A stretch of 64,000 nucleotides of DNA from Bacteroidaceae bacterium (GCA_017650105.1 JAGCFO010000003.1:1-64000), one strand, 5' to 3'. Positions 1 through 64,000 are shown, numbered from the stretch's first letter. Notes: generated by a model from the letters alone, not told the origin. Translations and numbers: made by a program.

Positions 1-150
1 GACGGCGAGGTGAACGTGAGTGACGTCACCATGCTGGTGAGCATGATTCTCGGCAACACACCGCAAGCCAGCACCGCCGACGTGAACGGCGACGGCGAGG
101 TGAACGTGAGCGACGTGACGGCTCTCGTGAGCATCATCCTCGGGCAATGA
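1..150 (+). CDS. C-terminal dockerin-like repeats of a secreted protein (5' end outside window)
   Basis: The last 49 codons of a gene that begins before the window; the stop is TGA at 148-150. The readable protein holds two copies of a dockerin type I-like module, DVNGDGEVNVSDVTALVSIILG and a near-identical copy before it. The D-x-N-x-D-G-x-(I/V) pattern is the EF-hand-like calcium loop of dockerins. In Bacteroidota such modules often form the C-terminal end of large secreted glycan-active or adhesin-like proteins, usually without a recognised cellulosome. The catalytic part, if any, is not visible. A strong terminator follows at about 200. The module call is firm; the protein's function is unknown. 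Confidence 0.8.
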   Translation, partial: DGEVNVSDVTMLVSMILGNTPQASTADVNGDGEVNVSDVTALVSIILGQ

Positions 151-200
151 GCCGGAGATGAAGCGAAAGTGAGCCATTAAGAGCTTTCACCAAAAACGAA

Positions 201-240
201 TCTCGGGGGCAACAGATCGTTGTCCCCGAGATGTTTTTTT
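201..240 (+). terminator. Rho-independent terminator after the dockerin protein
   Basis: A 13-bp stem (201-213 with 219-231, one G:U pair) closes a 5-nt loop and is followed by eight T residues (233-240). It ends the transcript of the preceding gene. Confidence 0.85.
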
Positions 241-379
241 TATCAAAGAGAAGAACTGAGGTTTTACTGAAAAGGATTCTTCCTTCTTTTAAGATGAAAA
301 GGCTGTGCTGTGATGTGATGTACTACGATGTACTGTGATGTGATGTACTGTGCTGTGCTGCTCTGCCGCAAGTCTCATC

Positions 380-481
380 AACGCGAAAGCACCTTATGCA
401 TCTTCACTTCCTCAGCGCGAGAGAACCTGCTGCGTCAGCGTTCCCTTAGCGCGAGAGGACCTTCTGCGTCAGCGTTCCTTC
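380..481 (-). repeat. Tandem degenerate copies of the pectate lyase 3' end
   Basis: The last ~34 bases of the downstream-reading (minus strand) pectate lyase gene, coding for GTLTQKVLSR and the stop, recur immediately after its stop codon as a close second copy (GTLTQQVLSR and TGA, shifted by one base). A third, more decayed copy extends to about 380. Only the first copy is in frame with the gene. Confidence 0.7.
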
Positions 482-2206
482 GGAGCTTGTGAGCGCTACG
501 AGGTAGATGCCTCGGGGAAGATGCAGGCCTGCCGAACCGCTGACGGAGAGGCGCTTGAAAGGGACTCCCGTGCAGCTATACACCGCCAGCTCGCTCCCCT
601 CGGGGGCGTTCTGCACGCTGAGCAGGTTGCCATTCATCTCCACATGCTGCGTCTGCACACCCTTCACAGCAGTGAAGTCGGGTACTTGTTTCTGCGCCTG
701 GGTGATCCCCTGCACCAGATAGTTGAGGTATAGCTCCAGATTGGTGTAGCCCTCGGAGTTCACGTCGTTGATGTCGCTCGGGTCGGTGGGGTCCATATCG
801 AGCCGATATTCGTAATAGTCGGGCACACAGTCGCCGTCGGTGTCTTTACGCAAGCGCTCGAGCATCGTTTCGTCGTAGGCGATTGCCACCCAGGGAGAAT
901 CCTCCCCATCGAGCAGGGCATCGTTCTGCGTGTTGATGATTCCCGGCTCTGTCCATCCTGCGGGATGCGACACGCTATACTCTATCCCGTCGTATACCCC
1001 ACTCCACGAATAGCCTTTAGTGTACGACTTGAAGGAGCCTTTTCGGTTTACCACATCGTCGATGATGGCAGCGTCGTATCGGTCGCGGTAGTTGCTGGCT
1101 CCGCTGTAGGCAAGCACTTGCTGGTAGGCATCCTCAGCGCTGAAGGTAGTAATCGTGCCCGGCTCGAAAGGCTCCGTCATGCGCGCTGCAGCCTTCTGCG
1201 CTGCTGTTGCCGACATCTGTGCTGCCACTCCCTTGGGCCAGTTGTCGGCGGAGACATCGGGATGACCTTCCACCACGTTGCCGTCGACGTAAGCCCTCAC
1301 GTCAGCATCGGCTGCGAAGATACGATAGTGCTGGCTCTTTCCCGAATAGTGCTGGTCGGTGGCAGGGCCGGGCTTGATATAGTTGTTCACCATATTGACT
1401 ACCATCTCTGAGCCTCCGTAGCAGCCCACTCCGCACCAGTTGTAGATGACGCAGTTGCGCATATCGGTGCTGTCTTTTAATCCCCGTTCCCCCATCGTGT
1501 ATCGACTGCCGAAGCGAGGAGTCCTGCTCACGGCGTGAGCTATGAGGTTGTGATGGAACGAGGCGTTGTGTCCGCCCCACACTCCTCCGTAGCAATGGGG
1601 CTTCCCGTCGGTGTAGAGGGTTTTGGGATGCACCGAGTAGTTGAGAGGTTGGCTTACGAGACACCACTGTACGGTTGTGCTATCGTTGGCATACGCTGTG
1701 AGACACTCATCCACACTCCAGCTGACGGAGCAATGATCGATAATGAAATGCCCGCAATCGAAGCCTCCGAAGCCGTCGACCTCCGTTCCGCAGACATCTC
1801 CCGGACGGATGCGCAGGAAACGCACAATCACATTCTCGGCCCTGATGCCGAAGCCGTAGTCGGCGATGCAGATACCCCCGGGGGAGGTTTGCCCTGCGAT
1901 GGTGAGGTTGCCGTTACGCACATAGAGGTCGGACTTCAGGTGAATGGTGCCCGCCACGTCGAAGATGATGGTGCGCGCGCCCTTCTGATTGACGGCATAG
2001 CGGAACGAGCCCTCCTTGCCGGTATCCTCGAGCGTCGTCACACGATAGACCTTGCCTCCCCTGCCGCCCGAGACGTACATGCCGAAACCTTCGGCTCCGG
2101 GGAAAGCGGGAGTTTGGGCTTCCGCTCTGTCAACAACGGATGTGAGCACCAGGAGCGCGATGCCCAGCGCGAGGGGGAGTTTTCTCTTAGGTTGCATTGT
2201 CTTCAT
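446..2206 (-). CDS. Secreted pectate lyase, polysaccharide lyase family 1 type
   Basis: A 586-residue secreted beta-helix enzyme expected to cleave polygalacturonate by beta-elimination. A signal peptide (about 1-31, ending AEAQ) is followed by FPGAEGFG, typical of the start of Bacteroidota pectate lyases. The stretch with IIDHCSVSWSVDE (about 153-166) and HHNLIAHAVSRTPR (about 218-231), including the candidate catalytic arginine, match PL1 signatures. The last ~45 residues (ELAVYSCTG, LPRGIYLVAL, KVLSR) resemble the C-terminal sorting tails of Bacteroidota secreted proteins. Two in-frame ATGs exist (2206 and 2197); both give a good signal peptide. A decayed paralogue lies at 25853-26156, and a GH28 gene at 60167 fits the same pectin theme. 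PL1 assignment is strong; exact substrate is inferred. Confidence 0.88.
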   Translation of the reverse strand: MKTMQPKRKLPLALGIALLVLTSVVDRAEAQTPAFPGAEGFGMYVSGGRGGKVYRVTTLEDTGKEGSFRYAVNQKGARTIIFDVAGTIHLKSDLYVRNGNLTIAGQTSPGGICIADYGFGIRAENVIVRFLRIRPGDVCGTEVDGFGGFDCGHFIIDHCSVSWSVDECLTAYANDSTTVQWCLVSQPLNYSVHPKTLYTDGKPHCYGGVWGGHNASFHHNLIAHAVSRTPRFGSRYTMGERGLKDSTDMRNCVIYNWCGVGCYGGSEMVVNMVNNYIKPGPATDQHYSGKSQHYRIFAADADVRAYVDGNVVEGHPDVSADNWPKGVAAQMSATAAQKAAARMTEPFEPGTITTFSAEDAYQQVLAYSGASNYRDRYDAAIIDDVVNRKGSFKSYTKGYSWSGVYDGIEYSVSHPAGWTEPGIINTQNDALLDGEDSPWVAIAYDETMLERLRKDTDGDCVPDYYEYRLDMDPTDPSDINDVNSEGYTNLELYLNYLVQGITQAQKQVPDFTAVKGVQTQHVEMNGNLLSVQNAPEGSELAVYSCTGVPFKRLSVSGSAGLHLPRGIYLVALTSSEGTLTQKVLSR

Positions 2207-2237
2207 CGGTAAAGGGGATTAAGGAAACGTATTTTTT

Positions 2238-2345
2238 GGAGAAGGAATCGTGCGAGATGTAGAAAGAAAAAATCTTTTTGGAGAAGGGAAAAAATCTTAG
2301 CGAGAAGGGAGCTTTTCTTTTCGAGAAGGAAAAACTGCTCCTCTT
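2238..2345. repeat. Dispersed purine-rich intergenic repeat, copy 1
   Basis: Contains TTTTTTGGAGAAGGAATCG, GAGATGTAGAAAGAAAAAAT, TTTTTGGAGAAGGGAAAAAA and related units in the gap between aspS and the pectate lyase. The same building blocks occur at 10170, 31770, 37500, 46130 and 49965. No open reading frame explains it. Confidence 0.6.
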
Positions 2346-2483
2346 TTCTCCTCGAGTATTTCTTTTATCCGTAGGCAGTCGCTTCTTTTCGCTTAGAGAA
2401 AAGCTGCTTCTCTCTGGGGATAAAAAGAGCAGAGAAATCTCTTTGCTTTCGCTCGGAGGATTCCTCTGCTACCTTTGGATTGA

Positions 2484-4241
2484 TTATTTCTCTTTCAGAT
2501 CAACTTTTATCTGCAGTTCATCGAGCTGCACATCGTCGATGATGCCAGGAGCGCCCAGCATCACGTCGCGTCCCTGATTGTTCTTCGGGAAGGCGATGCA
2601 GTCGCGGATGCTGTCAAGCTCTGCAAACAGGCTCACAAAACGGTCGAGACCATACGCCAGTCCTCCGTGAGGGGGTGCGCCGTACTTGAAGGCATTCATG
2701 AGGAAGCCGAACTTCTTCTGTGCCTGCTCGGGCGTGAAACCGAGGATCTCGAAAATCTTCTGCTGGAGCTGAGCGTCGTGAATACGGATGCTGCCTCCGC
2801 CGACTTCCACGCCGTTTATCACCATATCGTAGGCGTTAGCGCGCACGGAAGCGGGATCGGTGTCGAGCAGAGGGATATCTTCGGGCTTGGGGCTCGTGAA
2901 CGGGTGGTGCATAGCCATCAGGCGCTGCTCTTCGTCGCTCCACTCATACATGGGGAAGTCGATAACCCACAGGCAGCTGTATTTGCTCTTGTCGCGCAGG
3001 CCTAACTGAGAGCCCATCTCAAGGCGCAGCTCGCACAACTGCTTGCGTGTCTTCATTGCGTCGTCGCCGCTGAGGATGAGAATCAAGTCGCCCGGCTCGG
3101 CAGCGAAGGCGCCTTTCATCTTCTGCAACACTTCCTGCGAGTAGAACTTGTCGACGCTCGACTTCACGGTGCCGTCGGCTTCCACGCGTGCATATACCAA
3201 CCCTTTGGCGCCAATCTGAGGCTTTTTCACAAATTCGGTCAGCTGGTCGAGCTGCTTGCGGCTATAGCTCGCAGCCCCTTTCGCGCAAATACCGCCGATG
3301 TAGGCAGCGTTGTCGAAGACGCTGAATCCGTATCCCTTCAGCACATCCATCAGCTCTACGAAGAGCATACCGAAACGGGTGTCGGGTTTGTCGCTTCCGT
3401 AGTACTTCATCGCATCGGCCCACGTCATACGCGGCAGCTTGGGGAGGTCGATGCCCTTTATCACCTTGAACAGATGGCGGCTCATGCCCTCGAACATCTC
3501 GAGGATGTCTTCCTGCTCCACAAACGACATCTCGCAGTCGATTTGTGTGAACTCAGGCTGACGATCGGCACGCAGGTCTTCGTCGCGGAAGCACTTCACA
3601 ATCTGGAAGTAACGGTCGAAGCCGCTCACCATCAGCAGCTGCTTGAGCGTCTGAGGGCTCTGGGGAAGAGCGTAGAACTGTCCCGGGTTCATGCGAGAGG
3701 GAACGACGAAATCGCGAGCTCCCTCGGGAGTGCTGTTTACCAACACGGGCGTTTCCACCTCAAGGAATCCCTGCTCGCTAAGATAGCGGCGTACCTCGAA
3801 TGCCATCTTGTGCCTCAGCTCAAGGTTTTTGCGCACAGCCGTGCGACGCAAGTCGAGGTAACGGTATTTCATGCGAAGGTCATCGCCTCCGTCGGTGTTG
3901 TCTTCAATGGTGAAAGGAGGCGTGAGGGCACCGTTCAGCACGTTCAGTTTCTCCACGAGGATTTCCACATCGCCCGTATCCATCTTCGGGTTCTTGCTTG
4001 AGCGCTCCTCCACTTTGCCTGTCACCTGTATGACAAACTCGCGTCCGAGACGGTTTGCCTGCTCGCAGAGGGCAGCGTCGCGCTCCTCGTTGAAAACCAG
4101 CTGCGTGATGCCGTAACGGTCGCGCAAGTCAACAAATGTCATTCCACCCATCTTGCGGCTGCGCTGCACCCATCCGGCAAGCGTCACCACTTCTCCCACG
4201 TTTGCGAGACGCAGCTCGCCACATGTCTTCGTTCTATACAT
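2484..4241 (-). CDS. aspS: Aspartate--tRNA ligase
   Basis: Charges tRNA-Asp with aspartate in the cytoplasm (class II synthetase). The 585 residues are the normal bacterial length. Visible parts are the N-terminal OB-fold anticodon-binding domain (about 1-105), the class II core with motif 2 ([16 protein letters not shown], about 217-232), the bacterial GAD insertion (about 290-410), and motif 3 (GLAYGLDRF, about 528-536). The ATG at 4241 gives the usual MYRT start. A TAATTTTG element on the minus strand (4302-4309) is a likely -7 box. A single gene, divergent from tRNA-Pro. Confidence 0.98.
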
Positions 4242-4357
4242 GGTTGTTTCCTTTTTTATATGATTATTTTTTTGAATTCCCTCTTATCGATTCTACGGGT
4301 GCAAAATTACTCATTAAAATCAAGAAAAAGAATTTTTTCAAAAAAAACATGCCAGAA

Positions 4358-4390
4358 AATGATGTTTTACGAAAAATCGTCGTATCTTTG
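4358..4390 (+). promoter_or_regulatory. Likely promoter of tRNA-Pro
   Basis: TATCTTTG at 4383-4390 matches the Bacteroidota -7 consensus TAnnTTTG and lies 27 bases before the mature tRNA. The upstream -33 box is weak (T-rich). With the minus-strand TAATTTTG at 4302-4309, this gap carries divergent promoters for the tRNA and aspS. Confidence 0.6.
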
Positions 4391-4416
4391 CACCCGCTTT
4401 CCAAAAGGGAAAGTTT

Positions 4417-4489
<73 letters not shown>

Positions 4490-4494
4490 CGAAA

Positions 4495-4541
4495 AAGAAG
4501 GTGCAACGAGAATCAACTCTGTTGCACCTTCTTTCTTTTAT
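4495..4541 (+). terminator. Terminator after tRNA-Pro
   Basis: Inverted repeat AGAAGGTGCAAC (4496-4507) with GTTGCACCTTCT (4521-4532), followed by a T-rich tract (to 4540). Confidence 0.8.
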
Positions 4542-4645
4542 TCGTTTCGAGCGGAAGAAAAAGACTTCTTGACCTCCGCTATGAGCTTTGAATCATACTA
4601 TTCCAACGGATAAATGCGTAGAATGTTACCTTCAGGAAAAGGGGT

Positions 4646-5866
4646 TTACTGTGTCCTTCCCGTATAGGCATCAATTCCTGATTTGTCCAACGACTGTGAG
4701 AAGAACTTCTCGGCAGCTTTGTCGACAGCAGCGCTCCAAGGCTGACCTCCTCCCGCATTTTGTACAACCCACAGCTTGAGCTCTTTCTTGTGCCAATTGA
4801 CGGAGCAATTGGTGCCCCAGGCGCCTCCGTGTCCGAACCAAGCGTTTTCGTTATCCTCTTCGGGGGCAGACAAGCCGAGGGAATAGCCTCCCATCCCCTT
4901 CGGGCGAGTGGAAACAGCCAGAAGTTTCTTTACCGTTTCCTCTTTCAAGATGCGCACACCATTATCGCCCACGCCGAGATTCATCAGCATCTTGTAGAAC
5001 TTCAGCTGATCGTTTGCCGTTGTCCACAGGCCAGCTCCGGCAGAAGCAAAAACGTGCGAGTCGTTATATGGACGTTGCTCCATATCCATCTCCTCGCGCC
5101 ACACGGCGGGAGCATCCTTCTTTGTCTCGTAGAGCTCGATTTTCTTCTTGAGCTGCTTGTCGGTGGGCCAAAACCAAGTCGATTTCATTCCCAGAGGGTC
5201 GAGCACCTCCTGCTTGAGGTATTTCTCCCACTTCATGCCTGTGATAACTTCCACGATAGCAGCACCGATGTCGATGCCCGTGTTGGAATACACATCGCGC
5301 GTACCTGGCTCAAAAAGGATAGGCGACGCAGCAGCGATGGAAGCAACCTGACGGATAGGAGCTCCTCCCGACCATCCTCCTCCTCTCACATCGCCTCGCT
5401 TAGCACTTATCTCGAAGGGGAATCCTCCCGTATGATTGAGCACCATACGGACAGTAAGCACATTCTTGGCCTTACGCAGCGTCTTGACGCTATCGTTCTG
5501 TCCTTCCTGAATCCACAGCTCCTTGAACTCGGGCAGATACTTCGACACAGGATCGTCGAGCGACAGCCTGCCTTCTTCCACAAGCTTGGCAATGGTGACA
5601 CCGCAGAAGCCCTTCGTCTGTGAACATTGCATGAATACATTATCCATCTTGATAGGACGTTTCTGAGACACATCGGCGTAACCGATGCAGCAGGTTTCCT
5701 GCACACCATCCTTATAGAACACACTGATAGCCCCAGCCAGCTGCCCGCTATCGACATAAGGCTGAAGCGCCTCTTTAGCGAAAGTTGTTTTAGAATCCTT
5801 AGGACCAGGTTTTGCTGTCATCGTCAAGCAAAACGATGCAAGCAGAAGAATTAGAATTTTTTTCAT
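4646..5866 (-). CDS. Secreted serine hydrolase, class C beta-lactamase / esterase fold
   Basis: 406 residues with a signal peptide (about 1-18) and a beta-lactamase/transpeptidase-like domain. Active-site motifs can be read in order: S-x-x-K as SQTK (S82, K85), Y-S-N near residue 193, and HGG near 345 in place of KTG. This set is typical of the class C-like esterase/D-aminopeptidase/penicillin-binding-related family, so the substrate (ester, peptide or beta-lactam) cannot be stated. Periplasmic location is inferred from the leader. It lies 75 bases downstream of a symporter on the same strand, separated by a hairpin. Confidence 0.88.
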   Translation of the reverse strand: MKKILILLLASFCLTMTAKPGPKDSKTTFAKEALQPYVDSGQLAGAISVFYKDGVQETCCIGYADVSQKRPIKMDNVFMQCSQTKGFCGVTIAKLVEEGRLSLDDPVSKYLPEFKELWIQEGQNDSVKTLRKAKNVLTVRMVLNHTGGFPFEISAKRGDVRGGGWSGGAPIRQVASIAAASPILFEPGTRDVYSNTGIDIGAAIVEVITGMKWEKYLKQEVLDPLGMKSTWFWPTDKQLKKKIELYETKKDAPAVWREEMDMEQRPYNDSHVFASAGAGLWTTANDQLKFYKMLMNLGVGDNGVRILKEETVKKLLAVSTRPKGMGGYSLGLSAPEEDNENAWFGHGGAWGTNCSVNWHKKELKLWVVQNAGGGQPWSAAVDKAAEKFFSQSLDKSGIDAYTGRTQ

Positions 5867-5897
5867 CGTATTAGGTTTTTAATTAGTAGGATTATGG

Positions 5898-5929
5898 AAG
5901 AGAGGCAGACATAAAATCTGCCTCTCTTT
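5898..5929 (-). terminator. Hairpin between symporter and serine hydrolase
   Basis: A 10-11 bp stem built from AGAGGCAGA and TCTGCCTCT with a short AT loop lies 13 bases past the symporter stop. The T tract on the minus strand is weak, so it may attenuate rather than fully terminate. Confidence 0.6.
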
Positions 5930-5941
5930 ATGCCAAAGATA

Positions 5942-7477
5942 TTATTTTTTCTTGTAACATTCAAATATCTGATTAACGCGCTCCTTCGACATCTTCTTGG
6001 TGAAGAGGCTTGTGAGCACCACTACTACAAATCCTCCAACCATAGCGATAGCTCCGCAGTTGATAGGATTGATGGGGTTGCCAATCAGCATGTTGACAAC
6101 GGTAAGGCCAACGCCCCACACGAAGCATGCCCACACGGAAGCTGTGGTTACTCCACGCCAATAGAGCCCCAACAGGAAAGGAGCAAGGAACGCGCCAGCC
6201 AAAGCGCCCCACGAGATACCCATCAGCTGAGCAATGAACGTGGGAGGATTGAGTGCTATCATCAGCGAAATGACGATGAAGAAGACTATCAGCACACGCA
6301 TCACCACAACCTTACGTCTCTCAATCTTTGCAGCAACAAGGTCGTCGATGCTACCCTCTTCCACTTCGCCCGGCAGCGCTTTCTTGTCGCGATAGATAAG
6401 GTCGAGCGTCATTGTTGATGATGATGTGAGAACGAGAGAGGCAAGCGTAGACATAGATGCCGAGAGCACCAGAAGCACAACAAGAGCAATGAGGATGTCG
6501 GGCAATGTGACAAGCATCGACGGAACGATGCTATCGAAAGCAAGACGTCCATTGGGCAGCGTAGGAGGAGTGCCGAACAGACGACCGAAACCTCCAAGGA
6601 AGTAGCAACCACCAGCTACCACGAAAGCGAAGATAGTGGAGATGATAGTTCCTCTGTGGATGGCTTTCTCGTCGGTGATACTATAGAACTTACCAACCAT
6701 CTGCGGCAATCCCCATGTGCCGAGAGATGTGAGCACAACCACACCCAAAAGATTCCAAGGATCAGGACCGAAAAGCGAGGTGAAGCCTCCTGAGCCTGAT
6801 ACTGCGGGCGTTGAGTCGGCTGGAAGTGCTGCTAATTTTTCAACAGCAGCCGAGAGTCCTCCTTGAGAGTTGAGAACAGCAGCGATAACGGTAATGATAC
6901 CGAAGAGCATGATGACTCCCTGAACGAAATCGTTCATAGCTGTCGCCTTGTAGCCGCCAAGTATCACATACACAGCCGTAAGGAAGGCCATGATGACAAC
7001 ACAGTATTCATACGGTACGCCAAAGCCCATCTCGAAAAGCGTTGAGATACCTTTGTAAACGCCAGCCGTGTAAGGAATAAGGAAGACGAATGCGATGACG
7101 GAAGCTACTACGCGGAGCCCCTGACTATTGTATCGTGTGCCGAAGAAGTCGGGCATTGTGCGGCTCTCGATATGCTGAGTCATGAGTTTCGTGCGACGTC
7201 CCAGCAATATCCAAGCCAGCAAGGAGCCGATAACGGCGTTGCCCACACCAATCCAAGTAGCCGAAAGGCCGTATTTCCATCCGAACTGTCCTGCGTATCC
7301 TACGAAAACCACAGCCGAGAAGTATGAAGTACCATAAGCAAAAGCTGTCAGCCAAGGGCCTACCGAACGTCCGCCCAACACAAAACCGTCTACGCTCTTA
7401 GCCTGCTTGCGCGATTTGATGCCGATGAACAGAGTCACAGCCAAGAACACTATCGTTAAAAGAATCTTGATTACCAT
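5942..7477 (-). CDS. Sodium:solute symporter family transporter
   Basis: 511-residue inner-membrane protein with about 13 hydrophobic segments and the SSS-family arrangement (N-terminal membrane helix, FVLGGRSVGPWLTAFAYGTSYFSA around 32-55, GGYKATAMNDFVQGVIM around 175). Members couple uptake of sugars, amino acids, proline, pantothenate or other solutes to a sodium gradient. The ligand cannot be read from sequence. A KKMSKERVNQIFECYKKK-type cytoplasmic tail ends the protein. The ATG at 7477 starts directly in the first membrane helix. Neighbours are a serine hydrolase and a porin, on the same strand but with gaps of 75 and 100 bases. Confidence 0.92.
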   Translation of the reverse strand: MVIKILLTIVFLAVTLFIGIKSRKQAKSVDGFVLGGRSVGPWLTAFAYGTSYFSAVVFVGYAGQFGWKYGLSATWIGVGNAVIGSLLAWILLGRRTKLMTQHIESRTMPDFFGTRYNSQGLRVVASVIAFVFLIPYTAGVYKGISTLFEMGFGVPYEYCVVIMAFLTAVYVILGGYKATAMNDFVQGVIMLFGIITVIAAVLNSQGGLSAAVEKLAALPADSTPAVSGSGGFTSLFGPDPWNLLGVVVLTSLGTWGLPQMVGKFYSITDEKAIHRGTIISTIFAFVVAGGCYFLGGFGRLFGTPPTLPNGRLAFDSIVPSMLVTLPDILIALVVLLVLSASMSTLASLVLTSSSTMTLDLIYRDKKALPGEVEEGSIDDLVAAKIERRKVVVMRVLIVFFIVISLMIALNPPTFIAQLMGISWGALAGAFLAPFLLGLYWRGVTTASVWACFVWGVGLTVVNMLIGNPINPINCGAIAMVGGFVVVVLTSLFTKKMSKERVNQIFECYKKK

Positions 7478-7577
7478 ATTATTTCATTGTTTGATTTCTT
7501 CGTTCGAACTATGAAGCTCGAAAAGAAGAGGATTTGTTGAATTGTTTTTCGATTATTTCAGTTGGTTTGCAGAATCA

Positions 7578-8666
7578 TTAAAATGCTACCTGGAACTGAG
7601 TTTGGAAGATATCTCTGTCGCTGCCGAGCCGTTGCCCGTTAAGGGTGTGGGTATACTGCATTTGTAAGCGACATTTCTTGTAGAACCAATACTGCAAGCC
7701 TGCTGTAAAGTTGCTCTGCTGCCAGCCCTCAACACTTGTGTTTCGGTTAAAGACGTCGGCGCTGGCTATTACGTCGATGCCGTTTTGAACAGGCACGCAT
7801 ATCGTCAGATAACCTCCCTGACTGGGAACATTTCCGTCTTTGCCTCCCAGCCACTCGGTACGAATGCTTATAGGACGAGCCTCCTTGTATTTGCCTGGCG
7901 CATAGCTGCCCGTCTTCCACTCTGCCCCAACGCTGAAACGATCGCGAGTGTAATCTTCGCCATACTGTATCTCAGGATTCCATAAAGCTTGGCCTACAGC
8001 ATGCCCGACGCCCTTTTGCCCGCTGACAACCAATCGAAGGCCATTCATGGGGCGCAATTCCAGTTTGCCGATAAAGTCCTTAAGGTTGTTTCCGTCACGA
8101 CGGTTGATGCCCTGCCCGTTCATTAGGGCAAGCTCGTAGTGAAGCATGTTATTGGCAAGATCACCATATATCATAGCGCCCAAGTCACGCCCGTAGTTGA
8201 CACCATTAAGAGGATCGGGGCCTTCGCCAGCCAAGTAAAGCACAGCCTGCGAATAAACATCGATGAGCTCGAGCATAGTAGGCGAAAGCGGATTCTCCAT
8301 CGAGAAAGAATGCTTGAACTGTCCCAAGCGGAAAGTCAGGGCTTTGTTGTCAGAGATACGAAAATCGGTGTAGTACTCTTGAACGACGCTTGAGAAATCG
8401 TGCATGAACAAGAACGACCAACGATCCGTGATACGAGCCTTAGCCCACAAAAGTGTGCGCTTCAGGTTGAAGTCGTTACGATGAACTCCGTTAACGGTTT
8501 CCCACGAATACCCTGCCTGGGCATAGCCGTTAAGAGTGATGCGACTCGTGAAGTCTTTCGACCAATCAATCTCCTCTCCTGAGGTTTGTTGCGCGTGAGT
8601 GTTACCCCAACTCATCGCGCCAAATAATACCGCCAGCGCGATAAAAATCTTTTTCCTTTTTTCCAT
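7578..8666 (-). CDS. Outer-membrane porin of the phosphate-selective (OprO/OprP, Porin_O_P) family
   Basis: 362 residues: a signal peptide ending at about AQQ (26) and then alternating amphipathic strands ending in an aromatic residue (QTQFQVAF), as expected for an outer-membrane barrel. The start region (ITLNGYAQAGYSWE, about 43-56), FRLGQFKHSFSMENPLSP (about 116-133) and the late KGVGHA-type segments match Porin_O_P proteins of Bacteroidota. The family was named for phosphate selectivity, but that is not established for most Bacteroidota members. A TACCTTTG element (minus strand, 8712-8719) is a plausible -7 box. Confidence 0.85.
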   Translation of the reverse strand: MEKRKKIFIALAVLFGAMSWGNTHAQQTSGEEIDWSKDFTSRITLNGYAQAGYSWETVNGVHRNDFNLKRTLLWAKARITDRWSFLFMHDFSSVVQEYYTDFRISDNKALTFRLGQFKHSFSMENPLSPTMLELIDVYSQAVLYLAGEGPDPLNGVNYGRDLGAMIYGDLANNMLHYELALMNGQGINRRDGNNLKDFIGKLELRPMNGLRLVVSGQKGVGHAVGQALWNPEIQYGEDYTRDRFSVGAEWKTGSYAPGKYKEARPISIRTEWLGGKDGNVPSQGGYLTICVPVQNGIDVIASADVFNRNTSVEGWQQSNFTAGLQYWFYKKCRLQMQYTHTLNGQRLGSDRDIFQTQFQVAF

Positions 8667-8801
8667 TTTTTTACCTTTGTTTATAATGATTGCTCAAATT
8701 TTTGTGCGCAACAAAGGTAATGTAAAAAAAAAACATAAATACCACTTATTTTTCACAAAAATCAACTTTTGAGGGCAAAAAAGTTGATAATGGTATTTTT
8801 T

Positions 8802-9395
8802 CTACCAAGTAAGGATATGCGTTATGTCGTCTATCAGTTTTTGAACATTCGCGCTGTAGCTTGCGAAGCCTCCTCTGAATGCCGTTTTCTGCGGAATGAT
8901 ACTATAATCAAGACCTACGCGCACGTGATGCGCGATGTTGATGCCCGCCCGAGCCGTAAAAATCGGGCACAGACAATAGTCGGGGTAATCGCCCATCGTA
9001 TAAATCTGATAATCAGCCACTCCTGCGCCTATTCCGACATAGGGCGAGACAAGCTTATTCTGCAGGATGTTATAGTCAGCGAAAACTTTCAGATACGAGA
9101 TACCGTGCGCGTAGACGGTTCCTACAGGGAATTCGTCTAACTTTCTGAATCGTCTGTTCTGCTCAGCAACACTCGGTGCCGATACCCTTGCTAAACTCCA
9201 TCGGACAGCAAAGTCGATAGGTTTCTCCCGAAGATTATAGCGCAACTCAAGGTCCAAGCCATTTCCTATGACAACGTCTTCATCCGTCGCAACAAGCGCA
9301 AACTCCAACTCGAACTGCTCCAACGACTGAGCCGAGAGACGAACGACTTGCGACGACGCCGCTAATATGAACGCAAACAGGATATATCTTTTCAT
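8802..9395 (-). CDS. Small outer-membrane beta-barrel protein, paralogue A
   Basis: 197 residues with a signal peptide (about 1-22) and a short strand-rich body (GLDLELRYNLREKPIDFAVRW; VSPYVGIGAGVADYQIY; ARAGINIAHHVRVGLDYS) typical of an 8-stranded outer-membrane barrel. No specific function is recognisable. It follows the next upstream gene by 26 bases and resembles it in layout (FELE near the start, strand with GIGAGVAD or GLGIGVAD, then A-R/P-R-AG). They look like tandem duplicates, probably one transcript. Confidence 0.7.
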   Translation of the reverse strand: MKRYILFAFILAASSQVVRLSAQSLEQFELEFALVATDEDVVIGNGLDLELRYNLREKPIDFAVRWSLARVSAPSVAEQNRRFRKLDEFPVGTVYAHGISYLKVFADYNILQNKLVSPYVGIGAGVADYQIYTMGDYPDYCLCPIFTARAGINIAHHVRVGLDYSIIPQKTAFRGGFASYSANVQKLIDDITHILTW

Positions 9396-9421
9396 GACTC
9401 TTCGATATTCTATTTAAAGTG

Positions 9422-9958
9422 TTACTTCTTTACCCTTCCGCCCAAGACTATTCCTATGCTGGCACAGAATGAGTTGGGGGCCGAGGGCAACAATTGCGAC
9501 TCAAACGTCAGGCGCACAAGATGACCATATTCTACTCCCGCGCGCGGAGCAAGCACGGGCCTCACATGATGCTTCACGCCACTCAGCGTGAAATATTCAC
9601 GCACGTCGGCAACGCCGATGCCCAGCCCCACGAAGAAGGGGTTCTCATCCAGATGATTGAAGTTGTAATCTACATACATCTTTGCCGAAGGTACCGTAAC
9701 TAAATCAATCACATCCTCTTCGGGCATCGCAAACACTTCACCTATACTTCCCATCATATTAGCCTGCACACCATAGTCGAGAGGGGTGTTGCGGCTGTTA
9801 AGGCGGAATTCGCATCCCATCATAGCGTATACCTCATCCTGACTTACCGAACCGCCCAGGCCAAGAGGAATCAGCTCCGCCTCGAACCGTTTGACTCCCT
9901 GAGCATGACTGAGAACAAACCCCATCAGGCAAACAAATAAAAATAGGAACCTTTTCAT
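9422..9958 (-). CDS. Small outer-membrane beta-barrel protein, paralogue B
   Basis: About 178 residues from the ATG at 9958 (MKRFLFLFVCLMGF), which gives a clean signal peptide. A longer in-frame version to 10045 would place 29 non-signal residues before the leader and is less likely. The body has strand motifs GVQANMMGS, FFVGLGIGVADVREY and LAPRAGVEYGHLVRL, matching the gene just downstream. Function unknown. Probably outer membrane, first gene of the two-gene unit. Confidence 0.7.
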   Translation of the reverse strand: MKRFLFLFVCLMGFVLSHAQGVKRFEAELIPLGLGGSVSQDEVYAMMGCEFRLNSRNTPLDYGVQANMMGSIGEVFAMPEEDVIDLVTVPSAKMYVDYNFNHLDENPFFVGLGIGVADVREYFTLSGVKHHVRPVLAPRAGVEYGHLVRLTFESQLLPSAPNSFCASIGIVLGGRVKK

Positions 9959-10169
9959 AAGCATCAGATTTTTTGCAAAAATAGACAACCTCGTTGAAAA
10001 AAAAAAGGATTTTAACATTTCCGTGAATTCATAATATAAACGCATATTCTCCCAAAATACTGCATATCGTTGCAGAGATTTTTTCGTTTTCCTTCATTCC
10101 CGCTTCCCTTTTCGGCACAAGTAGAACTCGATGAAAAGGCAACCCAGAGGACATTGTAAGAGGGGTAAA

Positions 10170-10272
10170 TTTTGGAGAACAAATATCGCGATATGAAGAA
10201 GGAAAAAATTTTTTTGAAGAAAGAAAAAAACTTTTTGGAGAAGGAAAAAATTCCTCTCCTTTCTTCTTTTCA
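10170..10272. repeat. Dispersed purine-rich intergenic repeat, copy 2
   Basis: Reads AAATTTTGGAGAACAAATA, then CGATATGAAGAAGGAAAAAA, TTTTTTTGAAGAAAGAAAAA and TTTTTGGAGAAGGAAAAAAT. It aligns along most of its length with the reverse complement of 37505-37600 and, at its start, with the reverse complement of 46130-46210. Confidence 0.7.
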
Positions 10273-10449
10273 ATTCGGCAAGAAAATTTTCGTTGCGCTA
10301 CTGTTTTCAAAAATGCATAAAAACTGAATATTGTGGGGTTGGGGTTTAAGATAGACTTCGGCTCGGAAGAAAAAATGTGCCTCCCTCGCCTCGCTTTATC
10401 TTTAACCTTCGGTTTAAGATAGGGGTCGCTTCGGAAAAACTCAAATAAA

Positions 10450-10481
10450 TTTGGTTTTTCGCTCAGCTCACCCTATCTTTG
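10450..10481 (+). promoter_or_regulatory. Promoter of the pyrBI operon
   Basis: TTTG at 10450-10453 and TATCTTTG at 10474-10481 are 20 bases apart, matching the Bacteroidota housekeeping promoter. A leader of about 58 bases precedes the pyrB start. Confidence 0.8.
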
Positions 10482-10544
10482 CAGAGTCAATCGACAAAAA
10501 CAATGCCATAAGAAAGAAAAACAAGCAACAATCTACCATCTGTT

Positions 10545-11456
10545 ATGCCGCACAGTTTAGTCACCATTGCCAATCTCTCAAAAGAAAAAATCCTCTCCCT
10601 GCTCGACAACGCTGCCTGCTTTGAAGCGCAACCTAACCGTAGGCTTCTCGAGGGGCACGTCGTAGCAACCCTCTTCTTCGAACCCTCCACGCGCACGCGA
10701 CTGAGTTTCGAGACTGCCGTCAACCGACTGGCAGGGCGCGTGATAGGCTTCAGCGACGCTGCCAACACCAGCACGTCGAAGGGCGAGACACTTAAGGACA
10801 CCATCATGATGGTAAGCAACTACGCCGACTTGATAGTGATGCGCCATCATCTGGAAGGCGCCGCACGCTACGCCAGCGAAGTGTCGCCCGTGCCCATCAT
10901 CAACGCCGGCGACGGTGCCAACCAGCATCCCTCGCAGACGATGCTCGACCTCTACTCCATCCGCAAGACTCAGGGCACCCTTGAGGGACTCGACATCTGC
11001 CTCGTGGGCGACTTGAAATACGGGCGCACCGTCCACTCGCTCATCATGGCGATGCGACACTTCCATCCTCATTTCCACTTTGTGGCTCCCCCCGAGCTCG
11101 CAATGCCTGAGGAGTACAAAATCTACTGCCGGCAAAACGGCATCAGCTTTGAGGAGCACACCGAGTTTGACAGCTCTGTCATCAACAATACCGACATCCT
11201 CTACATGACACGCGTGCAGCGCGAGAGATTTACCGACCTGATGGAGTACGAGAGAGTGAAAAACGTGTACATCCTCCGCGCCGACATGCTGACAAACACG
11301 CGCCCCAATATGCGCATACTGCATCCCCTGCCCCGCGTAAACGAGATTGCCAACGACGTTGACGCCTGCCCGCAGGCATACTACTTCCAACAAGCCAAGA
11401 ACGGACTCTTCGTCCGCGAAGCACTCATCTGCGACTGTTTAGACATTGAAGCATGA
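10545..11456 (+). CDS. pyrB: Aspartate carbamoyltransferase, catalytic subunit
   Basis: Catalyses carbamoyl phosphate plus aspartate to N-carbamoylaspartate, the committed step of pyrimidine synthesis. 303 residues, normal for PyrB. The carbamoyl-phosphate motif [12 protein letters not shown] is at about 44-55, [12 protein letters not shown] at about 127-138, and the aspartate-domain HPLPR near 264. The gene overlaps pyrI by 4 bases (ATGA), so the two are translationally coupled and should form the E. coli-type regulated holoenzyme. Confidence 0.98.
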
Positions 11457-11887
11457 AAGACAAACTACAAGTAGCCGCCCTCGAAAACGGCACCGTCATC
11501 GACCATATACCTTCGGAGCTGGTGTTCCGAATTGTTGACTTGCTGGGCTTGAACAACCTGCAGTCGAGCGTTACCATCGGCTATAACCTCCAGAGCCGCA
11601 AAATCGGACGAAAGGGAATCATCAAGGTAGCCGACAAATTCTTTACCGACGAGGAGATAAGCCGCCTGTCGGTAGTAGCCCCCAACGTGGTGCTCAACAT
11701 CATCCGCGGGTATGACGTAGTGGAAAAGAAGACTGTGACGATGCCCGACGAGCTGCACGGCATCGTGCGCTGCCCTAATCCGAAATGTATCTGCAACAAC
11801 GAGCCGATGCAGACATTCTTCCACGTCATCAACAAGGAAACCCGCACGCTGAAGTGCCACTACTGCGAGAAAGAACTGCACGTATAG
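11453..11887 (+). CDS. pyrI: Aspartate carbamoyltransferase, regulatory subunit
   Basis: 144 residues. The N-terminal allosteric domain (about 1-95) binds nucleotides. The C-terminal zinc domain carries the four cysteines seen in CPNPKCICN and CHYCEK (about 104-141), which hold zinc and contact PyrB. Starts inside the pyrB stop (ATGA overlap). Confidence 0.97.
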
Positions 11888-11940
11888 AGCCAGACACCAC
11901 AGCCAACGACGAAACCAACGCCCCGAAAAGACTCCCTCCG

Positions 11941-12513
11941 ATGAAGCACAGTTTCAAGCCCGGCACGATGATATACCCGCTGCCTGCCGTAATGGTAAGC
12001 TGCGGAATGACTCCCGACGAGTACAACATCATCACCGTAGGATGGACGGGGACTATCTGCAGCAACCCGCCCATGTGCTATATCGCGCTACGCCCAGAGA
12101 GACACTCCTACGAGCTGATAAAAAAGAGCATGGAGTTTGTCATCAACCTGACTTCGGCAGACTTGGCGCGCGAGACAGACTGGTGCGGAGTACGCTCAGG
12201 GCGCGACTACAACAAGTTTAGCGAAATGAATCTGACGCCCCTTCCTGCCGAAGTGGTGCACGCTCCCATCATCGGGGAGGCGCCCCTCAGCATCGAGTGC
12301 AGAGTGAAGGAAATAGTTCCGCTGGGCTCTCATCACATGTTTGTGGCGGATGTTGTGAACATTCTTGCCGATGATAAGTTTTACAATCACGACACAGATA
12401 AGTTTGAGCTTGACAGTTGCGACCCTCTGGTGTACGTTCACGGAGGGTACTATCATCTTGGAGAGAAGATAGGCAAGTTCGGTTGGTCAGTCGAAAAGAA
12501 AAAAAGCAAATAA
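11941..12513 (+). CDS. Flavin reductase-like, FMN-binding split-barrel protein
   Basis: 190 residues from the ATG at 11941 (MKHSFKPGT). An upstream in-frame ATG at 11785 lies inside pyrI and is rejected. The motifs PLPAVMVSCG, TVGWTGTICSNPPMCYIALRPERHSYELI and FVINLTSADLARETDWCGVRSGRDYNKF fit the flavoredoxin/flavin reductase family of small FMN-binding proteins that transfer electrons between flavin, NAD(P)H and partner proteins. It lies 53 bases after pyrI and may be cotranscribed; no link to pyrimidine synthesis is evident. Confidence 0.85.
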   Translation: MKHSFKPGTMIYPLPAVMVSCGMTPDEYNIITVGWTGTICSNPPMCYIALRPERHSYELIKKSMEFVINLTSADLARETDWCGVRSGRDYNKFSEMNLTPLPAEVVHAPIIGEAPLSIECRVKEIVPLGSHHMFVADVVNILADDKFYNHDTDKFELDSCDPLVYVHGGYYHLGEKIGKFGWSVEKKKSK

Positions 12514-12535
12514 CTCCCCCATCGCCCTATCATCC

Positions 12536-13231
12536 ATGAAACGCACGCTCACATTCCTACTTATGTTGCTGATGCTGACTGGCGCCCGAGCCCAGTCGGA
12601 GCGGAAGCTTAATGTGGGAGCAAAGGCGGGATTCAGCTCTGCGACATACAGCGTGCTGGCACTGAGGGTGGATGGAAAGGAGATAACCGACTATACAACA
12701 AAGTCGGAGGTGAGCAACTACTTCACTCTCTTCCTCCGCTACAATATGGGGAAGCACTATCTTCAGACAGAAGCTTCGTACGACATCAACCATTATTCCG
12801 TCGAATTCCCTACGCTCCAGTGGTACCAACTTGCCAAATCAACCGACAGAACAGTTATCAACACCAACCTGACAAGCATCGGAGTTCCTTTGATTTACGG
12901 CTACCACACCCACAAGGAGAGTTTCTACGGGATGTCGTTCTATGCCGGGCCCAAAGTAAACTTCGTGCTTCTCTCTCAAAGCAACAACAATTACAAGAAT
13001 GTCACACAGGATGCCATCGTTGAACATATTCCACCGGTACTTCTGAGCGTGGTGATGGGATACGGCATCAACATCAGGAACCTCTTCTTCGACTTCAACT
13101 TCCAGATAGGAATAAATCAGGTTAGTCATGGATTCATCACGAAACATGGAGTGGTGACGATGGACCACAACGATATTGTTTTCAAACGCCGAAGGAACGA
13201 CATCTGTTTCTCGGCGGGATTTATGTTCTAA
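12536..13231 (+). CDS. Secreted outer-membrane beta-barrel protein
   Basis: 231 residues. A signal peptide (about 1-19, ARAQS) is followed by a strand-rich barrel: KLNVGAKAGFSSATY, YNMGKHYLQTEASYDI, GMSFYAGPKVNFVL, NDICFSAGFMF. The pattern is that of the PorT-like/OMP_b-brl group common in Bacteroidota. Cargo or partner unknown. It starts 22 bases after the flavin reductase and is probably the last gene of the pyrB transcript. Confidence 0.72.
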   Translation: MKRTLTFLLMLLMLTGARAQSERKLNVGAKAGFSSATYSVLALRVDGKEITDYTTKSEVSNYFTLFLRYNMGKHYLQTEASYDINHYSVEFPTLQWYQLAKSTDRTVINTNLTSIGVPLIYGYHTHKESFYGMSFYAGPKVNFVLLSQSNNNYKNVTQDAIVEHIPPVLLSVVMGYGINIRNLFFDFNFQIGINQVSHGFITKHGVVTMDHNDIVFKRRRNDICFSAGFMF

Positions 13232-13285
13232 ATACTAGCAACTAAGACTATAACGAATTAATCTAAATACAAAAAAGAAACACCT

Positions 13286-13726
13286 ATGAGCAAAAGAATC
13301 AAATGGGAAAATGTGATCTTCCGCACAATTGCCACTTTGGGAATACTAATGTTTGTCGGAGCGCTGATTTATTTCAAAGGAGAGCTTTCACGTACCGACA
13401 CCATCCTGATGTATGCAGGAATACTTGTCCTTCTGTTGTTAGCCATCTTCTGCAGCGGTTCTATCATCAGCAAAAGACATCGCCATAAACATCATCACCA
13501 TCATCACAGCTCATCTTCATCGAGCTCAAGTCATTCATCTTCCTCTGAGCATCATCACCATAGTTCCTCGTCAGAGCATCATCATCACAGCTCTTCCTCA
13601 TCGGAACATCATCATCACCAACATCACACTTCTTTCCCCCAAGAAGGATTTTCTGAAGATGGAGTGAAGAGGACGACATCAGAATCCTCGACTGCGGATA
13701 ATCCCAAAGAGGAAACGGAAGCCTAA
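13286..13726 (+). CDS. Small two-helix membrane protein with a Ser/His-repeat tail
   Basis: 146 residues. Two membrane helices (about 11-29 and 39-58) are followed by a basic stretch and a striking low-complexity tail (about 65-115) made of alternating serine runs and HHHH blocks, with the unit SSSSEHHHH repeated about three times, and then an acidic end. I do not recognise the family. Histidine runs could bind zinc, nickel or copper, but this is inference. The repeat DNA (TCATCATCACC-like) is prone to slippage, so length may vary among strains. It stands alone, 55 bases after the outer-membrane protein and 41 before udk. Confidence 0.75.
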   Translation: MSKRIKWENVIFRTIATLGILMFVGALIYFKGELSRTDTILMYAGILVLLLLAIFCSGSIISKRHRHKHHHHHHSSSSSSSSHSSSSEHHHHSSSSEHHHHSSSSSEHHHHQHHTSFPQEGFSEDGVKRTTSESSTADNPKEETEA

Positions 13727-13766
13727 TAAAGGATTCGACTAATTCTTACGATAAACACTTAAGATT

Positions 13767-14384
13767 ATGATTATCATCGGCATTGCAGGTGGGACAGGTT
13801 CTGGGAAAACCACCGTAGTAAGAAAAATCCAGGAGTATTTCAAACCCGGAGAAGTTGTCATCATCCCTCAAGACTCTTATTACAAAGACAGCAGTCATAT
13901 TCCCATCGAGGAGCGTCAGAACATCAATTTCGACCATCCTAATGCTTTTGACTGGGATCTCCTTTCCAAACATATCGGCATGCTGAAGAACGGAGAAGCT
14001 GTGGAGCAACCCACCTATTCCTACCTTACCTGCACGCGCCAAAAAGAAACCATCCACGTTGAGCCGCGCGAGGTAATAATAATCGAAGGCATTCTATCTC
14101 TCTGCGACGAAACGCTCCGAGAATTGATGGATCTGAAGATATTCGTGGATGCCGACCCCGACGACCGTCTCATTCGCGTCATCAAACGTGATGTGGTGGA
14201 ACGAGGACGAACAGCCGAGGCTGTCATTGAACGTTATCAAAGGGTGCTCAAACCTATGCACATGGAGTTTATCGAACCTACGAAACGTTACGCCGACGTC
14301 ATCATTCCACAAGGAGGACACAATCGGCGCGCTATTCACATGCTGCAAATGTTCATCCGCAAGATTCTCGATCAGAAAGGATAA
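13767..14384 (+). CDS. udk: Uridine kinase
   Basis: Phosphorylates uridine or cytidine to UMP or CMP (pyrimidine salvage). 205 residues, usual for Udk. The P-loop GIAGGTGSGKTT lies at 5-16. The substrate region DSYYKD (about 38-43), NFDHPNAFDW (about 53-62) and a late YQRVLKPMH-like segment are present. Follows the pyrimidine biosynthesis genes in the same direction, but with independent small genes between. Confidence 0.95.
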   Translation: MIIIGIAGGTGSGKTTVVRKIQEYFKPGEVVIIPQDSYYKDSSHIPIEERQNINFDHPNAFDWDLLSKHIGMLKNGEAVEQPTYSYLTCTRQKETIHVEPREVIIIEGILSLCDETLRELMDLKIFVDADPDDRLIRVIKRDVVERGRTAEAVIERYQRVLKPMHMEFIEPTKRYADVIIPQGGHNRRAIHMLQMFIRKILDQKG

Positions 14385-14446
14385 AAAACATATAAAGACA
14401 GAACTAACGAATCTCGACAATTCATATTCTGAAAACATTTTTCGAA

Positions 14447-15283
14447 ATGAAAAAAACTCATGCCATCATCATTACCATCCTTGTCAGCGCTGCTTCGTTG
14501 GCAGCCTGCTTCATGTGGGATAAGCATGAGATAACTGTCGAGACAATCCCTCCCCGTTTCGACACAATCATCACCCAAAGGCCCTACCCTCGCTACAGCA
14601 TAAGTGCCTACGACGAACTTTTCCGCGAATATGGCGACACCATAGGCTGGGACTGGAAATGGCTTGCCGCAATCGCTTTCGTAGAATCGCACTTTAATCC
14701 AGACGCGGTAAATGAATCGGGAGCGTCGGGGCTGATGCAGCTGATGCCGAAAACGGCTGTCGCAATGGGCATAGATTCCCTTCATCGCACAGATCCAAGA
14801 GCCAGCGTCAAGGGAGCCTCTCTTCTTTTCAAGCGTCTAAGCACGCGATTCCAAAACATCCCGATGCCCGATAGAGTTTGTTTCGTGCTTGCTTCCTATA
14901 ACGCTGGGCACGGGCATATCTTAGATGCTATGCGCTTAGCTGAGAAGTATGGCAGCGACAGTCATCTGTGGTACGGAAGTGTAGATAAATATCTTCGACT
15001 GAAAAACGAGCCGCATTACTATAACGATACGATTTGCCACAACGGCAAGTTTTCGGGCATTGAGACAACTCTCTTTGTAGAGAAGGTTCAAAAGAAATAC
15101 GACGAGTATTCACATCTTGAGGATATAGATAAGCGCATCCATCACCCTGACACTACACTCGTTCCCCTAAACGAGTCTGCCAGGCATCAGCTACATCTGA
15201 AAGCGAAGGAGACGATTCTGCGCCAACAACTGTTGCAAGAGGAAGAAGAAAAGAAAAAGAATCTGTCTTCCAACAATCAATAA
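14447..15283 (+). CDS. Membrane-bound lytic transglycosylase (SLT domain lipoprotein)
   Basis: 278 residues. The leader ends in lipobox SLAAC (Cys21), so a lipoprotein is expected. The soluble transglycosylase core has catalytic Glu80 in FVESHFNP, then ESGASGLMQLMP (about 90-101) and the late ASYNAGHGHILDA motif (about 151-163). These enzymes cleave peptidoglycan to anhydromuropeptides. A charged, E/K-rich tail ends the protein. Family resembles the MltF/MltC catalytic domains without the MltF solute-binding half. Its 3' end overlaps the convergent next gene by 7 bases. Confidence 0.9.
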   Translation: MKKTHAIIITILVSAASLAACFMWDKHEITVETIPPRFDTIITQRPYPRYSISAYDELFREYGDTIGWDWKWLAAIAFVESHFNPDAVNESGASGLMQLMPKTAVAMGIDSLHRTDPRASVKGASLLFKRLSTRFQNIPMPDRVCFVLASYNAGHGHILDAMRLAEKYGSDSHLWYGSVDKYLRLKNEPHYYNDTICHNGKFSGIETTLFVEKVQKKYDEYSHLEDIDKRIHHPDTTLVPLNESARHQLHLKAKETILRQQLLQEEEEKKKNLSSNNQ

Positions 15284-16179
15284 GCCTCCAATTCTAGGAT
15301 TTGACTCCTATTTTCCCTCGCATAATGTAAAAGGAAGCGCGTTTCCTCCTCCATAACTGGAATTTCCACACAGTTATGGTTGACATTGGTAGGATAAAGC
15401 ACCACAAGATACATCTCGGAAAGCTCAATGCCGTAATGTTCGCGCAAGATATAGCGATAGAGGTTCTGCTGAAGACAATAGTGATTGAATACGGTATCAT
15501 CAAGATGAGCCAAAGGAGGAAATGCACGACGCCCAAACCGGTTGTTCCTTTCTACACAAAAGCCCCCCACGCTCTCGAAGCCGATTTTGTTGCTTCGCTT
15601 CCAGTCGTACATACGAAACTTGCCTTCTTCATCTTTCGTAAGATAGTCGATAGTTCCCGCTACACCGTGCACCTCATCACAAATTCTCCATTCGGTACGA
15701 AATGATTCAGGTTTACGCTCTTCACGAAACTCCTCAAAAAGGTGTAGTTCGTGAGAGATGTCAATCTTCTTTGAACAGTTGACATACCTGCCTGAATAGT
15801 TGAAAGTGAATTCATGCTCCACAGGCAGCCCAAGCAACGACTGTTCAATCTGCTGATGCATAAACGTACCGGCATCGCGTGCCTCAGCACCTTGAGATTC
15901 CCACTCCTCCAAAATCTTATCCATAGGACAAGACGAAGTAGCCTTGCGTGCTGCAGCCTTCCTGCTGTCAAACCCCGGAAAAAGTTGCGTGATGAGGGAG
16001 CTGACAGAAATCATTGGTTCATCATCAAACGTGTAAATGTGCTTCTCTGGATAGAAATGCACATGTTTATCACGTTCGTTGGCATTTGTCAGGTTAAAAG
16101 CTTTAGGCTCGTATATTTCCTCTTGACCAAAGAGTTGGGAAAGAGGAGTATCATAGGAAGAATCGGTTAAGAAAGGCAT
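15277..16179 (-). CDS. PD-(D/E)XK nuclease-like protein
   Basis: 300 residues, cytoplasmic by sequence. The layout matches RecB/Cas4-type nuclease folds: an early H in GTFMHQQIE (H108), E163 in RTEWRI, D178 in GTIDYL, and D192-W-K194 in YDWKRS, with QQNLYRYIL further down (motif of the last helix). No helicase domain is attached. It lies 12 bases downstream of the thrA stop codon, in the same direction, so it may be the last gene of the thrA transcript. Role (repair, phage defence or other) is not known; the fold call is from motifs only. Confidence 0.7.
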   Translation of the reverse strand: MPFLTDSSYDTPLSQLFGQEEIYEPKAFNLTNANERDKHVHFYPEKHIYTFDDEPMISVSSLITQLFPGFDSRKAAARKATSSCPMDKILEEWESQGAEARDAGTFMHQQIEQSLLGLPVEHEFTFNYSGRYVNCSKKIDISHELHLFEEFREERKPESFRTEWRICDEVHGVAGTIDYLTKDEEGKFRMYDWKRSNKIGFESVGGFCVERNNRFGRRAFPPLAHLDDTVFNHYCLQQNLYRYILREHYGIELSEMYLVVLYPTNVNHNCVEIPVMEEETRFLLHYARENRSQILELEAY

Positions 16180-16191
16180 TTGTCAGTTTTT

Positions 16192-18647
16192 TTAGATATT
16201 TGCAATACTCATTATATCAGCGAAGACCCCAGCAGCAGTCACAGCCGCTCCTGCGCCATAGCCCTGAATCATCATCGGGTATTCTTTATAGCGCTCGGTT
16301 GTCAGAAGGATGATATTGTTGGAACCCTCCAGATTGTAAAGAGGATGCCAACGGTTCACTTCCTGCAAACCCACGCTTGCGTGCCCATTGTTGAGAGTCG
16401 CAACAAAGCGCCAACGTTTCGTCTCACGTACAAGACGTTGACGTTCTCTCTCAAAGCCTTCATCCAGCGCTTGGACATTCTCCCAGAAATCGTCAAGAGT
16501 GCCTTCAAACATCTGCTGCGGTATGAAAAGATGTTTCTCAACGTCGTTCTGCTCAATAGCATACCCTGCCTCGCGTGCAAGGATGACAAGTTTGCGCACC
16601 ACATCTTTTCCACTTAAGTCAATACGCGGATCGGGCTCGCTGAAACCTTTTTCTTTTGCAAGATGAATGGTTTCAGACAACTTGCAGTCAGCACTTATTG
16701 TATTAAAGATGAAATTGAGAGTCCCGCTTAGGACTGCTTCTATCTTCAGAATACGATCGCCTGAATTGATGAGGTCATTAATGGTGTTGATGATTGGAAG
16801 TCCAGCGCCTACATTTGTCTCAAAGAGGAATTTCACGCCCTTGCTGCGCGCCATATCCTTCAGATAGCGATAGTTGGCATAGTCAGAAGAGGCTGCCACC
16901 TTGTTTGCAGCAACAACACTGATGTTATGTTTCAGGAAATCGCCGTAGAGTGCTGCTACTTCAGAGCTCGCCGTGCAGTCAACAAACACGCTGTTGAAGA
17001 TATTCATTCCGATTACCTCTTCGCGCAGACGATTTATGTCGGAAGGACCTCCAGCCTTAAGGCTCTCGCGATAGTTTTCCAAAGGAATTCCTGCACGGTC
17101 GAACACCGCGAAGTGTCCCGTTGCGATGCCTACCACATTCAGTTGCAGTCCTCTCTCTCGCATCAGTTTTTCCCTTTGATTGCGAATCTGCTCTATCAAG
17201 CTGCTTCCTACAGTGCCAACGCCACAGATAAAGAGGTTCAACACGTTGTATTCCGAAAGGAAGAATGAATCGTGGATAACATTCAGTGTCTTGCGCAGCC
17301 AAGCCTTCTCGACGACAAACGAAATATTCGTTTCGCTGGCTCCCTGAGCTGCTGCCAACACATTGATACCATTGCGCCCCAGTACCCCGAAAAGTTTTCC
17401 TGCGATGCCGGCATTCCGCGCATATTCTCTCCTACGATAGCTACCGTTGCCAAATCGGTAATAATCTGCATGCGATTCATTTCGCCGAGTGCTATCTCCT
17501 TCGCAAACTCTTCATCAAGCACTTCTGCCGCAGCTTTGGCATCAACGGCACGAACTCCAATCGAAGTGCTGCTTTCCGAAGAGGGCTGGGCAACGAAGAA
17601 TACGCTGATGCCTGCAGCAGCCAGCGAACCGAAAATGCGCTGATTGATACCGATAATACCAACCATACCGAGTCCCGTGACGTTTATCAGGTTCGTATCG
17701 CTGATGCTTGAGATTCCTTTAATGGCGCGGGTGTTGTCTTGCAGCTTATCGCGAATGATGGTTCCTGGCGCAGAGGCATTGAAGGTATTCTTAATTAAAA
17801 TAGGTATATTCCTATGGAAAGCGGGATAAATGGTAGGCGGATAAACCACCTTCGCACCAAAGTTACACAGTTCCATCGCCTCCACATACGACAGTTCCTC
17901 AATGACATAGGCAGTTGAAATCACCCTCGGGTCGGCTGTCATAAAGCCGTCGACATCCGTCCAAATCTCCAGCACGTTTGCCTTAAGCACCGCAGCAAGG
18001 ATAGCTGCCGTATAGTCAGAGCCTCCGCGCCCAAGATTGGTGACACGCCCCGTCAGCACGTCTGTGGAGATGAAACCGGGAGCCACAGCTACACGACGTG
18101 TTCCCGTCTCTTCGTCGGCGAGAAGTTTCCCGAAATGCTTGAGAATCAGCTGCTCCGACATCTCTTTGTTCAACAGGCGCTTTCCGCCCTTCTCATCCGT
18201 CTTCATAAACAGACGTGAATCAAAGAGTTCGGCTCCATCTATCAGGGTGGAAACTATGAGGCTGGATAATCGCTCTCCGTAGCTCACGATAGTATCCATT
18301 GTGTGCGGAGAACTGTCGCGCAGCAGGAAAAGTCCGCGATAAATGTTCTGCAGTTCAGAGAGCAAGCTGCGCACATGCTTATATAGAGTCGTCTTGCGGC
18401 TCGTGCCCGAAGGGATGACTGAGCGAATCATCTGCTCGTGACGCTTCACCAACGCCTCGAATTCTGTCTCGTAGCTGCTGTCTCCCGACGATGCCATCTT
18501 TGCCATCTGAATCAGCCTGTCCGTTACGCCCCCGAGAGCCGACACAACCACTATGACCGTCTCGGTTTGTGACTCGACGATTTTCTTTACTTGCAGGATG
18601 CTCTCAACAGAGCCTACGGATGTTCCACCAAACTTCAGAACTTTCAT
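16192..18647 (-). pseudogene. thrA: Bifunctional aspartokinase / homoserine dehydrogenase, split by a frameshift
   Basis: Catalyses the first and third steps of the aspartate pathway to threonine and methionine. The aspartokinase half begins at the ATG at 18647 (KFGGTS at 4-9) and the homoserine dehydrogenase half ends at 16192 (GVGTVGSSL nucleotide-binding loop). The kinase frame is left after VAIVGENMRGMP, and the expected continuation (GIAGKLFGVLGRNGINVLAAAQGA) is in the next frame. A single missing C on the plus strand near 17408 (GATGCCGG where GATGCCCGG is expected) explains it. Correcting it gives 818 residues, the normal length. No slippery heptamer is visible, so a real mutation or a sequencing error is likelier than programmed shifting. 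Confidence 0.9.
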
Positions 18648-18792
18648 TTACGAACCATTTATTGTGTACCCTTCCCGAGGACTCTGACGCCTTCAGAAAG
18701 GACTTTTACCCTTATTTTAATATTTTGTTCGCAAAATTACGTATTATTTGATAAAAAACATTACTTTTGTGCATAAAAAACTACAAAAATAT

Positions 18793-20187
18793 ATGGCAAA
18801 GACAAGCAAGACAGTCTTTATGTGCAGTAATTGCGGCAACGACCAGCTGAAATGGTTCGGGCGATGCCCTGCATGCGGAGAATGGAACACATGCGTGGAG
18901 CAGACTATCCCCATAGGGCCAAGCAAGGGAGTCACAGCCTCGCCCTTCAGCGGAAAGCCGGGAGATGCAGTCCCACTCACTCTCTCTGAAATAGAGACGA
19001 GCAGCGAAATACGCCTCGATATGTGCGACGCCGAGCTCAATCGCGTGTTAGGAGGCGGATTAGTGCAAGGCTCGCTGGTGCTGCTCGGAGGAGAGCCCGG
19101 CATAGGCAAGTCAACGCTGGTGCTCCAGACTGTTCTCCGCCTGAAGGGGAAGAAGGTTCTCTACGTCTCGGGCGAAGAGTCTGCCTCGCAGCTCAAGATG
19201 CGCGCCGAGAGATTGGGAGCCAATCCCGACTCATCGTCATTGCTTATCCTCTGCGAGACAAATCTGCAACAGATTTTCACGCAATGCACAGCGCTCCAAC
19301 CCGACTTGCTCGTCGTTGACTCCATCCAGACAATGTGGACCGACCTTGCCGAATCGTCGCCCGGAAGCATCACACAAGTGCGCGAATGCGCCGCAGCCAT
19401 ACTCAAGTATGTGAAGGAGATAAACATTCCTGCCATTCTCATAGGACATATCAATAAGGAAGGCACCATTGCCGGACCGAAGATTTTGGAACACATCGTC
19501 GATACGGTTCTTCAGTTCGAGGGCGACAGGCACTATATGTACCGCATCCTCAGGGCGCAGAAAAACCGTTTCGGGAGTACCGCCGAGCTGGGCATTTACG
19601 AAATGCGGCAAGAAGGTTTGCGCCAAGTAAGCAATCCCAGCGAGTTGCTCCTCACCGAGAGGCACGACGGCATGAGCGGAGTAGCTATCGCTGCAGCCGT
19701 TGAGGGAATCCGCCCCTTCCTCATCGAAGTGCAGGCATTAGTCAGTACAGCAGCCTACGGAGTGCCTCAGCGCAGCGCAACGGGCTTCGATATCCGACGC
19801 ATGAATATGCTTCTGGCTGTGCTTGAGAAGCGAGTAGGCTTCAAACTGGCAGCAAAGGATGTCTATCTCAACATCGCGGGAGGGCTGCGCGTCAACGATC
19901 CGGCTATCGACCTAGCTGTCATCAGCGCCATCCTTTCAAGCAATCTTGATACGGATATCGAGCCTACGGTTTGTATGGCAGGCGAAGTCGGCTTGTCGGG
20001 AGAGATACGCCCCGTGAGCCGCATCGAGCAGCGCATCCAAGAGGCAGCCAAACTGGGATTCAGCGATATGCTCATCCCTCAGTCAAACTACGCTCAGCTC
20101 CAGTCGCAGACCTCTTCCCAGCCCTTCCCCATCCACCTACATGCTGTCCGTAAGGTAGAGGAAGCCTTCCGTTTCCTCTTCGGATAA
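18793..20187 (+). CDS. radA: DNA repair protein RadA
   Basis: Branch-migration helicase of recombination. 464 residues from the ATG at 18793 (MAKTSKTVFMCSNCG). The upstream ATG at 18748 adds 15 residues before the conserved start and is rejected. The N-terminal zinc finger CSNCG...CPAC is at about 10-30, Walker A GGEPGIGKST at about 97-106, the RadA-specific KNRFG motif in the middle, and a Lon-like C-terminal domain follows. Divergent from thrA; a TACTTTTG box at 18762-18769 is a plausible -7 element. Confidence 0.97.
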   Translation: MAKTSKTVFMCSNCGNDQLKWFGRCPACGEWNTCVEQTIPIGPSKGVTASPFSGKPGDAVPLTLSEIETSSEIRLDMCDAELNRVLGGGLVQGSLVLLGGEPGIGKSTLVLQTVLRLKGKKVLYVSGEESASQLKMRAERLGANPDSSSLLILCETNLQQIFTQCTALQPDLLVVDSIQTMWTDLAESSPGSITQVRECAAAILKYVKEINIPAILIGHINKEGTIAGPKILEHIVDTVLQFEGDRHYMYRILRAQKNRFGSTAELGIYEMRQEGLRQVSNPSELLLTERHDGMSGVAIAAAVEGIRPFLIEVQALVSTAAYGVPQRSATGFDIRRMNMLLAVLEKRVGFKLAAKDVYLNIAGGLRVNDPAIDLAVISAILSSNLDTDIEPTVCMAGEVGLSGEIRPVSRIEQRIQEAAKLGFSDMLIPQSNYAQLQSQTSSQPFPIHLHAVRKVEEAFRFLFG

Positions 20188-20527
20188 AGGATACGGCTAT
20201 TGAATACTATTATTTTTTGTGCTTGAGAAAAAGAAGATATTCATTCGAAAACAGATAAATTCTTCATAAAAAGTTTGGAATCGTAAAAATTTGTATATCT
20301 TTGCACTGCGCTTCCAAAAGAATTATCTAGATAAGGACTATTTCTAGGATTCGCACTACATAAGGAAAAAAGCGTCACACGATGCTTTGTCGATTGGCTA
20401 TCTGAAATTACCACATTTAAATGAGTGCTATAGACAATGCGGAGTTGATGCCACGGAATACCCTTTCGCTTCAAAATGACAATAGACAGCAAGGCTGCAT
20501 TGACTAAATGATTCAAACTCATATATT
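20188..20527 (+). promoter_or_regulatory. Long leader and promoter of the giant secreted protein gene
   Basis: 340 bases without a gene. TTTG (20274-20277) and TATCTTTG (20296-20303) form a Bacteroidota promoter with an 18-base spacer, leaving an untranslated leader of about 215 bases before the ATG at 20528. The leader contains no obvious known riboswitch or terminator. Confidence 0.6.
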
Positions 20528-23500
20528 ATGAAAAAACATCTACATTTTCTTCTCCCGCTTATTGCTTTCATGATATTAAGCAACCACCTGTCTGCGCAAC
20601 ACTTCTGGGATGGCACTACCGACAAAGTGATAACAGGAGGCGACGGGTCGCAGAAGCACCCATATCTCATATCTACTCCTGAACAGCTTGCCGGGTTGGC
20701 AGAACGTGTTAACATTGACCGGGAAGACTTTTCCGGAAAGCACTTCCGGCTTACCGAGGACATCTATCTCAACTCTTTTGCCGAGGGTGACGACACACTG
20801 ATGTGGACGCCTATCGGACAGATCTTCATGGATTGGAACACCACGGATACCTGCGCGTTCCGAGGCTCGTTCGACGGCGACGGACACACCATATATAACA
20901 TATACTACGCCGGCGGCATGGGCTGGGGTTCCGACTGGGACCCATATGCCTGGAATAGCGACATCACAACGCTTGACCTGAGCGTATTCTACAAAGCCCT
21001 GTTCGGCGTGGTGGATGGCGGAACTATCGAGAACGTTCGAATGGCAGGCGGCATGATGTCGGCCTTGTCACAGGCAATGCTGGCCGTGAGTGTGCAGAAG
21101 GGAAGCACCATACGCAACTGCCACGTAGAAGGAACCCTGCACAGCTCTGCCGAAGGCACAGAGATGGCAGGGCTTGTTTTTGACAACCACGGGTTGATAG
21201 AGAACTGTAGCGCTAATGTAACAACATGGGGATACCGCGCAGCTCCCATTGCAGCGAACAACCGGGCTGACGGCATCATCCGTAACTGCGTGGCCAAGGG
21301 CGAAGTGAACATCACTTGCCATGCCGTGGGCGCAGGGTTTGTATATAATAACGAAGGCCTGATTGAGCAATGTGAGAGCAGCACTAACGTCACGGCAAAG
21401 TTAGGCAAGAATGCAGGACGCGAGAATTCGCTCAGTGCCGCTGGGTTCACAGAAAAGAACTCGGGCATCATACGTGAATGCACGGCTCACGGAAAGCTCT
21501 CTACCGACAATACACCCATCTTTGCCTCTGATATAAGTGTGGTGGCGGGCTTCTGTATGACCAACACCGGCCGTATCGAGTCTTGTTATGCCGACGGCGA
21601 GTATAAGGACAACAGCGCGGGAGACTTCCCTGCCAAAATGGTTATGTTTGTTCGCGACAACGGGAGTACCTATGATGGCAAGTCAGGCATCATCATCAAT
21701 TGCTTCGCGGCCGGTAAGATGCTGCCCTATCTGCAACCGAAACTGACTACGTGGGAAAGTAACGCGTTCGTATTCCACGCCAATTTCTGTGGCGAAACAT
21801 TCGGAGAAGATATTGGGGCAGCACCTGGCATGGAGGTTAACTGCTATTGGCGCAGCGATGGCATACCCGTCACAGACAATGCGTTAGGAACTGATGGCAG
21901 CTGGTCTGCCCATGAGGCCACACTGTCGTACATGCAAAGCCAGGCTTTTGTGGATACGCTGAACCGCGTGGCCCATCTGATGGGCACCAGCCAGTGGGAA
22001 TATCGTCCCGGCCAACTGCCCCGAGCCACGGGCATCCGGACCAAGGACGTGCAGGCAACCCAATTCTTTGCCGGAGGCGATGGCACGAAAGACAACCCGT
22101 TCCTGATCAGCAACAAAGAGCAGCTGACCAATGTAGCGTGGCTTTCCAATCATGGCTACGACTTCCGAGGGGAAAATCTCCGTCAGACGGCCGACATCGT
22201 ACTGAATGCCCCACGCGAGCAATGGGCCGAGCAGATGCCCGCCGAATGGGAGTCCATCGGGGCAATCCAAAAGCATCCGCGCTGCAATGGCACGTGGAGC
22301 AACTACTTCTGCGGACACTACGACGGCGGCTTCCACGAGGTGAAAAGCATGTACATCGACAACCTGAACGCGCTGCAAGGTCTGTTCGGCAACATAAGCC
22401 GTCGCTTCGACTCGGTAATACGAAACCTGGGCATTACTGACGCCTACGTGCACGCATCGAGCGGAGGCATTCTAGCTGGATACATTGGAGGTGGTGCCCG
22501 CATCATCCAGTGCTACGTCTCAGGCGAAGCCCTGAGCGTGGGCGATGAGGGAGGCTACATTGGCTCATTTGCATCGGACAAAGGAGCGAATGTAATGATG
22601 CTCAACTGCATGAGTAGCGCTGAGGTGAACGGTGCAGGAGCTTTTTTGGGCAACGAATGGAGTTCCTACAACAGCCAGATAGTCAATGCGCTCTATACAG
22701 GCGCAAGCAATACTAAGGGGCCTGACTTGGCTTTCGAACAGCGGGAGAATTGCTTCATGGATGGTGATAAGTCGGCCGGAGGCACAGAAGAGCAGCGCAA
22801 GACCACCGAGTGGATGCAGTCGGCCGAGTGCGTGAACGTGCTCAACGATGCTGTGAGTCGCTGGAATGCCGCACATGCCGACGATGCCGACCTGCAACTC
22901 AATTATTGGACGATGCGTGAAGGCAACTATCCGAGGGTGGCAACCAATGAGGCTTACATGCCAAGAGTTACTATCACCTTTGCCAGCAACGGCGATACCA
23001 TATTGCTCAAGCGCTATATTGAGGCAGGAAGCAAGGTGGTCGTACCCCAACGTCCCACGAAAGAAGGACAGCTCTTCGCCGGCTGGTATAAGGACGAGCA
23101 GCTGACCCGATTCTTCGACTTCGAGACAGAACAGCCCGCGACGGACTTGACGCTCTATGCGAAATGGATCAAGAACGATATTTACGACTACGACCTCACA
23201 CCATTCAGTAACAAGTTTGCCACCACATTTCACATCAAGACAGCCGCCCAGATGCGTGGCTTTGCTGCGGTCGTAAATGGCATATACGATACCGACGGCA
23301 ATCAGATAGCTGCTCCGAACGAGCTCGAAGGGAAAAACGTAGTGCTGGACAACGATATTCTCTTGAACGACACAACCGACTGGAACTACTGGGGCCACAA
23401 TGCCTACGCCGTACCTTGGAAGCCTATCGGGCACCATGCAGAAAAGGTTAACCAGACCGCGACATTCTTCAAAGGAACGTTCGACGGGCAAGGACACATC

Positions 23501-25669
23501 ATATACGGTATGTACATCGAAATGGGAGCCGTGCCGATGAACACTGACGCCAGCATAACAGGCTATGGCCTGTTTGGCATAATAAACGGAAACAACACCA
23601 TCATCCGGAATGTAGGCATCAGGGCTTCTGTTATCGATATGCAATATCACGACGGACTTTATTATTATGGCGATACAGGAACTGGGGGCCGTGCTGGGTT
23701 GCTGGTGGACTACCTTGGAGGGGAGAACAACGCTGTAGAAAAGTGTTTTGCCGAAGGACGGATCATCTGCCCGAACAAGAAAAACTGGAACGGATACGTG
23801 GCCGGACTTATCGGAGAGGAGAGAGGAAAGACCAACAGTATTAATAACAGTTTCTCGCGCGTGATGATTGAAGACCCGCAACAACGAAGCTCGAAACGAC
23901 TTGCAGGTTTGGCTAATACTTCCTGCTCTGTAGAGAACTGCTATAGCGCCGACAACAGCTATTACGGGCTCGGCTTTGAGGACAACGAAGGCAACTCGTA
24001 CTACGACAAGGAACTGGTGACTGACAAATCGCGAAATGGCGGTAAGCTCACGGCCGAAATGAAGGCCAAAGCCACCTTTGTAGATTGGGACTTCGACGAG
24101 ACTTGGGGACGGAACGATGACATCAACGACGGCTACCCGTATCTCCGCCTGTTCTATCCCGACGCGCCGGCTGACAGCGATGATCCCATTGTCGTCACGG
24201 GCGTTCATCTGGAGGAAGCCGACCAGGCAGTCACCGTCTATGTTGGCGAGCCACTTCAACTGCACGCTCATGTGCTACCCGAGAACGCCGTCAACCAGAA
24301 CTTGAACTGGGAGATTACCACCATTCAATCCACTTCCCCCGCACTGACCATCGACCAAAACGGACTCCTCACCGGCCACAAGTCAAGCAACGGCTACTTC
24401 ACCGTGAAGGTAACCAGCGAATGGGGAGGATATTCGGCTTTATGCTATGTGACGGTCAAAGAAAGAGAACATACCTGGAGCGTAACCATCAACGAGTATA
24501 ATACAAGTCTGACGATCGGCGACTCGTATCAGTTCTCTGCCTCCGTCTATCCTGAAGATGCCGTCAACACCAACGTTATCTGGACATCGAGCAATGAGGA
24601 TATTCTTACAGTCACGCCCGACGGCTTGGCTACGGCGGTAGGAACAGGAACCGCATACCTAACGGTCAAGGCCGAAGACCAGACGAACGTGGAAACAGGA
24701 AAGGTACAGGCATCCAACCTTACAAAGACAACCAGAGCCATACAAGTGCTGCCGATTTATGTCACAAGCATCCAATGGCAGGAGGAACCCTTAACAGAGA
24801 TGATCGTCGGTGATGAACAACAACTTGCCGTCGTCCTTCAACCGGACAATGCGACATACAAAGGCGTCACGTGGAGCTCAACCAACACGAATGTACTTAC
24901 GGTTACAGAGAACGGCTTAGTTAAGGCCGTAGGCAAAGGAAATGCCTTCATCTATGCCATCGCGGATGTGAGCAAGAATACATCCGACGGCTTCAGATGC
25001 CAGCTGATGGTTCAAATAACGGCAAAATATGCAGAGCCCGAAAGCATAGTTATAAATGAAGGAAACCTCAAAATGGATATTGACGAGCAACAACAGCTTA
25101 CCGTAACCATCTTACCAGCAAATGCCGACCAAACGGTTAAATGGAAGAGCAGTAGCAGCCGTTATGTATCAGTCAGCAGCACAGGTCTGGTAACGATGCT
25201 CAGGGAGCCCACAAGTCCTGTAACGATAACAGCGACTGCAGCTAACGGACTTTCCGCGAGCACCACGGTCGAATACAAATATGCCGTTAAAAGCATAGAG
25301 ATAAACGAGGGCGATATCGAAATGGAATTGGGGCAAGAACGGCAACTCACCGTCACAATCCTTCCCGCCGAAGCGGACCAGTCAGTCAGATGGACAAGCA
25401 GCAATCCTTTTTATGTCAGAGTTAGCAGCACAGGTTTGGTGACGATGCTCAGGAAACCCGCAAGTCCTGTAACGATAACAGCGACAACTTCATCTTACGG
25501 GCTCACGGCAAGCATTACGGTCACGTTCAAAGAGCCCGATGCGATTAACGATGTCATATACGATATGCGGCAAGAAGAATGGTTTACTATCGACGGACGC
25601 AAACTGAACGAGCGACCTATGAAATCGGGAATCTATATTCGTAATGGGCAAAAAGTAGTAATCCGTTAG
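20528..25669 (+). CDS. Giant secreted modular protein: beta-helix-like modules, InlB-type repeat, Ig-like domains
   Basis: 1713 residues, probably a surface adhesin or glycan-binding protein. A signal peptide ends near SAQHF (24). Three GLUG/beta-helix-like modules follow, each opening with a (GGDG)..PYLIS..EQL phrase and holding an F-x-G-x-(F/Y)-D-G-x-x-H-x-I phrase (about 40-470, 510-790, 890-1200). One InlB B-repeat (about 813-880, ending DLTLYAKW) precedes the third module. About five Big_2-type Ig-like domains (about 1218-1675) come next; the last two are near-identical tandem copies. The end (WFTIDGRKLNERPMKSGIYIRNG) is a Bacteroidota C-terminal tail. Single-gene unit with a terminator at 25712. 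Binding partner unknown. Confidence 0.85.
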   Translation: MKKHLHFLLPLIAFMILSNHLSAQHFWDGTTDKVITGGDGSQKHPYLISTPEQLAGLAERVNIDREDFSGKHFRLTEDIYLNSFAEGDDTLMWTPIGQIFMDWNTTDTCAFRGSFDGDGHTIYNIYYAGGMGWGSDWDPYAWNSDITTLDLSVFYKALFGVVDGGTIENVRMAGGMMSALSQAMLAVSVQKGSTIRNCHVEGTLHSSAEGTEMAGLVFDNHGLIENCSANVTTWGYRAAPIAANNRADGIIRNCVAKGEVNITCHAVGAGFVYNNEGLIEQCESSTNVTAKLGKNAGRENSLSAAGFTEKNSGIIRECTAHGKLSTDNTPIFASDISVVAGFCMTNTGRIESCYADGEYKDNSAGDFPAKMVMFVRDNGSTYDGKSGIIINCFAAGKMLPYLQPKLTTWESNAFVFHANFCGETFGEDIGAAPGMEVNCYWRSDGIPVTDNALGTDGSWSAHEATLSYMQSQAFVDTLNRVAHLMGTSQWEYRPGQLPRATGIRTKDVQATQFFAGGDGTKDNPFLISNKEQLTNVAWLSNHGYDFRGENLRQTADIVLNAPREQWAEQMPAEWESIGAIQKHPRCNGTWSNYFCGHYDGGFHEVKSMYIDNLNALQGLFGNISRRFDSVIRNLGITDAYVHASSGGILAGYIGGGARIIQCYVSGEALSVGDEGGYIGSFASDKGANVMMLNCMSSAEVNGAGAFLGNEWSSYNSQIVNALYTGASNTKGPDLAFEQRENCFMDGDKSAGGTEEQRKTTEWMQSAECVNVLNDAVSRWNAAHADDADLQLNYWTMREGNYPRVATNEAYMPRVTITFASNGDTILLKRYIEAGSKVVVPQRPTKEGQLFAGWYKDEQLTRFFDFETEQPATDLTLYAKWIKNDIYDYDLTPFSNKFATTFHIKTAAQMRGFAAVVNGIYDTDGNQIAAPNELEGKNVVLDNDILLNDTTDWNYWGHNAYAVPWKPIGHHAEKVNQTATFFKGTFDGQGHIIYGMYIEMGAVPMNTDASITGYGLFGIINGNNTIIRNVGIRASVIDMQYHDGLYYYGDTGTGGRAGLLVDYLGGENNAVEKCFAEGRIICPNKKNWNGYVAGLIGEERGKTNSINNSFSRVMIEDPQQRSSKRLAGLANTSCSVENCYSADNSYYGLGFEDNEGNSYYDKELVTDKSRNGGKLTAEMKAKATFVDWDFDETWGRNDDINDGYPYLRLFYPDAPADSDDPIVVTGVHLEEADQAVTVYVGEPLQLHAHVLPENAVNQNLNWEITTIQSTSPALTIDQNGLLTGHKSSNGYFTVKVTSEWGGYSALCYVTVKEREHTWSVTINEYNTSLTIGDSYQFSASVYPEDAVNTNVIWTSSNEDILTVTPDGLATAVGTGTAYLTVKAEDQTNVETGKVQASNLTKTTRAIQVLPIYVTSIQWQEEPLTEMIVGDEQQLAVVLQPDNATYKGVTWSSTNTNVLTVTENGLVKAVGKGNAFIYAIADVSKNTSDGFRCQLMVQITAKYAEPESIVINEGNLKMDIDEQQQLTVTILPANADQTVKWKSSSSRYVSVSSTGLVTMLREPTSPVTITATAANGLSASTTVEYKYAVKSIEINEGDIEMELGQERQLTVTILPAEADQSVRWTSSNPFYVRVSSTGLVTMLRKPASPVTITATTSSYGLTASITVTFKEPDAINDVIYDMRQEEWFTIDGRKLNERPMKSGIYIRNGQKVVIR

Positions 25670-25711
25670 AGCATAAAGAGACCTCCCCTCAGTAGGTTTT
25701 ACTTACAAAAA

Positions 25712-25757
25712 GAGCCTCGCAAGTTTAGTTTAGACTTGCGAGGCTTATTCCTTTTTA
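25712..25757 (+). terminator. Terminator after the giant secreted protein
   Basis: An 11-bp perfect stem GCCTCGCAAGT (25714-25724) with ACTTGCGAGGC (25734-25744), then TTATTCCTTTTT. Confidence 0.85.
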
Positions 25758-25852
25758 GGGCTCGTGATTTTAGAGTGAGAGTATCAGTCTTACGTAAATA
25801 GCAAGAAGATGTCCGAGACGGAATTCGCTTTTCGTAGGAACGAGCGGTCGCC

Positions 25853-26156
25853 TCAGCGGGAAAAGACCTTCTGCGTTAAGGTTCCTCCGGTAGTGTTCAA
25901 GGCGACAAGGTAGATGCCGCGAGGAAGCTCCATGCCGGCGGTTCCGCTGACAGGCATTTGAGCAACAGGCACGCCCATGCAGTCGTACACCGCCAGCTCG
26001 CTTCCCTCGGAAACGCCCTGCACACTCAACCAGCTCCCATCCATACTGATTGTCTGAGCCTGCGGCTGACCGACAGACGTGAAATCGGGCACGCGCTTCT
26101 GCTGACTGGTGATGTCTTTCACCAGATAGTTGAGGTATAGTTCCAGATTGGTATAG
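25853..26156 (-). pseudogene. 3' remnant of a second pectate lyase
   Basis: About 100 codons matching the C-terminal end of the pectate lyase at 446-2206: YTNLELYLNYLV, then QKRVPDF, SELAVYDCMGVP, MELPRGIYLVAL and GTLTQKVFSR, ending in TGA at 25853-25855. Homology at the DNA level stops abruptly at about 26156, where the mobilization cassette begins. Six codons of cassette DNA precede it in an open frame, but no leader or catalytic part remains. The missing 5' part would have lain to the right, where the cassette now sits. Confidence 0.88.
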
Positions 26157-28045
26157 CATCGAAGAGAACATTTCATCTCCTGTACTGACCAAAGAAAGGA
26201 GCGAACTATGATTATGCTTGCAAAAGTCGTACCCTACAGAGGCAATGCCGTGAGGTACGCATTGGAGAAGGAGAAGGCAAAGTTGGTCAAGGTAAACCAC
26301 ATGCCTGAAGGTATCGATCCGACTGCCATCTGGTATATGATGAAGCATCACTGCCAGCTGCATCAGCAGGACAGAACAGTGGGGAGAAATCTGGAACGTC
26401 TCATGGTTCAGTTTGTAATCTCCCCCTCCAAGGAAGAGACAGCAAACTTCACCATGAAGGACTGGCGAAACCTTCAGGATGAAAGCCTGGAAACAATGGA
26501 CTCCCTCGGACTTATCCCCAAGGGCATGAAGAAGGAAGTGAAGACCAATTTCCGCAACTCAATGAACGTCGGTGGACTTCACTCCGATTCCAAGTCCGGT
26601 ACGCTGCACCTTCACATGGATTGTTGCCGTGTTGACCTCGAAGGCAACACCAACGATGTCCATGATATTCACAAGAGGGCAATGATGGCTGCGGAAATTA
26701 TCAACATGCGTCATGGTTGGAAGCAGCCAAAGGAGATACGTGACATGCGAAAGAAAGAGATAGCAGACTTTTGTGAATACACCCTTCGGAATATGCAGGA
26801 GTTTGACATTGACTTCTACTTCAAGATGCTTCGTATGAAAGGCTATGAGGTTACACCTCGCTATGACAAGAGCAAGAAACTTGTCGGCTATACCATCTGC
26901 AAGAATGCATCTGTATTCAAGGCTTCCGAGATTGGTCGGAGATTCATGGTATCATAGTTTGAAGCCACATGGAAGAAGTTCCATCCGAAACCTGCCCTGG
27001 TCATGGTGAAGCCAGCTTCACCGACTGTTATACCAAGCACCCGTCCGACTCGCCCAGTAACTCCAAAGTCGACATTTACCCAGACCAAAGTTCAACCGAG
27101 TGTTCAGCCCAAGCCTGTGCCATCCTTCACCACATTCAACATCGATACACCTAATGGCACAAAGGTTATTGAGATTCCAAATTCAATCAAGGACATTTTC
27201 CTCAATGAGGCTCAGGTTCCAGATGGCAATGATACTGCCACTGTCGAGAACGTTGCCCATACTGCAATGCTTCTCTTTGTTGGCTACATTGATGCCGCAA
27301 CATCCATGTCCGAATCATGTGGAGGTGGTGGCGGTTCTACACCTGAATTAGGTTGGGGCAAGAAAGATGACGAAGATGAACGCGCCTATGCCCGTCGCTG
27401 CCTATTGATGGCACATTCCATGTACAAACCAAAAACAGTTAAACGCGGTTTCCACCGTTAAAACAATCACATATAACTATGATTAGAAAAAGTAAGAACA
27501 ACGAGGACAAGCCCGATTTCAAGGAAATGTGGAGCGAAGTCAACAAGAATATTCAGGAACAGGATGCCGAACAAGACATCATCAGTCGTGTTCCTGAACT
27601 GAAGGAATTGAGTGGCAACATCGACAAGGCTACCAATTATTGTGTGAATGCCACGCTTCAATGTGAGTCGGTAATCCGGCAGTATCAACGAGCCGAGGAG
27701 AAACTGGATAATGCCGTTGATACCATCAGTGGCAAGGTTGACACCATCAACGGGAATATTGACCAAGTCATGGAAGATGCGCCAAAAAAGTTGAAGGTGT
27801 CGGTAAATGTCTCTGATGCTGACTGGCAGAAGATGCAAGAACTCAATGGCCAATGGATGGAGCAAGAGAGACAGATGCTTGCCGACCATAACCAACAGCA
27901 GGAAACGATTTGGCAGAAGCATAGTAGCAGACTCTCTGAAATCGTTAAGAACAATGAGGGTGTATGGATTTCAACAAGAGTCTTCTACATTGTTGGTTCC
28001 CTTTCCCTCCTGTCAATCATAACGATTGTAATGGAGATTGCTTTC
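26157..28045 (+). mobile_element. Mobilization cassette (relaxase plus coiled-coil membrane protein) inserted between two truncated genes
   Basis: A segment of about 1.9 kb with mobilization genes. Its left edge is where pectate lyase homology ends (about 26156), and its right edge is where BspA-type repeats begin (28030-28052). No integrase, inverted repeats or target duplication is visible, so it looks like the scar of an insertion-deletion or recombination rather than an intact element. Edges are inferred from where flanking homology stops. Confidence 0.65.
26208..27461 (+). pseudogene. Relaxase / mobilization protein with in-frame amber stop
   Basis: DNA-nicking protein for conjugal mobilization. 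The frame runs 417 codons but is broken by TAG at 26955-26957, between GRRFMVS and FEATWKKFHPKP, with both sides in the same frame. The N-terminal part has the usual start (LAKVVPYRGNAVRYALEKEK) and a histidine-rich motif HLHMDCCRVD (about 142-151), matching relaxase motif III. The second part is proline-rich and ends with a glycine run and KTVKRGFHR. A CAG or AAG codon changed to TAG is the simplest explanation. Alternatively it is now a shortened 249-residue protein. The upstream region 26157-26207 belongs to the cassette. Confidence 0.75.
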
Positions 28046-28782
28046 TATGTGTGTTCTTCTCTTTCAAATATCACTATTCCCACGAATGTGACTAGCATTG
28101 CGGAAACAGCCTTTACTGGCTGCTCTAGGCTAAAAAAAATTATACTTAACAGCGAAATCATTGTCGCAAAGAATTACAACATTAAAAGCAATCTGAAAAA
28201 AATCTTTGGCGAACAAGTAGAAAAATATATACTTGGTGAAAATATCAAAAGCATTGGAGATAATGTTTTCAATGGTTGTAGCAATCTTACCAGCATGACA
28301 ATCTCTGAAAACGTCACAAGAATTGGGAGTAACGTTTTTGAAAACTGCATCAATTTGTCAAATATTATTTTACCCCAAAGCGTTAAAAGCATCGGTTTTT
28401 CCCTCTTTAAAGGTTGTGTTAGTCTTAGTAGTTTTTCTTTTCCGGAAAACATAACTAGTATTGAAGATAGCACATTTTTTGGGTGCAAGAGTCTTTCAAG
28501 TATCTCCATTCCAAATAATATCACTAGTATCGGAGCATCATCCTTTGAGAATTGTTATAGTTTAGCAACTATTATAGCTCCCCAAAGAGTCACTAGTATT
28601 GGAGATAAAGCCTTCTTTAATTGCGAGAGTCTTATTAGTTTTCTATTGCCTGACAGTATTATGATTATCGGTAATGATGTTTTTTGTGGTTGCAAAAGCC
28701 TTGCAAGCATAACTATTCCAAAGAATATCATTAAAATCGAAGAAAGTGCTTTTTCTGGCTGCTCTAACTTAACATCTGTAAC
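27479..28782 (+). pseudogene. Chimeric gene, 5' part: mobilization coiled-coil protein fused to BspA-type leucine-rich repeats
   Basis: Starts 17 bases after the relaxase. Residues 1-165 are acidic and coiled-coil-like (KLDNAVDTISGKVDTINGNID) and a membrane helix spans about 168-188; this resembles the accessory membrane proteins of mob operons. From Cys192 the protein becomes BspA-like leucine-rich repeats of about 23 residues (CSSLSNITIPTNVTSI, NGCSNLTSMTISENVTRI), about ten of them, beginning in the middle of a repeat. The frame enters an IS element at 28783 and stops at 28807. A fusion of a mobilization gene with the body of a surface protein is not a known family layout and is inferred to result from the cassette insertion. 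Confidence 0.8.
28774..28782 (+). repeat. 9-bp target site duplication, left copy
   Basis: ATCTGTAAC, repeated exactly at 30109-30117, directly abutting the outer ends of the IS inverted repeats. Confidence 0.85.
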
Positions 28783-30108
28783 CACTACTGTCCCGTTAAG
28801 ATTTTAGCTTTCGGAATAAATTGAGTTGACCATCATCCTTTGGGACGTTATTAATTGGTTTGTTAAACAATTCGGGTATGGGCATCTTCTCAAACAACAT
28901 AGTACCTATGGTCTGGGAAATCATATACAGTGATGGTTCCTCGATATGCATGCGCTTCTTAGCCATAGCCAGTAGCAGGAATGCACAGACCGCTATCCAG
29001 ATTTGTGTATAGACAGCATTCTCTGAGGTTCCATGAAACGACTTGATATGCAGATGTTGCTTTATCCATTAGAAGAAGAGTTCCACGTTCCATCGTTCCC
29101 TATAGAGTTCAGCGATGGTAAGGGCTTCGTATCCCAAATGGTTGGTGATGAAACGATAGACATTTCCCGTGGCAAAGTCTTCGTAGACTACCATGCGGAA
29201 TTCCTTCGGGTACTTCTGCTTGGAGTTCTCCTTAGTAAGTCTGACAATCTCATCGCTGATAACACCAGTCTGCTTATCAACAGGCATGGACCTGACAACC
29301 TCATATTGCATGTTATCCTTCGCTCTCGTAACAAAGAATGCGCCATTCTTGTGGATGATGTTAAAGAGCCTGCTGAAGTCCACATACCCTTTGTCTATCA
29401 GATAGATAGCACCCATCTCGACACAGATTCCATCCAAAGCGTTAACATCGTGCACCGATGCTTTGGTCAAAAGCACGAATACAGGGAGATTGCCTCTCAG
29501 GTCAAGCTGGGTATGCAGTTTAATGCCACCCTTCTTCTTCCTGAATTTTGCCCAAGGACAGAGTTTGAGACAGAGGCTGATGGTGCTGCTGTCGAAGGCA
29601 TAGACCATGTTATCAATGTCGAGCCTGAAACTGTCCTTTGCATAGAGCGGACGAACCTTCTTGATAAGAACTTGTCCCAATTCCGCATAGATGCGCCAAT
29701 CTCTGAGTTCATTTGCTTTGGCCAGCGTGTTGTGAGGAACGGCATAGCTAATACCACAATGATAGAGCTTGTGGGTAACAGCCAACGCGTTCAGGCTTGC
29801 CTCTATATCGCGCAGACTATTCTTATCAGCATATTGAGCCAGGCACATGACCAGCAACTGGTCATAGCAGGTGAGGTTTCTCACCCTGTAATTGCCTCTG
29901 TATTTGGCAACAATATCGTTGAATTCTCTACGAGGTACGAACTGCATGATCTGTGCGAATACTATCTTTCCGAAATTCATGTAACACGCTTCTTTGATGA
30001 CAACTGCAAAGGTAGTCAATTCAAATCGTGTACAAGAATAATCGAATCTAAATCATTGTTTTTTAATAACTTGTATTAAAATTATCTCGTTTTAACGGGA
30101 CACTAATG
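28783..30108. mobile_element. IS4-type insertion sequence, 1326 bp
   Basis: Ends are CACTACTGTCCCGTTAA (28783-28799) and, as its complement, CATTAGTGTCCCGTTAA at 30108-30092: a 17-bp inverted repeat with 15 identities. It is flanked by the 9-bp duplication ATCTGTAAC. It carries one transposase gene, disabled by a stop codon. If the element and one 9-bp copy are removed, the surrounding gene joins in frame. Confidence 0.92.
28796..30019 (-). pseudogene. IS4-family transposase (DUF4372 N-terminal domain) with a premature stop
   Basis: DDE-type transposase. The open part, 30019 to 29069, gives 316 residues. FGKIVFAQIMQFVPRREF opens the N-terminal DUF4372-type domain. The first D is in YAFDSSTIS and the second in YLIDKGYVDF. 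The C-terminal signature reads YRERWNVELFF, then TAA at 29069-29071 where an AAA (Lys) is expected, then WIKQHLHIKSFHG in the same frame, and on to a stop at 28796. The catalytic Glu of YRExxxxE is kept but the last ~90 residues are cut off. An in-frame ATG at 29980 (MNFGKIVF) is an alternative start. Probably inactive. Confidence 0.88.
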
Positions 30109-30117
30109 ATCTGTAAC
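30109..30117 (+). repeat. 9-bp target site duplication, right copy
   Basis: ATCTGTAAC, identical to 28774-28782, next to the right end of the IS. Confidence 0.85.
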
Positions 30118-31618
30118 AATAAATAGTAACGCAATTATTTCAACAGGAAACTTAGAAAAACTCTTTGGCAGGCAAGTTGAAAGGTATATTATAGGAGAGA
30201 GTGTGACAAAAATCCCAGGTGACGCATTTCTTAACTGTACATATTTACAATCCATCTACATTCCTAGTGATTTAAGGGATTTTGGATGGGATGCTTTTCC
30301 ATCAAGCATTAGACTATATACTAAACGAGGTTCTAAGTCATTATTGGCGTTATGGAAAGCAGGTTACATATCGCCTTACGAAACAGGAACAAACAATATT
30401 TTGTTGCCTACGGAAATAAATGTCATAAAAACAACACAAATGACAATAACAATCGGCATAAAGAATTATTATGACGATTATACTTACACCCTGAACAACA
30501 ATCCTATCCGACAGGAAAAAGTGACGATTCATGATTATCCTGAACACTCAGGAGAACTAGCACTGAAAATATCGAAAGACGATATGGAGTACATCACAGG
30601 TACTCTTTATACTACACAGAAAATCAGTCCAACAGTAACACTTATAACAGGAACAGCTTCATCGATATCTGCTTTAGCTTCTTACATTGAAGGTGATGCA
30701 AACGTTACATCAGAACGATTAATCTTCAATGGAAAAGAGGTTAATGGTTCCACTTTTTATAGAAACGGGCTGAGACCTAACTACAACTATATAGCAGAAT
30801 ATACCATAACAGTAGATAACCATTATTCATATACCAAGAAAGTAAATTTGAGGACTGAAGCATTGAATTTCGTCAATGCTGCTCCCAAAGTGATTTCGGA
30901 AGGGAACGTCATCATCTCCTCCACATCGAACCTTGATGAGGCTGAGACAGACGTGGGTTTTGAATGGAGACGTACCGACTGGACAAACGACTTTCAGTCG
31001 AACATAGCGGGAGCCTACCTCTTTGAAGGGACACAGGAGGGATACATCCGCAACATGAACACAAACTATTTGTGGAAGTTCCGCCCATACTACCGCTCGG
31101 CTGACGGCGCTTACTTCTACGGCTCTTGGCTCGGTATAGACCCCACGAATACAAGCTATTTTGAGCCAACGGTCCACACCTATTCCTCTATTACGGTAAA
31201 AGGAAATTCCGCTCAAATTAAGGGCTATGTGATGCGTGGCTCTGATGATATCACACAACAAGGATTCATATACTGGAAAGGCTCAACTCGTGCTGGAGGA
31301 AACGATGTTCCCGAAACAGCAACAATGATAGAAGCTAAAGGCACAGTTATGAACGCGAACCTTAGAGAGCTTGACTACGAAACAACCTATCATTATGTGG
31401 CATTTGTGAAGACAGCAGAGGGAGAGACATATTATGGAGAAGAGAAGTCATTCACTACGGAAATTGACACGGGTATGGGACTTATAGAAGATCCTGAGTC
31501 TGATGTTAAAGAAGAGGGTGTCTACGATCTTAGCGGAAGGCGTATTAATAATATGCAAGAAGGCATCTACATCATTCGTTACACTGATGGCAGCAGCCGA
31601 AAGGTGTTCATAAACTGA
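30118..31618 (+). pseudogene. Chimeric BspA-like gene, 3' part
   Basis: Continuation of the gene broken by the IS. Joining 28782 to 30118 reads LTSV-TINSNAIISTGN with no shift, and the last repeats (FGRQVERYIIGESVTKI) match the earlier phrase FGEQVEKYILGENIKSI. After the repeats come two fibronectin-like domains (about 30840-31480) and a short Bacteroidota C-terminal tail (VYDLSGRRINNMQEGIYIIRY). A GTG at 30203 could start an orphan protein of 471 residues, but it would lack a signal peptide. Followed by a clear terminator. Confidence 0.85.
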
Positions 31619-32121
31619 TAAGTGATAAACATATTTGTTGATTGTTTTAACTCGACTAAAGAACAAGGAAATGCATCCGCAATGCTGAAAATCAGTATTG
31701 CGGATGCATGTTTTAGAGGTATCGCAAAAGGACAACTATAATATTTGAGCAGTTACGTTACCTCTCCTCTCTTGTTATTGGAGAAGGAAGCCAGAGAGAT
31801 AAAGAAGGAATCGGCTTTTTTGCTCAAAGAAAAAAGAATTATTCTTTCTTGGGAGAACCATTATTCTTTCTTGGGAGAAGTTCTCCCAAAGGCTCGATAA
31901 TCTTTCTCCCAAAGGCTCGGTAATTTTGGGAGAAGAAGGAACAGTCTGATTTCCACAAAGGAAAACTCTTCCTGGAGAAGTTCTGCCAAACGATGGAGCG
32001 TGTTGCGGAAATGATTCTTAATTATCCTTGCAATCTTCTCTTGGTAATACGTTGCAAAGAGTTTGTCTATTTCGTTCTGCCTTAGATTCTCTACGAGAAC
32101 ACCTATTGAACGAAAAGGAAA
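31619..32121. other. 503-bp non-coding region with repeat copy 3
   Basis: Apart from the terminator, this holds a dense set of repeats: TTATTCTTTCTTGGGAGAA twice (31839-31857, 31861-31879, period 22), a 9-bp palindrome around 31880 (TTGGGAGAA-G-TTCTCCCAA), and CTCCCAAAGGCTCG(A/G)TAAT twice (31883-31901, 31907-31925, period 24). GGAGAAGGA units link it to the other dispersed intergenic repeats. No gene seen. Confidence 0.65.
31671..31716 (+). terminator. Terminator of the BspA-like gene
   Basis: An 18-bp stem, ATGCATCCGCAATGCTGA (31671-31688) with TCAGTATTGCGGATGCAT (31692-31709), loop AAA, one G:U pair, then GTTTTA. Confidence 0.85.
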
Positions 32122-34866
32122 TCAGTCGAATAGCTTGAGATGTCGTTTGCGGGCTTCGTCGAGCGAAAGGAGTTCTTCGTGCTTCGACTCGTATTCGGCT
32201 CGCTGCTTTGCCTGCCGTTCACGGAGGGCTGCGACGAAGGCTTCGCGCGAAGAGGGGCGCAACATTTCGGCTGCAATGCGTGAATTCTGCGAGGCATCGC
32301 GCACGTGGACGACAGGAGCGTCGTAGACGGGAGCTATACGCAGAGCGGTATGTAGCTCGCTGGTTGTGGCGCCTCCAATCATGAGAGGTATGTGCAAGCC
32401 TGCCTGCTGCAGCTCTTTTGCGACAGTTACCATCTCGCTGAGGGAGGGAGTGATGAGCCCGCTCAAGCCTATGACGTCGGGATGCAGTTCCTTCGCCTTC
32501 GCAACAATCTCCTCGGCAGGAACCATCACGCCCAAGTCAACAATTCGGTATCCGTTGCACGCCATTACTACAGAAACGATGTTTTTCCCTATATCGTGCA
32601 CGTCGCCCTTGACGGTAGCCAGCAGAACCAAAGGCTTCTCAGCTATCTGTTGCTGACACTCAGCACAAGTGCAGCCCACAGCATGCCGAAGAGGGCGAGC
32701 ATCGATGTAGGGCTGGAGAATGGCAACGGCTTCCTTCATGGTGCGAGCCGTTTTGACTACTTGCGGGAGGAACATCTGCCCTTCTCCGAAGCGCTTTCCG
32801 ACAATATTCATGCCTTCCATGAGAGGGCCTTCGATAATAGCTACGGGCGAGGGATATTGGCTGAGTGCTTCCATCAAATCGTTCGGCAATTGTGATGAAT
32901 CCCCTTTGATAAGCGCCTGCTGAAGGCGTTCGGCAACTGAAAGAGCCTTCTCGGCACTCTGCGCAGAAGGTTCCTTTCCCTGTTGCTGCGATGCCACTTC
33001 GGCTGCCAAAGCAGCCAAGCGCTCCGAAGCATGAGGCGTGCGGCAAAGGATAACATCCTCTATCACCTGACGCTGCTCCTCGGGAATATCGCCAAAGGCT
33101 ACCGACGCGGAAGGATTGACGATAGCCATATCCATTCCTGCGGCAACGGCATGATGAAGGAAGACAGCATGCATCGCTTCGCGGATGTAGTTGTTGCCTC
33201 GGAAGGCAAAGGAGAGATTGCTCACTCCCCCGCTGACATGAGCGCCCGGCAGATGGGTGCGAATCCACATAGTAGCGCGAATAAAGTCGAGCGCATAGCC
33301 GTCGTGCTCCTCGATGCCGGTAGCAACTGCCAGAATATTAGGGTCAAAGATAATATCGGAGGGGTTTATTCCTGCCTTCTCCGTAAGAAGGGAGTAGGCG
33401 CGCTGACAAACTTCAATACGGCGCTCATAAGTGGTTGCCTGTCCTTGCTCATCGAAAGCCATCACGACAACAGCAGCCCCAAGCTGGCGCAGTTCTCGTG
33501 CATGCTGGAGGAAAACAGTTTCGCCCTCTTTGAGAGAGATGCTGTTGACAATAGGCTTTCCCTGAATGCACTTGAGCGCAGAGCGAATCACATTCCAATC
33601 CGAAGAGTCAATCATGAAGGGAATGCGCGCCACATCGGGCTCTGCAGCGAGCAAGCGAAGGAAATGAGACATCTCGTTGGGGGCATCCAGCAAGCCGTCA
33701 TCCATGTTGATATCGATGACTTGAGCGCCAGCCTCCACTTGACGTCTTGCTATAGTGACGGCTTCGGAATAGTTATGCTCGGAAATAAGGCGCAGGAACT
33801 TACGCGAACCTGCCACGTTGCAACGCTCTCCCACAACCGTGAAGGCTGTGGCATAGGAATCGGGGAGATGACTTCCTCCTACCGTGAAGGGCTCAAGTCC
33901 CGAGAGGAGAAGTGCCTGCGAAGCGGAAGGAATGCTTCGCGTGGGACGACGGGAAGGAAGACGCTCGGCAAGCGCACGAATAAAAGCATCGGTAGTGCCA
34001 CAACATCCTCCCACAATATTTACCAATCCCTCTTCGACATAAGTGCTTACAAGCGAGGCCCACTCTTCGGGCGTTGTGTCGTAAGTGCCTAACTCGTTAG
34101 GCAAGCCTGCATTAGGATAGCACGATATATAATAAGGAGCGTGGGAAGAAAGCTCCTGAAGATAGGGTTTCATCTGCTCAGCACCGAAGGAGCAATTGAG
34201 CCCGACGGAAAAGACTTCGTAAGTGCTGATAGAAGCAAGGAAGGCATCGAGAGTCTGCCCTGAAAGCGTTCTGCCTGCATTATCGCTGATAGTGACGGAG
34301 AGAATAACGGGCACTTTCCTTCCTGTTGACGCCATTGCCTTCTGCGCAGCAAAAAGGGCTGCCTTCGCATTGAGGGTGTCAAAGATAGTTTCGATAAGCA
34401 GAGCATCCACGCCCCCTTCGATCAACGCCTCCATCTGCTCGACATAGGCTTCTGCCAGCTCATCGAAGGAAATGGTACGAAGGGCAGGATCGCTCACATC
34501 GGGACTCATCGAAAGGGTTTTACCCGTAGGACCAACTGAGCCTGCCACGAAACGAGGACGCTGTGGAGTGGAAGCGGTAAAAGCATCAGCACAACGACGC
34601 GCTATAGCAACAGCTGCAAGATTGATTTCCCTTATACGCTCGGCACAGCCGTAATCAGCCATCGAGATGCGCTGCGAATTGAAAGTGCACGTTTCGATGA
34701 TGTCTGCTCCAGCACTCAGGTAACGGGTATGAATATCGGAAACGATCTCGGGATGGTCAACAGACAACAAATCGTTGTTGCCTTTGTATCCGTATTGCTG
34801 AATCATCGTGCCCGTGGCACCATCCAGCAATAAGACGCGTTCCTTGACAGCTTCCGAAAGAGTCAT
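32122..34866 (-). CDS. metH: Methionine synthase, cobalamin-dependent, without activation domain
   Basis: Transfers a methyl group from methyltetrahydrofolate to homocysteine. 914 residues, against about 1200 for E. coli MetH. Present in order: homocysteine domain (LLDGATGTMIQ at about 13-23, GLNCSFG, zinc ligands in GGCCGT near 290), pterin domain (VVGERCNVAGSRKF near 330, INMDDGLLD), cobalamin cap and cobalamin-binding domain (GDVHDIGKN near 745, with the cobalt-ligand histidine; GLSGLITPS; GGATTSE). The sequence ends at RKRHLKLFD, so the C-terminal S-adenosylmethionine activation domain is missing; reactivation must come from another protein. Last gene of a four-gene run with smpB, 17 bases upstream. 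Confidence 0.96.
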   Translation of the reverse strand: MTLSEAVKERVLLLDGATGTMIQQYGYKGNNDLLSVDHPEIVSDIHTRYLSAGADIIETCTFNSQRISMADYGCAERIREINLAAVAIARRCADAFTASTPQRPRFVAGSVGPTGKTLSMSPDVSDPALRTISFDELAEAYVEQMEALIEGGVDALLIETIFDTLNAKAALFAAQKAMASTGRKVPVILSVTISDNAGRTLSGQTLDAFLASISTYEVFSVGLNCSFGAEQMKPYLQELSSHAPYYISCYPNAGLPNELGTYDTTPEEWASLVSTYVEEGLVNIVGGCCGTTDAFIRALAERLPSRRPTRSIPSASQALLLSGLEPFTVGGSHLPDSYATAFTVVGERCNVAGSRKFLRLISEHNYSEAVTIARRQVEAGAQVIDINMDDGLLDAPNEMSHFLRLLAAEPDVARIPFMIDSSDWNVIRSALKCIQGKPIVNSISLKEGETVFLQHARELRQLGAAVVVMAFDEQGQATTYERRIEVCQRAYSLLTEKAGINPSDIIFDPNILAVATGIEEHDGYALDFIRATMWIRTHLPGAHVSGGVSNLSFAFRGNNYIREAMHAVFLHHAVAAGMDMAIVNPSASVAFGDIPEEQRQVIEDVILCRTPHASERLAALAAEVASQQQGKEPSAQSAEKALSVAERLQQALIKGDSSQLPNDLMEALSQYPSPVAIIEGPLMEGMNIVGKRFGEGQMFLPQVVKTARTMKEAVAILQPYIDARPLRHAVGCTCAECQQQIAEKPLVLLATVKGDVHDIGKNIVSVVMACNGYRIVDLGVMVPAEEIVAKAKELHPDVIGLSGLITPSLSEMVTVAKELQQAGLHIPLMIGGATTSELHTALRIAPVYDAPVVHVRDASQNSRIAAEMLRPSSREAFVAALRERQAKQRAEYESKHEELLSLDEARKRHLKLFD

Positions 34867-34883
34867 AAAGTTGTGTGAAAAGC

Positions 34884-35339
34884 TTATTTCTTAAATACGC
34901 GGCTCATCTCGCGTTTGTCTTCTTTCTCTTTGATCGACTGGCGCTTGTCGTACTCTTTCTTTCCTTTCGCAAGGGCGATGACAAGTTTTGCAAGTCCCTT
35001 CTCATTGATGAAAAGACGAACGGGAACGATAGTGAAACCGGGAACCGAACCTCCCTGCTGAAGTTCACGCAGTTCTTTGCGAGAGAGGAGCAACTTCCTA
35101 TCGCGTCGGGCAGTATGATTATTGTATGAGCCGTAAAAATACTCGGTGATATTCATATTCTTCACCCATAGCTCATGCCCGGTAAAGAAACAATAGGTAT
35201 CCACAAGGCTCACTTTCCCTTGACGAATAGACTTTATCTCCGTACCAGTAAGCACGATTCCCGCAGTATAGGTTTCAATAAACTCGTAGTCGAAGGAAGC
35301 CTTTTTGTTTTTTATGTTGATTGTATTCTGCTTCATCAC
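34884..35339 (-). CDS. smpB: SsrA-binding protein (trans-translation)
   Basis: Binds tmRNA and delivers it to stalled ribosomes. 151 residues. Core phrases: [42 protein letters not shown] and [27 protein letters not shown]. The basic C-terminal tail is intact. Lies 9 bases after the YIP1-like gene. tmRNA itself is not in this window. Confidence 0.97.
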
Positions 35340-35348
35340 AAATTCTTT

Positions 35349-35912
35349 CTATAGAACCAATTTGTCGAAAACGAAATAGACGACAAAAGGAACTATCAAC
35401 AACAGTGCCGATACAAGGAGGGTGAAGGTCATCTGGGAATTCTCTTCCACATCCATTATCGCACGCACTCCATTCCAAACGATGTATACCACATAGAACT
35501 GGAGTATCCACTTGAAAAGCACCAGCTCGGGGAAGAGGCTTACGAATAATGTCAAGGCAAAGGTAAGCGCCATCGAGAAGCCCGTGAGAGTGCTGGAAAG
35601 GAGCATGTCTTCTTTCTGATGCAGATACCTCACACGCAGCTGATTAACACTCCACGATACAAGAAAGTACGTTATCAATAGAGCGAGACAGCGCACCAGC
35701 ATGCTCAGCAGCGAAGAGAAGAAATGTCCCCCACCCCATTCTCCACGCAACAACTGCCCCAGAAGAATGACAACTCCGCAGATAGCCGTGAGAGGGTAAA
35801 CAAAAGTCCTTGCCACATCCACATGCGGCAGCGACGACTTAATCTGCTCCCACTCGTCAGCGGGCTGCACCATCAAACGCCACAATCGGAGGAAAAGAGA
35901 CTTTACCCTCAA
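35349..35912 (-). CDS. YIP1-family integral membrane protein
   Basis: 187 residues with about five hydrophobic helices, beginning LFLRLWRLMVQPADEWEQIK (a motif common at the start of bacterial Yip1-domain proteins). Function unknown in bacteria. The start overlaps the end of the NigD-like gene by 4 bases, and smpB follows after 9 bases, so the genes are cotranscribed. Confidence 0.8.
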   Translation of the reverse strand: MRVKSLFLRLWRLMVQPADEWEQIKSSLPHVDVARTFVYPLTAICGVVILLGQLLRGEWGGGHFFSSLLSMLVRCLALLITYFLVSWSVNQLRVRYLHQKEDMLLSSTLTGFSMALTFALTLFVSLFPELVLFKWILQFYVVYIVWNGVRAIMDVEENSQMTFTLLVSALLLIVPFVVYFVFDKLVL

Positions 35913-36661
35913 ATCTTCAGCCTAAAATAATTGGTGGGCACGTAAGCCTTGATGATGGTATCTACACTGAGATAGTCTCCCACTACAACCACCATCACGC
36001 TATCGTGCGCGTTAACGAAATCCACCATTTCCTTCATTACGGGCTTCATCTCCTCATCGGCAGATGCCGTGTCAGCAAGTGTGAGAAGGTCAAAGCAAGC
36101 GTAGTCGGCATAATAGGAATCATTCGGCAGATATTTGGAATAGAGGCTGAAAGAAAGCGTGTCGCCGCTCGCAGCCTCGGGCACGAGGAAAAGCTCGGCT
36201 TCCTCGTTGGCCTTGATAATAGGAGTCACGTTCAAATATCTGTCGCTCACCCATCCGTAGGGATACGAGAAAGTGTTGTCGAACTGAAGGCGTGAGAAGC
36301 CATACAACGGCTGGAACTTCCCGTCATCGACGATTTTCTTGTTATATACCGATTGCACCTTGATGGGGTTTCCGCTTTGATACGTGACATGCATCTCGTT
36401 GTAGTCCATCTCAATATAGAACATCACGAAAGCACGATCTGCAGCACGCATAGCAGACGTCAAGTCCTCGTCAGAGAGGATATTTTCAGTCTCAAACACT
36501 TCGCCCGTGCAGTCGCACACAAAACGGATGGGCGACGCTTCATGATCGATTGTGACGATACGCCCGAAAGTAGCCGTATAGCTATATCCGCCGTTATCAG
36601 GCAGACAGGAGGTAAGCAATACTGTTAAGAGTGCCAAACATCCTAAAAAAAACTTTTTCAT
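35909..36661 (-). CDS. NigD-like lipoprotein
   Basis: 250 residues. The leader ends with lipobox LLTSC (Cys19). The layout (N-terminal OB-like segment, TATFGRIVTID, then a strand-rich C-terminal domain) fits the NigD family of Bacteroidota; the founder is linked to a bacteriocin locus, but most members have no known role. Probably tethered to the outer membrane or periplasmic face. First gene of the run to metH, with a 4-base overlap to the YIP1-like gene. Confidence 0.75.
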   Translation of the reverse strand: MKKFFLGCLALLTVLLTSCLPDNGGYSYTATFGRIVTIDHEASPIRFVCDCTGEVFETENILSDEDLTSAMRAADRAFVMFYIEMDYNEMHVTYQSGNPIKVQSVYNKKIVDDGKFQPLYGFSRLQFDNTFSYPYGWVSDRYLNVTPIIKANEEAELFLVPEAASGDTLSFSLYSKYLPNDSYYADYACFDLLTLADTASADEEMKPVMKEMVDFVNAHDSVMVVVVGDYLSVDTIIKAYVPTNYFRLKI

Positions 36662-36768
36662 ATCACTAATGTCTTATATTTTCGTTTTTCGGTGGCTTCT
36701 TGCCTGAGGTTGCGCGGCAGTTTTTCACCCTACTGCGAGGCTCGACAAGATGCTACAGTCTCTGTTTA

Positions 36769-37281
36769 CTATTCTATTTTCAATCCGTCGTGAAGGAAAT
36801 CATCGAGATGCTCATCTACATAGTAAGCAATCCTCGCTGTTATCTCCTCCTCATTTTCAATGTACCAGTCCTCCAGGTCGTCGAACTGCGGAAACTGCTC
36901 ATACATAGCCATAAACTCCTCGTCGGTCCTCTCGCGCGTCAGCTCTCGCTTGTTTTCGTCATACACTCGCTTGGCTTTGTAGAGCATTTTCGAAAAGTCG
37001 TGCAAGCCCATCTCGCGCATCACCTTCGCAAAAGGGTTGTCGAAGATGTATGGTCCGTATCCGTTTTGGATTAGCTGACAAAAACCGCCCTCCATCACTT
37101 CCTGCTGGAAGTATCGGTAGCTCAGCAGCACGTGCTGCCAACCGTTCAGGAGGGGCATGTTCTCTGCTGTCAGCTCTCCGCCTACAGCATCGACGTAAGC
37201 ATCCGAGATGAGGCTGAGGAAAGCATCCATGCCTTCTGCCGCAGCTTTCTTGAACGATTCTTCGCTAATCTTAATGTCCAT
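36769..37281 (-). CDS. DMP19 / DUF4375-type protein
   Basis: 170 residues, acidic, no leader. The central segment FQQEVMEGGFCQLIQNGYGPYIF is characteristic of the DMP19 (DUF4375) family, named from a DNA-mimic protein in Neisseria. Bacteroidota members have no known role. It has its own promoter, TTTG-20-TAATTTTG on the minus strand (37330-37299). Confidence 0.75.
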   Translation of the reverse strand: MDIKISEESFKKAAAEGMDAFLSLISDAYVDAVGGELTAENMPLLNGWQHVLLSYRYFQQEVMEGGFCQLIQNGYGPYIFDNPFAKVMREMGLHDFSKMLYKAKRVYDENKRELTRERTDEEFMAMYEQFPQFDDLEDWYIENEEEITARIAYYVDEHLDDFLHDGLKIE

Positions 37282-37298
37282 ACTTTACCTTTTAACCG

Positions 37299-37330
37299 CA
37301 AAATTAGTGCATTACTGCAAGAAAACCAAA
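37299..37330 (-). promoter_or_regulatory. Promoter of the DMP19-like gene
   Basis: On the minus strand TTTG (37330-37327) and TAATTTTG (37306-37299) are 20 bases apart, 18 bases before the start codon. Confidence 0.7.
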
Positions 37331-37502
37331 AAACTTTCTGTTTTTTAACAGAAAGGCCCTTTTTCATACATACTTGAGACGCAAATTAAGTAGTTTTGGA
37401 GAATATGCTGTTTATGAGAATTCTTCTCCGCATCTCCGATTTCCATATGGAACAAACTCCCTTTTGCCTACGTTTTTGATTAGAAGACAATAAAGTCAAA
37501 GC

Positions 37503-37605
37503 TGCAGAAATTATTCCTTCTCGAAAAACTTTTTTCCCTTCTTCAAAAAAATTTTTCCCTTCTTCATATCGCCGTATGAAGAAAGGAAAATCTCGGGCAT
37601 TCAAA
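37503..37605. repeat. Dispersed purine-rich intergenic repeat, copy 4 (reverse orientation)
   Basis: As its complement: ACGGCGATATGAAGAAGGG, AAAAATTTTTTTGAAGAAGG, then TTTTTCGAGAAGGAATAAT. This aligns closely with 10186-10262. It sits in a 361-base gap (37282-37642) that otherwise has no gene besides the promoter of the DMP19-like gene. Confidence 0.7.
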
Positions 37606-37642
37606 TTAAGCTGTGGAAAGGTTTTTCTTCGCGCGCGACTCC

Positions 37643-38236
37643 TTACTCGATGCTGACTTCGCGCAAGCCTTCCAGCTTGGAACGCAAGCGGGGCATCTCT
37701 GCTGCACGCTGCACGAGATGCATAGTGCAAGTGTTGTCAAAGTCCTGCTTCAGTACCGTAGGATGCTCCTCCTTTACGATACGCATCACATCGTTGAGCA
37801 GAAGGTAATCGAAAGAGATACAGATGGATAAGTCAACGGTTTTCTGCACAATGTTTGCTGCGGCAATGACTTCGGCTGCCGCTGCCTTGTAAGCCTGAAT
37901 AAGCCCCGAAGTTCCCAACTTGATACCTCCGAAATAACGAACAACAGCGATAACGATGTTTGTCAATTCATTTGAATTGATCTGCCCTAAAATGGGTTTC
38001 CCTGCTGTGCCCGAAGGCTCTCCGTTATCGTTGGCACGGAAGACTTTTCGTTCTGGGCCTATCATGTAGGCATAGCAGCAATGACGTGCGTCATAATACT
38101 TTTTCTGCACTTCACCCACAAACGACATTGCCTCATCTACCGTCTGCACGGGGGCAGCAAAGGCAAGGAACTTACTCCGCAACTGGGAGTAAGTCCCTTC
38201 AGCCCTTTCTGAGATAGTCTTGTAAGTGTCGTCCAC
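37643..38236 (-). CDS. IMPACT / YigZ family protein
   Basis: 197 residues. N-terminal UPF0029 domain with RSKFLAFAAPVQTVDEA (about 19-35), DARHCCYAYMIG, NDNGEPSGTAGKPIL (about 74-88) and VRYFGGIKLGTSGLIQAYK (about 103-121), all diagnostic. A C-terminal DUF1949-like domain follows. The YigZ family may act in translation regulation; no enzyme activity is established. Confidence 0.92.
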   Translation of the reverse strand: MDDTYKTISERAEGTYSQLRSKFLAFAAPVQTVDEAMSFVGEVQKKYYDARHCCYAYMIGPERKVFRANDNGEPSGTAGKPILGQINSNELTNIVIAVVRYFGGIKLGTSGLIQAYKAAAAEVIAAANIVQKTVDLSICISFDYLLLNDVMRIVKEEHPTVLKQDFDNTCTMHLVQRAAEMPRLRSKLEGLREVSIE

Positions 38237-38332
38237 AACGATATTGAAAATCAGCGAATACTCGGAACCGCGAGGAAAAGCTATTTTCTCGGCGATTCAA
38301 CAGTTCACCTTTTACGCAACCCTCAAGCCAAA

Positions 38333-39580
38333 TCATTCCAGCTTATGGATAACCAATCCCGAACGTAGCTTGGGCTCAAACCAAGTCGTCTTGGGAGGCA
38401 TTATCTTGCCCGAGTCGGCAATAGCCATCAGCTGCTGCATCGAAACGGGGTAAAGGGCAAGCGCAACCTTCATCTCTCCGCTATCAACACGGCGCTTCAA
38501 CTCTTCCAAACCGCGGATTCCTCCTACGAAGTCGATACGTTTGTCTTTACGAAGATCGCCGATGCCGAGTATCTCATACAGGATGTAGTTGCTTGAGATT
38601 GTAACGTCGAGCACTCCGATAGGATCGTTTTCGTCATACGAGCCAGGCTTAGCTGTAAGGCTGTACCATTCGCCTGAAAGGTAGAGGGAGAAATTGTGAA
38701 GAGCTTGCGGCTTATAGACTTCCTTCCCCTTCTTTTCAACAACAAAGTGTTCAGAAACTGCAGCAAGGAAGGCCTCATCGGAGAGTCCGTTCAAATCCTT
38801 CACTACTCGATTGAGATCGAAGATAGTGAGCTGGTTTGCAGGGAAGCAAACTGCCATAAAATAGTTGTACTCTTCATCGCCCCGATGATTGGGATTCTGC
38901 GTTGCTTTCTCAGCACAAACACGCGCTGCAGCAGCCGAACGATGGTGTCCGTCAGCAATATACATAGCTGGCATCTTGGCAAACTCGGATGTTACCGTAG
39001 CGATGTCCTCGTCTTTATCGATTATCCACAGACGATGACGGAACCCGTCGATAGGAGCAATAAAGTCGTACTCAGGAGTGCCGGCAGCATAGCGGGCAAC
39101 CAAGTCGTCAAGCACTTTGTTGTCGGGGTAAGCAAAGAACACAGGCTCGATGTTTGCATTGTTTACTCGCACATGCTTCATTCGGTCTTCCTCCTTGTCG
39201 GCACGCGTCAGTTCGTGTTTTTTGATGACACCGCTCATGTAATCTTCCACATAAGCTCCCACAACAAGCCCGTACTGCGTCTTGTTGCCCATCGTCTGGG
39301 CATAGATGTAATACAACTCCTTGCTATCCTGTACGAGCCAGCCTTTCTCTTGGAACATCGCAAAGTTTTGCGCTGCCTTCGGATACACTCTCGGATCGTG
39401 CTCATCGGTTCCCTCGGGGAAATCTATCTCGGGACGGATGATATGATAGAGAGACATCGGATTGCCTGCAGCTTCTGCGCGAGCCTCATCGGAATCAAGC
39501 ACATCGTAGGGACGGCTCTCAACTTTTTCTACTAGCTCCTTTGGGGGACGAATGCCCTTGAATGGTTTTACGATTGCCAT
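38333..39580 (-). CDS. DUF1015 family protein
   Basis: 415 residues. Diagnostic phrases: VKPFKGIRPPKELVEKVESRPYDVLDSDEARA (about 4-35), YVEDYMSGVIKKHELTRADKE and YIADGHHRSAAA (near 208). The end, ILYPVSMQQLMAIADSGKIMPPKTTWFEPKLRSGLVIHKL-like, fits the family. Function unproven, but the gene habitually follows serA in Bacteroidota, so a role in serine or one-carbon metabolism is a reasonable guess. Starts 4 bases after serA. Confidence 0.9.
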   Translation of the reverse strand: MAIVKPFKGIRPPKELVEKVESRPYDVLDSDEARAEAAGNPMSLYHIIRPEIDFPEGTDEHDPRVYPKAAQNFAMFQEKGWLVQDSKELYYIYAQTMGNKTQYGLVVGAYVEDYMSGVIKKHELTRADKEEDRMKHVRVNNANIEPVFFAYPDNKVLDDLVARYAAGTPEYDFIAPIDGFRHRLWIIDKDEDIATVTSEFAKMPAMYIADGHHRSAAAARVCAEKATQNPNHRGDEEYNYFMAVCFPANQLTIFDLNRVVKDLNGLSDEAFLAAVSEHFVVEKKGKEVYKPQALHNFSLYLSGEWYSLTAKPGSYDENDPIGVLDVTISSNYILYEILGIGDLRKDKRIDFVGGIRGLEELKRRVDSGEMKVALALYPVSMQQLMAIADSGKIMPPKTTWFEPKLRSGLVIHKLE

Positions 39581-39584
39581 AAGC

Positions 39585-40505
39585 TTATTTGTTTACCTGG
39601 AACTTCGTGATGCCATCTTTGAGGAAACCGATAATCTGATGCGCAGCAGCAATGCCTGCGTTGATGTTTGCCTCAGCTGTCTGAGCGCCCATCTTCTTAG
39701 GCGTTGAGAAATAACGTCCTTCGAAGAGCTCGACCATCTTGTCGTTTGCGTTTGGCATAACGTCGGAAACATACTTGAAATCGGTACGATCATTCATCAG
39801 CTGAATGAGTTCATCCTCATTGATTACCTCTTTACGGGCGGTATTTACGAGAAGAGCTCCCTTAGGCATACGGTTGAGCAACGCATAGTTGATACTCTGC
39901 TTCGTTTCGGGCGTTGCGGGGATGTGCAGGCTGACAATATCATTCTCAGCATACAGTTCCTCAGCGCTGTGAACGGCTTTCACTCCGTCTGCCTCCATTA
40001 CGCTGTCGGGGCAATAGGCATCGTATGCACTAATCTGCAATCCGAAGCCTTTGGCGATGCGGGCAACATTGCGCCCCACGTTTCCATAAGCATGAATGCC
40101 TAAGCGCTTGCCCTTGAGCTCTGTGCCGGAAGTACCGTTGTAGAAATTACGTACGGCATATACCATTAATCCAAGAGCCAACTCAGCTACAGCATTGCTG
40201 TTCTGCCCAGGAGTATTCATCACACATACTCCGTGAGCCGTAGCTGCAGCAAGATTTACGTTGTCAAATCCAGCGCCAGCGCGAACAACGATTTTCAACT
40301 TCGGAGCGACAGCAAACACATCTTCGTCAATCACATCGCTGCGAATAATCAAGGCATCGACATCGGCTACAGCAGCAAGCAGATTCTGACGGTCACCATA
40401 CTTTTCAAGCAGAACCATCTCATAACCTGCATCTTCGATTACTTTTCTAATCCCGTCGACAGCAACCTTTGCAAAAGGTTTATCAGTAGCAACTAATACT
40501 TTCAT
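39585..40505 (-). CDS. serA: D-3-phosphoglycerate dehydrogenase, short form
   Basis: First step of serine synthesis (3-phosphoglycerate to phosphohydroxypyruvate, NAD-dependent). 306 residues, lacking the ACT and intervening domains of E. coli SerA. The nucleotide loop is GIHAYGNVGRNVA (about 135-147), and NTARKEVI holds the substrate arginine. At the usual catalytic His position (TPH-like) the sequence is TPKKMGAQT, with Lys. This is the lysine-type short enzyme described from Entamoeba histolytica and Bacteroidota relatives. In an operon with serC, 5 bases upstream. Confidence 0.94.
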   Translation of the reverse strand: MKVLVATDKPFAKVAVDGIRKVIEDAGYEMVLLEKYGDRQNLLAAVADVDALIIRSDVIDEDVFAVAPKLKIVVRAGAGFDNVNLAAATAHGVCVMNTPGQNSNAVAELALGLMVYAVRNFYNGTSGTELKGKRLGIHAYGNVGRNVARIAKGFGLQISAYDAYCPDSVMEADGVKAVHSAEELYAENDIVSLHIPATPETKQSINYALLNRMPKGALLVNTARKEVINEDELIQLMNDRTDFKYVSDVMPNANDKMVELFEGRYFSTPKKMGAQTAEANINAGIAAAHQIIGFLKDGITKFQVNK

Positions 40506-40510
40506 ATCTC

Positions 40511-41584
40511 TTATTTGTGAAGTTCTTCAAATTCGTGCATGCAATCAACTAATGCCTGAACGCTCTCGAGAGGCATTGCGTTATAGCAACTAGCGCGGAA
40601 TCCACCCACGCTACGATGTCCCTTTACGCCAACCATTCCATGATCGGTAGCGAATTTCATGAATTCAGGCTCCAAATCCTTGTATTCGTCTTTCATAACG
40701 AAGCAGATGTTCATACGCGAACGATCTCTCGGATCGGCAATGGTAGGACGGAAGATGGGGCTATTGTCGATAGCGCCATAAAGAAGATCGGCACGCTCTT
40801 TTGCACGACGCTCCATTTCCTTCACACCGCCATTCTTCTTAATCCAGCGAAGCGTCAACATTGCGCTATAGATGGGCAGCACGGGAGGAGTGTTGAACAT
40901 AGAACCTCCGTCGATATGCGTTTGGTAGTTAAGCATAGTGGGGATTACCCTATCAACCTTACCTACACAATCATTCTTAACAACGACGAACGTCACACCG
41001 GCAGGAGCCAGGTTTTTCTGAGCACCACCATAAATGCACATATACTTGCTTACATCAACAGGAGTGGAGAAAATATCGCTCGACATATCGCAGATAATGG
41101 GAACGGGACTGTTGGGAGTCTCGCGAATCTCGGTACCATAAATGGTGTTGTTGGATGTATAGTGGAAATAATCCACATCATCTGGAATAGAGAACCCGCG
41201 TGGAATATAATTGTAAGTAGTGTCTGCCGACGATGCCACTTCAATAACCTCACCGAAGTTTTTGGCTTCCTTTATGGCTTTTTTCGACCAAACGCCCGTA
41301 TTCAGATAGGCAGCCTTCGTCTTGAGGAAATTCATTGGAGCCATGCAGAATTGAAGGCTGGCACCTCCGCCGAGGAACAACACGCTATACCCCTCAGGAA
41401 CACCAAGCACCTCCTTGAACAAGGCTTCTGCTTCATCAATCACAGCCTGAAAATCTTTGTGCCTGTGGCTGATTTCCAAAATGGAAAGACCTGAGCCGTT
41501 AAAGTCAAGGACAGCCTTTGCCGTCTCTTCTATTACCTCACGAGGCAGGATAGATGGTCCTGCGTTGAAATTATGTTTTTTCAT
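40511..41584 (-). CDS. serC: Phosphoserine aminotransferase
   Basis: Second step of serine synthesis; pyridoxal phosphate enzyme. 357 residues from the ATG at 41584 ([14 protein letters not shown]); a longer frame to 41644 adds 20 residues before the conserved start and is rejected. The PLP lysine is in [12 protein letters not shown] (near 195), and the end is [18 protein letters not shown]. First gene of serC-serA-DUF1015. Confidence 0.97.
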
Positions 41585-41614
41585 AACAAAAAAGGTTTTG
41601 AATATTCGTATCTG

Positions 41615-41645
41615 CAAAAATACAATCTTTTTTATCATCGGCAAA
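41615..41645 (-). promoter_or_regulatory. Promoter of serC-serA-DUF1015
   Basis: Minus strand: TTTG (41645-41642), 19 bases, TATTTTTG (41622-41615), 30 bases before the serC start. Good match to the Bacteroidota consensus. Confidence 0.8.
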
Positions 41646-41695
41646 ATCTTTTCGAGAAAATTGTTTCAGTAATGATAAAACAACTTGAAAATCCC

Positions 41696-43045
41696 CTATT
41701 TCGCCACAACGATAATCGTTTTTACTCCCTTTATTTTCTCCCCATCCACAAGGGAAAGCAGTTGCTTGACCTTGCTTCTGCGTACAGCCACGTAGCAATA
41801 TCTGTCTTGCACGTCGATTAGGCCGATATCGTCCTTCGATAAATTGCCTTTCTTATAGAACAGCCCTGCTATGTCTGCCTTACTGATCTTGTCTTTCTTT
41901 CCTTTTCCTATATAGACAGTCTCCCATTGAGGAGGCGTGGGACGTTTGGGTTTTTCGGGCAAGTCAAATACAGCGTAACTTTCTACATATTCCGGTATGC
42001 TTTCTTCAGGTCCCAGGATGTAGAAAGCATCTCCTTCAGCATCCCATCGAGCCGTGCGCCCCGTACGATGAACACTTGCCTCATGGTTGAGGGGAAGATG
42101 GTAATGAATGATGTGGCGCACTTCGGGGATATCAAGTCCGCGCGATGCCAAGTCGGTACTAATCAGCACATTCACCGAACCATTACGGAAACGATACAAC
42201 GCCCGTTCACGCTTCTCTTGCTCAAGCCCTCCATGATAAACGGCATGAATCAGCTTCTGTTGTTTCAGGTATTCTCCTATCCGTTCAACACCTTCCCGAT
42301 AGTTGCAGAAGACGATGGTTTGCTCACCGTCCAGATAGCAAAGTAATTGATAGAGAGTTGCAAGTTTGTCTTTTTCAGGCGAACGGATAATGGAAAACGA
42401 AACTCTATCATTTACAGATGCCGTACCGTTGGGACTACTCAGATAGTTGAGCTTTACGTGCCGCTTCAGCTTCAGAAACTCAGGCATATCCGAAAGATCC
42501 GTTGCCGAAGTGAGCCAACGTCTCTGTAACTGAGGAAGCTGTGCAAGCACTTCTTTCATCTCATCCTGAAAGCCAAGTTCCAGACATTTGTCAAATTCGT
42601 CAAGCACAAGTGTCTGGACAGACAGAGCATCAATGTTACCTTTATTCAGATGATCGTTCAATCGCCCTGGGGTACCGATAACGACAGAAGGTAAAAGCCC
42701 CTTCATCGTGCGGTGCTCATCCATAGCGGGACGTCCACCATAAACAGCCATTGCCTTCCAAGGAGTAGCCATCGATTTGAATACTCTTTCAATCTGCAGA
42801 GCAAGTTCCCTCGAAGGAACGATAACAATAGCCTGCACGCCAACAGCATTTTCCTTCAACCTTTCCAACAACGGAAGCAGATAGGCAAGCGTCTTTCCGC
42901 TTCCCGTAGGAGAAAGAAGGATTACGTCTTGCTGTTCGCGGCATGCAAAAAGCGAAGCCTCCTGCATGGGAGTCAACTCGCTGATGGAAAGTTTATTGAG
43001 TGCCTGTTGTTGAAGCAGATTCAAACCATTACTTAAAGTAGTCAT
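41696..43045 (-). CDS. dbpA: DEAD-box RNA helicase, DbpA type
   Basis: ATP-dependent RNA helicase of large ribosomal subunit assembly. 449 residues: motif I SPTGSGKT (about 55-62), DEFD variant of the DEAD box (near 150), TSAT (motif III), HRTGRTARWD (motif VI), and a C-terminal DbpA RNA-binding domain (about 375-449, KADIAGLFYKKGNLSKDDIG) that normally recognises a 23S rRNA hairpin. Lies 7 bases after the PEP-binding receiver protein gene, so the two are cotranscribed. Confidence 0.9.
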   Translation of the reverse strand: MTTLSNGLNLLQQQALNKLSISELTPMQEASLFACREQQDVILLSPTGSGKTLAYLLPLLERLKENAVGVQAIVIVPSRELALQIERVFKSMATPWKAMAVYGGRPAMDEHRTMKGLLPSVVIGTPGRLNDHLNKGNIDALSVQTLVLDEFDKCLELGFQDEMKEVLAQLPQLQRRWLTSATDLSDMPEFLKLKRHVKLNYLSSPNGTASVNDRVSFSIIRSPEKDKLATLYQLLCYLDGEQTIVFCNYREGVERIGEYLKQQKLIHAVYHGGLEQEKRERALYRFRNGSVNVLISTDLASRGLDIPEVRHIIHYHLPLNHEASVHRTGRTARWDAEGDAFYILGPEESIPEYVESYAVFDLPEKPKRPTPPQWETVYIGKGKKDKISKADIAGLFYKKGNLSKDDIGLIDVQDRYCYVAVRRSKVKQLLSLVDGEKIKGVKTIIVVAK

Positions 43046-43052
43046 TGCGCTG

Positions 43053-46019
43053 TTAATCTTTTAGTTCAACTACACCAATACTTTTCAAACCATCCATTTT
43101 GACAACGAATGGTTTCTCAAAACGAACATGACGCACATAAGCAGTTTCGTGCAAGGCAGGCATAGCCTCAAGAAGATCCATTCTAAACAGTTCTTGGGCA
43201 TCACGGCTGAATGGATTTACCGTAAAGTAACCTACGCCGAAAGATGTAAGGTTCTGGAAGAAATGGCTCCCTTGGCTCGGCTGGATGGGCTTCCCGTCTA
43301 TTGCCAACTCAACGATGAACTGAACGCCACAAATATCACCCCACTCAACGGGAATTCCCAGAGACTCATCACTAGAACCCCAACGCCCAGGTCCCGCAAG
43401 GAGGTACGGCACATTCTCAGCCATCAGTTTCTCGTTTATCTGACGAACCTCTTCCGATATTTGCACATTACGGGTGAAATCGAAGGCACCGGGCCTAACG
43501 TAAACCACATCTGCAACGTCGGAAGTAATGCCATTTCCAAGCGAGCGCGCACTGTAAACCAACAGATGTTCTTTATCTATTTTTGTCAAATCTTCGTCAA
43601 TGCACTCCCTCGCGCTCACAATAGGACGCATCTGCAAAGGATACAACACTCCTTTTTTATTAATTCTGTCAAACGTAGCGGCAAACTCTATCTCCACAGG
43701 GCGACGCATCCCCTGAGCCCCATAATTGAGCGCCATCTGTACGATTTTCATCAACGGGAACAGCTCATACTGCAAGACACCGCTAAAGGTAATTACCTTA
43801 CGTCCCTTCATATCCAACACGTCATACAGCATGTCATCCTCCCTGTCGTAAGTGGAAGCAATCCACTCCAGCGTACCATCCTCCAAGGCATCTTTCACCG
43901 GTAGGCGCAGCAAGTCAAAGTCTTCCCTCACAGAGAAGGCGTTTCCTTCCGATTCCAAATCAAGAGCAAGGAAAGTGGTCTGTGTCTCAGTCAGCGCCAG
44001 ACGTATCTCGCTTGTCTGCAACACATGATGAGGATGAGCCGGGCTGACACGAAGCGAACGTCCGCCGTCAACAATATGCTTTCCGAGCCCCAGAGCCAAA
44101 TCCACTACTCCTTCTTCAGCCTTCTCGTCTCCCACAGGGTAGAAATTCAGCGAACGAGCCACGCCGGAGCAATCGGGATAGAACCGACGTCCGTGGCGTG
44201 CGCCTACCACTTCCTGCAAAACGATTGCCATCTTCTCCTGGTCGATAACGTTGCTCGTAGCAGACATGTATGCCTTGGAAGCACGATAGAACACGCTTGC
44301 ATATACCCCCTTGATAGCTTCGGCAAGCCGGCTTATCTGCGACTCCCCATCGGGCACCATATAGGTTGCGTACACACCAGCATAAGGCTGATAATGCGAA
44401 TCCTCAAGAAGAGAACTGGAACGGACCGCAATTGGCCCCGAAACCACTTGGCAGAAGGAAACGACATCGTCTTTCAGCTCATCGGGGAGTTGCGCTTTCA
44501 AGAAAGCATCCAAAATCTCCTCATCGGGACGATCGGACAAAGCTATCGTGTAGAGATTGTTTTCGTCCATGAAATGGTCGAAGATATCGGTACAGAGCAC
44601 CAAAGTCTTCGGTATGCGTATCTCTGCATTCGAGAATGCGGCATACTCTGTATGTCGTTTCAGAATGTTATCAATGAAGGCGATACCGCGCCCCTTGCCT
44701 CCAAGAGAACCTTCGCCTATTCGGGCAAAATTGGAGAAGCGGTCGAAGCGATAACGATTATATTCTGCGACAACCCCTTGGTTTTTCATCTTACGATACC
44801 TCACGATAGCATCGTAGATGATGCGCCGATGTTCGTCCATCTCCTTCACATTCTCCATCGTGATTCCCTTCAGGACATCAGCAACGGGAAACATCGCACG
44901 GCTTGAGAGCCAGCGGGATATGTTGTTGCGTGAGGTATGGAACGCCAGCGATTCCTCGGGGATAGTGAAGATGTTGTCCTGCAAGTCCTTTAGTTCTTTC
45001 ACGCGAGCGATTTCCTCATGCGTCACAGGGTCTTTGAAAACCAGATCTCCGAAGCCGAAATAATGATACACCATATCGCGGAGGTCCACATCCATCTTCT
45101 TCGAGTTCTTATCCACATAACCTGCACCTACTCCCTCAGCGAGAGGACGATTGGTAGGTTCTGCCGACTGTATGATAAGCGGGAGGAAAGGATCGCGGGC
45201 ACGTATGGCACGCAGCAGCTCCAATCCGGCTTGCGGGTCTTTGGGATTTCCTCCGCGGGGGAAACGAACATCGCTGATAACGCCCAGCGTGTTTTGGCTA
45301 TATCGCTCATACAAGCCCCAAGCCTCTTCATAAGTACGTGCGAGTACGATTTTGGGACGTCCTCGCATGCGCAAGGTGCGCTCGTGAGAGTTAAGCGCCT
45401 CTGTGGCAAAGGCAAGACTCTGCCCCAACACGAAGCTGTAGAGATTTGGCAGCGCAGACGAATAGTAGCGTATGCCGTCCTCAACGAGCAGTATCATCTG
45501 CACGCCTCCCTCGGCAATGTCGTGCTCGAGGTTCATTTTATCCTCCATCAGCTTGATGATGGAGAGCATCAGTTCGGTGTTGCCGAGCCAGCAGAAGACG
45601 TACTCAAACTGACTGAGGTCATAACCCTCCATGTAGCGCGTGATGCCGTGCGAGAAGGGCGTGAGCACCACAAGCGGTATGTCGGGCGCCGATTCCTTGA
45701 TGCCTCGGGCGATATCGAAGACGTCGGTATGGTTGGTATTCGGCATGCAGATTACCAGCTCATAGCGCAAATCCCTCAGAGCGGCTTCCGCTTCCTCTTG
45801 TGTAGATACCTGTGTGAAACGGGGTGGATAGCGCAGTCCCAGTCGGGAGTACTCTTCGAAGAGTTTTTCCTCTATTCGTCCGTCATCTTCCAGGATGAAT
45901 GCATCGTAAGGATTGGCAACCAGCAACACGTTGTAGATGCGCCGCGTCATCAGGTTTTGGAACGAGACGTCTTTTAGCAGAAATTCGTAATTAGTCGTAT
46001 AGTTTTTCGTTTCTGTCAT
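43053..46019 (-). CDS. Receiver-domain plus PEP/pyruvate-binding (PPDK N-terminal) protein
   Basis: 988 residues, cytoplasmic. Two receiver-like domains precede an ATP-grasp domain. The first (about 28-165) lacks the phosphoacceptor (VICMP where a D is expected) and looks degenerate. The second (about 172-320) keeps the set E180-D181, D250 (VISDVRFP), S285 (IIQSAE) and K304 (VDKNS), so it should be phosphorylatable. Residues about 430-840 are a PPDK/PEP-synthase N-terminal domain (GGKGRGIAFID; IAVRSSSLLEDSHYQPYAGVYATY; LQMRPI). The swivelling phosphohistidine domain and the PEP-binding barrel of PPDK are absent. Annotated in relatives simply as PEP/pyruvate-binding; reaction unknown. Cotranscribed with dbpA. 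Confidence 0.85.
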   Translation of the reverse strand: MTETKNYTTNYEFLLKDVSFQNLMTRRIYNVLLVANPYDAFILEDDGRIEEKLFEEYSRLGLRYPPRFTQVSTQEEAEAALRDLRYELVICMPNTNHTDVFDIARGIKESAPDIPLVVLTPFSHGITRYMEGYDLSQFEYVFCWLGNTELMLSIIKLMEDKMNLEHDIAEGGVQMILLVEDGIRYYSSALPNLYSFVLGQSLAFATEALNSHERTLRMRGRPKIVLARTYEEAWGLYERYSQNTLGVISDVRFPRGGNPKDPQAGLELLRAIRARDPFLPLIIQSAEPTNRPLAEGVGAGYVDKNSKKMDVDLRDMVYHYFGFGDLVFKDPVTHEEIARVKELKDLQDNIFTIPEESLAFHTSRNNISRWLSSRAMFPVADVLKGITMENVKEMDEHRRIIYDAIVRYRKMKNQGVVAEYNRYRFDRFSNFARIGEGSLGGKGRGIAFIDNILKRHTEYAAFSNAEIRIPKTLVLCTDIFDHFMDENNLYTIALSDRPDEEILDAFLKAQLPDELKDDVVSFCQVVSGPIAVRSSSLLEDSHYQPYAGVYATYMVPDGESQISRLAEAIKGVYASVFYRASKAYMSATSNVIDQEKMAIVLQEVVGARHGRRFYPDCSGVARSLNFYPVGDEKAEEGVVDLALGLGKHIVDGGRSLRVSPAHPHHVLQTSEIRLALTETQTTFLALDLESEGNAFSVREDFDLLRLPVKDALEDGTLEWIASTYDREDDMLYDVLDMKGRKVITFSGVLQYELFPLMKIVQMALNYGAQGMRRPVEIEFAATFDRINKKGVLYPLQMRPIVSARECIDEDLTKIDKEHLLVYSARSLGNGITSDVADVVYVRPGAFDFTRNVQISEEVRQINEKLMAENVPYLLAGPGRWGSSDESLGIPVEWGDICGVQFIVELAIDGKPIQPSQGSHFFQNLTSFGVGYFTVNPFSRDAQELFRMDLLEAMPALHETAYVRHVRFEKPFVVKMDGLKSIGVVELKD

Positions 46020-46038
46020 ACCTATTTAAAACTTTTTG

Positions 46039-46069
46039 CAAAAATAGTATTTGGCAAGCGGAGAACAAA
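46039..46069 (-). promoter_or_regulatory. Promoter of the receiver/PEP-binding protein and dbpA
   Basis: Minus strand: TTTG (46069-46066), 19 bases, TATTTTTG (46046-46039); 19 bases before the ATG. Confidence 0.8.
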
Positions 46070-46129
46070 ACAATTCCCGCACATTTTTCCGCATCGAGGT
46101 GTGCCGCGACTGACTCGCCTTCCGTTTTA

Positions 46130-46210
46130 CTCTTTTTTCCGCACGGCGATATGCTTTCTTCATCTCGCCGTATTCTTTCTTCATCTCGCCGTATTTGTTC
46201 TCCAAAAATT
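46130..46210. repeat. Dispersed purine-rich intergenic repeat, copy 5
   Basis: As complement: AATTTTTGGAGAACAAATA followed by CGGCGAGATGAAGAAAGAAT, then a second CGGCGAGATGAAGAAAGCAT in tandem (period 20) and ATCGCCGTGCGGAAAAAAG. The first part matches the start of copy 2 (10170-10205). It reaches the last codons of the metallohydrolase. Confidence 0.7.
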
Positions 46211-47006
46211 ATTCAACCGAAATCACCTCTCCGTCGAAAGCCAAAGCCATACTGTCGGAGTGGGTGATGTCGAAAAGACGGGAGTTGGTAACATCGTGAA
46301 GCCCGATATGGTGACTGAAATGGATGAAACGCGTCACGGGAGCGTTTATCTGCCGGGCAAAGGCGATAGCTTCCTCCAAAGACTGATGCGCGGGATGTGG
46401 CTCGAAGCGCAAGGCATTCACAACAAGGATATCCACACCCGACAGGCACTCCTTCACTCGCTCTTCGCACGAGCTCATGTCGGTAACGTATCCCACGCTC
46501 CTTCCTGAGGGACAATTGATGCGAAAGCCAAGAATGGGCAGCTGTCCGTGCATTATGGGGAGAGGCACCACTTGTGTGCGCCCGATAAGGAACGGCTTGT
46601 AGGGCTCAATCTCATTCAGCCTTATGTGAGCCACTCCGGGATAGAGCTTTGTTCTGAAGAAATACGGGAGTCTGTCGCGAAGGTGCTGAGCCGTGTAGCT
46701 GTCGAGGTAGATATTGACGCAGTGATCTCCCCACACGCAGAAAGGACGAAGGTCGTCGATACCTCCCGTATGATCGTAATGCTCGTGCGTTATCAGCACT
46801 CCGTCAAGACGATCGAAGGGAACAGTAAGCATTTGCTCGCGGAAGTCAGGCCCACAATCCAACAATAGGCGGGCATCCTCCGTCTCTACTATCGACGAAC
46901 AGCGCAGTCTTCTGTCCTTAGGATTAGTTGAGGTGCATACTTCACACCGACAGCCTATCTGCGGCACTCCCGTCGATGTGCCCGAACCTAATATTGTTAT
47001 CTTCAT
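46209..47006 (-). CDS. Metallo-beta-lactamase fold hydrolase, PhnP-like
   Basis: 265 residues. N-terminal LGSGTSTGVPQIGCRCEVC, LLDCGPDFREQML, the metal site THEHYDHTGGIDDLRPF (near 74-90) and an HFSHHIGLHD end. This is the PhnP/YcbJ-like branch of the family, which includes cyclic phosphodiesterases; a similar protein in other bacteria is found near lipoate genes. Substrate unknown. 34 bases after murB; same transcript likely. Confidence 0.88.
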   Translation of the reverse strand: MKITILGSGTSTGVPQIGCRCEVCTSTNPKDRRLRCSSIVETEDARLLLDCGPDFREQMLTVPFDRLDGVLITHEHYDHTGGIDDLRPFCVWGDHCVNIYLDSYTAQHLRDRLPYFFRTKLYPGVAHIRLNEIEPYKPFLIGRTQVVPLPIMHGQLPILGFRINCPSGRSVGYVTDMSSCEERVKECLSGVDILVVNALRFEPHPAHQSLEEAIAFARQINAPVTRFIHFSHHIGLHDVTNSRLFDITHSDSMALAFDGEVISVE

Positions 47007-47040
47007 ATTCTTTTCGTTACACTTTAGTCTCTTTTCCTCC

Positions 47041-48057
47041 TCAAATATAATTCACTTCGGGAGTGATGCGAATGCCGAATTTACGCTCCACGTCATCAGC
47101 GATACGGTTTGCCAGCTCCAATACTTCGTTGCCGGTAGCTCCACCCAGGTTAACAAGCACTAAAGCCTGTTTCTCGTGCACCGCTACCCGCCCCCAGCGA
47201 CGTCCCTTCCATCCACATTGCTCTATGAGCCATCCTGCAGGAACTTTCACGTGCTTCTCATCAACGGGATAGCAGGGAATGGAGGCGTACACATCGCGCA
47301 GATGCTCATAATGCTCGCGTGCAACTACGGGATTCTTGAAAAAGCTGCCTGCATTGCCCGTGACAGCAGGATCGGGCAACTTTGCTTTCCGAATCGACTG
47401 CACGGCATCGCGCACGACAGTTCCCGATGGCTCGCCTCTCAGCTCCACTTCAGCATGAAGATTGCCGTAGTCGAGTTTCCAGCAAGGCTGTTTCATCAGA
47501 CGATACGTGACATGCGTGATAACATACTGCCCTTTCAGCTCTCCTTTGAAAATGCTGTCACGATAGCCGTAGCAGCACTCCTCATTGGAGAAAACGCGCA
47601 GGTTTCCCTGCTTATCCATCGCCTCCACACACTCTATCAACTGACTTACCTCAGCTCCGTATGCCCCGATATTCTGCACTGCGCTAGCTCCCACTTCACC
47701 AGGAATGGCGCTCAGATTCTCAGCGCCGAAATAGCCCTGCTTCACACTCCAGGCAACAAAGTCGTCCCACACATACCCTGAGCCTACGCGTACTTTGACA
47801 TATTCATCCGTTTCCTGAACTACTGTCAAATCCGTTATGCGGCTATGCAGCACCAGCCCCTCGAAGTCGGAGCCGAAAAGCAGATTGCTTCCGGCACCAA
47901 TCACGATACAATGCTGCAGATAGGGCGCCAACGTATCGTTTGTCAACAGGCTTCTCAAGTCGTCTTCGCTCTCAAACTCAGCAAACACGCTTGCCTTCAC
48001 ATCCATACCGAATGTGTTGTGGGAAATCAGCGGATAGTCATAGAAAATACGAGTCAT
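47041..48057 (-). CDS. murB: UDP-N-acetylenolpyruvoylglucosamine reductase
   Basis: Makes UDP-N-acetylmuramate, an early peptidoglycan precursor; FAD enzyme. 338 residues, type I like E. coli. FAD site GAGSNLLFG (about 53-61), AIPGEVGASAVQNIGAYG (about 121-138), YRDSIFK (catalytic region), GNAGSFFKNPVV (near 237, catalytic Ser). Divergent from pheS. Confidence 0.97.
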   Translation of the reverse strand: MTRIFYDYPLISHNTFGMDVKASVFAEFESEDDLRSLLTNDTLAPYLQHCIVIGAGSNLLFGSDFEGLVLHSRITDLTVVQETDEYVKVRVGSGYVWDDFVAWSVKQGYFGAENLSAIPGEVGASAVQNIGAYGAEVSQLIECVEAMDKQGNLRVFSNEECCYGYRDSIFKGELKGQYVITHVTYRLMKQPCWKLDYGNLHAEVELRGEPSGTVVRDAVQSIRKAKLPDPAVTGNAGSFFKNPVVAREHYEHLRDVYASIPCYPVDEKHVKVPAGWLIEQCGWKGRRWGRVAVHEKQALVLVNLGGATGNEVLELANRIADDVERKFGIRITPEVNYI

Positions 48058-48083
48058 AATGAGGGGGTATGTTAAAAATTATG

Positions 48084-48133
48084 GCAAAGTTAGTATATTA
48101 TTTTGAAAAAGTACCAAAATGTACTAACTTTGC
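48084..48133. promoter_or_regulatory. Mirror-image divergent promoters of murB and pheS
   Basis: GCAAAGTTAGTA (48084-48095) and TACTAACTTTGC (48122-48133) are exact reverse complements. Each contains TAACTTTG, the -7 box, facing outward: minus strand for murB, plus strand (48125-48132) for pheS. For pheS, TTTG at 48102-48105 lies 19 bases upstream. For murB the nearest TTTG is 22 bases away, a longer than usual spacer. Confidence 0.75.
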
Positions 48134-48171
48134 GACTCGAAATTAAGAATACATAAAAAATCATCACTGCG

Positions 48172-49197
48172 ATGTTAGACAAAGACAGGATAAATGAGAT
48201 TCTCTCCGAGATAGAGAACATGAAGGCTAAGAACGCTGAGGAACTGGAAGTACTGCGCATCAAGTTCCTGAGCAAAAAGGGTGCCATCACCGAACTTATG
48301 GGCGAGTTTCGCCTTGTTCCACCCGAGATGAAAAAAGAGATGGGCATGCGTCTCAACGAGCTCAAGACTCGCGCGCAGGACCGTCTTGCCGAGCTGAAGG
48401 CTGAGATATGTTTGTCCGACGAAGGGCAGGAAGAACTTGATCTTACCCGCACAAGCTATCCTGTTCCTCTTGGAACACGTCATCCGCTCACTATCGTCAA
48501 GAACGAGATTATCGACATCTTCTCCCGCTTGGGATTCACCCTTGCCGACGGTCCTGAGGTGGAGGACGACTGGCATGTGTTCAGCTCGATGAACTTTGCT
48601 GAAGACCATCCGGCACGAGACATGCAAGACACCTTCTTCGTTGAGAGCCATCCCGACATCATCCTCCGCACCCACACCAGCTCGGTTCAGAGCCGCGTGA
48701 TGGAAGTGCAGCAGCCCCCTATCCGCGTCATTTGCCCGGGACGTGTCTATCGCAACGAGGCCATTAGCTACCGTGCACACTGTTTCTTCCATCAAGTGGA
48801 GGGACTTTATGTGGATCAGAACGTCAGCTTCACCGACTTGAAGCAAGTTCTTCTCCTCTTCGCGCAGGAGATGTTTGGCAACGACACCAAGATTCGCCTT
48901 CGCCCCAGCTACTTCCCCTTCACCGAGCCCAGTGCAGAGATGGATATCTCGTGCAACATTTGCGGAGGCAAGGGATGCGCCTTCTGCAAAGGCACCGGAT
49001 GGGTAGAGATTCTCGGTTGCGGAATGGTAGACCCCAACGTGCTTGAGCTCAACGGCATCGACAGCAGCAAGTATAGCGGATACGCCTTCGGTATGGGCAT
49101 CGAGCGCATCACCAACCTCAAGTATCAGGTAAAAGACCTCCGCATGTTCTCCGAGAACGACGTTCGCTTCCTGCGCGAGTTTGAGGCTGCCAACTAA
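48172..49197 (+). CDS. pheS: Phenylalanine--tRNA ligase, alpha subunit
   Basis: Class II synthetase alpha chain, works as alpha2beta2 with PheT (not in window). 341 residues. N-terminal coiled coil (about 1-90), motif 1 region, motif 2 around VICPGRVYRNEAISYRAHCFFHQVEG (about 185-210), and motif 3 YSGYAFGMGIERI near the end. Start ATG at 48172, about 33 bases after the promoter. pheS is separated from pheT here, as is common in Bacteroidota. Confidence 0.98.
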   Translation: MLDKDRINEILSEIENMKAKNAEELEVLRIKFLSKKGAITELMGEFRLVPPEMKKEMGMRLNELKTRAQDRLAELKAEICLSDEGQEELDLTRTSYPVPLGTRHPLTIVKNEIIDIFSRLGFTLADGPEVEDDWHVFSSMNFAEDHPARDMQDTFFVESHPDIILRTHTSSVQSRVMEVQQPPIRVICPGRVYRNEAISYRAHCFFHQVEGLYVDQNVSFTDLKQVLLLFAQEMFGNDTKIRLRPSYFPFTEPSAEMDISCNICGGKGCAFCKGTGWVEILGCGMVDPNVLELNGIDSSKYSGYAFGMGIERITNLKYQVKDLRMFSENDVRFLREFEAAN

Positions 49198-49225
49198 GAG
49201 ATAGCCCAAAACTGAGTATCAAGAG

Positions 49226-49277
49226 AGCGGAACCAGACTCTCCTCCTCCTTTCCGTTCCGCGCTTTTTCCTTTTTAA
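49226..49277 (+). terminator. Terminator after pheS
   Basis: Stem GCGGAAC (49227-49233) with GTTCCGC (49255-49261), loop of 21 bases, followed by GCTTTTTCCTTTTT. Confidence 0.7.
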
Positions 49278-49309
49278 AAAGCCACACCAATTAAATAAGA
49301 TACGCACCT

Positions 49310-49957
49310 ATGACACTCCAACAACGCTACAAGGCAGTCATTGACTATTTCCGTCAGGCTATACCCGTTGCCGAGACAGAGCTGCACTACGACACCCCTT
49401 TCTCCTTGCTTGTTGCCGTGATGCTCTCTGCGCAATGCACCGATAAGCGTGTCAACATGGTAACCCCTGCTCTCCTCGCTGCCTTCCCTACACCTGAGAG
49501 TATGGCTGCCGCAACGCCCGAACAGGTGTTCCCTTATATCAAGAGTGTCTCCTATCCCAACAGCAAGGCGCAGCATCTCGTAGGTATGGCGCAGATGCTC
49601 GTAAAGGATTTCAACTGCCAAGTGCCCGATACACTCGAAGAGCTTGTCAAGCTGCCAGGTGTGGGACGTAAAACGGCTAACGTGATGCAAGCTGTCGTGT
49701 GGAACAGGCCCGCAATGGCTGTCGACACACATGTGTTCCGCGTGAGCCACAGGCTGGGGCTCGTGCCGAAGAGTGCTACTACGCCTTATGCTGTCGAGCA
49801 ACGCCTCATACGTCACATACCTCCCTCCGACATCCCCACAGCCCACCATTGGCTCATCCTTCACGGGCGTTACGTATGCACTGCCCGCAATCCCCGTTGC
49901 TCAGAGTGCGGGCTTAGCTCTCTCTGCCCCAGCTGCGCTAAAGAGAAGGGAAAATAA
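49310..49957 (+). CDS. nth: Endonuclease III
   Basis: DNA glycosylase/AP lyase for oxidised pyrimidines. 215 residues. LLVAVMLSAQCTDKRVN (about 31-47) includes the usual start; helix-hairpin-helix LPGVGRKTANVM (about 116-127) with the catalytic Lys in GRKTAN; Asp in AVDTHVFRVSHRLGL; and the iron-sulphur cluster C-x6-C-x2-C-x5-C in CTARNPRCSECGLSSLC. Confidence 0.97.
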   Translation: MTLQQRYKAVIDYFRQAIPVAETELHYDTPFSLLVAVMLSAQCTDKRVNMVTPALLAAFPTPESMAAATPEQVFPYIKSVSYPNSKAQHLVGMAQMLVKDFNCQVPDTLEELVKLPGVGRKTANVMQAVVWNRPAMAVDTHVFRVSHRLGLVPKSATTPYAVEQRLIRHIPPSDIPTAHHWLILHGRYVCTARNPRCSECGLSSLCPSCAKEKGK

Positions 49958-49964
49958 ATTATTC

Positions 49965-50020
49965 TTTGAGAAACGCGAGAGGTGAAGAAGGGAAAAAATG
50001 TTTTTCTTTCTACATATTTT
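49965..50020. repeat. Dispersed purine-rich intergenic repeat, copy 6 (short)
   Basis: CTTTGAGAAACGCGAGAGG then TGAAGAAGGGAAAAAATGTT and TTTCTTTC: the shortest recognisable copy, between convergent nth and sulfatase genes. Confidence 0.5.
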
Positions 50021-50093
50021 TTAGCCTCTCTGCTTTAGCAGAAAGCACGCTATAGTCCCGAGGGATTCGATGATTGAGCCTTTGGGTTGTTTT

Positions 50094-51665
50094 TCACACC
50101 TCATCAGGCCAGGGGCAGGTCTGCCCTGAGGCTCGTATTGTGGGGCGCTGAGCTTGCATGGCGCGGAGACGTCTGCCAAGTTGGCGGGAGAGACGACGCA
50201 CACGACGGGGGTGCTGCGCGGCAAGGTCGTGTTCCTCTCCGATATCGAGACGGATGTTGTAGAGTTCCTTTTTGCCTGTCTTATAGTAATAGATGAGTTT
50301 CCAGTCGCCTTTGCGGATGGAGCAGTTGAGGTCGATGCCGGGTCCTACGTTTCCCCACACATGAGGATAGTTCCACACCATAGCACGCTGGCGCGAGTGT
50401 CTGCCGTAACCCTTCAGTAGCGGCACGAAGCTACGCCCGTCGACAGTTTGCGGCACATTGTAGCGACGTATGCCTGCCATTTCCAATATGGAGGGGAAGA
50501 AGTCTTCAATCATCAGGCTATTGTCGCAGCGGGTGCCTCCCTTCACCACTCCGGGCCATCGCACTATCATCGGCTCGCGGATGCCTCCCTCAAGGAGCGA
50601 GCCTTTACCGCTGCGCAGGGGTGCATTCTGTGTGTAGAGGGGCTCGTCGCGCCACTCGGTTCCTGAGGCGTAGCCTCCGTTGTCGCTCATGAAGAGCACG
50701 ATGGTGTTATCCTCCTCCTCGTTTCGCTCGAGCCAGTCGAGCACGTCGCCCAAGCTCTTGTCCATTCCCTCGATGAGGGAAGCGTAGGCAGCCTCTTTCT
50801 CCGACAGCCCTTTCGCGATATATTTATCGTAGAATCGCACATCACGGTCGATGGGCACATGCACGGCATAGTGTGAGAGGTAAAGGAAGAAAGGAGCCTG
50901 TGCAGACGGCGAGGGAGAGCATCTGAGGGAGTCGAGTGCTGCGAGAGCCTCCAGCGTGAGTGCTTCAGTGAGGAATGTGCCCGTGCCCCAGTATTTCTGC
51001 AAGCCGGGCACGGCAAACTGCCCCGTAGGGTTTCCGTCGGCATCGTGCCCGTAGTTTCGCTCGCTCAGGTAGGTGGCGGGTCCTCCGGCAGCATGCCCAG
51101 CGATGTTCACCTCGAAGCCGAAGTGCAAGGGCGACTCTCCGGGAGTGTCCTGCGCTCCCCAGTGGGCCTTTCCGCAATGGATGGTGCGATAGCCTGCCGA
51201 ATGGAGTAGGTCCACAAACGAGAGTGCCACGAATGTGTTGGGTGTGCCCTCTGTCTGGCACACGCCGTTGTAGTTCCAGTCGGGAGATGCCAGCAGGTCG
51301 TCGGAACCGTCGCTCATCTGCCCGCGTCGGAATGTCCAGTTCGTCACGCGATGCCGCGCGGCGTTGGCTCCCGTCAGCAGCGAACAGCGGCTGGGTGAAC
51401 TGATAGGGCTGGCGTAGGCTTGCGTGAAGAGCATCCCCTGCTGTGCCAGACGTTCCATGTTGGGCGTCTGATAAGTGTCGTTGAGAGGTGTTCGCTCTAT
51501 CCAGAAGGGCACGGAGGTATCCTGCCAACCCATATCGTCCACGAGGAACAGCACAATGTTAGGCCTCTGCTCCTGTGCGTGACGCGCCTCCAAGGGCGAC
51601 ACAGCCAGGAGTGCTGTAGCCATCGCCACGGGTAGTCTGTAATCTATGCGCTGAAGTGAGGCCAT
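50094..51665 (-). CDS. Secreted sulfatase (formylglycine type)
   Basis: 523 residues from the ATG at 51665; a TTG 11 codons upstream is less likely. Signal peptide about 1-28. Sulfatase fold: NIVLFLVDDMGWQDTSV (metal-binding DD), active-site motif SSPSRCSLLTG, where serine takes the place of cysteine, so it needs an anaerobic (radical SAM) maturase. Later motifs: GKAHWG, LSHYAVHVPIDRD, FMSDNGGYASGT, RSGKGSLLEGGIREPMIVRWPG. Likely removes sulfate from a glycan, such as a host mucin or glycosaminoglycan; substrate not readable. Confidence 0.93.
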   Translation of the reverse strand: MASLQRIDYRLPVAMATALLAVSPLEARHAQEQRPNIVLFLVDDMGWQDTSVPFWIERTPLNDTYQTPNMERLAQQGMLFTQAYASPISSPSRCSLLTGANAARHRVTNWTFRRGQMSDGSDDLLASPDWNYNGVCQTEGTPNTFVALSFVDLLHSAGYRTIHCGKAHWGAQDTPGESPLHFGFEVNIAGHAAGGPATYLSERNYGHDADGNPTGQFAVPGLQKYWGTGTFLTEALTLEALAALDSLRCSPSPSAQAPFFLYLSHYAVHVPIDRDVRFYDKYIAKGLSEKEAAYASLIEGMDKSLGDVLDWLERNEEEDNTIVLFMSDNGGYASGTEWRDEPLYTQNAPLRSGKGSLLEGGIREPMIVRWPGVVKGGTRCDNSLMIEDFFPSILEMAGIRRYNVPQTVDGRSFVPLLKGYGRHSRQRAMVWNYPHVWGNVGPGIDLNCSIRKGDWKLIYYYKTGKKELYNIRLDIGEEHDLAAQHPRRVRRLSRQLGRRLRAMQAQRPTIRASGQTCPWPDEV

Positions 51666-51910
51666 AGGGAGGGGATTTTTTTCGTGAACAGTTCTCAACT
51701 CCTTATCGGTCTACAAAGATACATAACTTTTCGCTAAACGCCAACCTTTGGCCTCAAAAAAAATGCGTTTACCTTTCCGCTCTGTGCACAGACAGCGGGG
51801 GATGCATGCCGTACCAACATTTTTTTTGCACTAGCTTCGTCGCATTTAGCAGAAAATATATACCTTTGCATCCTGTCGGGAAAAAGCCGTCAGACAAAAG
51901 AAAGATACGC

Positions 51911-53275
51911 ATGACAGAGGGAACACCATTCGCAGGACTGAAGGCTGCATTCTACACGCTGGGATGCAAGCTCAACTTTTCAGAGACGTCCACCATCGGG
52001 CAGGCTCTGAAGGATGCGGGCTTCCGCATAGCACGGAGTGGCGAGAAAGCCGACGTAGTGGTCATCAACACCTGTTCCGTCACCGAGGTTGCCGATCGTA
52101 AGGGACGGCAGGCCATCCATCGCCTCACGCGCAACCATCCGGGAGCCTTCGTCATCGTCACCGGTTGCTACGCCCAGCTCAAGCCCAACGAAGTGGCTCT
52201 GATTCCAGGCGTCAACCTCGTTCTCGGGCAAAACGAGAAGGGGCGCGTCCTCCAGCATCTGGCATCCGCCTTCGGCAACAGGCTGACGGAGGAGGCTCAC
52301 GAAAGTGTCCCGTCGGTTGCCGGGGGTGAGAACATCGTCCACTGCAAGTCGAAGGACATCCGCGAGTTCACTGCCTCATGCTCGCGTGGAGACCGCACAC
52401 GCTACTGGCTGAAGGTACAGGACGGCTGCGACTACTTCTGCTCCTACTGTACCATCCCCTACGCCCGCGGGCGCAGTCGCAACGGCTCCATTGCGTCTCT
52501 TGTGGAACAGGCACAGAAGGTAGCCGAAGAAGGGGGCAAGGAGATTGTCATCACGGGCGTCAACATCGGCGACTTCGGCAAGTCAACGGGCGAAGACTTC
52601 TTCTCGCTCATCCGTGCCCTCGACTCTATCAGTGGCATCGAACGCTACCGCATATCGTCCATCGAACCCGACCTACTTACCGACGACATCATAGCCTTCG
52701 TTGCCCGCTCCAGAGCCTTCATGCCACACTTCCACATTCCCCTGCAGTCGGGTAGCGACACAGTGCTCAAGCTCATGCGCCGACGCTACGACACAGCGCT
52801 CTTCGCCCACAAGATAGGCCTCATACGCCAAATCATACCCGACGCCTTCATCGGCGTGGACGTCATCGTGGGCACACGGGGCGAGACGGCCGATGCCTTC
52901 GAGGAGACCTACCGTTTTCTACAAGCGCTTGACATCACCCAGCTCCACGTATTCAGCTACTCCGAGCGTCCAGGCACCAGTGCCCTCAAGATCGAAGGTC
53001 CCGTCGCTGCCGCAGACAAGCACCTGCGCAGCCAGCGCCTGCTGGTACTCTCCGACGAGAAGACACAAGCCTTCTACAGTCGCCACATCGGCAGCGAGGC
53101 CGTCGTGCTGCTTGAGCATCCCAAGCCAGGCATGCCTTTCCACGGGTTCACACCCAACTACATCCGCGTGGAGATGGACGCGCCGTCGATGCTTCTGAAG
53201 GAGAACACGCTGCTCCCCGTAAGGCTCACAAGCTTCAACGCCCACCGTTCGGCTCTCATCGCCACACCCATATAA
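51911..53275 (+). CDS. mtaB: tRNA threonylcarbamoyladenosine methylthiotransferase
   Basis: Adds a methylthio group to t6A37 in tRNAs. 454 residues from the ATG at 51911 (MTEGTPFAGLKAAFYTLGCK). The frame extends upstream, but that part lies across the promoter (TACCTTTG at 51861-51868). N-terminal MTTase domain (FYTLGCKLNFSET), radical SAM cluster CDYFCSYC (near 175), GVNIGDFG, and a TRAM domain at the end. GC-rich relative to the flanks. Confidence 0.95.
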   Translation: MTEGTPFAGLKAAFYTLGCKLNFSETSTIGQALKDAGFRIARSGEKADVVVINTCSVTEVADRKGRQAIHRLTRNHPGAFVIVTGCYAQLKPNEVALIPGVNLVLGQNEKGRVLQHLASAFGNRLTEEAHESVPSVAGGENIVHCKSKDIREFTASCSRGDRTRYWLKVQDGCDYFCSYCTIPYARGRSRNGSIASLVEQAQKVAEEGGKEIVITGVNIGDFGKSTGEDFFSLIRALDSISGIERYRISSIEPDLLTDDIIAFVARSRAFMPHFHIPLQSGSDTVLKLMRRRYDTALFAHKIGLIRQIIPDAFIGVDVIVGTRGETADAFEETYRFLQALDITQLHVFSYSERPGTSALKIEGPVAAADKHLRSQRLLVLSDEKTQAFYSRHIGSEAVVLLEHPKPGMPFHGFTPNYIRVEMDAPSMLLKENTLLPVRLTSFNAHRSALIATPI

Positions 53276-53302
53276 AACAATCACGCTCCCTATAGCCTTC
53301 CC

Positions 53303-54361
53303 ATGAAAGTATCCGTCGTCATTCTCAACTGGAATGCAGAGCACCTGCTCCGCAAGTTTCTCCCCACTTTGATAGACTGCTGCACCCTACCCGAAGGCTG
53401 GGGCGACGTCGAGGTTGTGGTTGCCGACAACGGCTCCACCGACGACTCGCAGTACTACGTGCGGGCGATGGCAGCCCTCCACCCCCACTTCCAGCTGCGC
53501 TTCCTCCCGCTCGACAAGAACTGGGGGTTCGCCGAAGGATACAACAGAGCCCTCGCACAGATCGACGCCACCTACGTGGTGCTGCTCAACGATGACGTGG
53601 AGGTCTCACCCGGCTGGCTCGCCCCGCTGGTGAAATACATGGATGCCCATCCCGATACCGCTGCCTGTCAGCCCATGCTGTTGAAATACGGCAACGGAGG
53701 CTACTTTGAGTATGCCGGCGCCTGCGGAGGCTACCTCGACCGATACGGTTACCCATTCTGTCGCGGACGCATCTTCAGTACCGTTGAGCCCAACAAAAAT
53801 CAGTATGCCACCACCTCCGACCTCCTCTGGGCAACGGGAGCCTGCCTGTTCATCCGCCTTGATGACTACCGCAGCGCAGGAGGCCTCGACGGACGTTTCT
53901 TCGCACACATGGAGGAAGTGGACCTCTGCTGGCGCCTGAGCTGCCGCAACCGTAAAATTGCCTGCGTCACCGACAGCATCGTCTACCACATGGGAGGAGC
54001 ATCGCTGGCAGCCGGCAGCCCATACAAGACCTTCCTCAACTTCCGCAACAACCTCCTTATGCTCTACAAAAACCTCCCCACCGACGAGCTGCGACATGTG
54101 ATGAGGGTACGGCGGATGCTCGACGTGGTGGCAGCCTTCACCTTCCTCCTCAAGGGCGAGAGGAAAAACTTCAGCGCCGTCTTCCGCGCACGCAGGGCCT
54201 TCCGCAACATGAAGGACGAATTCAGAACCACCAGGGACGAGAACCTGTCTGCTGCCCGTCAGGCCGGGAACCCCTCAATGTCAGTCCCCGGACGCCGCCC
54301 TATCTTCCTCCTCTGGCGATATCACTTCAAGCGACAGCATACCTTCACCCAGCTCTCATAA
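53303..54361 (+). CDS. Glycosyltransferase family 2
   Basis: 352 residues. GT-A fold: VSVVILNWNAEHLL (about 3-16), VVVADNGSTDDS (about 39-50), the DxD-like LLNDDVEV (about 95-102), WATGACLFIR, HMEEVDLCWR (acceptor site, near 215) and a hydrophobic tail. Similar to rhamnosyl-type transferases in polysaccharide synthesis; the sugar is unknown. Starts 27 bases after mtaB, likely cotranscribed. Confidence 0.9.
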   Translation: MKVSVVILNWNAEHLLRKFLPTLIDCCTLPEGWGDVEVVVADNGSTDDSQYYVRAMAALHPHFQLRFLPLDKNWGFAEGYNRALAQIDATYVVLLNDDVEVSPGWLAPLVKYMDAHPDTAACQPMLLKYGNGGYFEYAGACGGYLDRYGYPFCRGRIFSTVEPNKNQYATTSDLLWATGACLFIRLDDYRSAGGLDGRFFAHMEEVDLCWRLSCRNRKIACVTDSIVYHMGGASLAAGSPYKTFLNFRNNLLMLYKNLPTDELRHVMRVRRMLDVVAAFTFLLKGERKNFSAVFRARRAFRNMKDEFRTTRDENLSAARQAGNPSMSVPGRRPIFLLWRYHFKRQHTFTQLS

Positions 54362-54718
54362 CACACCCCCTTACGCCAATCAAGCTGATACAATAGATCC
54401 TGTAAATGTCTGTCCTGAAGCCTCTGCAGTCCCTATAGCTCCTATAGTGACTATCACTGTCGCCCATGCTTACCGCGGGCAAAAACTGAAAAGGAGCAGG
54501 AAAAAAATGAGACGGCGATGTGCAGAATTGCCTCTGTCGTTTGGTGATTTGGATTCGTTTGGTTACTTTTGCGCTGCAAACGGTAAGGCCCATCCCGATG
54601 GGGTTTACGAAAAAAGACGGGGAGTTTCCCTGTCGGATGCGCGATGAACAGCTTCGGCTGCACGGGAGGGATGACGGCTTACGGTTTCCGACATCAAACA
54701 CATAGTACCAGAACGGTT
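54362..54718 (+). promoter_or_regulatory. Leader and promoter of the Nim-like gene
   Basis: 357 bases without a gene. TTTG (54541-54544), 20 bases, TACTTTTG (54565-54572) is a good Bacteroidota promoter, giving a leader of about 140 bases. I see no known riboswitch in it. Confidence 0.65.
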
Positions 54719-55225
54719 ATGAGTGCATTCAGGGATATGAGGCGCAAGCGTCAGCAGCTTGCCGAGGAAGAGAGTATTGCCATCTTGCAGAGGGCTACGG
54801 CGGGCACCCTCGCTCTGATGGGCGACGAGGGCTATCCTTATGCCGTGCCCATCAGCTACGTCTACCACGAGGGGAAGCTCTACTTCCACAGCGCGCTGAC
54901 GGGGCACAAGGTAGATGCCATCAGGAGGTGCGACAAGGCATCGTTCTGCGTCATCGAGCAGGACAACGTGCAGCCTGAGAAGTACACCACCTTCTACCGC
55001 AGCGTGATAGCCTTCGGTAGGATAAGCATCGTCGACGACGAGGCAGAGAAGCTGGCGACGGCACGCCTGCTGGGCAACCGCTACCATCCCAACCACGACG
55101 AGAGCCTGCAGAAGGAGTTGGAAGGAGGTCTCGCGCGCATGCTGATGATACGCTTCGACATTGAACACCTGACAGGTAAGGAAGCCATCGAACTGGTGAG
55201 ACGTCGTAACCCTTCAACAGACTGA
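54719..55225 (+). CDS. Pyridoxamine 5'-phosphate oxidase-like flavoprotein (Nim-related)
   Basis: 168 residues from the ATG at 54719 (MSAFRDMRRKRQQL). Split-barrel flavin fold: RATAGTLALMGDEGYPYAVPISYVYHEGKLYFHSALTGHKVDAIRR (about 27-72). The family contains the 5-nitroimidazole-inactivating Nim proteins, but most members are of unknown role, so resistance should not be assumed. Followed by a small gene 7 bases later. Confidence 0.85.
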   Translation: MSAFRDMRRKRQQLAEEESIAILQRATAGTLALMGDEGYPYAVPISYVYHEGKLYFHSALTGHKVDAIRRCDKASFCVIEQDNVQPEKYTTFYRSVIAFGRISIVDDEAEKLATARLLGNRYHPNHDESLQKELEGGLARMLMIRFDIEHLTGKEAIELVRRRNPSTD

Positions 55226-55232
55226 CACGCAC

Positions 55233-55541
55233 ATGACACATCCGAAATTCATCATCACGGCAGAGGGTATGTTCCGCCTGGGTATGGTAAGCATGCACGA
55301 GGATTTGATGATACCCGGCGACGAGTGCCTGGGAGGGGGATATTACTACATCGACTATCCCGGCAACCGCATCATCCTCGACCGTTCGTCGTACGACTTC
55401 GGCGCCCCACGCTGGCACCTGCTGCAGACGCTGAGAGTGCCGTCGGCCTATCGGGGAATGAGCATTGTCTATCGGTTCGACGACCGTTACCACGAGGACT
55501 TCAACGTGAGCGAAGATCTCGTCATCGAGTACTACGACTGA
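55233..55541 (+). CDS. Small protein of unknown function, downstream of the Nim-like gene
   Basis: 102 residues, no leader, acidic. Phrases such as PKFIITAEGMFRLGMVSMHEDLM and SYDFGAPRWHLLQTLRVP are not ones I can place in a named family. The 7-base gap to the Nim-like gene suggests cotranscription and a linked task. Confidence 0.7.
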   Translation: MTHPKFIITAEGMFRLGMVSMHEDLMIPGDECLGGGYYYIDYPGNRIILDRSSYDFGAPRWHLLQTLRVPSAYRGMSIVYRFDDRYHEDFNVSEDLVIEYYD

Positions 55542-55656
55542 CTCCTCACGCCACTCCTCCATCCCCACTCCTCTCCCTCTTCGCACCCTCTGCTCTCCGA
55601 CGAGGGAATCGTACGCCAGACACGCCAGCAACCCATTCTTTCTCCGCAGAAATGTA

Positions 55657-55736
55657 AAATAAATAAAATTTATTTTGATTTCCAACGGGAACACACTAAC
55701 TTCGCACCCCAGCGGTATTAATTATGAAGATGAAGA
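55657..55736 (+). repeat. 80-bp promoter segment, copy 1
   Basis: Matches 56683-56762 at a fixed offset of 1026 bases with about seven differences. It contains TTTG-19-TAACTTCG, a promoter-like pair, and GAAGATGAAGA at the end. In this copy the ATG-led frame (MKMKIQLYFAFL) stops after 12 codons. Confidence 0.9.
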
Positions 55737-55864
55737 TTCAACTTTATTTTGCTTTTCTTTAATTAGATACATATTTTGCATTCAGATAAAGTTCACAACT
55801 TAACATAACGATTATCAACCACAAAAATGGCTTCAAAATTTGCTATTTTAATAAAAAGCTGATT

Positions 55865-56542
55865 ATGAGAAAGATCTTTTTTGCACTTTTATGTTTTTTG
55901 TTCGTTAATTTGTATAGTCATTCACAAACCCAATATGAGACTTATTCTCATTCCATAACTACAGTTGATTCAAATTCATTCTTTAAAAACTTGTCTTTAG
56001 ACATAGGATATATGAATGCATTTAATACTATCAAACAAAATGATGAGAATAATCCACTGAATAGCATCCAAGAAAAGGGAGTTTACATAGGAGGGCAATA
56101 TAATCTCAATAAATATGATAGACCATTCATTGATTGTGGTTTATACGGAACTCTTGGCAAAAGAATGTTTAACTTAAACCGCACACCCAAAAGTTATGAA
56201 TTAGAAACAAACCCTGTATTTGCTGAATTAAAAGTACCAGTAAATGCAAATTATATAGCATATTTTGATTCTTCTCAGCAATTTGGCATCACCTTTTCAA
56301 TCGGATGCTCCCCTTTGTTGAATCTTTGTGTAAATCAATTTATCTATGATTTTCCGCTTAATTGCGGAGCTGGATTATATATTAATGGCTTGGTAATATA
56401 CATGAAATATAATTGGGGAGTGATTACTCAAACGTTGAATTATGAAGCTAATTTTGAAGGGGTATATGGAAAAGAACAAACCTTCAATTATTCTCATAAG
56501 AGAACTTTTCTTGAAGCTGGTGTAAAAATTGTGACTTTTTGA
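55865..56542 (+). CDS. AT-rich gene for a secreted, outer-membrane barrel-like protein
   Basis: 225 residues. A signal peptide (about 1-20) is followed by strand-rich sequence (SLDIGYMNAFN; GVYIGGQYNLNKYDRPFIDCGLYG; QFGITFSIGCSPLL; GAGLYINGLVIYMKYNWG) suggesting a small outer-membrane barrel. Base composition is far lower in G+C than the neighbours and codon use is A/T-ending, both signs of transfer. Bracketed by the 80-bp repeats. No function is recognisable. Confidence 0.75.
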   Translation: MRKIFFALLCFLFVNLYSHSQTQYETYSHSITTVDSNSFFKNLSLDIGYMNAFNTIKQNDENNPLNSIQEKGVYIGGQYNLNKYDRPFIDCGLYGTLGKRMFNLNRTPKSYELETNPVFAELKVPVNANYIAYFDSSQQFGITFSIGCSPLLNLCVNQFIYDFPLNCGAGLYINGLVIYMKYNWGVITQTLNYEANFEGVYGKEQTFNYSHKRTFLEAGVKIVTF

Positions 56543-56682
56543 GTAAGCTACTTTTAGAAAATAAGCTACAGTAGGAGCCAGTTATGCCCTCAATGCGAAC
56601 AGATTTCAACTTTCGCGAAAACCACAGAGGTCAGTGGGGAATTTTAAGGATTAAACACCAGTCCATCATGTGAAATGAAGAA

Positions 56683-56762
56683 AAATAAATGAAATTTATT
56701 TTGATTTCCAACGGGAACGCACTAACTTCGCACCCCAGCGGTATAATCAACGAAGATGAAGA
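56683..56762 (+). repeat. 80-bp promoter segment, copy 2 (functional promoter)
   Basis: Contains the TTTG box (within TATTTTG, about 56700) and TAACTTCG (56723-56730), with 19 bases between, directly before the ATG at 56756. Confidence 0.85.
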
Positions 56763-57145
56763 CACGACATTTGTGCATTTGGATGCTGATAGCGACAGCG
56801 GTAGTGCTCTGCTGGAGCTGCGAAGGCGAGGACGTGGTGCCCGACAAAGAATTTGACGTGACGCTGCTCTACGGCACGTGGAGGCTCAACGACTCGCAAC
56901 TGTACTACAAATACTTCGAGGACGGCACAGGCTACACCTGGGACGAGAGCGACGATGTGACGGAAGAGGAGGCCCAAGGGTTCACGTGGACTCTCGACAA
57001 GAGCGAGATGATACACATGCACGTCGGCATGGCCCTCGTGCCCAAATACTACATCGTCACCAAGCTTACCGACACGCAGCTGTGCTACTACGACGCCTAC
57101 GTGACAAGCAAGACGTATCAGTTCATCAAAGCCACTCAGCCATGA
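56756..57145 (+). CDS. Small secreted lipocalin-like protein
   Basis: 129 residues. Hydrophobic leader with cysteines (VVLCWSC), possibly a lipoprotein with an atypical lipobox. The motif LLYGTWRLNDSQLYYKYFEDGTGYTW followed by FTWTLDKSEMIHMHVG and YYIVTKLTDTQLCYYD is the pattern of lipocalin-like small Bacteroidota lipoproteins. Overlaps the next gene by 4 bases (ATGA). Confidence 0.75.
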   Translation: MKTRHLCIWMLIATAVVLCWSCEGEDVVPDKEFDVTLLYGTWRLNDSQLYYKYFEDGTGYTWDESDDVTEEEAQGFTWTLDKSEMIHMHVGMALVPKYYIVTKLTDTQLCYYDAYVTSKTYQFIKATQP

Positions 57146-60100
57146 AAAAAGCGCTCAAAGTCATAGGTATCGTGCTTGTCTCGCTGCTGGGAGTGGTGGC
57201 TGCCACCATAGGCATTGCCTGCTGGCTCATATTCACCCCTGCACGACTGACACCCATCGCACAGAAAGCTGCTGACAAGTACATCTCGTGCGACACGCAC
57301 ATCGGAAAAGCCAACATCACCCTCTTCAAGACCTTCCCCCAGCTGGGGCTGGCAGTTGACGACGTCGTCATCATCAACCCCGTGGAGGGCGCTGCCACCG
57401 ACACTGTAGCAGCCATCAGGGAACTGGATGCAAGCATCGACCTCAAGAGACTCATCAAAACACACGAGATAGTGGTGAACGGCATCGACCTCAACGGAGG
57501 GAAAGCCTACATCTACACCGCTGCCGACGGCACGTCGAACATCGACATCTTCCCCAAGAGCGACAAGGAGAAAGACAAGGAAGGATTCGACCTGAGCAGC
57601 CTCACGCTCGACGTGGACCACCTGACGGCACAAGACCTCGACGTCACCTACTGCAGCCGTAAGGACAGCATCGACGCCTCGGCAAAAGGCACCTCGCTGA
57701 ACGTGAAGGGCGCCCTCAACAAAGGCAACATCAAGGCACAGGCCGAACTGGCTGCCAAACACGCGATGCTGAACATAGCAAAGAGCGAGCCCCTCAGCGC
57801 CGACATCGACGGCATGATGCTCAAGGCCGACATCGACGCACTCTCCAAGGACGGAAAAGCCGACGCCACACTCGCTGCCGGCAACATCCGCTACGAGAAA
57901 GGAACCGTCGAGGCCTCGCTGCAAGAACTGAAGGCCGACGTGAAAGCCGACAAGGACGACACCCTCTGGAAGGGCAGCGCCACCATCAACGCCTCTGCAC
58001 CGCTCCTCGCCGTCAACGGCAAGAGCCCCCTCAACGCGGGTGCCACCCGGCTCGACCTGGAGGCAAAGGGATGGTTCGACGGGAAGAACATCGAGATTGA
58101 GCCCGTCGTCACGACTCCCGACATCTCGTTCACTCAAGCCGGCACCCAATGGCTCAACCGCTCCGACGTGAGCATAAAGGCTGGTGTGCGCACCGACACC
58201 ACCTTCCGCCGCTTCAACCTCTCGGAGGGCGACATACGCCTCAACCAGTTTGCGCTGGGACTCGACGGAGACATCGCCCTCTCGCCCAACGACACCATTG
58301 GAGCCGACGTGCACCTGAAGACCAACTGCTGGGACATCCCTGCCCTACTCACACAACTTCCCCGCTCGGTGCGACGCGCACTCAAGGATGTGCAGATACG
58401 CAAAGCAGGAGCCACGCTGGACCTCAACGTTGACGGCACGCTCCACAAGGGAAAGCTCGACCTGAAGAATGCTGACGGCACACTCCTCGCCGACTACCTC
58501 GACGTGACTTACAATGACAGCATCACCGTCATCACCCCGCGCGTAGCCATAGGCCTCCACACACCCAAGAGCCGAAAGACAAACAAGTTCACCGAATTTG
58601 TGCAGGGAACCATCGCCTCTCCGTCCATAGACGCCGTGCTGACGGGCACGGGCGACTTCTCGCTGGCATCGCTCAACGGCACTTACTCGCTCTCTAACTT
58701 CACCGACAAGAAGAAACCCTTCTCTGCCCTCGCCTCGCTGGGGATGAGCACGCTGAAAGCCAATGTCGACACCATCGTGGCACAGATGGAACGCCCGCAC
58801 ATCGACGCCCTGATGACGAAGCAGAAAAACAAACCTTATTATAGCGCTACGCTGAAGGCCGACGCCTTCAACGGCAACATGGGCAAGACGACAAAGCTGT
58901 CGACACAGTCCCTCGCAATTGACGCCACCGCCCTGCAGGACAAGACAAAAAAGAACGTGCTGGACCAGTGGAACCCCGACGCTCAGATACAGCTGAAGGG
59001 GGGACATGCCGAGCTGCCCGCGCTGAGCGTACCGATTGACATACCAAACATCAGCCTGGAGTTCACACCCGGCAAGTTCAACGTAAAGCAGAGCCGCATC
59101 GTCATGGGCAACTCCGACTTCGCCCTGCAAGGCCTCATCACCGACCTGAACACCTGGCTCGACAAGGAGGGGCTGTTGAAAGCCGACATGACGTTCAAGT
59201 CTGACTACACCGACGTGACGCAAATCCTCGACCTTGTGAGCGGGATGGGCTCAAAGCCGAAGAACTCCACCGACACCGCAGCAAGCACACAGGACTCCGA
59301 CGACAGCGAGCCCATGAAGGAAGACAACCCGTTCATGGTGCCTGAAGGGGTTGACGTGAGGTTGCGCACCGACATCAAGACAGCCAACTGGAACGGCTTC
59401 AAGTTCAACAATGTAGGCGGGCGCGTCACTTGCAGCGACGGCAGCCTCGTGGCAGAGCAGCTCGGCTTCACCTCACAGGCAGCAACCATGCAGCTCACAG
59501 CAATGTACAAGTCGCCACGCAAAAACCACCTCTACGCGGGCCTCGACTTCCACCTCATCGACGTGGAGATAGACAAGCTCATCGAGCTCATCCCGAAGAT
59601 TGACAGCATTGTGCCCATGCTGAAGGAGTTTGACGGGCAGGCACAGTTCCACCTCGCAGGAGAAACCTACATGAAGTCGAACTACGACTTGAAGCTCTCC
59701 ACCCTACGCGGTGCTGCAACAGTGGAAGGCAAAGACCTCAAGGTACTCGACAGCAACACCTTCGCCACCATCAAGAAATATCTGATGACCGACCGACAGG
59801 CTGAAAACAAGATTGACAGCATGGATGTGGAGATAGCCGTATTCCGCGATGAAGTGGACGTCTACCCCTTCCGCATACGGCTTGGCCAGTACGAGGCTAT
59901 CGTGGGAGGCAGACACAACATCAACAAGGACTTCGACTTCAACTACCACATCTCCGTCACCGACACCCCTCTGCCCGTGCGGCTGGGGCTGAATATCGAC
60001 GGCACGCTCGACGACATGAAGTTCAAGCTCGTCACGCCGAAGTACACCAACCTCTACAAGCCCGAGAAGCGAGGCGTCGTCGCCACACGCTCGCTCGAAC

Positions 60101-60165
60101 TGAAGAAGGCAATCAACGAGTCGCTCAAGCGCAATGTCAAGTCAAACGAATACTTTAACGATTAA
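57142..60165 (+). CDS. AsmA family protein
   Basis: 1007 residues from the ATG at 57142 (MKKALKVIGIVLVSLLGVV), which overlaps the previous stop; the frame opens further upstream but inside the lipoprotein gene. One N-terminal membrane helix (about 5-28), a large periplasmic repeat-rich strand region, and an AsmA-type C-terminal domain (GQAQFHLAGETYMKSNYDLKLSTLRGAATVEGKDL near 830-865). AsmA-like proteins bridge the periplasm and are linked to phospholipid movement to the outer membrane. The following GH28 gene starts 2 bases after its stop. Confidence 0.88.
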   Translation: MKKALKVIGIVLVSLLGVVAATIGIACWLIFTPARLTPIAQKAADKYISCDTHIGKANITLFKTFPQLGLAVDDVVIINPVEGAATDTVAAIRELDASIDLKRLIKTHEIVVNGIDLNGGKAYIYTAADGTSNIDIFPKSDKEKDKEGFDLSSLTLDVDHLTAQDLDVTYCSRKDSIDASAKGTSLNVKGALNKGNIKAQAELAAKHAMLNIAKSEPLSADIDGMMLKADIDALSKDGKADATLAAGNIRYEKGTVEASLQELKADVKADKDDTLWKGSATINASAPLLAVNGKSPLNAGATRLDLEAKGWFDGKNIEIEPVVTTPDISFTQAGTQWLNRSDVSIKAGVRTDTTFRRFNLSEGDIRLNQFALGLDGDIALSPNDTIGADVHLKTNCWDIPALLTQLPRSVRRALKDVQIRKAGATLDLNVDGTLHKGKLDLKNADGTLLADYLDVTYNDSITVITPRVAIGLHTPKSRKTNKFTEFVQGTIASPSIDAVLTGTGDFSLASLNGTYSLSNFTDKKKPFSALASLGMSTLKANVDTIVAQMERPHIDALMTKQKNKPYYSATLKADAFNGNMGKTTKLSTQSLAIDATALQDKTKKNVLDQWNPDAQIQLKGGHAELPALSVPIDIPNISLEFTPGKFNVKQSRIVMGNSDFALQGLITDLNTWLDKEGLLKADMTFKSDYTDVTQILDLVSGMGSKPKNSTDTAASTQDSDDSEPMKEDNPFMVPEGVDVRLRTDIKTANWNGFKFNNVGGRVTCSDGSLVAEQLGFTSQAATMQLTAMYKSPRKNHLYAGLDFHLIDVEIDKLIELIPKIDSIVPMLKEFDGQAQFHLAGETYMKSNYDLKLSTLRGAATVEGKDLKVLDSNTFATIKKYLMTDRQAENKIDSMDVEIAVFRDEVDVYPFRIRLGQYEAIVGGRHNINKDFDFNYHISVTDTPLPVRLGLNIDGTLDDMKFKLVTPKYTNLYKPEKRGVVATRSLELKKAINESLKRNVKSNEYFND

Positions 60166-60166
60166 C

Positions 60167-61585
60167 ATGAAAAGAACCCACTCCTTCCTTGCCCTCGCAG
60201 TCGTAGCAGCCTCGCTGTTCCTCTCGTGCAAGCATGCACCGCAGGTTGAGACCATCAGCCTGGAAGCCCCCTTCCAGATGCCGGCACTCACCGTCCCCAC
60301 ATTCCCCGAGCGCGAGTTTCCCATCACGGCATACGGAGCCGTCGAAGGGCTGCAACATGCCGAGGGCGACAGCACACTTGCCTGCATCAACACCGAAGCC
60401 TTCAGCAAAGCTATCAGCGCCTGCAACAAGGCGGGCGGAGGGCATGTAGTGGTGCCCGAGGGCGTGTGGCTCTGCGGACCCATACATCTTGAGAGCAACG
60501 TCGACCTGCATCTGTCGGAAGGAGCAACGGTGGAGTTTTGCGACATACCGGCACTCTACCTTCCTGCCGTGCAGACATCGTGGGAGGGATTGGAATGTCT
60601 CAACTACAGCCCTCTCGTCTATGCCTTCGGATGCGAGAATATTGCCATCACAGGCAAGGGATGTCTCAAGCCACGCATGACCGTCTGGCGCAGCTGGTTC
60701 GGACGTCCCGAAGGACATTACGAGGCTCTGAAAAGCCTCTATGAGATGGCAGTGGCAGACGTTCCTGTGGCACAAAGAGACATGACGGCTCGCGGCAACG
60801 AACACATGCGCCCTCACCTCCTGCAGCTGAACCGCTGCAAGGGTGTGCTGCTCGAGGATTTCTCCATTCGCGAAAGCCCCTTCTGGACCATCCATCTGCT
60901 CCTCTGCGAGAATGCTGTAGTAAGAGGACTTGATGTGTATGCCCACGGGCACAACAACGACGGCATCGACTTGGAGATGACGCGCAACGTGCTGGTCGAG
61001 AACTGCATCTTCGATCAGGGCGACGATGCCGTTGTCATCAAATCGGGACGCAATCACGACGCCTGGCGCCTCCATACGCCTACAGAGAACGTCGTCGTGC
61101 GCAACTGCACAGTACGCAACGGGCACTCCCTCCTCGGCATTGGCAGCGAGATGTCGGGCGGAGTGAACAACATCTACATGCACCACATGCAATGTCCCGA
61201 CAATATCAACAGGCTCTTCTTCCTCAAGACCAACCACCGTCGCGGGGGATTCATCCGCAACGTCACCTTTGAGCACGTGGATGCCAACAAAGTGCTCAGT
61301 GCCTTCGAGATCGACACCGACGTGCTCTATCAGTGGCGCGACCTGGTGCCCACCTACGACACCGTCTACACCGTCATCGACAGCATCGCCATGCGGCACG
61401 TACATGTAGCCTACGCCAATGCCGCCATCGACCTGAAGGGCGACGAGCACCAGCCCGTAGGTACCGTCGTCATCGACGACGTGCGGGTGGACAGCATAGG
61501 CACGTTTGCCACACAGGTGAAGAACGTGAGCAACCTTGTGAAGCACGACGTGTTCATCAACGGCCAGAAATGGGAAGATAACTAA
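60167..61585 (+). CDS. GH28 polygalacturonase-like lipoprotein
   Basis: 472 residues from the ATG at 60167. Leader with lipobox FLSC (Cys22), so outer-membrane-anchored or periplasmic. Pectin-active beta-helix: FPITAYGAVEGLQ (about 46-58), GGGHVVVPEGVW, the GH28 motif HNNDGIDLEMTRNVLVENCIFDQGDDAVVIKSGRN (near 265-300; the catalytic Asp residues are in NNDGID and QGDDAV), then GHSLLGIGSEMSGG with the usual His. Hydrolyses alpha-1,4 galacturonan or related pectins; exact linkage is not readable. Fits with the pectate lyase near the left end. Confidence 0.9.
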   Translation: MKRTHSFLALAVVAASLFLSCKHAPQVETISLEAPFQMPALTVPTFPEREFPITAYGAVEGLQHAEGDSTLACINTEAFSKAISACNKAGGGHVVVPEGVWLCGPIHLESNVDLHLSEGATVEFCDIPALYLPAVQTSWEGLECLNYSPLVYAFGCENIAITGKGCLKPRMTVWRSWFGRPEGHYEALKSLYEMAVADVPVAQRDMTARGNEHMRPHLLQLNRCKGVLLEDFSIRESPFWTIHLLLCENAVVRGLDVYAHGHNNDGIDLEMTRNVLVENCIFDQGDDAVVIKSGRNHDAWRLHTPTENVVVRNCTVRNGHSLLGIGSEMSGGVNNIYMHHMQCPDNINRLFFLKTNHRRGGFIRNVTFEHVDANKVLSAFEIDTDVLYQWRDLVPTYDTVYTVIDSIAMRHVHVAYANAAIDLKGDEHQPVGTVVIDDVRVDSIGTFATQVKNVSNLVKHDVFINGQKWEDN

Positions 61586-61926
61586 CACCCCTCCCCTTTT
61601 CCCCATTGAGCATCATTTCCGATGCTCTTCCCGAGAAGCAAAGCCTCACGGCAAGTCACATAGCGTCACAATATAAGTGACGCTTTTTTTCCTGATTTTG
61701 GTTGACAGTTTTTTGCCTTTTCCTGAAGTGGTTGACATTTTCCTGATAAGGTTGACACTTTCTTATTATGGTTGTGCGAAAAAGCCGTTTCCCACTTTGT
61801 TTTTCTCTCACCACGCTAACTTTCCCGCCTTTTTCCTTGCTATTTAAAAGGAAAAACGTATCTTTGCTTTGTTTTTCAGATATTTTGCCTGCTTGAGGCA
61901 ACGAACCAGTATAAGTATTCAAGGCG
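61586..61926 (+). other. 341-bp intergenic region with terminator, 21-bp repeats and promoter
   Basis: Contains a terminator AGCGTCAC-GTGACGCT (61662-61684) plus seven T; three to four imperfect 21-bp repeats TTTCCTGA(A/T)-x-x-GGTTGACA-x (61688-61775); and TATCTTTG (61859-61866) as a likely -7 box for the next gene. Confidence 0.65.
61662..61691 (+). terminator. Terminator after the GH28 gene
   Basis: 8-bp stem AGCGTCAC/GTGACGCT with a 7-base loop and a T run (61684-61690). Confidence 0.8.
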
Positions 61927-62484
61927 ATGAGAGTGTTTTTTGCTATAGCGGCTTTGTTCCTCGGTGCCCTGTCGGCACAAGCGCAGGAGCCAGTCATGAA
62001 CATTTTGAAAACAGATGGGACCCATGCTCAGACCCGTGTGGCCGATCTGCAACAAATCAGTTTCCTTGCTGTGGATGCAGGCAGCCAGGGCCTGTTGGTG
62101 AAAACAAAGGGTGACGAGACCGTCAAGGTGCTCTTCGATTCGAACCCCGTTGTGACCATATCCAACGGCAAGCTGAACATCAAGCCGAGTTCGGCTGAAG
62201 CCATCGAGATGGAAATCACCGACATCGCAGAGATTGTTTTTGGCGATGCATCCGACGACTCATCCATCGCCAAGCCCGAAGGCTTTGTGTGTGTGATGCA
62301 GGACGGATGCGTGTTGCTCCGCGGCATCCCCGAAGGTGTCCAGCCCCGCGTATACTCCTTCGACGGACGTAGTCTGCCGACGCCCCCGCTCCAAGGCGAC
62401 GAACTGCGGCTGAACCGCAAGACACTCGGCACGGGCTTCTTCATCGTAAAAGTGGGAACGTTCGCCACAAAGATACGCCTATAA
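61927..62484 (+). CDS. Small secreted protein of a Bacteroidota tail-bearing family
   Basis: 185 residues. Signal peptide about 1-20 (SAQAQEP). MNILKTDGTHAQTRVADLQQISFL is a common opening of secreted Bacteroidota proteins, and the end (VYSFDGRSLPTPPL, TGFFIVKVGTFATKIRL) is a C-terminal tail of the same class as in the pectate lyase. No catalytic domain. Role unknown. The next gene repeats the opening pattern (LTNGAVVHTDVGDVERITF). Confidence 0.7.
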   Translation: MRVFFAIAALFLGALSAQAQEPVMNILKTDGTHAQTRVADLQQISFLAVDAGSQGLLVKTKGDETVKVLFDSNPVVTISNGKLNIKPSSAEAIEMEITDIAEIVFGDASDDSSIAKPEGFVCVMQDGCVLLRGIPEGVQPRVYSFDGRSLPTPPLQGDELRLNRKTLGTGFFIVKVGTFATKIRL

Positions 62485-62513
62485 GACATCGAACCATCTT
62501 GAGTGCCCCGAAC

Positions 62514-64000
62514 ATGAAAAAGATATTCTTGCTGACTATTGCCCTGCTGGGAGCCGTACGGCTCGTTGCCCAGCAGCCCACCACCATGATTACGAAGCTC
62601 ACCAACGGAGCCGTTGTCCACACCGACGTGGGCGACGTGGAGCGCATCACGTTTGCCGACACCGTCTACCACCTCAACAGCGCAGGCAACCGCATCCTCG
62701 AGGCCGACGAGCTATGCTGGCCCGACGACCGTCTGCTGCCCTTCTTCCTACCGCCTGCCTCACCCGTGAAAGCCCTCGACCTGAACGCCGCGAAGCTCAG
62801 CGACGAAGAGCGCGTCATGTTTTGCACCCTACAAGGTATTGTCAACCGTACCCGCCCCCGCATCCTCCTCTACAACCACAACGAGGAGGCACGCACCCTG
62901 TGGCCCAACGCCCACAGCCTCAGGACGTCGGCAGTCTCCGCCTCCGAGCCATACAGCCTGGTGCAGTCGTTCCAGGAAGAAATCAACGGCCTGGTGCTCT
63001 ACAGCAATGAGCTGAGCACCCACTACTCCAACCTTGCCGTCACCATCGCCGGGCTCAAGCGCCTGCTCCCCGTGACTGCCGTCATCAGGGAAAAGCTCAT
63101 CGCCAACGGCATGGATTTCCCCGTGGTGGAAGACCTCACTCCGCTCACGATGAGCTCCGCCGTAGCCATCTACCAGTACCTCTTCGATAACTACTGGCCA
63201 CTGTGCAACCACCGCCTGCTCATCAGCGAGCGCCCCACCATACCCTATGTGCACGACATCGGTGCCGCCTGCGGCTCGGCATGCGTATGGCTCGACCCCC
63301 GCGTCGCAAGCGAGAAAGCGCTGCTCGACAAGATGCTCAAGGAGATGACGCCCGGGCGCGACTTTGTCCTCGGATGGTATCCTGAGGAACGCTCAGGCGT
63401 GGGCGAGGCAACCCGCTTCGGGCTGACGACCGTACCCGCCGACTTCTTCGAGAACACTACCGTCTACTCGGCCGTCGACAAGGCTATCAAGATACCCCCT
63501 GTCCCCAAACGCCCCAAGCTGGAGAACAAGGTGTACGCTGCCGTCTACATCAGCGACGGCGACAACATACAGTACTGCCAGCACGCTATGGCCAAAATCT
63601 TCGAGCAGAGCGGACGAGGCAAGATGGCACTCAACTGGACCATCAGCCCCGCCCTTGTCGACTTTTCGCCCGCGATGCTTACCTATTACTACAACAAGGC
63701 ATCCACCAACGACTGCTTCGTCAGCGGACCGTCAGGCTTGGGCTATGCTATGCCCTACGACGCCCACAACAAAATTTACTACCTTTCCAACAACACCAAG
63801 CTGATCACCCCCTACACGCAGCTCACCCAGCGCTACATCGAGCGGGCTGGCCTGCGCGTCATAACCATCTGGGACGACGTCAATACGGTGCACCGCCGCC
63901 TCTTTGCCGAAAACTGCCCCTACCTCTACGGACTCACCATCAACGACTGGGAGCGACAGAACGGGCGGCTCACCGCCAAGGTGCAGTCGGACTGGCTCCC
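62514..64000 (+). CDS. GxGYxYP-family putative glycoside hydrolase (3' end outside window)
   Basis: 495 codons visible, open to the window end. Signal peptide about 1-20. After a short opening module (MITKLTNGAVVHTD, VERITF) come ALDLNAAKLSDEERVMFCTLQGIVNRTRPRILL and later YAAVYISDGDNIQY and VSGPSGLGYAMPY, where GLGYAMP matches the name-giving GxGYxYP motif. These domains are assigned as putative glycoside hydrolases, but activity is not proven. Adjacent to GH28. Confidence 0.82.
   Translation, partial: MKKIFLLTIALLGAVRLVAQQPTTMITKLTNGAVVHTDVGDVERITFADTVYHLNSAGNRILEADELCWPDDRLLPFFLPPASPVKALDLNAAKLSDEERVMFCTLQGIVNRTRPRILLYNHNEEARTLWPNAHSLRTSAVSASEPYSLVQSFQEEINGLVLYSNELSTHYSNLAVTIAGLKRLLPVTAVIREKLIANGMDFPVVEDLTPLTMSSAVAIYQYLFDNYWPLCNHRLLISERPTIPYVHDIGAACGSACVWLDPRVASEKALLDKMLKEMTPGRDFVLGWYPEERSGVGEATRFGLTTVPADFFENTTVYSAVDKAIKIPPVPKRPKLENKVYAAVYISDGDNIQYCQHAMAKIFEQSGRGKMALNWTISPALVDFSPAMLTYYYNKASTNDCFVSGPSGLGYAMPYDAHNKIYYLSNNTKLITPYTQLTQRYIERAGLRVITIWDDVNTVHRRLFAENCPYLYGLTINDWERQNGRLTAKVQSDWL

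Follow-up and report, generated by a model that had tools for sequence, protein, structure and literature searches.

A mobilization segment fused to BspA-type LRR repeats, the probable remnant of an integrative and mobilizable element

Gene content of the locus

The window, i.e. the whole 64,000-nucleotide stretch of DNA that was analysed, comprises positions 1-64000 of contig C36 (64,973 bp) in a metagenome-like assembly of 46 contigs that is 91.5% complete. Between 25.8 and 31.7 kb lie, in this order, a pectate lyase 3' remnant, a mobilization (mob) segment, LRR_5 repeats, an IS4-family insertion sequence (IS) and the rest of a BspA-type gene. The features are listed below (a slash within a sequence marks a junction or element end; labels in L denote loci and labels in G genomes).

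25853-26157, minus strand: pectate lyase 3' end, last ~100 aa (linker and C-terminal sorting-tail-like end); 5' five-sixths gone, from homologue alignments
26147-26157, no strand: left junction ATTGGTATAGC, common to the mbpA 3' end and the opposite-strand pectate lyase; homologues of both parents aligned across it
26149-26211, plus strand: last 20 codons and stop of mbpA (ribbon-helix-helix / NikA-like mobilization gene), reading WYSIEENISSPVLTKERSEL and stop, as in L105 and L110
26208-27461, plus strand: mbpB, relaxase-type mobilization gene with an in-frame TAG at 26955-26957; 94% aa to L105, relatives' copies intact
27479-28051, plus strand: mbpC-like third mobilization gene (coiled coil and C-terminal TM); last ~6 codons (YFHWIQ-stop) replaced by LRR
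28040-28054, plus strand: right junction GCTTTC-TATGTG/TGT; mbpC through 28051, LRR Cys codon from 28052
28052-28782, plus strand: BspA-type gene, first remaining part, LRR_5 repeats in frame with mbpC; PF13306 LRR_5, E 1.2e-60
28774-28782, plus strand: 9-bp target-site duplication ATCTGTAAC, left copy, identical to the right copy
28783-30108, minus strand: IS4-family insertion sequence; transposase ORF 29069-30019, transpos_IS4_1 match, terminal inverted repeats
30109-30117, plus strand: 9-bp target-site duplication ATCTGTAAC, right copy, identical to the left copy
30118-31618, plus strand: BspA-type gene, last LRR, C-terminal domains and C-terminal tail; 47-50% to G341, G032, G403 and G059, full length

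The minus-strand pectate lyase remnant (25856-26157) aligns at 66% over 100 aa with residues 491-590 of an intact paralogue in the same window (449-2218). That paralogue is syntenic with the only pectate lyase homologue of the closest relative, G015, to which the remnant aligns at 60%. An earlier, sequence-only reading had described the remnant as a 3' end and nothing else, and so it is: the last 100 of ~590 aa align, and pectate lyase similarity ends upstream of them. About 83% of the protein is lost, considerably more than the 5' half that had been assumed. A type IX-secreted tail (PF18962) scores 12.5 bits on the remnant, below the gathering score of 27 bits. When the genome itself was searched by query, no orphan pectate lyase 5' fragment was found elsewhere, only distant pectate lyases (39-47%). 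Immediately to the left of the remnant, the window encodes a 1713-aa repeat surface protein (20528-25669).

The mob segment of 1.9 kb consists of the mbpA tail, mbpB with its in-frame TAG and mbpC without its final few codons. As had been proposed, it fills the space between the two truncated genes, with mob homology extending from 26147 to 28055. This interval is 70-88% identical at the DNA level to the mob operons of numerous Prevotellaceae genomes and MAGs, most of them from the rumen; in these relatives mbpA, mbpB and mbpC are intact. The amino acid match of mbpB is 94% to L105 over residues 1-249, and 91-94% across the element relatives. The mbpA family is PF21983 (from the L106 copy), mbpB stays below the cut-off of the MbpB equivalog (NCBIfam NF041420; E 7.8e-18, 65 against 400 bits), and the third gene, without a family match, is named mbpC by position only. 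A query search found no further copy of the mob segment in its own genome. The relaxase/mobilization genes of the window are present in decayed form (mbpA tail, stopped mbpB, mbpC) and no site-specific integrase gene lies between the junctions, while the relatives have one. What remains is no working integrative and mobilizable element (IME) but a remnant, and it cannot mobilize itself. In many genomes the last 70 mbpC codons (TM end, YFHWIQ-stop) are found alone or on unrelated N-termini (L065-L074 and similar loci).

The BspA-type gene encodes an LRR_5 protein (PF13306; 203 bits against a gathering score of 27.7). From 28052 onward it has no start of its own, as the sequence-only reading had noticed, but it is not the single piece described there, being split by the IS at 28783-30108. 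The gene keeps ~740 aa, compared with 816-955 aa in three of the four relatives considered (the fourth ORF has no clear start); probably 10-25% of BspA is missing, again not a half. The IS is like members of the IS4 family in its transposase (NCBIfam transpos_IS4_1, NF033592; 203 bits against a cut-off of 115), in the 9-bp duplication on both sides and in its terminal inverted repeats (CAyTAsTGTCCCGTTAA). It is unlike them in that the copy in the window ends early: the transposase ORF (29069-30019, minus strand) stops prematurely and is probably frameshifted. A query search found no further copies in the genome, and the insertion of this single copy is a separate event within the BspA remainder.

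Elements inserted at an LRR cysteine codon

In relatives, the mob module belongs to a family of elements of 16-27 kb that insert into BspA genes, which speaks against the earlier proposal that it arrived as a 1.9 kb replacement. In intact elements the left end encodes an excisionase and a tyrosine recombinase; mbpA-mbpB-mbpC come next, and cargo after them. The families recognized in the left module are PF00589 (3.4e-22), PF13102 and PF17293 for the tyrosine recombinase and TIGR01764 for the excise domain. The insertion site is a conserved Cys codon (TGT/TGC) of an LRR_5 repeat, with the BspA 5' arm to the left and the 3' arm to the right. For the mob genes of the window, the element left end (TGTATTTAGAGACCTCTAAACA) is preceded directly by a BspA-type 5' part at 9/9 loci where it is visible: eight start at the LRR Cys codon and the one at L106 falls within an LRR gene's degenerate end.

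The left-end pattern TGTATTTAGAGNCCTCTAAACA was found at 66 sites in 48 of 399 family genomes, and the reversed control at 0. The LRR repeat is cut exactly before the Cys codon in 59 of the 68 distinct left flanks, of which 58 were called by script and one by eye. Inspection by eye also shows an LRR slightly out of register in at least three further flanks; the bases upstream of the left ends fit GCnTTy-N6. At 11 distinct right ends (..TTTGCAAATACTAyGG/TGy) an LRR 3' arm begins with the Cys codon. By itself the right-end pattern discriminates poorly, with 20 hits and 8 for the control, and the evidence here is the LRR arm exactly 17 bases in. Four elements are complete, namely those of G277 (16.5 kb), G170 (27.0 kb), G349 (22.6 kb) and G202 (18.5 kb), and in all four the joined flanks give one continuous LRR gene across the empty site. 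Two genomes of the same genus as the window carry such ends, G016 both types and G003 the left one. Mob modules with other integrases (L117, L126, L128, L132) sit elsewhere, so that an LRR upstream of related mob genes is not universal.

In the G349 element (L110) the window's mob trio lies at 6.2-8.1 kb and is followed by 14 kb of cargo, therefore mbpC does not adjoin the right end in intact elements. The LRR 3' arm is missing beside the L105, L106, L110 and L116 loci; for L110 it was found further along the contig, and the other three loci end too soon to show right flanks. The end of mbpC as the natural right end (attR) of the element was considered and rejected: in the relatives mbpC closes with YFHWIQ-stop and cargo comes after it, and the true right end has a sequence of its own and lies as much as 14 kb further on.

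Several other features of the family were observed. The LRR-inserted 27 kb element of G170 (C43, L280/L281, ~56.5-83.6 kb) carries Gabija (GajA/GajB), type III restriction-modification, caspase-like and PDC-S02 genes, and the 16.5 kb element of G277 (C1, L230) carries tet(Q), which scores above its NCBIfam cut-off, together with a gene for a sigma-54-type regulator that resembles rteB. At L116 (1294-1931) and in G273 (C53, L168/L197), a right end is followed by a short LRR and then by the left end of another element, and two elements appear to share the same LRR gene. The right-end-like sequences at L262, L268 and L270 keep the conserved upstream stretch with no LRR after it; other targets or decayed arms are possible. 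About 20 MAG contigs (L237-L256) stop 75-530 bp inside an element left end, and LRR-targeting elements probably break Prevotella assemblies.

Origin of the two junctions

Mob genes of the LRR-targeting family directly adjoin a BspA 3' arm in the window, and the LRR part starts at the attachment codon of the family. We consider it probable, on this sequence evidence, that the segment is the remnant of an LRR-inserted IME, and the mob genes would lie beside the 3' arm because such elements insert inside BspA repeats. An ancestral IME would have inserted into this BspA gene at the LRR Cys codon; we infer this step from the mob genes and their position, since pattern scans found neither a canonical left nor a canonical right family end in the genome. 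Three steps could have followed. (a) The cargo and the right end would have been lost when recombination, likely by the integrase, joined the mbpC 3' end to the LRR Cys codon. (b) A second deletion, from the pectate lyase tail to the mbpA end over 6-11 bp of common sequence, would have taken the left half of the element, the BspA 5' arm and the 5' part of the pectate lyase. (c) The IS would have entered the remaining BspA repeats, and mbpB would have gained its stop. The sequence-only reading had invoked one insertion-deletion; the left deletion alone could indeed remove both gene starts, but an insertion and two deletions are needed to account for the locus.

That reading had also placed the junctions at 26156 and 28040, and both are found elsewhere. 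On the right, mbpC runs in frame into the LRR repeats between 28051 and 28052, where the window reads AFYV/CSSLSNITIP and mbpC of the relatives ends AFYVYFHWIQ-stop. The codon before the LRR Cys is Val in 1/577 repeats and GTG in 0/577; the GTG thus comes from mbpC and the crossover falls exactly at /TGT, in the same Cys codon register as the natural element ends. Additionally, GCnTTy-N6-T occurs a single time on the plus strand of the cassette, at this junction. Given the single motif, the GTG from mbpC and the crossover position shared with natural ends, the right deletion was likely made by the element's own integrase, in an aberrant reaction at an mbpC half-site. Provided that the segment is an LRR-inserted IME remnant, we lean towards the integrase over slippage for this junction. 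Against the integrase step, the mbpC-LRR fusion has no second case, being unique among 379 genomes. The first ORF of the fusion comprises ~190 aa of mobilization protein and then 251 residues (LRR repeats, the last few IS-derived). As it lacks its own signal peptide and is interrupted by the IS, a role at the surface seems unlikely.

On the left, at 26147-26157, the mbpA end and the pectate lyase share 6 bp with certainty, and 11 if the parent used TAT; homologous pectate lyases match 6/11 bases of ATTGGTATAGC uninterrupted and then differ at the next base. At this shared stretch the left deletion would have brought the mbpA end and the pectate lyase tail together. Since the two junctions differ in kind, it appears to be separate from the right event.

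A variant of this scheme, differing in step (a) only, holds that both junctions are short-homology accidents, the right one arising when GCTTTCTATG of mbpC slipped onto an AFY-type LRR, with no integrase involved. AFY is a common LRR motif (105/426 repeats), so an accident of this type is possible; mbpC ends GAGATTGCTTTCTATG, LRR repeats with 14/16 matches to it exist, and the left junction is already of the short-homology kind. However, the mbpC sequence is kept two bases past the possible match, exactly to the Cys codon, and closes with the GTG that none of the 577 repeats has at that place. We regard slippage at the right junction as conceivable but rather unlikely.

We find it improbable that a single insertion-deletion removed both starts of a divergent pectate lyase and BspA pair and left the mob fragment in between. 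The orientations of the genes fit such an event, both 5' ends are gone and the mob segment lies exactly between them; a shared divergent promoter region, allowed by these orientations, would be a guess. Nevertheless, elements with these mob genes insert inside BspA repeats, and the contact of the genes with BspA has a cause of its own; the right junction is in the register of the attachment codon while the left one is a short shared sequence; and the divergent pair expected in relatives was found in none of those examined, the 17 homologue regions holding one gene or the other and never both. A whole-region DNA search of the relatives gave no uninterrupted locus. Synteny with the radA and metH flanks gave no empty site within the genus, as this interval is different in every relative or genus genome examined, and in G015 the radA-side (left) and metH-side (right) flanks lie on separate contigs and have other neighbours. 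Finally, the joining of pieces of different genomes during assembly or binning is very unlikely: the assembly is fragmented (46 contigs, 91.5% complete) and many assemblies seem to break up at such elements, 50-500 bp in from the left end, but neither junction has a k-mer-length overlap (the 6-11 bp shared on the left are too short for an assembler), the frame is intact across the right junction and the IS has a clean target-site duplication.

Implications and comparison with known systems

Many known IMEs use tRNA or other 3' ends and thereby spare the host. An element family at a fixed codon in repeat units has many targets per genome, and a surface gene is cut at each insertion. The family ties surface-protein variation to mobile cargo such as Tet(Q) (G277) or Gabija and type III restriction (G170), and may account for broken BspA genes and for contigs that break off in Prevotella MAGs. 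A tentative and rather speculative view is that the BspA-type LRR genes of Prevotellaceae might act as a multi-copy docking array for mobile elements with resistance or defence cargo. Their insertion would be at a single repeat codon, and now and then such codons would recombine with genes of the elements or with one another, so that surface proteins are truncated, fused or reshuffled; the mbpC-LRR fusion in the window would be an illustration of this. With the element family in view, what looked like a one-off replacement can be read as a history of insertion followed by decay.

The elements described here resemble the Bacteroidetes IMEs NBU1, Tn4555 and Tn4399 (reviewed in PMC5704250) and the MTnPi elements of Prevotella intermedia (PMC4755523). 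Like these, they have a tyrosine integrase and an excisionase at one end, relaxase genes and variable cargo including resistance, and conjugation machinery is unseen in the element parts read. They differ in their target, an internal LRR_5 codon in multi-copy BspA-type coding sequences that are cut in two. The passages of these two papers that were searched describe no LRR target, and no description of one for Bacteroidetes IMEs was found in the papers that were searched. The mbpA-mbpB-mbpC region is like that of the NCBIfam families MbpA (NF041418) and MbpB (NF041420) in gene order and in the significant similarity of the first two genes; the scores are far below the curated cut-offs, which makes it a relative and not a member.

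CTnDOT-type integration involves a non-homologous coupling sequence between short core sites. Unlike CTnDOT, the elements studied here have as their target, known from sequence alone, a codon motif (GCnTTy-N6-TGy) in LRR repeats. Like CTnDOT, their ends carry inverted AAATAC and GTATTT around ~7 bp, and the bases adjacent to the crossover differ between element and target.
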